NCBI GenBank assembly: GCA_947625595.1
Contig: CANQOX010000006.1
Coordinates: 1-42,069 of the forward strand
Length of the DNA stretch: 42,069 nucleotides
Reading direction: 5' to 3'
DNA from: an uncultured Clostridia bacterium
GTDB taxonomy: Bacteria; Bacillota; Clostridia; Christensenellales; Borkfalkiaceae
A program made the translations under genes and the position numbers. Of the stretch, positions 1 through 42,069 are shown in pieces. The notes beneath the pieces are model-generated. The model saw only the letters and a list, made by a program, of their open reading frames with translations, ran no database searches and was not told where the DNA came from. How positions within the stretch are numbered: the stretch's first letter is position 1; the number at the start of each line of letters is the position of its first letter.

Positions 1-320
1 GCGTAGCCGAGACAGAGGGGTTTTGAAACCCCTTTCCCCTCGCAAGCTCGGGGACTTCCCCTAAAAGGGGCAGCGAGCGGCAGCGTGGGGCAGCGAGGGA
101 AGACTGCGGTGACCCACCCCCCTACCCCCCCTCCCATGGAGGGGGTGGAGGACTTCGTTCACGGGATCCTTCGACACGCCGCCTTCGGCGGCGGCTCAGG
201 ATGACGCGGAGGACGGGGCAGGGAGGGAACTTCGTTCAAGGGGATTCTTCGGCTTCGCCTCAGAATGAGCGTGAGGGCGCGCGGCACGCCAAAGGAGGGG
301 GTAAGAGCGGAGAGGCGCTT
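1..320. repeat. Composite GC-rich palindromic repeat region (short form of the element at ~29.2 kb, plus REP-like hairpins)
   Basis: Contains gacagaggggttttgaaacccctttcccctcgcaagctcggggact followed by tcccctaaaaggggcagcgag, recurring at 29242-29474; also gggatccttcg...cggctcaggatgac and ggggattcttcggcttcgcctcagaatgag hairpins. Extends off the left edge. Confidence 0.8.
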
Positions 321-323
321 TCG

Positions 324-1316
324 TCAGCGCTCGAGGACGACGGCGTGGGCGATGCAAGGAATGGATTCACCTTGGCCAGACGAGACCGTGGATAAGAGCG
401 CGCCTGTCGCAACAAACAGGATCTTTTTCAAGCTCCCCGCCATCATTTTGCTGTACAGATAGGAATTGAGCACCACCGCTGAACAGCCCGCGCCGCTTCC
501 CCCCTGATATTCGTCCTCGATGACATTATAGATAATCTCCCCGCAGTCAACGTGATTTTTGTTGATGTTGAGCCCCTTTTCCCATGTCAGATCCTTGAGA
601 ATGCGACTGCCGAGCGCACCCAAATCCCCCGTGACAATAAGATCGTAGTCCTCGGCTTCTTCGCGCGTCCCGCGGAAGTGTGCCAAGATGGTGTCCGCCG
701 CCGCAGGCGCCATTGCCGCGCCCATGTTATTGACGTCGGTGATGCCGAAATCGACGACCTTGCCGAGGGTGGCGGCCGTGACCTTGATCCCGTCGCCGCT
801 GTTGGAGAGGAGCGCCCCGCCCGCGCCCGTGACCGTCCACTGGGACTGGGGCGGACGGGTACAGCCGAGCTCCAAGGGGTAGCGGTATTGGCGTTCAGCC
901 GAGGCAAAGTGACTGCCCGTCGCCGCGACGACCCTTTTGCACAGGCCGCCGTTGATGAAGGCCGCGGCCACGGCGAGCGATTCGGCCATCGTGGAACAGG
1001 CCCCGTACACGCCCAAAAAGGGCACAGAAAAATCGCGGGCGGCGAAACTTGCCGAGATGATCTGGTTGAGCAGATCGCCCGAGACGATGAGATCGATCTC
1101 GTCGCGCTTGACTCCCCCATTGGCGATCGCCCCGTCGATGACCGTCGAGAGCATCTTGCACTCGGCCTTTTCGTAGGTGCTTTCGCCGAACATGTCGTCG
1201 GAGAGGGCCGTTTCGACGTAGCGGCCGATGACCCCTTCGCACTCCTTCGGCCCCGCAATGGTGCTCGTCGCGACGATGCGCGGCTCCTTCCTGAAATAGA
1301 TGGTCTGATTTCCCAT
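324..1316 (-). CDS. spoVAD: Stage V sporulation protein AD (SpoVAD)
   Basis: Translation MGNQTIYFRKEPRIVATSTIAGPKECEG...GDLLNQ...GACSTMAESLAVAAAFINGG...SHFASAERQYRYPLE...TVTGAGG...DNNMGAAMAPAAADTI-like...SIPCIAHAVVLER matches SpoVAD over its full length. The 462-aa ORF start is over-extended; start chosen at MGNQ. Confidence 0.93.
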   Translation of the reverse strand: MGNQTIYFRKEPRIVATSTIAGPKECEGVIGRYVETALSDDMFGESTYEKAECKMLSTVIDGAIANGGVKRDEIDLIVSGDLLNQIISASFAARDFSVPFLGVYGACSTMAESLAVAAAFINGGLCKRVVAATGSHFASAERQYRYPLELGCTRPPQSQWTVTGAGGALLSNSGDGIKVTAATLGKVVDFGITDVNNMGAAMAPAAADTILAHFRGTREEAEDYDLIVTGDLGALGSRILKDLTWEKGLNINKNHVDCGEIIYNVIEDEYQGGSGAGCSAVVLNSYLYSKMMAGSLKKILFVATGALLSTVSSGQGESIPCIAHAVVLER

Positions 1317-1399
1317 AAAAATACCCGACTGCAGTTTCTGCAATCGGGTCGGTATTATGTATGGAGGGAAGAGCGGTTTTGGGGCGAAGAAGGACGCCG

Positions 1400-2407
1400 T
1401 CACCGCAGGGGAATGCTGGCGCGGGCGTTGAGGGAGAGCGGCGAAACGTTGCCCGCCTCGTACTGAATGAGCCCCTCCGCGGCGATCATGGCGGCGTTGT
1501 CGGTGCAGTGCTTTTTCTCGGGAAGGACGAGCTTGAGGCCTGCTTTTTCGCACGCGGTCTGCAATCTTTCGCGCAGATAGCCGTTTGCGACGACGCCCCC
1601 GCCCGCAGTCACGGTGTGCACATGCCTCTCCAAAGCGCCATCGACGGTCTTTTCGACGAGAATGTCGAGCGCGGCCGACTGGAAGGAAGCGGCGACGTCG
1701 GCTTTGGACCATGCCTCCCCCCTCTGCTCCTTCGTGTGGACGTAGTTGATGATGTGCGTCTTGAGGCCGCTGTACGAAAAGTCGTACCCGCCGAGGCCTT
1801 TGAGCATCTTCGGCATGGGGACGACGGGCCTCCCCTCCCGTGCGAGTTTCTCGACGTGCGGACCGCCCGGATAGGGCAGACCGAGGACGCGGGCGACTTT
1901 GTCAAAGGCCTCCCCCGCCGCATCGTCGAGCGTGCCGCCGAGAACTTCGAAGTCGGTCTTCGTCTTCGTAAAGAGAATGGCCGTGTGGCCGCCGCTTGCG
2001 AGCAGGGTGACAAAGGGCGGCGCAAGGGTCTCGTCCTCGAGATAGCTCGCGGCGAGGTGTCCGCGAATGTGGTTTACGCCGATGAGGGGAATGTTGAGCC
2101 CGTAGGCAAGGCCCTTGGCGAAGGAAAGCCCGACGAGGAGCGCGCCCAGAAGCCCCGCCCCGTAGGTGACGGCGACGGCGGCAAGGTCCTCCTTTCTGAC
2201 GTTCGCTTTGCCGAGGGCGCGGAGCACGACCTCGTCCACAGCGTCGCTGTGAATGCGGGAGGCGATCTCGGGGACGACGCCGCCGAATTTGGCCTGCACA
2301 GACGCGGAGGAGACGATCTCGTCGGATAAGAGCGTGCGGCCGCGGATGACTGCCGCGGCCGTTTCGTCACAGGAGGATTCAATTCCCAAAATCAGCGGTT
2401 GTGCCAT
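1400..2407 (-). CDS. tsaD: tRNA N6-adenosine threonylcarbamoyltransferase TsaD
   Basis: MAQPLILGIESSCDETAAAVIRG...VNHIRGHLAASYLE...LLASGGHTAIL...DDAAGEAFDKVARVLGLPYPGGP: diagnostic TsaD/Gcp motifs. Confidence 0.96.
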   Translation of the reverse strand: MAQPLILGIESSCDETAAAVIRGRTLLSDEIVSSASVQAKFGGVVPEIASRIHSDAVDEVVLRALGKANVRKEDLAAVAVTYGAGLLGALLVGLSFAKGLAYGLNIPLIGVNHIRGHLAASYLEDETLAPPFVTLLASGGHTAILFTKTKTDFEVLGGTLDDAAGEAFDKVARVLGLPYPGGPHVEKLAREGRPVVPMPKMLKGLGGYDFSYSGLKTHIINYVHTKEQRGEAWSKADVAASFQSAALDILVEKTVDGALERHVHTVTAGGGVVANGYLRERLQTACEKAGLKLVLPEKKHCTDNAAMIAAEGLIQYEAGNVSPLSLNARASIPLR

Positions 2408-2417
2408 AGGACAAAAA

Positions 2418-3515
<1,098 letters not shown>

Positions 3516-3568
3516 AAATACCTGATAATTTTTTGTTGAAAATCTCCGAGCTTCGCTCGGAGAGATCA

Positions 3569-3808
3569 TTAGCGGAGAAAACCTGCGTAATATTGCTTGA
3601 GGTTCAGATTGTCTGTTTCCTCGATCAACCGCATGATGTGTTCCCGATCCAATTTGCGCAAAAGAGCCTCGCGCTTGGCGCGATATTCCTTTTTGTCAGA
3701 GACCTTGCCCTCACAAAATTCCTTATGAAGGTTCTGCAGTGTATGAAGATACAATTCTTGTTCGTTTATCACAGGGATCGCTCCGCTCGCTGCAGGAACA
3801 GCTTTCAT
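3569..3808 (-). CDS. Small hypothetical protein, 79 aa
   Basis: ORF overlaps the upstream ORF stop by 4 nt (translational coupling); charged, helical-looking sequence; visibly more AT-rich than flanking genes. Confidence 0.6.
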   Translation of the reverse strand: MKAVPAASGAIPVINEQELYLHTLQNLHKEFCEGKVSDKKEYRAKREALLRKLDREHIMRLIEETDNLNLKQYYAGFLR

Positions 3809-4173
3809 ACATTTTTCCTCCTCTGTAAATAGTATTGATGCTCAACGATATCGCACGCCTCCCAGTCAAAATAGGAATCTTGGTGGAATTCGATCGCGAT
3901 ATCCAATGCAGTCAATTCATCCGTCGTATAAAAGGAAAGCTCTGTTTGCCTCTCGTAGACGCCAACATACACCTTTGAACCCGTATACCCCTTGATACAG
4001 TCCACCAAAGAATTATAAAACGGTTCCGTGTATTCGACACTCTTTCTCTGTTGGAAAGTGACCTGATAGCCTTTGGAAAAACTTACTGTCCGCATGTCTT
4101 CGATGTCGTAAGTCCCATCTTCAATGTTGTGATCGAAGTCACTGAACTCTTTTGCTTTCGTATAGTAATTCAT
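3805..4173 (-). CDS. Hypothetical protein, 122 aa
   Basis: ORF MNYYTKAKEFSDFDHNIEDGTYDIED... located between secA and prfB; AT-richer composition; no family recognised. Confidence 0.65.
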   Translation of the reverse strand: MNYYTKAKEFSDFDHNIEDGTYDIEDMRTVSFSKGYQVTFQQRKSVEYTEPFYNSLVDCIKGYTGSKVYVGVYERQTELSFYTTDELTALDIAIEFHQDSYFDWEACDIVEHQYYLQRRKNV

Positions 4174-4227
4174 ACCCGTTACAGCTCTATTCTACCATAG
4201 GTTCGAGGGATTGTCAATACTTTGGGA

Positions 4228-7143
4228 TCAGAACGGTTTGCCGTGGCACTTCTTGTATTTGAGGCCGCTGCCGCAGGGGCAGGGATCGTTGGGGCCCGGT
4301 TTCTTGGTCTTCTTCATGGTGGCGGGGTTGAACCGCTCGGAACCGCTCGTCTTGAGAGCGGAGACGTCGACGGCCGCGGGAGCGGCGGGCATCGCGACGG
4401 GCGCGGCGTGAGGATCCCCTGCGGGTCTCTCCTGCGCGGCCTGCGCGGGCTCGGACTGCTGCGGCTGCGCTTCGGGCGCGGGCGCGGAGAGTGCGGTCGG
4501 CATGATGCGCTGGACAGCGGGCTGGCGGATCTGCACCTCGGCCTTCAGCAAAATGGCGATCGTGCGCTCCTGAATGCGTTCGACCATCTCATCGAACATC
4601 TCAAGGCCCTCTTTCTTATAGGCAATGATGGGGTCGGACTGGGCATAGGCCTGCAGGCGGATGCCCTTCCGAAGTTGATCCATCGCGTCGATGTGGTCGA
4701 TCCAGTTGTTGTCGACGACGCGGAGGAGAATGCTCCTCTCGACGTCCGCAAAGTCGATCCCCGTCTGCTCCCTGATGCGGACGATCTTCTCCTCGTAGCA
4801 CTCGACGGCCTTCTTGACGATCTTGTCAATGGCCGTGTCGTACTCCCACTTCTCGAGCTTTTCACGGGTAATGAAGCCTGTCCCCTTGGGAAGGATCTTC
4901 TGCTCGAGGGCGGTGTTGAGGTCGTCCTCGTTCCACTTCTCGGGCATGTCCTCGACGTTGACCGCCATGCGGACGACGCTCCTGACATAGTCGGGAATGT
5001 AGAGAAGGACCTGCTGGTGGACGTCCTCGCCGCGAATGACCTTCATGCGCTCGGCGTAGATGATCGTGCGCTGGGTATTCATGACGTCGTCGTACTGGAG
5101 GACGTTCTTACGGGTGGCAAAGTTCCTGCCCTCGATCTGCTTCTGCGCATACTCGATGAGGCGTGAGAGAAGTTTGCTCTCGAGGCATTCGTCCTCCTCC
5201 ATCTTGCTCATCTCATAGATGCGCTTCATTCTCTCGCCGCCGAAGCGGACCATGAGGTCGTCCTCGAGGGAGAGGAAGAAGACGGACGCGCCGATGTCGC
5301 CCTGACGGCCGGCACGGCCGCGGAGCTGGTTGTCGATGCGGCGGGATTCGTGCCGCTCGGTGCCGATGATGCAAAGCCCGCCCGCCTCGATGACCTTTTC
5401 CTTCTCGGCGTCTGTCTGTTCCTTGTATTTCTCGTAGAGTTCGCGGTATCTCTCGCGGACCTTCTGCGTCTCCTCGTCGACTTCGGCATAGCTCGTCGCA
5501 AGCTCGATGACGTCGTGTTCGACGCCCTCCTCGCGCAGGCGCTTTTTGGCAAGGTACTCGGGGTTGCCTCCGAGGAGGATATCGGTGCCGCGCCCCGCCA
5601 TGTTGGTGGAGATCGTCACCGCACCGTACCTTCCCGCCTGCGCCACGATCTCTGCCTCGCGCTCGTGGTTCTTCGCGTTCAGAATGTTGTGCTGAATGCC
5701 GTTTCGGCGGAGCAGACGGGAGATCTCCTCCGACCGCTCGACGGAGACGGTGCCGACGAGAATGGGCTGGCCCTTCTCGTGCCGTTCGGCGATCTCCCTG
5801 ACGATGGCCTTCTTCTTGCCCTCGACGGTCGCAAAGATCCTGTCGTGCATGTCCACCCTGCAGACGGGCTTGTTCGTGGGGATCTCGATGACGTCGAGGG
5901 AATAGATCGTGCGGAATTCCCCCTCCTCCGTCTTGGCGGTACCCGTCATGCCTGACAGCTTCTTATAGAGACGGAAGTAGTTCTGGAAGGTGATCGTCGC
6001 GTAGGTCTTGTTCTCCTCGCGGATCTTGACGCCCTCCTTGGCCTCGATCGCCTGGTGCAGACCGTCCGAATAGCGGCGGCCGATCATGAGGCGGCCCGTG
6101 AATTCGTCGACGATGATGATCTCGTCGTCTTTTACGATGTACTCCTCGTTGAGGTGGAAGAGCATGTGGGCCTTGAGGGCCTGCTGAATGTGATGGTTGA
6201 GGTCGGCGTGCTCGATTTCGGCGATGTTGTCGATGCCGAAGAACTTCTCGGCCTTGGCCGCGCCGAATTCGGTGAGCTGGACCTGCTTCTCCTTCCGCTC
6301 GATGACGTAGTCCCATTCGAGGGCCTCGGCCTCGGCAAGTTTGCGCTCGCCCGATTTTTTCTCCCTCTTCTTGTTCTGCGCGTCCTCGAGTTCGTCGTCG
6401 AAGCCGCCGTGCAGGGTCCTGACGAATCTATCCACCTGCGCATACAGGTCGGAGGACTTGTCGCCCTTGCCCGAAATGATGAGGGGCGTTCTCGCCTCAT
6501 CGATGAGAATGGAGTCCACCTCGTCGACGATGGCAAAGTTCAGCTCCCGCTGGACCATGAGCTTTAAGTCGGACTTAAGGTTGTCGCGGAGATAATCGAA
6601 GCCGAACTCGTTGTTCGTGCCGTAGGTGATGTCGCAGTTGTAGGCGGCGCGCTTGTCATCGTCGCTCATTCCGGGGACGACGACGCCGACGGTGAGCCCC
6701 ATGAAGCGGTGCACTTTGCCCATCCACTCCGCGTCGCGGCGGGCGAGGTAGTCGTTGACGGTGACGATGTGGACGCCCTTGCCCGCCAAAGCCTCAAGGT
6801 AGGCGGGAAGGGTGGCGACAAGCGTCTTTCCTTCGCCCGTCTTCATCTCGGCGATACGGCCCTGAAAGAGGCAGATGCCGCCGACGATCTGGACGTGGAA
6901 ATGGCGCATGCCAAGGACGCGCCCGCTCGCCTCCCGAAGCGCCGCGAAGGCGTCGGGCAGGATATCGTCGAGCGTCTCGCCCTTCGCGAGGCGGTCGCGG
7001 AAGAGCTGCGTCTGCGACTGCAGTTCTGCGTCCGTCATGTCCGCGTACTTCGGGGCAAGGCTCTCTACGATGTCGGCAGTCTTGTTGAGCTTCTTCAGGC
7101 TCCTTCTGCCGTCTCTCTCTTTGATGAATCGAATAAGTCCCAT
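4228..7143 (-). CDS. secA: Preprotein translocase subunit SecA
   Basis: MKTGEGKTLVATLPAYLEAL, VTVNDYLARRDAEWMG, TNMAGRGTDILLGGNPE, LRGRAGRQGD; C-terminal metal-binding SEC-C motif NDPCPCGSGLKYKKCHG. Confidence 0.98.
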   Translation of the reverse strand: MGLIRFIKERDGRRSLKKLNKTADIVESLAPKYADMTDAELQSQTQLFRDRLAKGETLDDILPDAFAALREASGRVLGMRHFHVQIVGGICLFQGRIAEMKTGEGKTLVATLPAYLEALAGKGVHIVTVNDYLARRDAEWMGKVHRFMGLTVGVVVPGMSDDDKRAAYNCDITYGTNNEFGFDYLRDNLKSDLKLMVQRELNFAIVDEVDSILIDEARTPLIISGKGDKSSDLYAQVDRFVRTLHGGFDDELEDAQNKKREKKSGERKLAEAEALEWDYVIERKEKQVQLTEFGAAKAEKFFGIDNIAEIEHADLNHHIQQALKAHMLFHLNEEYIVKDDEIIIVDEFTGRLMIGRRYSDGLHQAIEAKEGVKIREENKTYATITFQNYFRLYKKLSGMTGTAKTEEGEFRTIYSLDVIEIPTNKPVCRVDMHDRIFATVEGKKKAIVREIAERHEKGQPILVGTVSVERSEEISRLLRRNGIQHNILNAKNHEREAEIVAQAGRYGAVTISTNMAGRGTDILLGGNPEYLAKKRLREEGVEHDVIELATSYAEVDEETQKVRERYRELYEKYKEQTDAEKEKVIEAGGLCIIGTERHESRRIDNQLRGRAGRQGDIGASVFFLSLEDDLMVRFGGERMKRIYEMSKMEEDECLESKLLSRLIEYAQKQIEGRNFATRKNVLQYDDVMNTQRTIIYAERMKVIRGEDVHQQVLLYIPDYVRSVVRMAVNVEDMPEKWNEDDLNTALEQKILPKGTGFITREKLEKWEYDTAIDKIVKKAVECYEEKIVRIREQTGIDFADVERSILLRVVDNNWIDHIDAMDQLRKGIRLQAYAQSDPIIAYKKEGLEMFDEMVERIQERTIAILLKAEVQIRQPAVQRIMPTALSAPAPEAQPQQSEPAQAAQERPAGDPHAAPVAMPAAPAAVDVSALKTSGSERFNPATMKKTKKPGPNDPCPCGSGLKYKKCHGKPF

Positions 7144-7297
7144 GCTGTTCCTCGTTCAGCTCTTTTTTGAAAAGAGCACATTTTCACCAATCTATTTTAC
7201 TATATTTTCCCAAAAATTCAAAGCGTTTTGGGGGCATTTTCGAGAATTTCATGCAATCGACAAAGAAAGTCATCTTCTTTTCCCGCTCCGCCGCCCG

Positions 7298-8872
7298 TCA
7301 GGCGCTCTCGGGGAAGGTCAGATCGGCGAGGACAGTCCAAGTTTGCTCCCCCGCCCCGCCAACGCTTTCGAGGACGTAGAGGACAAAGCCCCTCTTGCCG
7401 CTCTCCGCGCCGAAGGTCCGAATGTAGTAGTCGCCGACCTGCGCCCCTTCGACAAAGGCTGGCCCCTCCGCGCCGTGGAAAAATTGCGTCCCGCGCATGG
7501 TGAAGACTTTCTCCCAGTCCGTGCTCTTTCCCCGCCCGTCGGGCGAAGCGCCCCCGTTGACGTAGACGTCCCCCGTCCTGACGTTGAGATAATAGTCGCC
7601 CGCATAGCCCGCGGTCCCCTCCTCCAAGGGAGGCCTTGTCCCGTAATACCACTGCGTGACGCGGAGCCCCGTGCTCCTGCCGTTGATCTTCCACTCGTTG
7701 CCGTCGAGCTCGAAGGGGACCTCGGTGAGCGGCCTCCAGCCGTCCTCGAAGTTGCGGTAGATCCTTCCGCTCGCCGTGTCGATGTAGAAATCGCCGACGG
7801 CAGCGCCCGAGACGGAGAAGCCTTCGCCCTCCGCTCCCTCTGCCTTCGGTACGCCTGCGCCCGAAAACCACCGTGCGCCGTCTTCTCCGTCCTTGCCGTC
7901 CCTGCCGTTTTCGCCCGTTGCGGGAATGTGGGTATTGGTCTCGCCGATCCACCAAACGCCGTCCCTGATCTCGGGGACGGGGGCGTCCTTGCCCCGCGCG
8001 GGGACGTCGGTGAGGGTCCCGTCGATGACCCAATTCCCCGTCTCCCTGTCGATCGTCGGGGTCTTGCCGTCGGCGCCCGCCGCGCCGCGGGCGGGAAAGC
8101 CCGTCTTCTGCCCGTTGAGGATCCAGAAGCCGTCCTCGGAGATCGTGGGAAGGTCCCCCGTCGCCTTCTTGTCCGTCCTCTCGCCGTTGACCACCCAATA
8201 GCCGTCGTCATCGATCTCGGGCGTGACGCCGTCACTGCCTGCGGCCCTGACGTCCGTGCACGTTTCGCCGACGTACCAGTAGCCGTCCTTTTCGCCGTCT
8301 TCGGCCCTCCCGATATGGGGAACGACGGTCGCCGCGCCCGCGGCCTCCCCGTCGATGTACCATTTCCCCTCTCTGATCTCGAAGGAGTGCCAAGCCCGCT
8401 CGTCGGACTTCTTGTCGCCGATATACCAATAGCCGTCCTCGCCGATGCGGGGCGTGAGACCGTCCGTTGCGGCGGCGCGGACGTCCGTACACGTCCCACC
8501 GACGTACCAATAGCCGTCCTTCTCGCCGTCTTCGGCCCTTCCGATGTGCGGAACGACCGTCGTCCCGACGCCCTTGATGTTGAGGCCGACCGCCCAGCCC
8601 GCCTCCGTCCTCTCATAGACGTCGCCGCTGTCTTTGTCGATGTAAAAATCTCCCGCCGCGCCGAGTTCCTCCGACGGCGCTCCGCTGCCCGAATACCACC
8701 TTGTGCCCGCCGCAACGGGTCCGCTGTCCACGGCCCTGTGCTCTGCCTCCTGCCCGCCTGTCACGGCGAACAGAAGGGCTCCTGCCGCGACCGCCATGAG
8801 GCATGCGCAAAGCACGATCAATGTGAGCAGGACGGCGGATGTCCTGTCCTTTCCTCTGGATCTCGTACTCAT
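7298..8872 (-). CDS. Membrane-anchored modular repeat surface protein, with DGYWYxGxxxTDVxA repeats and GxGAP/GDxYxD/DVY modules
   Basis: N-terminal TM segment (TSAVLLTLIVLCACLMAVAAGALLFAVTGG); repeated DGYWYVGGTCTDVRAA, DGYWYIGDKKSDERA, DGYWVVNGERTDKKATG, DGFWILNGQKTGFPARG, GNWVIDGTLTDVPARG, DGVWWIGETNTHIPATG; modules TRWYSGSGAPSEELGAAGDFYIDKDSGDVYE and TQWYYGTRPP..GDYYLNVRTGDVYV. Confidence 0.8.
   Translation of the reverse strand: MSTRSRGKDRTSAVLLTLIVLCACLMAVAAGALLFAVTGGQEAEHRAVDSGPVAAGTRWYSGSGAPSEELGAAGDFYIDKDSGDVYERTEAGWAVGLNIKGVGTTVVPHIGRAEDGEKDGYWYVGGTCTDVRAAATDGLTPRIGEDGYWYIGDKKSDERAWHSFEIREGKWYIDGEAAGAATVVPHIGRAEDGEKDGYWYVGETCTDVRAAGSDGVTPEIDDDGYWVVNGERTDKKATGDLPTISEDGFWILNGQKTGFPARGAAGADGKTPTIDRETGNWVIDGTLTDVPARGKDAPVPEIRDGVWWIGETNTHIPATGENGRDGKDGEDGARWFSGAGVPKAEGAEGEGFSVSGAAVGDFYIDTASGRIYRNFEDGWRPLTEVPFELDGNEWKINGRSTGLRVTQWYYGTRPPLEEGTAGYAGDYYLNVRTGDVYVNGGASPDGRGKSTDWEKVFTMRGTQFFHGAEGPAFVEGAQVGDYYIRTFGAESGKRGFVLYVLESVGGAGEQTWTVLADLTFPESA
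8249..8331. repeat. Intragenic direct repeat copy A (83 bp)
   Basis: gacgtccgtgcacgtttcgccgacgtaccagtagccgtcc...aacgacggtcg; partner at 8480-8562, about ten differences counted by eye. Confidence 0.8.
8480..8562. repeat. Intragenic direct repeat copy B (83 bp)
   Basis: gacgtccgtacacgtcccaccgacgtaccaatagccgtcc...aacgaccgtcg; partner of 8249-8331. Confidence 0.8.
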
Positions 8873-9031
8873 TTCCGTCTCTTCCTCTTGCAGAAAACTC
8901 CATTTTTTGGCCGAACGGCCGAATTTTTGTCATGAAAAGTGCGCTCCCGCGGCAGAAAAATGCCGTGGAATGCGGCTTTCCGAATGATTTCAAGGCAAGC
9001 GTTTTTTCCGAAAACTTCGGGAAAACTTCTC

Positions 9032-9051
9032 AAAAAAGCGCATACAGCGCG
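9032..9051 (-). terminator. Putative intrinsic terminator after the DeoC-like gene
   Basis: Minus strand reads GCGC-TGTAT-GCGC followed by TTTTTT, just downstream of the stop at 9064. Confidence 0.5.
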
Positions 9052-9063
9052 ATAAAAAATTTC

Positions 9064-9822
9064 TTAAAGGGGCCGCTCGGCGGCGAGGGAGGCAAAGAGC
9101 TCCTCGGCGATCTTCTCGGGACAGGGCGAGACGAGATGAAGCGCCCCGAGACCCTGAAGGGTGCGGAGCTGTTCGGCGTTCTCCACGCAGGAGCATTCCA
9201 CGGTGATCTTGCCCGCTCCGACCTCCGTCGCAACGAGAAGAAGAGCCGTCTCGCCCCGCACGCAGACGCCGCCGATGCCGCTCTCGCAGGCCGCCCGCGT
9301 CCCGAGCGCGACATCCTCCTCGCCGAGGCTGTGATCCTCGAGCGAAAGGACGACCGCACAGCCTCTGGCGGCCCGTTTGACTTTCTTGATCTCCTTCTTG
9401 AGGTAAGTCAGATTGCCCGATATGAGGGCCGAATAGCAGGGAATGAGGCGGATCTCCTCCGCGCCCGCCTTGGCCGCCCGCTTGGCCTCGTACTTTTTGA
9501 CGGAGGGAAGGGTCTCCCCGTTCCCGCCGACGATACAGACGACGCGGACGCCGCTCCCAAAAAGGAGTTTCCGCGCGGCCGCGGCATGGACGGGAGAGAC
9601 GAGGACCCCGCCCGCGTGCGATTTCATTGCGAAGGCGCAGATCTTCTTGAGGAGGGCCTTGTCGGTCTCGCGGCGGGAGGCGTCCGCGATGAGCTTTTTC
9701 AGGGTGAGAAGGGCCTCCGCCTCCCGCCTCTCGCGCTTGAATTCCGTAAAAGCCGCCGCCTCGTCGGGCGAGAGGACCTTCTGCCCGTCCGTGCGGTCCG
9801 TATTGCTCTGTTCCATGGGCAC
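9064..9822 (-). CDS. Divergent deoxyribose-phosphate aldolase (DeoC)-like protein, possibly non-catalytic
   Basis: VVCIVGGNGETLPSVKKYEAKRAAKAGAEEIRLIPCYSALISGNLTYLKKEIKKVKRAARG resembles the DERA TIM-barrel core, but the KTSTG Schiff-base lysine region reads GGVCVRGETA. Confidence 0.6.
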   Translation of the reverse strand: MPMEQSNTDRTDGQKVLSPDEAAAFTEFKRERREAEALLTLKKLIADASRRETDKALLKKICAFAMKSHAGGVLVSPVHAAAARKLLFGSGVRVVCIVGGNGETLPSVKKYEAKRAAKAGAEEIRLIPCYSALISGNLTYLKKEIKKVKRAARGCAVVLSLEDHSLGEEDVALGTRAACESGIGGVCVRGETALLLVATEVGAGKITVECSCVENAEQLRTLQGLGALHLVSPCPEKIAEELFASLAAERPL

Positions 9823-9897
9823 ATTTTTCCCGAAAAAGACAGGTTATATCCCAACTTTTTTCAGGAAATGACAGGACACAGCATGTAAAATCGGGGC

Positions 9898-10146
9898 ATG
9901 CAACTTCTTTCAGTCCAAGCGTTCGGCATTCTCTATACCGTCATACTGTTCCTGCTCTGCATCGTCATCGTGCATGCGGTGCGGCTCGCCGTCATCGGGT
10001 ACAGGTTCGTCAAGAGCAAGCCCGCCGAGAAAAAGTCCTCCTCGGCGAAGGAGCAACAGCCCGAGCCCGTCTATTACATCGTGGAGCGCAAAAAAAAGCG
10101 TCCGAAGTCCGAATACTCGGACCCCAAGCGCATTCAGTTCAAATAG
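9898..10146 (+). CDS. Small single-pass membrane protein, 82 aa
   Basis: N-terminal hydrophobic segment (ILYTVILFLLCIVIVHAVRLAVIG) plus basic tail; isolated plus-strand ORF. Confidence 0.6.
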   Translation: MQLLSVQAFGILYTVILFLLCIVIVHAVRLAVIGYRFVKSKPAEKKSSSAKEQQPEPVYYIVERKKKRPKSEYSDPKRIQFK

Positions 10147-10147
10147 G

Positions 10148-10495
10148 TCAGCCGCTGTAGTGTTCGAGATTCCTTCCGCTGTCCCAGAGCCGTTCGAGGT
10201 AGTAGAAGAGGCGGGATTCCTCGTTGAAGACATGGACGATGACGTCGCCGTAGTCGAGGACGCCCCACCTTCCCTCGCGCACGCCCTCCGTGCGGACGGG
10301 CTCGAGGCCGAGTTTCGAGAGCTGTTCCTCCACGTTCTCGCAGAGGGCCTTCACCTGCGTGGTGGATCTCCCGCTTGCGATGACGAAGTACGAGCAGACC
10401 ACCGTCTGATCGCTGACGTTCAGGATGACGATGTCCTCCCCCTTCTTGTCGGAAAGGGCCTTACATGCCGTTTTTGCGAGTTCGTAGCTTTCCAT
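10148..10495 (-). CDS. rsfS: Ribosomal silencing factor RsfS (YbeB/Iojap family)
   Basis: DIVILNVSDQTVVCSYFVIASGRSTTQVKALCENVEEQL...GVREGRWGVLDYGDVIVHVFNEESRLFYYLERLW. Confidence 0.95.
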   Translation of the reverse strand: MESYELAKTACKALSDKKGEDIVILNVSDQTVVCSYFVIASGRSTTQVKALCENVEEQLSKLGLEPVRTEGVREGRWGVLDYGDVIVHVFNEESRLFYYLERLWDSGRNLEHYSG

Positions 10496-10516
10496 AAAGT
10501 TCCCCTTGTTTTTTAT

Positions 10517-11653
10517 TTATTCAAAGCGCGTGTGCGCTTTCAACCAATCGAATGCCTGCTGTGTGAGGCGGTAGACGGGCGCGTCCTGCGCCCGAAGATA
10601 GGCGAGCTGGTGTTTCAGAGACAGATAAAGGCAGAGGTCGAGGTCCTGCCAGAAGGCCTCCCGCAGGGGCGCGATCCCCTCAAAGGAGCGTCCCTCCTCG
10701 AGCATGTCCGAAAGAAAGATCAGTTTCTCGAGCGCGGACATGTCCTCCCTGCCGCTCGTGTGATAGCGGACGGCGTTCAGAATGTCCTCATCGGTGACCC
10801 CGAAGACCTTTTCCGCAAGATAGGCCCCCGTGTACTGGTGAAGGACGGGGTCGGGAACGCCCTCGGGCGGGCGGAAATTTCGCAACATGGGGTCGGTTTT
10901 TCTGACATATTTGCCGCAGTCGTGCAACATGGCGGCGGCAAGAGCCTTCTCCTCGGGGATCGAAAGGCTCCTCGCGCGGGCGCAGGCCATGCGGGCCACC
11001 CGTTCGCTGTGCGCCCTCCTGCTCTCGGTCAGAAGGCCGAGCGCCCCCTCGATGTCGGAGTAGCGGTAGAGGCCCTTCTTCTCGATCGTCTCAAAGACGG
11101 CGGGCGGGAGGCCGCGCCTTGCCTCCTCTCTGTTCCCGAAGGCGATGGCAACGCGAAGATCGGTGGAGGAGACCTCCTCCCCCGAGAAGGAGAGCTCGAG
11201 GAAATCCTTCCCGAAGCGGGCACGGAAGCGGTCGTGGAGCCCGCTCACGCGCTCCTCCCCCCTCCCGCAGGCGACGAGGATGACGTTTCTCAAAATGTCC
11301 TCGGGCTCCCTCCATTTGAAGAAGTTCCCGAGCATGTCCGCCCCGACGAGAAAATACAGCTCCGCGCCGACAAATTTCTCCCTGAAGGCGCGGCAGGTCA
11401 GATAGGTATAGCTCGTCCCGCCCGCCTGAAGTTCGATGTCGCTCACTTCGGCAAAAGTCCCGCGGCAGGCGGCAAGGAGCAACTCCATGCGGTCCGCACC
11501 GTCGGCGATCGCCCCCAAGGCCTTGTGCGGCGCACGGTAGGAGGGGATAAAAAAGAGCCTGTCGAGCCCCAGCTCCTCCCTTGCCTCCGCGGCGAGGCGC
11601 ATGTGTTCCCTGTGGACGGGGTCGAATGACCCACCGAAGAGCGCGATCTTCAT
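10517..11653 (-). CDS. nadD: NadD-YqeK fusion: nicotinate-nucleotide adenylyltransferase plus HD-domain Ap4A hydrolase-like
   Basis: N-term MKIALFGGSFDPVHREHM...RLFFIPSYRAPHK...SSTDLRVAI; C-term RAHSERVARMACARA...AAAMLHDCGKYVRKTDPM...AVRYHTSGREDMSALEKLIFLSDMLEEGRSFEG in one frame. Confidence 0.93.
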   Translation of the reverse strand: MKIALFGGSFDPVHREHMRLAAEAREELGLDRLFFIPSYRAPHKALGAIADGADRMELLLAACRGTFAEVSDIELQAGGTSYTYLTCRAFREKFVGAELYFLVGADMLGNFFKWREPEDILRNVILVACGRGEERVSGLHDRFRARFGKDFLELSFSGEEVSSTDLRVAIAFGNREEARRGLPPAVFETIEKKGLYRYSDIEGALGLLTESRRAHSERVARMACARARSLSIPEEKALAAAMLHDCGKYVRKTDPMLRNFRPPEGVPDPVLHQYTGAYLAEKVFGVTDEDILNAVRYHTSGREDMSALEKLIFLSDMLEEGRSFEGIAPLREAFWQDLDLCLYLSLKHQLAYLRAQDAPVYRLTQQAFDWLKAHTRFE

Positions 11654-11726
11654 AGCTTGATTATACAACACTTTGACACCGTTTGCAAGTTTAATTTGAG
11701 AAAAAGAGGGCAAAAAATATCCCCAT

Positions 11727-12491
11727 ATGAAGCGTTTTTCCCTTGCCGACGTCCTCGACGTCCTCTTCTATTCCCTCTCGGCCTGTTTTATCGCCTTCGG
11801 CGTGCTCCGATATTTCCGCCTCGCGGTCTGGCTCTGTCTCCTCTTCGCCCTGCTCTTTGCCGCCGTCACCTGCGCGGGGACGGCCCTCCTGCTCTCGGGG
11901 AGCCGCCAAAAGAAGGTCAACGGCAAGCGGGAAAAGGAGGAGCGGGACGCCCTTCTCCTGCATCTCGCCCTCGAGCGGGAGGAGCGGGTGCGGGCCGAAC
12001 TTCTGACCGCCCTCGTCGCCGCGGGCAGGGAGGCCCATCTTCAGGGCGACGTTCTCGAGGAAGACGGCGTTCTGCTCATTCCCCTCTTCACCATGGAGCC
12101 CCTCTCCGCCGACACGATCGCACAACTGCTCCGAACGTACGGCGAGACCCCCTTCACCGTCGCATGCAGCGACCTCTCGCCCGAGGCAGAAAAGCTCCTC
12201 TCCCGCTTCGGCAAGGGGGCCTTAAAGGGGGACGCCGTCTATACCCTCTTTGCCTCGACGGCGACGATCCCCGACCCGCTCATCTGCGGACAGCTCCCCA
12301 AACGCTCCGTGAGAGCCAACCTTCGGCGGTCTTTTTCCAAGAAAAACGCCCGCCCCTTCTTCGTGAGCGGGCTCCTTCTTCTCATCATGAGCCTGTTTAC
12401 CCTCTTTCCCCTCTACTACCTCATCACGGGCTGTGTGCTCCTCGTCACCGCCGTCCTCGTCCGCGCGGTCGGATTCAGCGAGGCCACGTGA
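11727..12491 (+). CDS. Predicted membrane protein of unknown function
   Basis: 254-aa ORF with hydrophobic segments at both ends; coding strand opposite to neighbours; 3' end overlaps nnr convergently by 17 bp. Confidence 0.7.
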   Translation: MKRFSLADVLDVLFYSLSACFIAFGVLRYFRLAVWLCLLFALLFAAVTCAGTALLLSGSRQKKVNGKREKEERDALLLHLALEREERVRAELLTALVAAGREAHLQGDVLEEDGVLLIPLFTMEPLSADTIAQLLRTYGETPFTVACSDLSPEAEKLLSRFGKGALKGDAVYTLFASTATIPDPLICGQLPKRSVRANLRRSFSKKNARPFFVSGLLLLIMSLFTLFPLYYLITGCVLLVTAVLVRAVGFSEAT

Positions 12492-13938
12492 GAGAGGCGA
12501 TCGCCCGAGGAAGGCAGGCAATGGCGTCCGTGGCGTCGGGGGAATATTCGTCGCCCTCTGCGGCAAATTCCCCCGCGCGGCCGAGCACATAGCAGGCGCA
12601 GACGGCGGCCTCGAAGGGAGGGATCCCCCGCGCGGCAGTCCCCGCGAGCAGGCCAGAAAGGACGTCTCCGCTTCCCCCCTTCGCGAGAACGGGGGAACCC
12701 GTGGGGTTGATCGCGGCCCTGTCCCCCTCGGCGATGACCGTGCGGTTGTTCTTGAACACGACAGTGACGCCGTACTCCTTGGAAAAGGCCTTCGCCGCGC
12801 CGACGGGGTCGGAGAGAAGCTCCCCGACGCTCCTGCCCGTGAGGCGGGAAAACTCCTTGGGGTGCGGCGTGATGACGACGGGGCATCTCTTCTCTTTCAG
12901 AAGATCCACCGCATGGTAGGCGGCGAGGGTGTTCAAGGCGTCCGCATCGAGGACGAGCGTGCCGCCATCGTAGCTTAAAAGAAGTTTCTCGACTGTCTCC
13001 CGCTGGGCGGGGCCGACGCCCGCGCCCATGCCGAACGCGACCGCCCTTGCGTGAAGGGGTTCGCCGCTGTAGAAGTGAAAGAGCATCGCGGGATATTTGG
13101 CCGTGAGGACGGTGCGGTGCATCTCGTCCTCCCCCCTGTTCTCCACGGGCGGGAGCCAAAATTCGGTGTAGCCCGCTCCCGATTTCAGGGCCGCGCCGAC
13201 GGCCAAAAGGGGCGCGCCGAGGGGCCCCTGCCCCGCAAGAATGGCGACGGAGCCGTAGTCGCCCTTGTTGGAATTGGACTTCTTCTTCGGAAAGCAGGCC
13301 GCAACGTCCGCGTCCTCCCAGATCTCAACTCCCCCCTCCGCGGGAATGCCGATGTCCGCGACAGAAATTTTTCCCGCCGTATCCGCCCCGTCCGAAAGGA
13401 TGAGGGCGGTTTTCAGCTGTCCCATGCAGACGGTCTCGTCCGCCCTGACGCAGGGCGAGAACGCAATGCCGCCCTCGGCGAGGCCCGTGGGGATGTCGCA
13501 GGCGATCACATATCTGCCGCTGTTGATGAAGTGCACGAGGTCGGCGTTTTTGCCTTCGGGAGGGCGAGAAAGCCCCGTTCCGAAGAGGCAATCCACCGTC
13601 ACAGAGTAGACGCGGCGGGGGATGCGTTGCAAAATTTCGCCCCCATATGCCATTTTCGCCGCAAGGCAGGCGTCCGAAAAGGTCTCCGCAAGGCAGACGG
13701 CGGCGACTTCGTACCCCTCCTCCCGAAGGCGTTCCGCGGCGACAAAGCCGTCCCCGCCGTTGTTCCCTCCGCCGCAGACAAAGACGGCGTCGCGCTGTCC
13801 GAGCCGCGCAAGGGCCTCCTTCACCGCCGAGGCAAGCGAATGACCCGCCCGCTCCATCAAAACGGCGACAGGCGTGCCCTTCGAGGTCTCTCTTTCGTCA
13901 AATTTGCGCATCTGCGCATAGGAATAGGCGAATTTCAT
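12475..13938 (-). CDS. nnr: Bifunctional NAD(P)H-hydrate repair enzyme (epimerase/dehydratase)
   Basis: N-term ALMERAGHSLA-like, FVCGGGNNGGDGFVAAERLREEGYEV, DIPTGL; C-term KGDYGSVAILAGQGPLGAPLLA, VITPHPKEFSRLTG, NPTGSPVLAKGGSGDVLSGLLAGTAARG. Confidence 0.95.
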   Translation of the reverse strand: MKFAYSYAQMRKFDERETSKGTPVAVLMERAGHSLASAVKEALARLGQRDAVFVCGGGNNGGDGFVAAERLREEGYEVAAVCLAETFSDACLAAKMAYGGEILQRIPRRVYSVTVDCLFGTGLSRPPEGKNADLVHFINSGRYVIACDIPTGLAEGGIAFSPCVRADETVCMGQLKTALILSDGADTAGKISVADIGIPAEGGVEIWEDADVAACFPKKKSNSNKGDYGSVAILAGQGPLGAPLLAVGAALKSGAGYTEFWLPPVENRGEDEMHRTVLTAKYPAMLFHFYSGEPLHARAVAFGMGAGVGPAQRETVEKLLLSYDGGTLVLDADALNTLAAYHAVDLLKEKRCPVVITPHPKEFSRLTGRSVGELLSDPVGAAKAFSKEYGVTVVFKNNRTVIAEGDRAAINPTGSPVLAKGGSGDVLSGLLAGTAARGIPPFEAAVCACYVLGRAGEFAAEGDEYSPDATDAIACLPRAIASLTWPR

Positions 13939-14621
13939 TGTTCCCCCCTGTCCAAAAAGATCTCCGCAGCCGAGAGGGTGCAAATTTCCCCCTCCCGCTC
14001 CACGACCAGTCTGCCGTCTTCGAGAATGGCGCGGGCGACGGCCGTATATCGCTTTCCCCCCTCCTCCACGCCGATCTTCTGCCCCAAAAAGCGGACATGG
14101 GTGCGATATTCCTCAAACTCGGAGGGACGGAGAAAGTTCTCGATGAGCTTTTGCCGCACGGCTTCAACGGAGGGCGGGGCGACAAGTTCCCGCATGCTCA
14201 CCGCGATGCCGCCGAGGGAGGAGACGTCGTTTTCGACATTGAGGCCGACGCCGACGATGCTGTAGTCCACGCGGTCCCCTTTGAGGCCGTTCTCGATGAG
14301 AATGCCCGCGATCTTCCTGCCCGCCGCTCTGACGTCGTTGGGCCATTTGATCTCGGGCGAAATGCCGTATTCCTCCAAAGTCCTGCAGACGGCGACGGCG
14401 GCATGGGCCATGATGCGGAAGGATCTTGCCGCTACCATGTCCGCGGGGAAGGTGAGGAAAGAGACAAATACCCCACCCATGTCCGAGAGGAAGCTCCTCC
14501 CCTTCGTGCCCCGCCCGCCCGTCTGCATGTCGGCGGAAACGGTGACGTTTTCTCTCTTTGAAATGTACTGTCTGATATATTCGTTGGTGGAATCCACCGC
14601 CTTCAGATGCTCAATCCTCAT
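13935..14621 (-). CDS. birA: Biotin--[acetyl-CoA-carboxylase] ligase, no N-terminal HTH
   Basis: DSTNEYIRQ...QTGGRGTKGRSFLSDMGGVFVS...IKWPNDVRAAGRKIAGILIE...VGVGLNVEND. Confidence 0.92.
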   Translation of the reverse strand: MRIEHLKAVDSTNEYIRQYISKRENVTVSADMQTGGRGTKGRSFLSDMGGVFVSFLTFPADMVAARSFRIMAHAAVAVCRTLEEYGISPEIKWPNDVRAAGRKIAGILIENGLKGDRVDYSIVGVGLNVENDVSSLGGIAVSMRELVAPPSVEAVRQKLIENFLRPSEFEEYRTHVRFLGQKIGVEEGGKRYTAVARAILEDGRLVVEREGEICTLSAAEIFLDRGEQ

Positions 14622-15231
14622 CGTCTTCCCTCAAACTCTCCAAGGCCCGCTTTGCCGTCTCATAGTCGAAACCCTTGGATAGCAGGTTAGAATATGCCCG
14701 CTGGAGGACCTTTTTATCCGTCACGTCCTTGCCGCGGAGGAACTTCTTGAGGGCGTTTTTCGCCGCTTCGTCCTCCCCCGTAACGTCCGCAAGGGCCTCT
14801 GAAATGGCCTCGTCGGCGACGCCCTTGCGCTTGAGCTCGGCCTCGATGAGCCGCGCGCCCTTCCTCTTCGCCATGCTCTCAACGTAGGCACGGGCGTAGA
14901 CGGCGTCGTCAAGAAAGCCGTACTCGCGCATGCGGGCGATGACGTCGTCCTGCACGTCCTCGAGATAGCCCTTTTTCTTGAGAAAATCGCGGATCTCGCG
15001 CTCGGTCTTCATCGTCGCGGTGATGTGAAAGAGAGCCTTGTCGAGGGCGGTCTCCTTCTCGCTCTCGAGCTGGATCTTCGCAAGCTCCCCCTCGGAGATC
15101 TCCATGCCCGTCTTCAGGCGGTACTGCATGACCGTGACGAGGCTCATGCCGCAGTAAAATCTCCCGTCTACCTCGATGTTACAGCGGGTCTTGTCCTTCT
15201 TTTGCGGCGTGATGGCGGTGATCTGTGACAT
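14611..15231 (-). CDS. recX: Regulatory protein RecX
   Basis: KALFHITATMKTEREIRDFLKKKGYLEDVQDDVIARMREYGFLDDAVYARAYVESMAKRKGARLIEAELKRKGV. Confidence 0.92.
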   Translation of the reverse strand: MSQITAITPQKKDKTRCNIEVDGRFYCGMSLVTVMQYRLKTGMEISEGELAKIQLESEKETALDKALFHITATMKTEREIRDFLKKKGYLEDVQDDVIARMREYGFLDDAVYARAYVESMAKRKGARLIEAELKRKGVADEAISEALADVTGEDEAAKNALKKFLRGKDVTDKKVLQRAYSNLLSKGFDYETAKRALESLREDDED

Positions 15232-15243
15232 GGCTTTGCCCTA

Positions 15244-18042
15244 TTATTGCACGCCGTCGCTCGGCCAAGTGCGGTTGGCCTTGAACCAATCGGTGTCCTT
15301 CAGGATCGTCGAATTGTTGCTTCCCGTCACGGTGATGTCCGTCCCATTCGACCAAACGGTGATGAGGCCGTTCATCGAAGTGTAATTTTTCGTCGTTTTG
15401 TCGACGGAGAGCGTCGTGACGTAGATGTTCTTCGTGTACTTCGCGATACGGTTGATCGCATCCTGTGTGGGGAAAGTGTTTTCTTCCGTGGTGGTGTATT
15501 CCGTGGAGCCCGCACAGCAGCAGATGCACACGTATTCGGGCTGGATCACGGAGAGAAGGGCATCGTTCGAGGAGGTCTTACTGCCGTGGTGCCCCGCCTT
15601 GAAGAGCTCGCAGTGGGGAAGGGCGTTCTTCTGGACAAGGCTCTCCTCGCCTTCGAGCTCGAGATCGCCCGTAAAGAGATAGTGATTGTCCCCGTGCGTG
15701 AAGAGCGTGCAGACGGAATAATTGTTCTCATCGGACGAATTTATCTCGTAATATTTCTGATAGAGAATTTCAAAGGAGAGGCCTTCTGCGATCGTATAGC
15801 TCCTCTGTGCGCCGTTTGTCTCATTCCAACATTCCAACGCCGTGTAGTGCGTTGCCCCGTCATCGGAGACCTCTTTGTCGCGATAGGTGATGTAATCGGC
15901 GCTGATTTGTGAGGTTGTTTTTTTGCGCGCAAAATCGATGATCGTGCCGCACTTGAAATTCGCAAAGACACCTTTGGTGCCGTTGGTGCCAGTGGGCCCG
16001 ACAAAGGCTGCGATGTGGTCCTCGTGGGCGTGCGTGACGATGACGTATTCGAGAATGCCGTCGGTGCAGTGCTCCTTCAGGAACGACACAACGGCCGTCG
16101 CAGATTCCCGCTTGGACCCCGCGTCGATGAGGACTTCCGTGTCGCCCGATTTGAGGAGCATGCAGTCGCCCGCGTTACCGTTTCCAAGCTCGGGGAAATA
16201 GATGTTGACCTCGGCAACTGAAGCCCCTCCTCCCTCGGGCCCGCCACAGTTCTTGTAAGCATTTTGAAGAGCCTCCTTGGGTGTGCGGCGGCCGAGGACG
16301 ACATTCACAACGACGTCCGACATCTCCTGACGTGCCTTCGAGGAGCCGACAAATGCAGGGGTCGTAAAGAAACGATCGGTAAGTTGCGCCTCTACTTTTG
16401 CAACTTTGGCACTGACGAGTTGATTGCCCGTGAGCGGAATGCCCGTTTCGGGATCTTTCCCCTCGAGGAAATTTGCATAGGACTCCACGTCATAGACGTC
16501 CGTGCGCATGGGGTTATACCCGCTCACACTTGCGAATTTTGCCTGAAAATCGACGTCAAGGAGTTCCTTGACAAATTGGAAGGTCATGATCTCCTTCTCG
16601 GAGGCATTGGAAACGCCGTGGCCGCCCGTGAGCATGACAAGGGAAGGGCCTTGGCTGATACATTCGGCGTGCAGTTCTGGCGTGCCGTCGCCGTCCGCAT
16701 CGCGCATGACACCGGGAATGGGAGCGACTTCCGTCGTGAAATTGTTGCCAGCCATATATTGAGAGGCCGAAGAGGCGATGCAGAACACTGTGCCGCCCTC
16801 TTCGGGCCCCTTCACGAAGAGGTTGCTCGTGTAAGCGCCGTAGATCCCAAAGGTCGTGAAGTAGCCTTGGGGAGGATCATAGCGGTCGGCAAGGTCTGTG
16901 AGCCACTGCTTTGCGCCGTCGTTGTTAAAAAGATAGTGATTGTTGGGATCGGCGCTCGTGTAACCGAAGCCCTGTTGTTTGGCCATCGTGATGAACCAGT
17001 TCGCCTCGCTATCGTAACCGAGGGGCGTGCAGAGGGGCCACTTTTCCCTCGCCATCTCACAGATATCCCAAAGTTCGTCCCATGTGGTGGGAACTTCTGC
17101 ACCGAGCGCGTCGAGCGCATCGGGGTTGTAATAGAGAACTTCCGTGCTTTTGACAAAGGGAATGGTCAGAAGTGAATCTTCTGTAAATCCCGCGGCCTCG
17201 TATCCGCCGAAGTTTTCAGCCTTCCCCTCTTCCATATAGTTCGGAATGAAATTTTCGACATCGCTGTCGGAAAAGCCGATGCGACCGACCTTGTACCCCA
17301 TTCCGTCAATATTGTAGGTATAGGAGCGGGAATCGGTGAGATATTCACCCATATCGACGACCTTGCCCGAATCGAGATATTCGGCGACATGGTCGGCGTA
17401 GCAATAGGCGAGGTCGGGTTGAAGGCCGCCTTTGAGCCCGTTTTTGACCTGATCAAAGACATCATCATAGGAGCCGACCTGAACGTGATCCACCGTCCAC
17501 CCGGGGTACTTCGTCTCGAATTCCTGAATGGCTGTTTCCGTAACGGCCTGATATTTGCTGCCTTGAGAGGAATAGAACACGATGGTGTGATCGTAGGGAT
17601 TCGAAACCTGCGGACCATTGCCGCCTTGGCCTCCCTTGATGTTGCCGTGGACGCTCCAATGGCCGCTCTCCTTGGCGTAGACGTCGTAGGTCTCAAAGTC
17701 GAGATAGAGGTCACCGTCCTTGCCGAGCGTGTCCGCGGGGGCGCCGTCGCCGTAATGCCAGCCGTTTCCCGTGTCGCCCTTGGGACCTGCGGGGCCTGCG
17801 GGGCCCGTTTCGCCCTTGACGGACAGAAGCCACTCATCGTAGGTCAGCGGCTTCTCACCCTTCTCGGCACAGCGTTCGACATAGAGGTCGTAGATGGAGC
17901 GAATGGAGTCATCCTCCGTCTGCGTCACGCCGCCCAAACTGCCCGCGCCCCATGACCCGAACGAGCAGGCGCACGCGCCCACCGCGATCATGCAGCAGAG
18001 GCAGAAGGTCAAAAGGACACGAAAGAAATTTTTCTTTTTCAT
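15244..18042 (-). CDS. Multidomain lipoprotein: collagen-like/GAP-module stalk, ABC-type extracellular solute-binding domain, ComEC-like MBL-fold hydrolase domain
   Basis: Signal/lipobox MKKKNFFRVLLTFCLCCMIAVGACAC; KGETGPAGPAGPKGDTGNGWHYGDGAPADTLGKDGDLYLDFETYDVYAK; SBP features TIVFYSSQGSKYQAVTETAIQEFETKYPG...PFVKSTEVLYYNPDALDALGAEVPTTWDELWDICE; linker NCGGPEGGGASVAE; MBL features VTHAHEDHIAAF, LFTGDLELEGE, FKAGHHGSKTSSNDALL. RBS AGGAGACAACGCT precedes ATG at 18042. Confidence 0.88.
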   Translation of the reverse strand: MKKKNFFRVLLTFCLCCMIAVGACACSFGSWGAGSLGGVTQTEDDSIRSIYDLYVERCAEKGEKPLTYDEWLLSVKGETGPAGPAGPKGDTGNGWHYGDGAPADTLGKDGDLYLDFETYDVYAKESGHWSVHGNIKGGQGGNGPQVSNPYDHTIVFYSSQGSKYQAVTETAIQEFETKYPGWTVDHVQVGSYDDVFDQVKNGLKGGLQPDLAYCYADHVAEYLDSGKVVDMGEYLTDSRSYTYNIDGMGYKVGRIGFSDSDVENFIPNYMEEGKAENFGGYEAAGFTEDSLLTIPFVKSTEVLYYNPDALDALGAEVPTTWDELWDICEMAREKWPLCTPLGYDSEANWFITMAKQQGFGYTSADPNNHYLFNNDGAKQWLTDLADRYDPPQGYFTTFGIYGAYTSNLFVKGPEEGGTVFCIASSASQYMAGNNFTTEVAPIPGVMRDADGDGTPELHAECISQGPSLVMLTGGHGVSNASEKEIMTFQFVKELLDVDFQAKFASVSGYNPMRTDVYDVESYANFLEGKDPETGIPLTGNQLVSAKVAKVEAQLTDRFFTTPAFVGSSKARQEMSDVVVNVVLGRRTPKEALQNAYKNCGGPEGGGASVAEVNIYFPELGNGNAGDCMLLKSGDTEVLIDAGSKRESATAVVSFLKEHCTDGILEYVIVTHAHEDHIAAFVGPTGTNGTKGVFANFKCGTIIDFARKKTTSQISADYITYRDKEVSDDGATHYTALECWNETNGAQRSYTIAEGLSFEILYQKYYEINSSDENNYSVCTLFTHGDNHYLFTGDLELEGEESLVQKNALPHCELFKAGHHGSKTSSNDALLSVIQPEYVCICCCAGSTEYTTTEENTFPTQDAINRIAKYTKNIYVTTLSVDKTTKNYTSMNGLITVWSNGTDITVTGSNNSTILKDTDWFKANRTWPSDGVQ

Positions 18043-18104
18043 AGCGTTGTCTCCTGCTTTTTTCTGTATTGTTGCGTTTTTTGATTGCCTGAAATCAAAA
18101 AATA

Positions 18105-18126
18105 ACATTTGTTATATAACATATGT
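18105..18126. promoter_or_regulatory. 22-bp near-perfect palindrome upstream of the SBP-MBL lipoprotein gene (candidate operator)
   Basis: acatttgttatataacatatgt; symmetric about 18115/18116 with a single mismatched pair. Confidence 0.45.
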
Positions 18127-18138
18127 CATTTTCTGTCG

Positions 18139-18483
18139 TCAGACGAGGCCGAGCGCCGAGGCGATGTTGACGACCGCTTCATCGATGTTGTGCAGAAACT
18201 TATTGATCGCGGTCTGTGCGCCCCTGTCGATCTCGCCGTCCTCAACCGTGCGGAGGACTGCGACGATCATGTCGAAATTGTTGTAGATGATGCCGCACTC
18301 GATGTCGAGGGCCTTCATCACAGGGTCCTCGCTCCCGTGCTGGATGCGGTAAAGCTCCTTGACCTCGGCATTCATCTCGGGAAAGAGGGCCACGTCGCCC
18401 CGTTCGAAGAGCGCCTTCATCGTCTGGTTCAGAGAGTAGAGCGCCCTGATAAATTCCTCATGTGTTCCGTTTGCTTCCGTCAC
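18139..18483 (-). CDS. Hypothetical protein, 114 aa
   Basis: ORF overlaps the upstream pyrophosphorylase gene stop by 4 nt (coupled); alpha-helical appearance. Confidence 0.65.
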   Translation of the reverse strand: MTEANGTHEEFIRALYSLNQTMKALFERGDVALFPEMNAEVKELYRIQHGSEDPVMKALDIECGIIYNNFDMIVAVLRTVEDGEIDRGAQTAINKFLHNIDEAVVNIASALGLV

Positions 18484-19694
18484 AGCGTCACCCCGTTTTT
18501 CTCGAGGAGCTTCCGTGCGCTCTCCACGCTGTCCACCCCTTCCTTATTTTTGATGGGAGCAAACTCTCTCTCCCGCACGACTTCGAAGGGGAGGCAGCTC
18601 CCCATGAGGCGGATCATGTCGAGGATCAGCGTCTCGAACTTATAGCCGTTCTCCCTGTCGGGGCGGACAAAACTTCCGTCCTCCGCAAGGTGCGGGATCT
18701 TCTTTTTGACGACGTGCACGGGAATGCGCTCCCGCGCGATCTCCTCGAGCTTCTTTGCCGAGAGGAGATAATTGAGAATGACACCGAAGGAGTAGGCAAG
18801 GTTGCCGTCTTCTCCCCTCTCACAGGCCATTTCCTCGGTCAGCTCATAGTATTCGATGACGGAGGGTCTGCGGTCCTCGAGGCAGAGGACGCCGACTTTC
18901 TCATGCGGCTCGGTCTTTCGGACGACCTTCGCGCCGCTGTTCATGCCGCTCGCGATCGTCGCCCCGATGAAGACGGGATCGGCGCTCTTCTGCAGGACAT
19001 TGTCGACGCCATAGACATTGTACCACTCGATCGCGGGAAAATCGTTGTCCGCGCCCGCGCGCTTGAGGGAGGAGTACCAGCCGCCGTTGCCGTTGGGCGA
19101 GAGGGCGAGCTTTCCCCTGTCCTCGAGGAGAAGTTTGCCGCCAAAGTCCACGCTCGGGGCCATGTCCTGCCTGAAAAAGCGGATAAATTCCTTGGGATAG
19201 CCGAAACAGGAGTGCGCCTCGAAGAAGGCCTTCGTCGCGGCGTCGTTCTTGTCGCTCGTCATGATGAAGAGGGGCACGGTCGCGCCGCACGCCTCACAGA
19301 CGGCGAGAAGGTTCCTGATCTGCATCTCGAAGATGTAGAGCGGGTGCGTGAGGCCGATGTCGTACATGCCCTTCGGGGCGTCCGAGCCGAGCCGCGTGCC
19401 CTGCCCGCCCGCGAGCAAGACGCAGGCGACTTTCCCCCCCTTGATCGCCTCCGCGCCGAGCGCAAAAAATTCCTCCCGCCTCCTCTCGATCTCAGCGAGG
19501 GAGAGGCCGCTGATGGGCTCGATCTTCCCCTTTCCGCTCAAGTCCTCGGGCTGTTTCCAGAGCGCGACGGTCTCCCAGTCGATGTTCTCGATTTCGCTGA
19601 TAAAGCGGGCTTTCTCCTCCATGGTGAGGTCATCGAAGCCCTGCAAAATGTGGGTCTGTCCCTTCTCGGAGAGCAGACTGTTGAGTTCTTTCAT
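18480..19694 (-). CDS. UDPGP-type (UAP1/UGP-like) UTP--sugar-1-phosphate uridylyltransferase
   Basis: VACVLLAGGQGTRLGSDAPKGMYDIGL, PLFIMTSDKNDAATKAFFE, NGNGGWYSSLKRAG, VYGVDNVLQKSADPVFIGA. Confidence 0.88.
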   Translation of the reverse strand: MKELNSLLSEKGQTHILQGFDDLTMEEKARFISEIENIDWETVALWKQPEDLSGKGKIEPISGLSLAEIERRREEFFALGAEAIKGGKVACVLLAGGQGTRLGSDAPKGMYDIGLTHPLYIFEMQIRNLLAVCEACGATVPLFIMTSDKNDAATKAFFEAHSCFGYPKEFIRFFRQDMAPSVDFGGKLLLEDRGKLALSPNGNGGWYSSLKRAGADNDFPAIEWYNVYGVDNVLQKSADPVFIGATIASGMNSGAKVVRKTEPHEKVGVLCLEDRRPSVIEYYELTEEMACERGEDGNLAYSFGVILNYLLSAKKLEEIARERIPVHVVKKKIPHLAEDGSFVRPDRENGYKFETLILDMIRLMGSCLPFEVVREREFAPIKNKEGVDSVESARKLLEKNGVTL

Positions 19695-21755
19695 TCAATT
19701 CTCCTCTTCAAAGAGCCATGCGCCCGCATGGAAGGGTTCGCCGCGGACGGAGAACCTCTCGCCCGCCTCGAATGCAAGATCCGTATAGCACGCGGCAAGG
19801 CGCTCTCCCTTCATGGAAAGTTTCACCTCGCACGCGTCATCGAGGAAATGCACGATGACGAGCCTCTTGTTTTGATATTTTTTTACATAGACCTGCCTGC
19901 CCTTGGGGGCGCGGTAGTATTCTACGGTGTTGTCGATCTTTACAATGTCGCCAAAGCGGACGACGTCCTTGATCTCCTCATAGAAGGACAGGCCCCGCTG
20001 AATGAGGCCGATCTTTCCGTCGGAGAGGTTCAGAATGTCGCCCGAGAGGCAGATACGTCCCATCATGGCGGCGCAGAGGGAATAGATCGTGCGGCTGTCG
20101 CTCTCATTCTCGCGCAGGACGGCCCAGATCTGCTCCTGACGTGCGGGAATGACGCGGGAGACGTTGGCGGCAACAAGCGGGATCTCGGGGCATTCGTGCG
20201 CATCCGAGAAGGAGCACATCGAGACCATGCCCATGCGCTTCGGCTCGATGCGGCTGCCGCCCGAAGAGCAGTTCTCGATGACGAGGCCCGAAATGCCGTC
20301 CTTGAGCTTCTGAAGCCACTCAAGGCTCGCCTCCGTGACCTGCCTTCCGCCTTCGCCGAGGACGGCTCCGTCCTCGCTGTCACAGCCCATGCCGATGTTG
20401 TCGTTGTAGTCGATCTTGATATACTCAAAGCCGCTTTCCTGAAGCTGTTTCAGCAGTTTCTCCCGAAGGAAGGTCTCTGCCTCCTCCGTCCTCAGGTCGA
20501 GGAAGCGGCGGTTTTTGCTCGTGAGAACGTGCCCGTCGCGGTGAAGGAGCATGTCCTCGTCGCGATAGAACGTCTCACTGTCCCGCCCCGCGACTTCGTA
20601 CTCGTACCAGATGCCCGCCTTCATGCCGAGGGATCTGGCCTTCTTCGAGATCTCAGTGAGATCGGGAAAGATGGAACGGTTGATGTTCCAGTCGCCGATG
20701 GCGTTGCACCAGCCCCTGTCCTCGGGTTTGTACCACCCGCTGTCGATGACGAAATACTTGATCTGCGGGAAGGGCTTCAATGCGTCCATCATGCGGAGCA
20801 TGAGCTCCTGCGTGGGGTTTCCCCAAGTGGCGCAGTACTCATTGTACATGACGGGCATGGCCTCCTCACTCGCGGGGACGGAGAGCGTCCTGTCCTGCTC
20901 GTGGACGAGGGCGTTGCAGACGGCATCAAAATTCCTCTGCACGGTGAAATAGGCGTTGCCGCTCTCGAAGCTCTCGTCGGGAAGAATGTCCTTGCGCCAG
21001 TGCGCAAATTCATAGTCCCCGAGGCCCCCCGAGAGCGCGCAGGTCTCCTTCTCCTGATAGAGCTCCATTTGCCATGAATAGGGCGCGTCGATCTGCACGC
21101 CGAGGCAATATTTTCCGTCCCCGACGGCCGCAAAGGGATAGTAGCCGCGGTTTGGCATGGAGCCGACCTGACCGAACTTCTCGACCTTGACGCCGTACCG
21201 CGCCCAGCTCATGTCAAAGCCGAGGGAAGAGAAGGCCTCCGCCTTCACCCTGCACTCCCGCGACCATGCGCTCGTCATGCGGGTGAGGGAAAGTCCCATC
21301 GTGTCCCTGCAACCGCCCTTGACGGAGGTGATGCCGCTCAAGGAAAAGCTCGAGAGCATCTCAAGAGTACGCACCATGTCCGAACGGTTGGTATAGCGGA
21401 CATGGGTCGTGAAAACGCCCGTTTGTGAAGCATAAGTCAGGACATGGGTATAGCAATTTCCGTCGTTGTCGGAAAGTTCCGTCGTCACCGTATTGCCCTT
21501 CCTCGTCTGCTTATCGACGTGCAGAAGGGTGGACGTGCGGTTGCGCATGGTGGCCCCAAGGGTGTAGTCGATAAGGGCGTCATCCCCCGTGAAGGAGACC
21601 TGAATGAGGCTGTCACAGCAGAGCTTTTGCGGCTCGACCTTTGCCGATTTCGGATAGACGGCAAGGCCGATGACGGTTCTTTCTTCGTGCCCCTCCACGG
21701 GCGTCTCGACGTAGTAGACGGCTGTTTTGCCGAAGATGTATTTTTTGAAGAACAA
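19695..21755 (-). CDS. Alpha-galactosidase, GH36-type
   Basis: KYFVIDSGWYKPEDRGWCNAIGDWNINRSIFPD, GMKAGIWYEYEVAG, FEYIKIDYNDNIGMGCD, ENCSSGGSRIEP, SFSDAHE. Start appears to be TTG at 21755. Confidence 0.88.
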   Translation of the reverse strand: MFFKKYIFGKTAVYYVETPVEGHEERTVIGLAVYPKSAKVEPQKLCCDSLIQVSFTGDDALIDYTLGATMRNRTSTLLHVDKQTRKGNTVTTELSDNDGNCYTHVLTYASQTGVFTTHVRYTNRSDMVRTLEMLSSFSLSGITSVKGGCRDTMGLSLTRMTSAWSRECRVKAEAFSSLGFDMSWARYGVKVEKFGQVGSMPNRGYYPFAAVGDGKYCLGVQIDAPYSWQMELYQEKETCALSGGLGDYEFAHWRKDILPDESFESGNAYFTVQRNFDAVCNALVHEQDRTLSVPASEEAMPVMYNEYCATWGNPTQELMLRMMDALKPFPQIKYFVIDSGWYKPEDRGWCNAIGDWNINRSIFPDLTEISKKARSLGMKAGIWYEYEVAGRDSETFYRDEDMLLHRDGHVLTSKNRRFLDLRTEEAETFLREKLLKQLQESGFEYIKIDYNDNIGMGCDSEDGAVLGEGGRQVTEASLEWLQKLKDGISGLVIENCSSGGSRIEPKRMGMVSMCSFSDAHECPEIPLVAANVSRVIPARQEQIWAVLRENESDSRTIYSLCAAMMGRICLSGDILNLSDGKIGLIQRGLSFYEEIKDVVRFGDIVKIDNTVEYYRAPKGRQVYVKKYQNKRLVIVHFLDDACEVKLSMKGERLAACYTDLAFEAGERFSVRGEPFHAGAWLFEEEN

Positions 21756-21761
21756 GGTACC

Positions 21762-21900
21762 CCACCCCCTTCCCTACCCTCCCCCCTCCCCCAAGGAGGG
21801 GGGAGGCGAGTAGGATCTGCCTCTGCCCTCCCCCAAGGGGGGCAGTAGGTATGCCCTGTCGGGCGCCTCACCTCACTCAAAAAAAGGAGGCGAGTAGCAT
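21762..21900. repeat. GC-rich hairpin repeats between araA and the GH36 gene
   Basis: ccctcccccctcccccaaggaggggggaggcgagtag and ctgccctcccccaaggggggcagtagg...aaaaaaaggaggcgagtag; repeated aggaggcgagtag and hairpins similar to the 29.5-kb element. Confidence 0.65.
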
Positions 21901-21913
21901 TATTTATAATAGA

Positions 21914-21935
21914 GGGCGGCAGAAAACCGCCGCCC
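21914..21935 (-). terminator. Stem-loop after araA, possible terminator
   Basis: gggcggc-agaaaacc-gccgccc perfect 7-bp stem immediately downstream of the araA stop; weak U-tract. Confidence 0.4.
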
Positions 21936-21946
21936 CCGCTTCGTCA

Positions 21947-23413
21947 TTATCTTCTCGTCTTCCAGACGGCGTCCGACCACATGAGCTTTTCCTTGAAGGA
22001 ATTGATCTCTGTGTTCTCGTCGATGAGGACGACTTCCACGCCCCACATGTTGCCGAGGTCCACCATCTGCTGTGCCGTGACGACAGAGGAGACGACGGTG
22101 TGATGGGCTCCGCCCGCATAGATCCACGCGGCGACGCCGTCCTTGAAGTTGGGCTGATATTGCCACATCAGGCCGCCGACGGGCAGATTGGGCATCGGGT
22201 GGGGATACTTCACGAGGGAGATCTTCTGCACGATAAGGCGCATTCTGTCGCCCATGTCGATCATGGAGACGGCGATGGCGTCGGGCGCTTCGATGCCCTC
22301 AAAGACGAGGCGCGCGGGATCGGACTTGCCGCCGATCGAGAGCGGATGGACCTGAATTTCGGGCTTGGTGGAGGCAAACTGCGGGCTGACCTCGAGCATG
22401 TGCGCACCGAGGCAGAGGCCGTCTTTGAGGTCATAGGTGTAGTCCTCCATGAGGCCCGTCCCCTTCTGTCCCGCCATGTACTGCATGGTCGCGCCGAGCG
22501 CGGCGATCTTCCAGTCGCCCTCTGCGCCGAAGCCGTACCCCTTCGACTGAAGATCCTGAATGGCCAGCCCGGGGAGCTGATTCATGTCGTGGAGGGCGCC
22601 GAAGTGATCGACGATGCCGATGTAGCCGCCCTTCTCCTTGCAAAGTTTCTCAATGGCGATCTCGTACTTCGCCTGTTCGCGGACGACGTCGATGCGGTCG
22701 GTCCCCATCGTGTACTTCTCGGCGTACTCGGCCATGAGCGCGTCCACTTCGGCCTCGGTGACTTCATTGATATAATCCACGAGGTCGCCGACGGGATAAT
22801 AGTCCACCTGCCAGCCGAGATTGATGTGCGCGTCGATCTTGTCGCCCTCGGTGACGGCGACGTCGCGCATGTTGTCGGAGAAACGGGCGACCTTGACCGT
22901 CTTCGAGAAGGCATACCCCGCGGCCGTGACGCACCACGAAGCGAGCTCTTTCAGCGCCTCGGGGTCCTTATAGTAGCCGACGATGACCTTGTTGTCCATG
23001 CGAAGGCGGGCGACGATGTAGCCGAACTCCCTGTCGCCGTGGGCCGCCTGATTTTCGTTCATGAAGTCCATGTCAATGGTGTCATAGGGAAGTCTCTCAT
23101 TGTACTGCGTCGCAAAGTGGCACATGGGCTTCTGAAGCATTTTGAGCCCCTTGATCCACATCTTGGCGGGCGAGAAGGTATGGCACCAAGTGATGATGCC
23201 GATGCAGTCGGGGTCGTTGTTGACCTTTCTGACGGCCTCGACGACTTCGTCCGAGCTCTTGCAGGTGGTGAGATACTTCACCGTGACGGGCACGTGCTTG
23301 TTGACATAGTTCGCCATTTCTTTGGAGTGCTGTGCGACGTGTTGAAGGACGTCGTCGCCGTACAGCGTCTGTGAACCTGTCAGCCAATAGACAATTTTTT
23401 CTTTCATATCCAA
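21947..23413 (-). CDS. araA: L-arabinose isomerase
   Basis: VYWLTGSQTLYGDDVLQHV, GIITWCHTFSPAKMWIKGLKMLQKP, HFATQYNERLPYDTIDMDFMNENQAAHGDREFGYI, GAEGDWKIAALGATM. Confidence 0.97.
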   Translation of the reverse strand: MDMKEKIVYWLTGSQTLYGDDVLQHVAQHSKEMANYVNKHVPVTVKYLTTCKSSDEVVEAVRKVNNDPDCIGIITWCHTFSPAKMWIKGLKMLQKPMCHFATQYNERLPYDTIDMDFMNENQAAHGDREFGYIVARLRMDNKVIVGYYKDPEALKELASWCVTAAGYAFSKTVKVARFSDNMRDVAVTEGDKIDAHINLGWQVDYYPVGDLVDYINEVTEAEVDALMAEYAEKYTMGTDRIDVVREQAKYEIAIEKLCKEKGGYIGIVDHFGALHDMNQLPGLAIQDLQSKGYGFGAEGDWKIAALGATMQYMAGQKGTGLMEDYTYDLKDGLCLGAHMLEVSPQFASTKPEIQVHPLSIGGKSDPARLVFEGIEAPDAIAVSMIDMGDRMRLIVQKISLVKYPHPMPNLPVGGLMWQYQPNFKDGVAAWIYAGGAHHTVVSSVVTAQQMVDLGNMWGVEVVLIDENTEINSFKEKLMWSDAVWKTRR

Positions 23414-23468
23414 ATTCCCCTTTTATGAATTTTTTATTTGAAATACGGACCTTATTTGATCTCTGCGA

Positions 23469-24065
23469 TCACTTCTTTTTCTTGAACTTGCCGAAAAACT
23501 GCTTCACGAGGCCGACGACGAACCACACGACGCAACCCACCATGCCAAGGAGGGCAAGGATCGTGATCGCAGGGCTCCAATCGTTGGCCGCAGATACGAT
23601 CCCGAGGACGAGGAGCACGGCGGCGATGATCAAAGGGAGATAGATGTTGACCTTCTGCTCTTTTTTGCCGTCCGAACTCTTGCCCTTCTTTTTCCCGCCG
23701 TTTTCCTTCTGCGGTCTGCGGCTCTCCGCACTGCGGCCGCCCGAACTGCGGCTGGGCGCGGGCTTCTGCTCCTCCTCCAACGCTTCGTCGAGAAGGCGGT
23801 TGTACTCCGCAAAGACGGCGTCGATGATGTCGTCGTCCAGCTCGATCTCGAACTTGTCCTCGCCGTCCTTTCCGCGGGTGACGCGGAAGACGAGCGCCTC
23901 ATCGTCGTCCATGCCGTCGAGAAGCTCCACAGGTTGCAGGATCGCGTAGAATTTTCCCTTGTAGCTGATCCCCGCGATCTCCGTAAAGTCGACCTCCTCT
24001 CCGTCTGCATTCAGCAGGGTGACGATCTCGTCGTCGTCATCGTACTCATCGTGGTTGTTTGCCAT
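23469..24065 (-). CDS. DUF1292-domain protein with C-terminal TM segments
   Basis: DEIVTLLNADGEEVDFTEIAGISYKGKFYAILQPVELLDGMDDDEALVFRVTRGKDGEDKFEIELDDDIIDAVFAEYNRLLDE matches the DUF1292 pattern; then Lys/Arg-rich linker and two hydrophobic segments. Confidence 0.8.
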   Translation of the reverse strand: MANNHDEYDDDDEIVTLLNADGEEVDFTEIAGISYKGKFYAILQPVELLDGMDDDEALVFRVTRGKDGEDKFEIELDDDIIDAVFAEYNRLLDEALEEEQKPAPSRSSGGRSAESRRPQKENGGKKKGKSSDGKKEQKVNIYLPLIIAAVLLVLGIVSAANDWSPAITILALLGMVGCVVWFVVGLVKQFFGKFKKKK

Positions 24066-24143
24066 TCTGTCTGCTCCTTTTCCCGATCTCTATGGCTTCG
24101 CGGGGAACGCGTCTGCGCTCCCGCGCAAAACTTCCGTCCCGTA

Positions 24144-24842
24144 CTATTTCTTTTGGCCGTAATAGGCGTTCTTGCCGTGCTTGCGCTGGTAGTGCTTCTC
24201 CATCATGAAACGGTCGGCGCGGACAACGGTGGGATTGAGCTGTTCGGTGAGGTATGCCATTTTGGCGACTTCCTCGATGACCGTCGCATTGTAGACGGAG
24301 TTCCCGCCGTCCTTGCCGAAGGCGAAGACGCCGTGGCTCTTGATGAGGACCCCGGGGACCTCCATGGGATCGATGTGGTCCTCGCGGAACTTCTCGATGA
24401 TGGCGAGGCCCGTGTTTTTCTCATACTCCCCCTCGATCTCGGCCTGCGTCAGAGAGCGGGCGCAGGGAATGTCGCCGTAGAAGTAATCGGCATGGGTCGT
24501 GCCGTAGAAGGGAATAGCCCGCCCCGCCTGCGCCCATGAGGTCGCGAAGGTGGAATGGGTGTGCGTGACGCCGCCGATGTTCCTGAAGGCCTTGTAAAAT
24601 TCGATGTGCGTGGGCGTGTCGGACGAGGGACGAAGGGCCCCCTCCACGACTTTGCCGTTCAGATCGACGACGACCATATCCTCGGCCGTCATGTCGTCAT
24701 AGCTGACGCCCGAAGGCTTGATGACGATGAGCCCGCTCTCCCTGTCGATCTCCGAGACGTTGCCCCATGTGAAAAGGACGAGCTTATTTTTCACGAGCTG
24801 TAAATTTGCCTCTAAAACTTTCTGTTTCAATTCCTCTAACAT
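24144..24842 (-). CDS. araD: L-ribulose-5-phosphate 4-epimerase
   Basis: [84 protein letters not shown]. Confidence 0.96.
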
Positions 24843-24908
24843 GATGATGTTTCCTTTTTTCTATTTTTTTGATAGGTGCGCTCATGCAAAGCAGGGCGAC
24901 AAGAAGGT

Positions 24909-26495
24909 TTACTCCATGCTCTTGACAGCTTCCCTGACGATGGGAAGGCCCGCGACGTAGCGTTTCGCAAAGGCCTCGAAGCCCGCGACGTCGACGGGGT
25001 CGGGAGAGATCGTGACCCCCTCCTGTCCCGCGAAAACTTTGTTCTCGAGGTAGTCCTCAAGGCTCTCGCCCGCGTCCCGCGTTATCCTGTAATTGGCAAG
25101 GATCGCCATGCCCCATGCGCCGCCCTCGCCCGCCGTCTTCATGACGGTGACGGGCGCATTGATCGCGGCCGCGAGGTAGCTCTGGCCGACGCGCTCGGTC
25201 TTGAAGAGGCCGCCGTGACCCGTGATGCGGTCGAGCTTCACGCCCTCCTCCTTCAGCATGATGTCACAGCCGACTTTGAGCGCGCCGAATGCAGAATACA
25301 GGTGACAACGCATAAAGTTCGCGAGGTCAAAGTTGCTGTCTGCCTTCCTCACGAAGAGGGGCCTGCCGTGCTCGACGCTCGTGACGTGCTCGTTGGAGAC
25401 GTAATTGTAGGAGAGCAGTCCGCCGCAGTCCTTGTCCCCCTTCTCGGAGGCAAAATAGAGGGTGTTGTACAGTTTCCACTTGGGAATGTCCACGCCGAGG
25501 AGTGCGGCAAATTCGCCGAAGAGGCCGACCCAACCGTTGAGGTCGGAGGTGCAGTTGTTGCAGTGGACCATGCCGACGAGATCGCCGACGGGCGTCGTGA
25601 CGAGGTCGATCTCGGGATAGGGCTTGGAGAGCTCCTTCTCGAGGACGATCATCGCGAAGACGGAAGTCCCCGCCGAGACGTTGCCCGTGCGCTTCTTGAC
25701 GGAATTTGTGGCCACCATGCCCGTGCCTGCGTCGCCCTCGGGCGGGCAGAGCGGGATCCCCGCCTTGAGGTCGCCGTCGGGGTCGAGGAGCTTTGCCCCC
25801 TCCTCCGTGAGCGAACCTGCGTCCTCCCCCGCAAGAAGGATCTTGGGCAAGATGTCCTCCACGCGGAAGGGAACGCCCTTCACGAGGTCATTGAAAAGGC
25901 CGAGCATGCGGCTGTCGTACTGCTTGGTGACGGGATCGACGGGGAACATGCCGCTCGCCTCGCCGATACCGATGACCTTCTTGCCCGTGAGCAGCCAATG
26001 GACGTACCCCTCGAGAGTCGTCTGGAAGGCGATGTCCTTGACATGGGGTTCCCTGTCGAGAATGGCCTGATACAGGTGCGCGACCGACCAGCGTGCGGGA
26101 ATGTGATAGCCGAAGAGCTCGGTGAGCTTTTCGCCCGCCTCCGCCGCCGTGTTGTTCCTCCATGTGCGGAAGGGAACGAGAAGGTCGTTGTTTTTGTCAA
26201 AGACCATGTAGCCGTGCATCATGGCCGAGATGCCGATCGCGCCAATCGTTGTGAGCGTGACGCCGTATTTCTCCCTGACGTCGGCCTTCAGGGTCGCATA
26301 GCAGTGCTTGAGCCCGCCGACGATGTCGTCGAGCGTGTAGGACCAGATGTTGCCGATGTGACGGTTCTCCCAGTCGTGACTGCCCTGCGCGATGGGCGCG
26401 TTCTTGTCGTCCACGAGCACAGCTTTGATGCGCGTGGAACCGAATTCAATGCCGAGCGCGGTCTTGCCGAGTTCGATTTTCCTTGCGATTTCCAT
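24909..26495 (-). CDS. araB: FGGY-family ribulokinase
   Basis: [88 protein letters not shown]; operon with araD and araA. Start set at MEIARKI with a G-rich RBS. Confidence 0.9.
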
Positions 26496-26589
26496 TTGGA
26501 TCCCCCCATAGATGTCTATATTCATCCTTGTCTATTATAAAAGAAATTTTGTCAAATATCAATAGTTCCGCGGCAAATTTTTTTATTTT

Positions 26590-26622
26590 TTACAGAAAAA
26601 CCGCCGCGGCTGTGCGGCGGTG
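26590..26622 (-). terminator. Intrinsic terminator of mscS
   Basis: Minus strand ACCGCCGCACAGCCGCGGCGGTTTTTCTG, GC-rich hairpin plus T run directly after the mscS stop (26640). Confidence 0.75.
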
Positions 26623-26639
26623 AGGTCTGTGAAATAATT

Positions 26640-27638
26640 TCAGTTCTTCTGATCCATGTGGACGTCGACTTGAGGGAAGGGAACGGAGATGCCGTTTTCC
26701 TCGAAAACCATCTTGATCGCGCCGCGCATCTCGCGCTGGGCGGCGAAGAAGTCGGCCTCCTTACACTTGGCGCCGAAGTGGAGATTGACGCTCGAATCGG
26801 CGAGCTCCTCCACGCCGTTGAAGTCGATGTCCGAGATGAGGACGGGACACATTGCCCTGATCTTTGCCTTGTTCGCCTCGAAGACCTCCTTGACCTTCTC
26901 CAAGTCGGCCTCATAGGGAATGCCGACGAGGACAGTGGGATAGGAGTCCTCTCTGCTCTGGTTGACGTAAATTTTGATCGTCGAGTTGTTCGCGACGCGG
27001 ATGTCGCCGCTGTAGTTGATGAGCTTGGTGTTGCGGATGCCGATCTCCTGCACGGTGCCGCGCCAGCCGTCGATCGTGACGATGTCGCCCACCTGAAGGG
27101 TCCCGTCGCAGACGAGGAAGATGCCCGCGACGACGTCGGCGATGAGGTTCTGCATGCCAAGCCCGACGACGAGGGTCAAAACGCCCGCGCTTGCGATGAG
27201 CGCGCCGACATTCATGCCCCAAACGGCGAGAATGGCGATGACGGATACGACCCAAATGACGACCTTGGTGATGCTGCCGACGAGCTTGCCGATCGTGATC
27301 TTGCGCGGCGTTCCCTTAAAGACGGCCTTGATGATCCAACCGACGATGTAGAGGACGAGCAAGGTGACGAAGAGCACCTGCGCCGTGTTGATGAGTTTGG
27401 GCACGATCGAATAGATGAATTTGAGCAACGGGCTCATCGAGATCGCGATGAGCTTTTCGGGGTCGTTGGGATCCACCTCATACAGGCGGAACCAACCGTT
27501 GACGTTGTCATTGATCTGATTGTAGCAGACAAAGCTGAAGATCGTGATCCCCGCAAAGACGACGAGAAGGATCAGTCCGATGATGAAGCCTTTCTTGCCC
27601 TTTTTCTTCATTTTCTCAATATCCTCTGCAATTTCCAT
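26640..27638 (-). CDS. mscS: MscS-family mechanosensitive ion channel
   Basis: GALIASAGVLTLVVGLGMQNLIADVVAGIFLVCDGTLQVGDIVTIDGWRGTVQEIGIRNTKLINYSGDIRVANNS: canonical MscS pore and beta domain. Confidence 0.92.
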   Translation of the reverse strand: MEIAEDIEKMKKKGKKGFIIGLILLVVFAGITIFSFVCYNQINDNVNGWFRLYEVDPNDPEKLIAISMSPLLKFIYSIVPKLINTAQVLFVTLLVLYIVGWIIKAVFKGTPRKITIGKLVGSITKVVIWVVSVIAILAVWGMNVGALIASAGVLTLVVGLGMQNLIADVVAGIFLVCDGTLQVGDIVTIDGWRGTVQEIGIRNTKLINYSGDIRVANNSTIKIYVNQSREDSYPTVLVGIPYEADLEKVKEVFEANKAKIRAMCPVLISDIDFNGVEELADSSVNLHFGAKCKEADFFAAQREMRGAIKMVFEENGISVPFPQVDVHMDQKN

Positions 27639-27731
27639 ATCATTGCCTCCGTTGAGTATTATAGCCTGTCCGAAAAAACTTGTCAAGGTTTGTACGATGT
27701 TTTTTCAAAGGCTCTCAAAGAATTTTTCAGA

Positions 27732-27762
27732 CAAAAAAAGGACCTTCCCGTGGGAAGGTTCC
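27732..27762 (-). terminator. Intrinsic terminator; near-duplicate of the one at 29745-29778
   Basis: acaaaaaaaggaccttcccgtgggaaggttcc; minus strand gives hairpin plus T7. Confidence 0.65.
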
Positions 27763-27821
27763 ATAGAGAAAAATAAGAGAGACACTTGTGCCGCCTCCCT
27801 TAAATTTACATTCAAAATAAA

Positions 27822-27864
27822 GTACAGCAGATACCGCTTATTACATAAGCGGTATCTGCTGTAC
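27822..27864. repeat. 19-bp perfect inverted repeat with 5-nt loop
   Basis: gtacagcagataccgctta-ttaca-taagcggtatctgctgtac, 18 nt past the SHOCT gene stop; minus strand is followed by TTTATTTT. Confidence 0.85.
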
Positions 27865-27881
27865 GTCAAAAATCGTTTTTA

Positions 27882-28592
27882 CTATATTTTCCCCAAAAGT
27901 TCGTTTTTCTTCTGATTGAATTCTTCCTCGGTGATAATGCCTGCGTCGCGCAGTTCGGCAAGTCTTTTCAAACTGTCCGTTGCGTCCGTTTGCGGTATGA
28001 CGGGCTGTGTCGGCTTTTGGCTCCCCTTCCCCTTTTCGATCGCCTCGGAAATGAACGCCACGATCTCATCGGCGTTATCAACAAACGGAATTCTGATAAC
28101 ACTCGATGTGGAGGAGATACGAAGCATTTTGCCCGTGTATATAAAGAAGAAGTTCTTGACTGCGGCAACATTGTCGATTTTTTCGATCGGCATGTTCAAT
28201 GTGATTTTTGAAATCGGGATAAATCCTGTGTAGGAGCCGACGATCTCCCTTTCATTGGCAGTAAGTTCAGACAGCTTCCGTTGCCGTATACTGATCAATA
28301 AGTAAATCGACGGGATCAAAGCCAATAATATAAGATTGATGAACAACACCAAAACAAAGTTTCCTCCGTCTCCGACAAATCCAATCCCTCCCGAAGATAG
28401 GGTGAAGGCATAATCAATGCCATACCAATAAAATCGTGTGCTTTTGCCCAATAGGTGTGAGGTCTTATTGAAAGCAGTAAATCCTATAATAGTAAATAGT
28501 AAAAATATGCCTATCCAGCACAATAATAATATCATCGCACTTTTTGAAAATTTCTTTGAAATTTCAGCTTTCATTTCTTTGGTTGCTAACAT
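27882..28592 (-). CDS. Membrane protein with C-terminal SHOCT domain
   Basis: Two hydrophobic segments, PH-like middle region, C-terminal DSLKRLAELRDAGIITEEEFNQKKNELLGKI = SHOCT motif; AT-rich. Confidence 0.85.
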   Translation of the reverse strand: MLATKEMKAEISKKFSKSAMILLLCWIGIFLLFTIIGFTAFNKTSHLLGKSTRFYWYGIDYAFTLSSGGIGFVGDGGNFVLVLFINLILLALIPSIYLLISIRQRKLSELTANEREIVGSYTGFIPISKITLNMPIEKIDNVAAVKNFFFIYTGKMLRISSTSSVIRIPFVDNADEIVAFISEAIEKGKGSQKPTQPVIPQTDATDSLKRLAELRDAGIITEEEFNQKKNELLGKI

Positions 28593-28604
28593 GATAATTC
28601 TCCT

Positions 28605-28823
28605 TTAATTTGTTTTCTTAAATGATATGGTTCGTTCTTTTACAAACAGCGCAAAACCGTGTTGCGCTGCCGCTTTTGCCACAGCCGACTTTCTCAAAAG
28701 ATAATAGGAATCTTTTGGCAAAGTTGCGCCGGTTTTTTCCGCATACTGCGTTTCCGTCAGCGAAAAATCTGCTTGCGCTTCAAACAGCGGAAGCAATTCA
28801 GTTAAATCTGGTCGTTTACTCAT
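28605..28823 (-). CDS. Small hypothetical protein, 72 aa
   Basis: ORF directly upstream of the SHOCT gene (12-nt gap), divergent from the XRE regulator. Confidence 0.6.
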   Translation of the reverse strand: MSKRPDLTELLPLFEAQADFSLTETQYAEKTGATLPKDSYYLLRKSAVAKAAAQHGFALFVKERTISFKKTN

Positions 28824-28835
28824 TCGTTTCTCCTT

Positions 28836-28904
28836 TTGTCCTATGACAGGACAATTTTAATTTTTCATTAGTATATCATACTAATTGTCCTATGTCAAGA
28901 CAAT
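28836..28904. promoter_or_regulatory. Divergent promoter region with palindromic operator-like sites
   Basis: ttgtcctatgacaggacaa (28836-28854), attagtat-atc-atactaat (28867-28885), attgtcctatgtcaagacaat (28884-28904) between the divergent 72-aa ORF and the XRE gene. Confidence 0.65.
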
Positions 28905-28928
28905 AAATGGGAAAAAGGAGAAAAATTT

Positions 28929-29183
28929 ATGGCGCGAATTATTGACGGCGTGAAGATGAATTTGATAGGTGAAAATGTAGCAAAATATCGTAAAAAATTA
29001 AAAATGAGCCAACAAAAACTTTCCAATATGCTTGAACTTCAAGCGGTCTATGTATGCAGAGGGTCCATCTCGCGGATCGAGGACCGCTCGCGGACTGTCA
29101 CGGACATTGAGCTATATGCCATTGCAAAAGCATTGAATGTGAAAATCGAGGATCTGTTTGATAAAGAAATGATAAATTATTGA
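28929..29183 (+). CDS. XRE-family HTH transcriptional regulator
   Basis: IGENVAKYRKKLKMSQQKLSNMLELQAVYVCRGSISRIEDRSRTVTDIELYAIAKALNVKIEDLF: Cro/C1-type HTH. Confidence 0.9.
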   Translation: MARIIDGVKMNLIGENVAKYRKKLKMSQQKLSNMLELQAVYVCRGSISRIEDRSRTVTDIELYAIAKALNVKIEDLFDKEMINY

Positions 29184-29199
29184 TCACGGTAAATTTTCG

Positions 29200-29700
29200 T
29201 CCCCTGCAACCCCTTCGAGGGGTAGCAGGGGCAACGCGAATGACAGAGGGGTTTCAAAACCCCTTTGCCCTCGCAAGCTCGGGGACTGTCTCATGCGGGT
29301 AGCGACCCGCAGTACTTCGCGCTACGCGCTCGTGCCGCCCTTGGAGCAATAAGAATGCGGGCGGGGCGGTCAGCATTTGCCCGAAACATATGGGCAAATG
29401 CCAAGAGAATTTTGCGCCAAAGATTATCAATCTTTGGCAGAAGTGCAAAATTCTCCCCTAAAAGGGGCAGCGAGACACCCCCTCACCGCCTACGGCGGAG
29501 CTCCCCCTCAAGGGGGCGCCGAGAAAACACGGTGACCCACCCCCCTACCCCCCTCCAAGGAGGGGGCGAGAATAGGGTGGCTCTCCACGGGAGGGGGTAA
29601 AAATGCGTCATTCCGAGCACAGCGAAGAATCCCTCATGGTCGATGCCCCTTCTCACCGCCTATGGCGAAGCTCCCCCTCAAGGGGGGAGTTAAGAAAAAA
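29200..29700. repeat. Composite palindromic repeat region (long form), mosaic of several hairpin modules
   Basis: Shares gacagaggggtttyraaacccctttsccctcgcaagctcggggact and tcccctaaaaggggcagcgag with 11-77 but has 166 bp between them; two agctccccctcaaggggg modules (29499, 29669); rep-like cgtcattccgagcacagcgaagaatccctcatgg. Confidence 0.85.
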
Positions 29701-29744
29701 TCATCTCTTTTTGAACCACGCGACGATCGCATGGTTTTTGTATT

Positions 29745-29778
29745 ACAAAAAAAGGACCTTCCCGCGGGAAGGTCCTTT
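29745..29778 (-). terminator. Intrinsic terminator of spoIVA
   Basis: Perfect palindrome aaaggaccttcccg|cgggaaggtccttt with A/T tail; minus strand ends in TTTTTTT after the spoIVA stop. Confidence 0.78.
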
Positions 29779-29793
29779 CGCAATTTTCCGAGT

Positions 29794-31260
29794 TCAGAGG
29801 AGAATGCAGATTACGCCGCCCTTGCCCTCGTTGACGATGCGGGTGACCGTCCGCCGCATCTTTTTCCTGACCGTCTCGCCCATGGCGCGGTTCTTCTGCA
29901 AAAGTTCCTCGCCGAGCATCTCCTTGAGCGTCCTGCCGAACATGTTGGTCTCCCATGCCCGTTCGGGCGCGGTCTCCATGCCTTCCTTGATCTGTCTCGC
30001 GAATTCCTCGCTCTGCTGTTCGTTGCCGAGCGCGGGGCGCACTTCCCCGCGGACGTCCACGCGGATGATGTGATAGCTCGGGGCGTCTGCCCGAAGGTCC
30101 ACGCCGATCCGTCCGCTCTTCTTGACGACCGTCGGCTCGGAGAGGCTCATTTCGTCATCGAGGGGCGGGACGATGCCGTAGCCGAATTCCTTGGCGTCCT
30201 CGAAGGCCTGCCCGACGCGCTCGTAGAGCTTTTTTGCCTCGACGAGGCGACTGCAATAGCTCATGAGGGCGAAATCATCCGCGATCTCCTCACCGCACTG
30301 CATGGAGAGGACTTCATAGAAGGCCCCCTCTTTGGCCTCCACTCTGCAGTGGGCGACCCCCGTCGCGGCGTCGAGTTCGAGGGAGACGGGCGGCAGGAGC
30401 CGATCGCTCTCCGCATACATCGTGTCGAGAAGGGCGCAGTCGCTCATCTTGCTGATCTTAGGTGCGACGGCGCGGACGCCCGCGAGGACTTCGTCCAAAA
30501 TGGGCGAGGCGGGGTCGAGCACGCGCATCCAGTCGGGAATGTCGATGTCGACGGAGAGCACGGGGAATTCATAGAGAATGCGCTCGAGGACGCCTGAAAT
30601 GTCCTCCGCGGTCATCTTTTCCGCATTGACTGCGAGGACGGGGGCGCAATATTTCTCCTCCAGCGCCGCCCGAAGCTCCTCCTGCGAGGTCGGATCAAGG
30701 CAGTTCAGAAGGATGACATAGGGTTTGCCGATGGCCTTGAGTTCATCCGCCGCCCTCTCTTCGGCCGCCTCGTAGCCCGCGCGGGGAATGCCCGTGACGG
30801 AACCGTCCGTCGTGACGAGAATGCCGATGGTGGAGTGCTCCCTGATGACCCGCTCCGTCCCCTCTTCGGCCGCCTGCTCGAAGGGCACGGGTTCTTCGTT
30901 CCAAGGGGTCTTGACGAGGCGGGGCGCGCCCTCCTCCTCAAAGCCGCTCGCCCCCTCCACGGGAAAGCCGACGCAGTCGATGAGGCGGACCTTCGCGGCC
31001 GCGTCCTTCACCTTGATCTCCGCCCCCTCCTCGGGAACAAATTTCGGCTCCGTCGTCATGACCGTCTTGCCCGCGGCCGACTGCGGCAGTTCGTCCGTGT
31101 AGCGGCTCTTCTTGGCCGCAGGGACATTCGGAAGCACCAAGGCCTCCATGAACTTCTTGATAAAGGTCGATTTGCCCGTTCTGACGGGGCCGATCACGCC
31201 GACGAAAATTTCTCCGCCCGTGCGGGTCGCGATGTCCTCGTATACGTTGAATGTTTCCAT
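29794..31260 (-). CDS. spoIVA: Stage IV sporulation protein A (SpoIVA, coat morphogenetic ATPase)
   Basis: METFNVYEDIATRTGGEIFVGVIGPVRTGKSTFIKKFMEALVLPN...MTTEPKFVPEEG...VRLIDCVGFPVEGA...GILVTTDGSVTGIPRAGYEAAEERAADELKAIGKPYVILLNC; 488 aa. Confidence 0.97.
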   Translation of the reverse strand: METFNVYEDIATRTGGEIFVGVIGPVRTGKSTFIKKFMEALVLPNVPAAKKSRYTDELPQSAAGKTVMTTEPKFVPEEGAEIKVKDAAAKVRLIDCVGFPVEGASGFEEEGAPRLVKTPWNEEPVPFEQAAEEGTERVIREHSTIGILVTTDGSVTGIPRAGYEAAEERAADELKAIGKPYVILLNCLDPTSQEELRAALEEKYCAPVLAVNAEKMTAEDISGVLERILYEFPVLSVDIDIPDWMRVLDPASPILDEVLAGVRAVAPKISKMSDCALLDTMYAESDRLLPPVSLELDAATGVAHCRVEAKEGAFYEVLSMQCGEEIADDFALMSYCSRLVEAKKLYERVGQAFEDAKEFGYGIVPPLDDEMSLSEPTVVKKSGRIGVDLRADAPSYHIIRVDVRGEVRPALGNEQQSEEFARQIKEGMETAPERAWETNMFGRTLKEMLGEELLQKNRAMGETVRKKMRRTVTRIVNEGKGGVICILL

Positions 31261-31393
31261 AAAAAAGCACCTCCGCCGTTCATGGATATGATATGGCGGA
31301 GAATGCGGGAATATGAATTCTGAATTGAAAATTGTGCGCGAAACGCGCTCATCCTGAGGCTCCAACGGAGCCGAAGGATCCCCTCATCGGAAT

Positions 31394-31501
31394 GACACCC
31401 CTTCAGTCGCCTTTGGCGACAGCTCCCCCTCAAGGGGGAGCCGAGACCTTGCCCACCCCTTGAGGGGTGGGTGTCGAGCGGAGCGAGACGGAAGGGGTGT
31501 C
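31394..31501. mobile_element. MITE-like element with 11-bp perfect terminal inverted repeats, no ORF
   Basis: gacaccccttc (31394-31404) ... gaaggggtgtc (31491-31501); contains the agctccccctcaaggggg module; possible AAT duplication on each side (31391-31393 and 31502-31504). Confidence 0.6.
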
Positions 31502-32294
31502 AATCCACGCCGTGGATCTCGCGGTAGTAGGGATCGGCGGACCAGTCGCGGTCGTCGGTGTATTCCCCGCCGAGGGCCTCGACGGCGTATTTCAGTTCCT
31601 GATATTCGAGATAATTGATGTCGTCCCGCGCGATGACGTCGAGGAGCACGGGGAGCGCGCGCACGTCGCCGTAGGCGGCAAGGTAACTCGCGTGCATGGG
31701 GATCTCGCCGCTCGTCCTGAAGGCGTCGAGGAGAAGCCCGAACACCCTGTCATCCCTCTCCTTGGTGCGGGAGAGGATCTCGAGCATCAAGTCGGGCTCG
31801 GTCCCCTCTTCGTACATGGCGAGGGCGCGGTCCTTGGCCTTGTCCGCCTCCGCCTTGAGCTGTTCGGCGACGGCGTCCTTGAGCTCGGTGTCCTCGCTCG
31901 TCTTTAAGATCCTGAAATAGGCGTCAAACGCCCTCTCGTTCGGCCCCGCGAGGTTGACCGCAAGGAGCAGAAGTTCCTCATCTTCCGCATCGAGGAGGGG
32001 CACAATGGCCTTGGGACAGTCCCTCTTCTCGAGTTCCTGACAGAGAAAGTCAGGCACGGGGACCCCCTCCTCCACATGGCGGCGAAGGGTCTTGACAAGT
32101 TCCTCGTCCGTCATCGCGGCAAAGTACCCCTTCGGCGTGGCCCCGACGGACGGGATCAGAATGTCGCCGAACTGCCGATAGAGCTTGGGAATGACGCTCT
32201 CCCACTGCTTTTCGGAGTACTTCCCCGCATTCTGTTGCATGTATTCGGAGAGTTTTTCATCGAACATGGCGTCGAAATCGATCAGCTTTTTCAT
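31500..32294 (-). CDS. HEAT-repeat-like protein of unknown function
   Basis: 264-aa ORF with repeated helical pairs (AIVPLLDAEDEELLLLAVNLAG..., ALPVLLDVIARDDINYLEYQELKYAVEALGG). Confidence 0.65.
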   Translation of the reverse strand: MKKLIDFDAMFDEKLSEYMQQNAGKYSEKQWESVIPKLYRQFGDILIPSVGATPKGYFAAMTDEELVKTLRRHVEEGVPVPDFLCQELEKRDCPKAIVPLLDAEDEELLLLAVNLAGPNERAFDAYFRILKTSEDTELKDAVAEQLKAEADKAKDRALAMYEEGTEPDLMLEILSRTKERDDRVFGLLLDAFRTSGEIPMHASYLAAYGDVRALPVLLDVIARDDINYLEYQELKYAVEALGGEYTDDRDWSADPYYREIHGVD

Positions 32295-32301
32295 ACGTCC
32301 C

Positions 32302-33957
32302 TCACATCAGAAAGTCTAAAATTTCCTGCGCGACGTAGCGGTTGGCGTCGAACATCTCGCAGATCTCCTTGAGCGTCTGCGCTCCCCCCCGCAGGCGCGC
32401 TTCGCGGTAAATGGCAGAGGCTAAAGCCGCGCGCTCGTCCATATATCTCCATGCGCCCGCCGCCTCGAGGGCCGCGTAGATGTCCTCCGCCGCCCCGCAG
32501 AGCTTGCCCTCGTTGTCGTCGCCGAGAAGGCCGTATTTGGAATACACGTCGGCGAAGGCGTCGAGGAAGGCGTCCGCCTTGCGGTCCCCGATGTTGATGG
32601 TGTGCGTGAAAAATTCCCTGTACAGGTTGATAAAGACGGTGCCGAAGGAATTGTTCTCATTGCGGACGGCGACCTCGTGCAGAATGGCGAACTTCACGAG
32701 ATCGCTTCCCATGTAGTCAAGGAGCTGTTCCCGCAGGAAGTCGTCACAGCGCAGGCGGGAGGCGACTTTGACGGCGAGGAGCTGCAATTTCTCGTCCCTG
32801 CCTTCCAGTTCGTCGAAGGCGATGCGGAGACAGCGGTCGAGGTCGGGCGAGGCGGCGACGCTCGGAAGTTCCTCCTCGTCCGCCTTGCATGCGGCGAGCA
32901 AAAATCCCGCGATCTTCCTGTATTCGGCCTGCGGCATGCGGTAGAAATAGGTCATGTCGAGGTCCTTCTCCTCCCCGTCGCGGATAAGGCGAAGGCGCTC
33001 AAGGTAGTACTCCGCGACCGCCTTGGCGGGGCAGAGCGCGGTCAGCGTCTCCAGCGCGGAGACGGCCCCGTCGAGATCGCCCAAATGATAGGCTGCGACG
33101 GCGTAGAAGAAGAGCACGGTGTCGTCGTAGGGGAGCCGCTTTTTCAGCTCGGAAAGCACTTTGAAGGCCTCCTCGTCCAATCCCGTCTCGCAGAGAGCCG
33201 TCGCGATGCGGTACAGGTCGTCCGTCCCGTCGGCGGGGACGGAGGCGAGACGCCTGGCGGCCTCCTTGGCCCGCTTTTTCTCCCCCCGCGCGCCGAGGAC
33301 GGCGACGTAGGTGGTGAGGGCCTGCACATTCTCGGGATATTTCTCAAGCAGGGCCTCGCACTCCTTCTCCGCCTGCTTTTCCTCCCCCTCCATGAGGAGG
33401 CACATGGCGGCAAGGCCCGCCGCCGAGGGATAGTCGGGGCTGTCCTCCTCGACGAGGAGAAGGCGCTTCCGCGCGTCGTCCAACTCCCCCTCCCGCATGA
33501 GGTCAAGGCCCTCCTTGAGGGCTTCGGGATCGTCCCCGCCCACGAGGCGGAGTTTAGGGGCTTCCCCCTCCTCCTCAAAATTTTCGATAAAATCGGCAAA
33601 GGCGTCCCCGTCCTCCTCTGCCTCCTCGGGGTAGGCGTGGGAGTAGTAGAAGGCCGACTGGAACTCGTTGCCCATGTTCATAAACACGACCGCGAGGCCC
33701 TCGTAGCCCTCGGGAAAGTCGGCTTCGTTGCAGACATCGAGGAAGCGGAACCACGCGTCCGCGGCGAGCGGCCAGATCTCCAGCCCCTCATAGACGTCGG
33801 CATAGACCGCCCAAGCGTCCGCACTCGGCGGATAGAGCTCGGCCCTGCGCTTGAGCGCGGCGAGCGCGCCGAAATAGTCCCCCGCGTCCGCCCGCTTCTC
33901 GGCGGTGTCGATCAGGAACTCTTCGCTGATATTCCAAGTTTTGGGTCTGTCCCTCAT
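32302..33957 (-). CDS. TPR-repeat protein
   Basis: Multiple TPR-like units (GDYFGALAALKRRAELYPPSADAWAVYADVYEGL; GEEKQAEKECEALLEKYPENVQALTTYVAVLGARGEKKRAKEAARRL). Confidence 0.8.
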   Translation of the reverse strand: MRDRPKTWNISEEFLIDTAEKRADAGDYFGALAALKRRAELYPPSADAWAVYADVYEGLEIWPLAADAWFRFLDVCNEADFPEGYEGLAVVFMNMGNEFQSAFYYSHAYPEEAEEDGDAFADFIENFEEEGEAPKLRLVGGDDPEALKEGLDLMREGELDDARKRLLLVEEDSPDYPSAAGLAAMCLLMEGEEKQAEKECEALLEKYPENVQALTTYVAVLGARGEKKRAKEAARRLASVPADGTDDLYRIATALCETGLDEEAFKVLSELKKRLPYDDTVLFFYAVAAYHLGDLDGAVSALETLTALCPAKAVAEYYLERLRLIRDGEEKDLDMTYFYRMPQAEYRKIAGFLLAACKADEEELPSVAASPDLDRCLRIAFDELEGRDEKLQLLAVKVASRLRCDDFLREQLLDYMGSDLVKFAILHEVAVRNENNSFGTVFINLYREFFTHTINIGDRKADAFLDAFADVYSKYGLLGDDNEGKLCGAAEDIYAALEAAGAWRYMDERAALASAIYREARLRGGAQTLKEICEMFDANRYVAQEILDFLM

Positions 33958-34817
33958 GCTTCCTCCCCGAAAAGGCGCACGACGTCCTCCTTCTCAAAGA
34001 CGTATTCCGTATTGCAATAGTGGCAGTGCACGGCGATCCTTCCCTCCTCCCCGATGAGGGCAAAGGCGTCCTCCCTGCCGAGGGAGAGCACGGCGCCCGC
34101 CGCCCGCTTCCGCGAACAGTGACAGCGGAAGGAAAATTCTCTCCTGTCAAAGGGTCCGTCCGTGAACATTTTGAGAACGCCCTCCGCCCCCCTCTCCTCA
34201 ATGAGGGAGGAGAGCCCGCCGAACTTTGCGATCTCCTCTTCGCAGTAGGAGACGGCCTCCTCGCCCGCCCCGGGGAGGGGCTGGAGAAAGACGCCGCCCG
34301 CGCCGAGGATCTTATCTTTGACCTTCACGCCGAGCGCAACGGCCGTCGGCCGCTGTTCGCTCGTCAGGAAATAGGCGGAGAAGTCCTCCGCGATCTCGCC
34401 CGAGACGAGACGGCTTGTCCCCGTGAAGGGAACGCCCGTGCCGTCGTCGGAGACCACGGTGAGGGTACCGTCCTTGCCCGTGAAGCCGCCCACGTCGAGT
34501 TTCCCGTCCGCGCGGGGAGGGAGACTGAACTGCGGGTTCTCAACAAAGCCCCGCATGCGCAGTTCGCTGTCGCCCGCGACGCAAATCTTTCCCCCGGGGC
34601 CGCCGCCGTTCACGGTGACCGCGAGGGAGGAATTTTCCCCTTTCAGCCAACTGCAGAGGTACGCGCAGGCGGTGAAGGTCCGTCCGAACGCCGCCGCCGC
34701 GACGGCAGAGAACTTGTGCCGCCGCATGGCCTCCTGTACGGCCGCGGTGCTGTCGATGACGGCAAGGGAGACGTCCCCGCCGTGGACCAATGTCTTTAAG
34801 ATGATACTTTTCTGCAT
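33954..34817 (-). CDS. hslO: Redox-regulated chaperone Hsp33
   Basis: Hsp33 fold sequence with C-terminal zinc-site cysteines FRCHCSRKR...VHCHYCNTEYVFEKEDV. Confidence 0.93.
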   Translation of the reverse strand: MQKSIILKTLVHGGDVSLAVIDSTAAVQEAMRRHKFSAVAAAAFGRTFTACAYLCSWLKGENSSLAVTVNGGGPGGKICVAGDSELRMRGFVENPQFSLPPRADGKLDVGGFTGKDGTLTVVSDDGTGVPFTGTSRLVSGEIAEDFSAYFLTSEQRPTAVALGVKVKDKILGAGGVFLQPLPGAGEEAVSYCEEEIAKFGGLSSLIEERGAEGVLKMFTDGPFDRREFSFRCHCSRKRAAGAVLSLGREDAFALIGEEGRIAVHCHYCNTEYVFEKEDVVRLFGEEA

Positions 34818-35527
34818 ATAAAATTCAATCTATCGCTCTGAAGGGCCGTCCCGCCGAGGTGCCCCTCCACCTCCGCATCAAACCCCGCAGAGTGCAGGGC
34901 CGCGAGGACGTCCTTCTCCGTGTGGAGAAAGCGGACATGCGTCTCGTCGTAGCGGCGGAAGAGTTCGCCCTCCCGCACGAAGAGGGTGACGTCGGTCTCG
35001 ACGCGGTCCTCTTCCCTCCTGTTGAATTCGAGGTAAGTGACGTCGTCCCTGTCGTCCCCGAACATATTATTTGCAACTTTTTGGGTCAGTTTGTATTCGG
35101 AACTGATGTCGAACCAAAAGATCCCCTCCCGTTTCAGGCAGGCGGCGATGCGGCGGAAGGCCGAGGGAAGGCGCTCCTGCGGGAGATAGTTGATACAGTC
35201 GTTGGCCGAAAGGATGAAATCGTACCGCTCGGGCGTCTTGAGACAGCGCGCGTCGGCGAGGACAAAGGGGATCGCGAGCCCCTCCTCCTGCGCGAGACGG
35301 ACGGCCTTTGTGAGCATGGGACGGGAGATGTCTCCCCCCGTCATCTGAAAGCCCGCCCGCGCCAGCGCACGGCAAAAGGCCCCGCTGCCGCAGCCGAGTT
35401 CAAACCCCTTCGGCCCCGCGCCCCTCCTCCGAAGCCCGTCAATAAAATACTGCGACCAAGTGGGATAGTCGCAGTCGTCGTTCAAAAATTCAAACCATTC
35501 GGCAAGATAGTCGTAAGCCTGCGTCAT
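34796..35527 (-). CDS. Class I SAM-dependent methyltransferase
   Basis: GFELGCGSGAFCRALARAGFQMTGGDISRPMLTKAV...FVLADARCLKTPERYDFILSANDCINYL. Confidence 0.88.
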   Translation of the reverse strand: MTQAYDYLAEWFEFLNDDCDYPTWSQYFIDGLRRRGAGPKGFELGCGSGAFCRALARAGFQMTGGDISRPMLTKAVRLAQEEGLAIPFVLADARCLKTPERYDFILSANDCINYLPQERLPSAFRRIAACLKREGIFWFDISSEYKLTQKVANNMFGDDRDDVTYLEFNRREEDRVETDVTLFVREGELFRRYDETHVRFLHTEKDVLAALHSAGFDAEVEGHLGGTALQSDRLNFICRKVSS

Positions 35528-35528
35528 C

Positions 35529-36857
35529 CTATTTCTTGGGCGGCAACATCTTGGGACGGCGGATCTTTTCCTTTTTCTTCTTTTTCTTCTTGCCGTCCGT
35601 GCCGTTCTCCTCTTCGCTCAAGGCGGCCTCGAGCGCGTCAAACTCCCTGTTATAGGCGACGTACTCCTCGTCGTTCTTGTGTTCCTCGACGTAGGCCTGC
35701 GCATCCTCCTCCATCGCCGCCCTGCTCTCGCGGAGCTTCTGAAGGTCCTCGCGGGAGAAGGAATCGGGGAGCTGATAGGGATCGACGCCCTCGTCGATGG
35801 GCTTCACGGGGCTGGAGATGAGCTTGCTCCTTCCGTTGAGGACCATCTGCCTCCTGTATTCACGCATGGCCTCGCTCTGCGCCTCCGACATGGTCGAGCC
35901 CGTATTCATGGAGCCCGTCTCTTTGTTGTAGAGGCCCCTGCCCGTGGCGATGCCATAGGTCGGGTTGACATACTTATCGAACGCCCACTGGCTGTAATCG
36001 AGCCAGACGAGGCCCGCATAGGAGAAGGCGATGAGAAGAAGCAGCAGAATGCCGATGATCCCGAAGAAGTTGAGCCCGCCAAAGATGGCGAGGAAGAAGG
36101 GCCAAAGGGCCAGCGCGGCGAAAAAGACCGTCTGCGGGAAAGTTCCGATCGCCATGACGACGGCGTTGCGGAAGAGCGCCCAAGGGCCCTGATTGTAGCT
36201 GATGCCGAGGGAGATCATCCACAGGCAGACGAGGAGCATGAAGGCGACGATGATGTACCCGACGACCTTGGACGCGACCATCCAGCCCGCGCCCGCCGCC
36301 CCCGTGGCGACATAGAAATCGGCGAGGTTGCCCATCGTCCGCGCGACGAAGAGCACGACGGTGAAGATGAGGACGGCCTCGAACACGTTCCAGAAGTTGC
36401 GCTTGATGCCGCGGAGGAAGTCATTTGCGACAAAGATGCCCTCCGTCCAGATGAGATTGCGGATGATATAGAACCCGCCCGAGATGCCGAGCGAGGCGAT
36501 GATGCCCGCGGGGATAAACAGCGAGAAATAGACGAGATCGCTCTGCAACATCATGGCCTCGGCGTTGCCGACAATGTCGGGAATGTAGGGGAAGGACGGA
36601 CCGAGGCCCGCGCCGAATGCGCCGCCCATGCCCGAGACGCCTACCTGAAGATACCGCCATACGATGAGCCCGATGAGGGGAAGGAAGGTGAGAAGGATGA
36701 GAAGGTTGACGAGCATGAGCCGCCCGAACCTGCCCTTCAGAATGTCCCAGAAGAGCGCCCAACGGCTCGTGGGGAGAGTGGACCGCGCGTAGTCCTCACT
36801 GCGCTCCTTCCCGATCAGCCAACGGGCGACGAGCCCTTTTTTCTCTGTATCTGCCAT
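35529..36857 (-). CDS. Multi-pass membrane protein (DUF624/YesL-like) with basic C-terminal tail
   Basis: Several long hydrophobic helices (LMLVNLLILLTFLPLIGLIVWRYL..., VFEAVLIFTVVLFVARTMG...), C-term GKKKKKKKEKIRRPKMLPPKK. Confidence 0.7.
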   Translation of the reverse strand: MADTEKKGLVARWLIGKERSEDYARSTLPTSRWALFWDILKGRFGRLMLVNLLILLTFLPLIGLIVWRYLQVGVSGMGGAFGAGLGPSFPYIPDIVGNAEAMMLQSDLVYFSLFIPAGIIASLGISGGFYIIRNLIWTEGIFVANDFLRGIKRNFWNVFEAVLIFTVVLFVARTMGNLADFYVATGAAGAGWMVASKVVGYIIVAFMLLVCLWMISLGISYNQGPWALFRNAVVMAIGTFPQTVFFAALALWPFFLAIFGGLNFFGIIGILLLLLIAFSYAGLVWLDYSQWAFDKYVNPTYGIATGRGLYNKETGSMNTGSTMSEAQSEAMREYRRQMVLNGRSKLISSPVKPIDEGVDPYQLPDSFSREDLQKLRESRAAMEEDAQAYVEEHKNDEEYVAYNREFDALEAALSEEENGTDGKKKKKKKEKIRRPKMLPPKK

Positions 36858-37031
36858 AATTTCAGCTCCAATTTTGCCTTAACGTGTGCGGCGGAAGTCC
36901 GCCGTAACAATCATTATACCGCAACTTGGAAAATTTTTCAATGGAAATGCGATGAATTCTTGCAAAAAGTTGATTTTTTCATAAAAAGCCCTTCGCCGTC
37001 CCCCCTCCCCGCCCGAACGGACGCGTTTTCC

Positions 37032-37060
37032 TTGCTTTTTGCGCGCGCATATGATACAAT
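37032..37060 (+). promoter_or_regulatory. Predicted sigma-A-type promoter for asd-dapA-dapB
   Basis: TTGCTT (37032-37037), 17-nt spacer, TACAAT (37055-37060), then RBS-like ggagacagg before ATG 37088. Confidence 0.5.
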
Positions 37061-37087
37061 CAAAGAAAAAATTTTCGGAGACAGGAA

Positions 37088-38161
37088 ATGAAAACGTATC
37101 GCGTCGGGATCGTCGGAGCGACGGGAATGGTCGGACAGAGATTTGTGAGGCTCCTCGAGCGTCACCCTTGGTTCGTCCCCACTGCCCTCCTTGCAAGCCC
37201 CCGTTCCGCGGGCAAACCTTACGGGGAGGCCGTGGAGGGAAAGTGGGCCTTCGACGTCCCCGTTCCCGCATATGCGAAGGACATGGTCGTGCTCGACGCC
37301 GCAGATCCCCGCCCGCTCAAGAGCATGGTGGACTTCGTCTTCTGCGCCGTCAACATGGGGAAGGAGGACGTCCGCGCCCTCGAGGAGGCCTATGCGAGGG
37401 CCGAGATCCCCGTTGTCTCCAATAACTCCGCCCACCGCTTTGTCCCCGACGTCCCCATGGTCATTCCCGAGATCAACCCCGAGCATCTGTCCGTCATTCC
37501 CTTCCAGAGGAAGCGGCTGGGCTGCAAGCGGGGCTTTGTCGCCGTCAAGAGCAACTGCTCCCTTCAATCCTACGTCCCCCTCCTTCACCCCCTGCGGCAG
37601 TACGGGCTGAAGTCGGCCGCCGTCTGCACCTATCAGGCGATCTCGGGCGCGGGAAAGACCTTCCTTGCAATGCCAGAGATCTCGGACAACGTCATACCCT
37701 ACATCGCGGGCGAGGAGGAGAAGAGCGAGAGGGAGCCCCTCAAGATCTGGGGCAAAGTTTCGGGGGGCAAAATTGAGCTTGCCTCCTCCCCCGTCATCAC
37801 GGCGCAGTGCGTCAGGGTCCCCGTCTCGGACGGGCACACGGCGGCCGTCTTTGCCTCCTTCGAGCGCGAACCCTCGCGGGAGGAGATCCTGTCGGCGTGG
37901 GAAAATTTTGCGGGCGAGCCGCAACGTTTGGGCCTCCCCTCCGCGCCCGAAAAGTTCATCACTTACCTCGCCGAGGACGACCGTCCCCAGCCCAAACTTG
38001 ACCGCATGCTCGAGGGGGGCATGGGGATCGCGGCGGGACGGCTCCGCAAAGACCCCTTCGGCTGGAAATTCATCGGCCTCTCGCACAACACCCTCCGCGG
38101 GGCGGCGGGCGGCGCCGTCCTTCTCGCCGAACTCCTCGCGGCAAAGGGATATTTCGGGTGA
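37088..38161 (+). CDS. asd: Aspartate-semialdehyde dehydrogenase
   Basis: YRVGIVGATGMVGQRFVRLLERHPWF...VVSNNSAHRFVPDVPMVIPEINPEH...KSNCSLQSYVPLLHPL...TYQAISGAG. Confidence 0.95.
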   Translation: MKTYRVGIVGATGMVGQRFVRLLERHPWFVPTALLASPRSAGKPYGEAVEGKWAFDVPVPAYAKDMVVLDAADPRPLKSMVDFVFCAVNMGKEDVRALEEAYARAEIPVVSNNSAHRFVPDVPMVIPEINPEHLSVIPFQRKRLGCKRGFVAVKSNCSLQSYVPLLHPLRQYGLKSAAVCTYQAISGAGKTFLAMPEISDNVIPYIAGEEEKSEREPLKIWGKVSGGKIELASSPVITAQCVRVPVSDGHTAAVFASFEREPSREEILSAWENFAGEPQRLGLPSAPEKFITYLAEDDRPQPKLDRMLEGGMGIAAGRLRKDPFGWKFIGLSHNTLRGAAGGAVLLAELLAAKGYFG

Positions 38162-38214
38162 CACTTTCCCTCCCCCCTCCCGCATAGAAATAGAATGGGA
38201 AGGCGAGGAGTGCA

Positions 38215-39108
38215 ATGACAGGATTTTTGAGGGGCGTTGTGACCGCCCTTGTGACACCGTTTACAGAGGATGGCGTAAATTTTGCAACGCTTGACGCCCT
38301 TCTCTCCCGTCAGGAGCGGGAGGGCGCGGACGCCGTCGCCGTCCTCGGCACGACGGGCGAACCCTCCACCATGGCCGCGGAGGAAAAGGAAGCGGTCATC
38401 CGCTTTGCGCGGGCGCACTGCGGGAAGATGAAGCTCATTGTCGGCACGGGCGGCAACGATACCTCCGCCGCCGTGAAGATGACGCGGCTTGCGGCAGACC
38501 TTGGGGCGGACGGCATCCTTGCCGTCACGCCCTATTACAATAAATGCACCCAGCGGGGACTGATCGCCTACTATCGGAAGCTCTGCGCGGCCGTTTCCCT
38601 CCCCGTCATCGCCTACAACGTCCCCGCGCGGACGGGGGTCAACCTCCTCCCCGCGACGATGGCCGAGCTTGCGGAGATCCCCAACATGGCGGGCATCAAG
38701 GAGGCGAGCGGGAACATGGCGCAGGTCATGGAGACGGCGCGGCGCATTCGCGGCAAATGCGACCTCTATGCGGGCGAGGACGCGCTCGCTCTGCCCATTT
38801 TGGCCGCGGGCGGGACGGCCGTCATCTCGGTGGTCTCCAACCTCTTTCCCGCGCAGGTCAAACGGCTCACGGGCCTTGTCTTTCAGGGGGACCTCGCGGC
38901 CGCAAACAGGCTCAACGACGTCCTTCTGCCCCTCATCGGGGCCTGCTTTTCGGAGGTCAACCCCATTCCCGTCAAGGCCGCCCTCGCCCTTCTCGGCTAT
39001 GACGTCGGCCTTCCCCGCGCCCCGCTCACGGAGCTTGAGCCTCCCCACCTTGACCTCATGAAGGCCGCCCTCCTCACCTTCGAAGCGGAGATCGGGCGAT
39101 GCGGCTGA
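38215..39108 (+). CDS. dapA: 4-hydroxy-tetrahydrodipicolinate synthase
   Basis: GVVTALVTPFTEDGVNFATLDALLSRQ...VLGTTGEPSTM...TPYYNKCTQRGLIAYYRKL...IAYNVPARTGVNL...MAGIKEASG. Confidence 0.97.
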   Translation: MTGFLRGVVTALVTPFTEDGVNFATLDALLSRQEREGADAVAVLGTTGEPSTMAAEEKEAVIRFARAHCGKMKLIVGTGGNDTSAAVKMTRLAADLGADGILAVTPYYNKCTQRGLIAYYRKLCAAVSLPVIAYNVPARTGVNLLPATMAELAEIPNMAGIKEASGNMAQVMETARRIRGKCDLYAGEDALALPILAAGGTAVISVVSNLFPAQVKRLTGLVFQGDLAAANRLNDVLLPLIGACFSEVNPIPVKAALALLGYDVGLPRAPLTELEPPHLDLMKAALLTFEAEIGRCG

Positions 39109-39854
39109 TTGTGTGGGGCTGTTGCGGCAAAATGGGGAAAATGACCGCCGAAACGGCCGCAGAGCGGGGACACACCGTCGTGTGCGGGGTGGACCTTTCG
39201 CCCTCCCCCATGCCCTTCCCCGTCGTTGCGCGGGCCGAGGAGATCGGCGAAGGGGCCGACGTTGTCATCGATTTTTCCTCCCCCGCTCTCCTTGCGGAGC
39301 GGCTCACCTTTTGCAGGGACAGACGTCTCCCCATCGTCCTCGCGGCGACGGGGTTTTCGGCGGAAGAGGAGGCGCTTGCCGAAAAGTTCGGGGCCGCGCT
39401 CCCCGTCTTCAGGGCGAAGAATCTCTCCCTCGGCGTCAATGTTCTCTGCCGCCTCGTCAAGGAGGCCGCCCGCCTTCTCGGCGGAACATTCGACGCGGAG
39501 ATCGTCGAGCGGCATCACAGACAAAAAAAAGACGCCCCCTCGGGCACGGCCCTCATGCTCTTCAAGAGCGCGGAGGAGGGCCTTTGCGAAGGGCGCGAAA
39601 TGGTCTGCGGCAGGGCGGAGCAGGGCGAGCGGCGAGATAACGAGATCGGCGTCCACTCTGTGCGGGGCGGGACGATCGTCGGCGAGCATGAGGTGATGTT
39701 TGCGGGCGAAGACGAGGTCATCACCCTCACCCACGCCGCGGGGAGCAGGAAAGTTTTCGCCGCGGGCGCGCTCCGTGCCGCGGAGTGGCTGATCGGGAAG
39801 CCGAACGGCCTGTACGGCATGGACGACCTTCTCGGCGGGACAGTCAATCCCTGA
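39099..39854 (+). CDS. dapB: 4-hydroxy-tetrahydrodipicolinate reductase
   Basis: MRLIVWGCCGKMGKM...DVVIDFSSPALLAE...EIVERHHRQKKDAPSGTALML...IGVHSVRGGTIVGEHEVMFAGEDEVITLTHAA. Confidence 0.96.
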   Translation: MRLIVWGCCGKMGKMTAETAAERGHTVVCGVDLSPSPMPFPVVARAEEIGEGADVVIDFSSPALLAERLTFCRDRRLPIVLAATGFSAEEEALAEKFGAALPVFRAKNLSLGVNVLCRLVKEAARLLGGTFDAEIVERHHRQKKDAPSGTALMLFKSAEEGLCEGREMVCGRAEQGERRDNEIGVHSVRGGTIVGEHEVMFAGEDEVITLTHAAGSRKVFAAGALRAAEWLIGKPNGLYGMDDLLGGTVNP

Positions 39855-40623
39855 GGCCCGCGATCCTGTCGAGCTCGGGCAGGTATTCGATGCTCCAGTC
39901 GTAGCCGCGCATGAATTCGCCGTGATAGTTGCCCTTTCCCGTCTTGAGGAAGTCCCAGAAGTCGCAGGTGACGTTGGCCTTGTCGAGGGTCAGGACGGCC
40001 CTGCCGAAGCTGACGCAGTTGACGCCGACCTCCGAGAGGGTCTTTCGGAGGCGAAAGACGGCGTTGCGGTACAGAATTTTGGCCTTCTCGACGTCGTTGT
40101 CCCCCCAGAGGTGGGCGATGGCGTCGGACATGGTCAGGCTGTTTCCGTTGTAGGCGATGAGGAGGGCAAAGAGTTCCTTGGACTTGGCGGAGGAGAACGT
40201 AACGATCCTGCCGTCCGTAAAACAGTCGAATCCCTCGAACGTCCTCACTTGCAGAAGGGGCGTTCTTTTGTTGATGAGGTTGAGATAGGCACGAAGTTTA
40301 TTGGCGTTGTAGGGCTTGTAGAGAAATCCGAGCGTGTGCTCCCGCACGGACTCTGTCAGGCCCTCCGCGGTGAGGTTGGTCCCCGTGATGAAGACGAGGG
40401 GAATATTTTTCCCGAGCGCAACGATCTTCTCAGCGAGCTCCAGCCCGTCGATCTTCGGCATGCTCACGTCCGAAAAGACGGCGTCCACGGTATTCTTCGC
40501 GAGGTAGTCGAGGACGGCCCTCTCGTCGTCCTTAAAAAATCTGCATTCGACGTCGCAGTCGATGACTTCATTGAGAAAAGACTGCAGAGCGTACATTTCA
40601 TCGTCGATGACAACGATCTTCAT
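39844..40623 (-). CDS. Response regulator with SARP/Trans_reg_C-like output domain
   Basis: Receiver MKIVVIDDEMYALQSF...AVFSDVSMPKIDGLELAEKI...LGFLYKPYNANKLRAYL; C-term FSSAKSKELFALLIAYNGNSLTMSDAIAHLWGDNDVEKAKILYRNAVFRLRKTL. Confidence 0.88.
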   Translation of the reverse strand: MKIVVIDDEMYALQSFLNEVIDCDVECRFFKDDERAVLDYLAKNTVDAVFSDVSMPKIDGLELAEKIVALGKNIPLVFITGTNLTAEGLTESVREHTLGFLYKPYNANKLRAYLNLINKRTPLLQVRTFEGFDCFTDGRIVTFSSAKSKELFALLIAYNGNSLTMSDAIAHLWGDNDVEKAKILYRNAVFRLRKTLSEVGVNCVSFGRAVLTLDKANVTCDFWDFLKTGKGNYHGEFMRGYDWSIEYLPELDRIAGLRD

Positions 40624-41984
40624 GCGGGGTCCTCCTTCCCTGCGGGGATCTCTATCGTGATGCGCGTCCCCTCTCCGAGGACGCTCTCGATGCGCGGTTT
40701 CGTGGAAAAGGCGATCTGGAACCGCTCGCTCGCGTTCCTGATGCCGTGAGAAGTCTCCTTGACCGCCGCGGGATCGAAGCCCCTTCCGTTGTCGGAGATC
40801 TCAATGACGATCGTCCCCCCCCATTTGAAACTCGAGATGACGATCCTTCCGTCCTCCCTGTCCTCGACGCCGCTGTACCGCATGGCGTTCTCGACGAAGG
40901 GTTCCACCGAAAAGGGCGGGACGGAGAAGTCGGTGAATTCGGTGTTGAAGATGACCTCTGCCTTCTTCTGCCGCTTCATGTTTTCAAATTCGGTGTAGCT
41001 GTAGATCGTGTCGAGCTCCTTCTCGAAGGGGACGAGGTCGTGATCGAAGGCCTTGATGCTGTCATTGAGCAGATCGGAGAGGAGAGAAACGGCCGTGTCC
41101 CCCGACGCGATGTCGCGGTGATAGAAGGATTTGATGGCCTCGAGGGCGTTGAAGATAAAGTGGGGCTTGATCTGCCCCGTGAAGGCCCGCAGTTTGAAAC
41201 TCCGCGCCTGCAATTTGTACTCCTCCGACTGTACAGCCATGAGATTTGCGTGCAGAGAGAAGGCGAGATAGACGGAGATGAACATGCAGACGGAGAGGGC
41301 GGCATAGGCGAGGGTGATCCCGGGATAGGCGGCGGCGACGTCACTGTAACAGAGGGCGTTCACGCTCTGCGCCCCCGCGATCAGGCAGAAGACGGCGACG
41401 ACAAAATAGGTGGTGAAGCCGATGTCGCTCTTTTTTGCCGCCTGCACGAGCGCGGCGAAGAGCATTGCCGTATAGATCGCCGCGATGATGAAGTGCACCC
41501 AATGACCCCACCCCCAGATGGAGAGCAGAGAGTCGGCGAGCACGAGCAAAATGACGGGAATGGCAATGGCCGCATAGACGCCCCTGTTCCAGCGAATGCG
41601 GTAGAGATAGAGAATGTACCAAAGGCAGGCCGTCTCGCAGAGGACGAAGGAGATCTCCCCCGAGATGCCGAGGGCGATGTCGGGCATCGTCAGGCCGACG
41701 CTCCCGAGATAGAGCTGCATGTCTGCCGAAAATAAAAACTGCACAAAGACGCTCCCCGCGAGGAAGACCGTGTGGAAGGTAGAATCTTCGATCTTGAAGG
41801 CCGAGACGATCTCCACGATGAAGATGATGAAGAGCAGACCGAGGACGGTCACATAGGCGGCTCCCACCGTCCCGTTGGTCTCCACTGCCACTTGGTAGTG
41901 GGTCAGAAGCAACGGGAGCGCGATCCCGACCCCGAGCGAAAGCGCGAGGACGACGGCCGTCAGGAGCAGTATTTTATTCCGCAT
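40620..41984 (-). CDS. LytS/YehU-type sensor histidine kinase (His_kinase family)
   Basis: Multi-TM N-terminus; FTGQIKPHFIFNALEAIKSFYHRD phosphoacceptor motif; VEPFVENAMRYSG (N box) and DNGRGFD (G box). Confidence 0.9.
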   Translation of the reverse strand: MRNKILLLTAVVLALSLGVGIALPLLLTHYQVAVETNGTVGAAYVTVLGLLFIIFIVEIVSAFKIEDSTFHTVFLAGSVFVQFLFSADMQLYLGSVGLTMPDIALGISGEISFVLCETACLWYILYLYRIRWNRGVYAAIAIPVILLVLADSLLSIWGWGHWVHFIIAAIYTAMLFAALVQAAKKSDIGFTTYFVVAVFCLIAGAQSVNALCYSDVAAAYPGITLAYAALSVCMFISVYLAFSLHANLMAVQSEEYKLQARSFKLRAFTGQIKPHFIFNALEAIKSFYHRDIASGDTAVSLLSDLLNDSIKAFDHDLVPFEKELDTIYSYTEFENMKRQKKAEVIFNTEFTDFSVPPFSVEPFVENAMRYSGVEDREDGRIVISSFKWGGTIVIEISDNGRGFDPAAVKETSHGIRNASERFQIAFSTKPRIESVLGEGTRITIEIPAGKEDPA

Positions 41985-42069
41985 AATGGTATTATACTAT
42001 ACTCCGTGGAATTTAACAAGTTTTATTCCGCAAATTTTTGTGAAAATTTTGCCCTCGTAAAACATTATT

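Follow-up and report, generated by a model that had tools for sequence, protein, structure and literature searches.

Why a solute-binding protein (SBP) and a ComEC-like hydrolase of the metallo-beta-lactamase (MBL) fold should share one polypeptide chain, whether they truly do so, and how such a chain could have arisen are questions raised by a gene of an uncultured Clostridia bacterium, contained in the stretch of 42,069 nucleotides analysed here as a whole (the window). The usual ligands of SBPs are small molecules, not polymers. An initial annotation, made from the sequence alone, had read a single 932-residue frame encoding both parts, and this frame is present on the minus strand, with its ATG at 18042 and its stop codon ending at 15244. 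A ribosome-binding site (AGGAG, 18051-18055) lies eight bases 5' of the ATG, and a search for a sigma-70-type promoter consensus 5' of the gene found none. The parts of the gene and its immediate neighbours are as follows.

15244..18042, minus strand: whole coding sequence of the SBP-MBL fusion, a predicted lipoprotein of 932 amino acids, plus stop
17971..18042, minus strand: lipoprotein signal peptide up to the lipobox cysteine, VGA-C24
17767..17814, minus strand: short collagen-like GxxGxxGxx stretch, residues 77-92, GETGPAGPAGPKGDTG
17623..17766, minus strand: W..GxGAP..GDxYxD..DVY module, residues 93-140
16240..17601, minus strand: complete mature SBP domain, residues 148-601, of the UgpB/dinucleotide-binding cluster (Pfam SBP_bac_8, model and Foldseek)
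16210..16239, minus strand: Gly-rich linker PEGGGASVAE, residues 602-611, immediately after the final SBP residues
15247..16209, minus strand: ComEC-type MBL domain, residues 612-932 (Pfam Lactamase_B, model and Foldseek)
16015..16032, minus strand: metal motif HAHEDH, residues 671-676, with H671, D675 and H676 invariant in 79 MBLs and residue 673 either H or D
15664..15666, minus strand: metal ligand D793 of FTGDLE, counterpart of ComEC D700 (PMC12455585)
15580..15594, minus strand: GHHGS, residues 817-821, with H818 and S821 the counterparts of ComEC H725 and S728
18139..18483, minus strand: upstream neighbour, a 114-residue protein, a conserved part of the syntenic block
14611..15231, minus strand: recX, the conserved downstream neighbour, beginning 12 nt past the fusion stop

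All motifs quoted in the initial annotation were found (VGAC24, the collagen-like stretch, the GDxYxD module, PEGGGASVAE, and THAHEDH, FTGDLE and GHHGS); the collagen-like stalk it described is present, but extends over only about five triplets. The SBP domain is full length, as had been claimed: its match to Pfam SBP_bac_8 starts at residue 148 and scores 96.9 bits against a cut-off of 27 (E 2e-27), and Foldseek recovers the two-lobed SBP fold. The MBL domain matches Lactamase_B at 47.6 bits against a cut-off of 22.7 (E 3e-12), and the predicted structures have a pLDDT of 96.6 for the SBP and 96.2 for the MBL. Judged by its signal peptide, the protein would be anchored by lipid. A second copy of the collagen/GDxYxD part, 43-46% identical to the fusion stalk, occurs beside secA in a 524-residue frame (7298-8872 of the window, minus strand), and a search of phages with the stalk gave a match limited to this same part, a tail-fibre-type module of Erwinia phages.

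The initial annotation had allowed that the frame might prove to be a merge at about 16210-16260. A second species of the same genus, represented by a rabbit-gut MAG (G032, CANREK010000048.1), has a 910-residue frame with a lipoprotein N-terminus, an SBP and an MBL in the same order. In this genome and in that of the window (G000) the gene occupies the same locus, GH36 - UDPGP - 114-residue protein - fusion gene - recX - birA - NAXD. Most of the 13 genomes compared share this gene order, and the others share part of it, up to where the read stretch or contig ends. Because this independently assembled genome also joins SBP and MBL in a single frame, and at the corresponding syntenic position, the fusion is real and misassembly is rejected. 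Draft metagenome assemblies in both cases, and the rarity of the fusion, could be cited in favour of a functionless product of misassembly or accidental read-through, but with two independent assemblies, SBPs 78% identical, differing linkers and MBL paralogues, and an open frame under purifying selection at one syntenic site in both genomes, we regard such an explanation as exceedingly improbable.

Of the genus's 103 genomes, 91 have the MBL gene and 19 a member of the SBP family (threshold E<=1e-80), and only two have both in one frame. A search of 398 genomes of the family found no fusion beyond these two (2/398), which rules out a widespread architecture and with it the initial annotation's alternative of an already common family; nor did an order sample of 396 genomes, searched with the MBL and inspected for its longest frames, yield a further one. 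No plasmid record spans more than 56% of the fusion protein. On one Sinorhizobium plasmid an SBP gene and an MBL gene lie side by side as separate genes, but the match is weak (21.5%) and its relevance doubtful. A literature search, partial in coverage and so weak evidence, found no SBP-MBL fusion. The components, and the SNase-linked importer considered below, are of known kinds; the single-chain SBP-MBL enzyme is what may be new.

The origin of the fusion can be read from its relatives. Those at the same site are stalk- or membrane-anchored MBL proteins without an SBP, and residues 1-143 of the fusion correspond to the N-terminus of stand-alone MBL lipoproteins of the genus, in which the MBL follows directly. 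Since the relatives have the MBL at the locus, behind the same N-terminus and without an SBP, it was the SBP that entered, between the stalk and the enzyme; the first residue of the inserted segment corresponds to the start of mature stand-alone SBPs, and the last to their final residues. The initial annotation had overlooked this mobile insertion of an SBP into an MBL lipoprotein that is present genus-wide. In the SBP tree the two fused SBPs form one clade (support 100/100), nested in the SBPs of the genus, whereas in the MBL tree the two fusion MBLs fall into different paralogue groups, with a single clade rejected (AU p=1.1e-5); the N-termini of the G000 and G032 fusions differ too. Inheritance of the whole fusion, intact and once, is ruled out by that rejection, and the SBP, forming one clade while its MBLs are different paralogues, has therefore behaved as a mobile domain.

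Between G000 and G032, synonymous divergence is 0.45 in the SBP against 0.74-1.33 in five flanking genes; in a short stretch of the slow araA it comes to 0.47, and in the MBL it is saturated. The simplest reading of these sequences is that the SBP module would have been shifted by recombination between resident MBL genes, via either a second insertion or an exchange of the MBL. Two tandem MBL genes, one membrane-anchored and the other a stalk lipoprotein, are present at the locus in several species (L037, L038, L039 and L041). Such tandem genes are likely the raw material for domain exchange. The dN/dS ratio is below 1 for both domains (about 0.33 for the SBP), and 88/94 (G000) and 89/94 (G032) of the family-conserved SBP positions are retained. 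Architecture, insertion, conservation, homology and synteny were all computed.

The assignment of the enzyme as a ComEC-like MBL is borne out, as the MBL domain of ComEC ranks first by both profile (9vc6, the six top matches all being ComEC) and fold (the MBL domain of 9ic4, by Foldseek). In the ComEC of Moorella glycerini, residues H598, D600, D602, H603, D700, H725 and S728 were mutated as metal ligands or putative DNA-binding residues, and most of the mutations abolish activity, D600A giving about a fivefold decrease (PMC12455585). Their counterparts in the fusion are H671, H673, D675, H676, D793, H818 and S821, six of the seven being invariant in the 79 MBLs. The likeness to the C-terminal MBL of ComEC/Rec2 (PDB 9ic4; PMC12455585, PMC8579336) thus lies in the best profile and fold match and in conserved catalytic residues, but the fusion has neither the competence channel domain nor the ComEC OB fold, and its predicted anchor is that of a lipoprotein. 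Because the Pfam Competence (channel) domain has no match in the fusion protein, and the score for ComEC_Rec2 (TIGR00361) is 62 bits, far under the cut-off of 190.05, the protein, judged by these models, is not a ComEC. Defence-system models gave matches at the level of the MBL only (LmuA, Avs1a and RTasMBL).

Elsewhere in the order the same MBL is joined to LRR_5, Big_3 or List-Bact repeats, MBG, collagen or a plain membrane anchor; the SBP is therefore one of several N-terminal partners, and, of those seen, it alone brings a fold that binds small molecules. As many of these MBL proteins carry non-catalytic N-terminal modules, the SBP might serve only for presentation or adhesion and capture nothing, in a family that swaps its N-terminal modules freely, and the alteration of the conserved SSGGA motif in both fused SBPs would fit such a role. 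We nevertheless think it improbable, given that most family-conserved SBP positions and several pocket counterparts are retained, that dN/dS is as low as stated, and that the SBP comes from a nuclease-linked system, a functional match. Two loci of the order (L119:1314-7154 and L120:1347-5546) encode two to four tandem MBL domains with MBG-like repeats between them, HxHxDH being kept by the first domain only. Giant frames of more than 4000 residues are found some 7 kb away from the MBL gene at L034, L036 and L073 (G031:C5, G026:C9 and G046:C7), and those of G031 and G026 contain a collagen/GDxYxD module as in the fusion.

The nuclease-linked system emerges from a genome scan of contigs, the probes of which were both taken from the SBP, so that it is silent on MBL-only relatives. 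An SNase gene (Pfam match, E 2e-12) adjoins the SBP in 78 of the 80 SBP loci kept, and in these SNase-bearing loci MalK-, MalF- and MalG-like genes nearly always precede the SBP where the contig is long enough; the two loci without SNase are the G032 fusion and one orphan 596-residue protein. The loci range over Clostridia, Bacilli, Erysipelotrichaceae, Oscillospiraceae and Acholeplasmatales. Many of the operons (stand-alone loci L064-L071 and L139-L218) add a lipoprotein of 1300-1500 residues with atrophied Ig (aBig) domains and a weak OB-fold match.

A system of similar gene content is known from mycoplasmas. In Mycoplasma agalactiae the genes for the P80 SBP, the MAG_5040 SNase and ABC components are co-transcribed, and MAG_5040 has nuclease activity (PMC3585158); the authors propose that the system imports precursors of nucleic acids and that P80 is its binding protein (PMC3585158; review PMC9740415). 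The mycoplasma SNase-ABC operon (MAG_5030/P80, MAG_5040, MAG_5050-5070; mhp379 and relatives) clusters an SBP lipoprotein, an SNase, an ATPase and two permeases, as do the loci of the stand-alone SBP relatives, and Acholeplasmatales members were found within the SBP family. The ATPase-permease-permease-SBP-SNase operon is likely a non-mycoplasma counterpart of the mycoplasma nuclease-ABC system. By contrast, the fused SBP is joined to another nuclease fold, the MBL, and its locus is a different one that has neither permease nor SNase close by: an SNase gene stands beside the SBP and ABC genes of the stand-alone relatives, but not beside the window's gene or in its genome.

As the initial annotation had stated, no cognate permease genes lie within the window. 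In its genome, no permease orthologous to the usual partner of the SBP was found (the best has 28% identity), nor any SNase, absences that, in a genome 88% complete, are no more than suggestive. G032 has, besides the fusion, a canonical operon that includes permeases, and almost every other SBP of the family has importer genes alongside its own, from which it could be argued that the fused SBP continues to work for an ABC importer: it would dock to a permease, with the MBL as an attached feeder enzyme whose products are captured for import. The lack of an orthologous permease and of SNase in the window's genome, and the position of the SBP, wedged between two domains, nonetheless lead us to give this explanation little credence.

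For the SBP, the initial annotation had named UgpB-like proteins as nearest; UgpB in fact comes next, the closest solved structure being a Thermus dinucleotide-binding protein (profile E about 1e-29; Foldseek E 2.6e-22, 7C0x). The 7C0F series comprises the Thermus thermophilus ABC dinucleotide-binding protein, including a co-crystal with UpG (Chandravanshi et al. 2021, cited in PMC12718374). It is the best match of the SBP and has several presumed pocket residues in common with it, but identity is about 20%, and the Thermus protein is a stand-alone importer component with no enzyme. UgpB (PDB 4AQ4, 6X84 and 9LFF) is a full-length profile match of the same fold family, but ranks below the dinucleotide binder, and its ligands are G3P, GPC and G1P. 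Eight Thermus residues that were mutated in the deposited structures were compared (index being PDB number + 2, confirmed in part); since they form the mutated set, they presumably line the dinucleotide pocket. In the printed alignment Y56, S127 and Q274 are identical in the fusion (Y192, S299 and Q464), F79, N81 and T240 correspond to Y215, D217 and S424, and for Y224 and Y246 no aromatic residue clearly corresponds. Both fused SBPs have the conserved CIGSSGGA..Q changed to CIASS-AS..M at residues 421-430, aligned with part of the pocket, and ligand preference may therefore have shifted, or binding may be weaker.

Because the SBP family has a secreted SNase as its operon partner, the closest structure is that of a dinucleotide binder and the nuclease residues of ComEC are retained in the MBL, we favour a nucleic-acid substrate, and assign a probability of about 0.58 to the protein being a membrane-tethered surface nuclease with a built-in nucleotide- or oligonucleotide-binding domain. 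The suggestion in the initial annotation of a device that captures and cleaves nucleic acid holds for the architecture, and the three lines of evidence just given agree with it, while activity and ligand are predicted. A more specific and more tentative proposal, which we place somewhat below even odds, is that the binding protein of an importer has been re-used as a mobile domain recruiting substrate to a tethered ComEC-type nuclease, independently of the ABC transporter. An SBP paralogue of the nuclease-linked ABC importer, minus its signal peptide, would have entered between the anchor and the catalytic domain of a resident MBL lipoprotein. The lipid anchor and short stalk would keep the protein at the outer face of the membrane; the lobes of the SBP would shut on a dinucleotide or an oligonucleotide end, raising its local concentration, and the MBL site, with two metals, probably Mn2+, would cleave the phosphodiester backbone. 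Other systems would then take up the products or, in G032, which has the canonical transporter, the products would be handed to that transporter. The metal, the nuclease activity, the ligand and the handover of products are all put forward as predictions. ComEC offers a precedent for this logic, in that an in-chain OB fold boosts the activity of its MBL domain markedly via a higher local DNA concentration (PMC12455585).

Against the tethered-nuclease reading stand the identity of only about 20% to the nearest solved structures, the changed pocket motif, the small size of usual SBP ligands, the presence of the fusion in two species only, and the structural nearness of the MBL to Pce. Pce (CbpE), the pneumococcal phosphorylcholine esterase, removes phosphorylcholine from teichoic acid. 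An MBL-fold protein (PDB 2BIB) and, like the fusion, a modular surface protein, it is the second match of the MBL by fold (2bib, E 9e-14), and among matches to the SBP the UgpB structures come next after the dinucleotide binder. The main rival, which we consider unlikely, accordingly takes the fusion for a cell-envelope phosphodiesterase, in which the substrate cut by a Pce-like MBL is teichoic acid or a glycerophosphodiester, and the ligand held by a UgpB-like SBP is glycerol-3-phosphate, glycerophosphocholine or a unit of teichoic acid. Yet ComEC leads by fold and supplies the six best profile matches of the MBL, the dinucleotide binder outranks UgpB by sequence and by fold, and the operon partner of the SBP family is an SNase (in a loci scan not aimed at glycerophosphodiesterases). 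Pce differs in its substrate, its lower fold rank and its attachment by choline-binding repeats; no such repeat is among the Pfam matches of the fusion protein.

One further element lies upstream of the fusion gene.

18102..18129, no strand assigned: 28-bp operator-like palindrome, ATAACATnTGTTATATAACAnATGTTAT

The palindrome also occurs at C22:7525-7552 and C66:3690-3717 of the window's genome. Within the genus it is present in 25 of the 103 genomes, at 1-8 copies per genome, and the reversed control gave zero. Several stand-alone MBL genes of relatives have it on their 5' side, as do two genes for TetR-like regulators (L230 and L237), and it is also found close to genes for giant surface proteins. 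From these positions, the palindrome is probably the operator of a surface-protein regulon.

If the tethered-nuclease reading is true, an SBP has taken on the recruitment of substrate for an extracellular enzyme, a task unusual for SBPs, and whether uncultured gut Clostridia scavenge nucleic acid could be tested directly. The conserved ATPase-permease-SBP-SNase operon of Clostridia, Bacilli and Acholeplasmatales would likewise be tied to a dinucleotide-binding structure, which would make the ligand of the long-postulated mycoplasma nucleotide importer testable.
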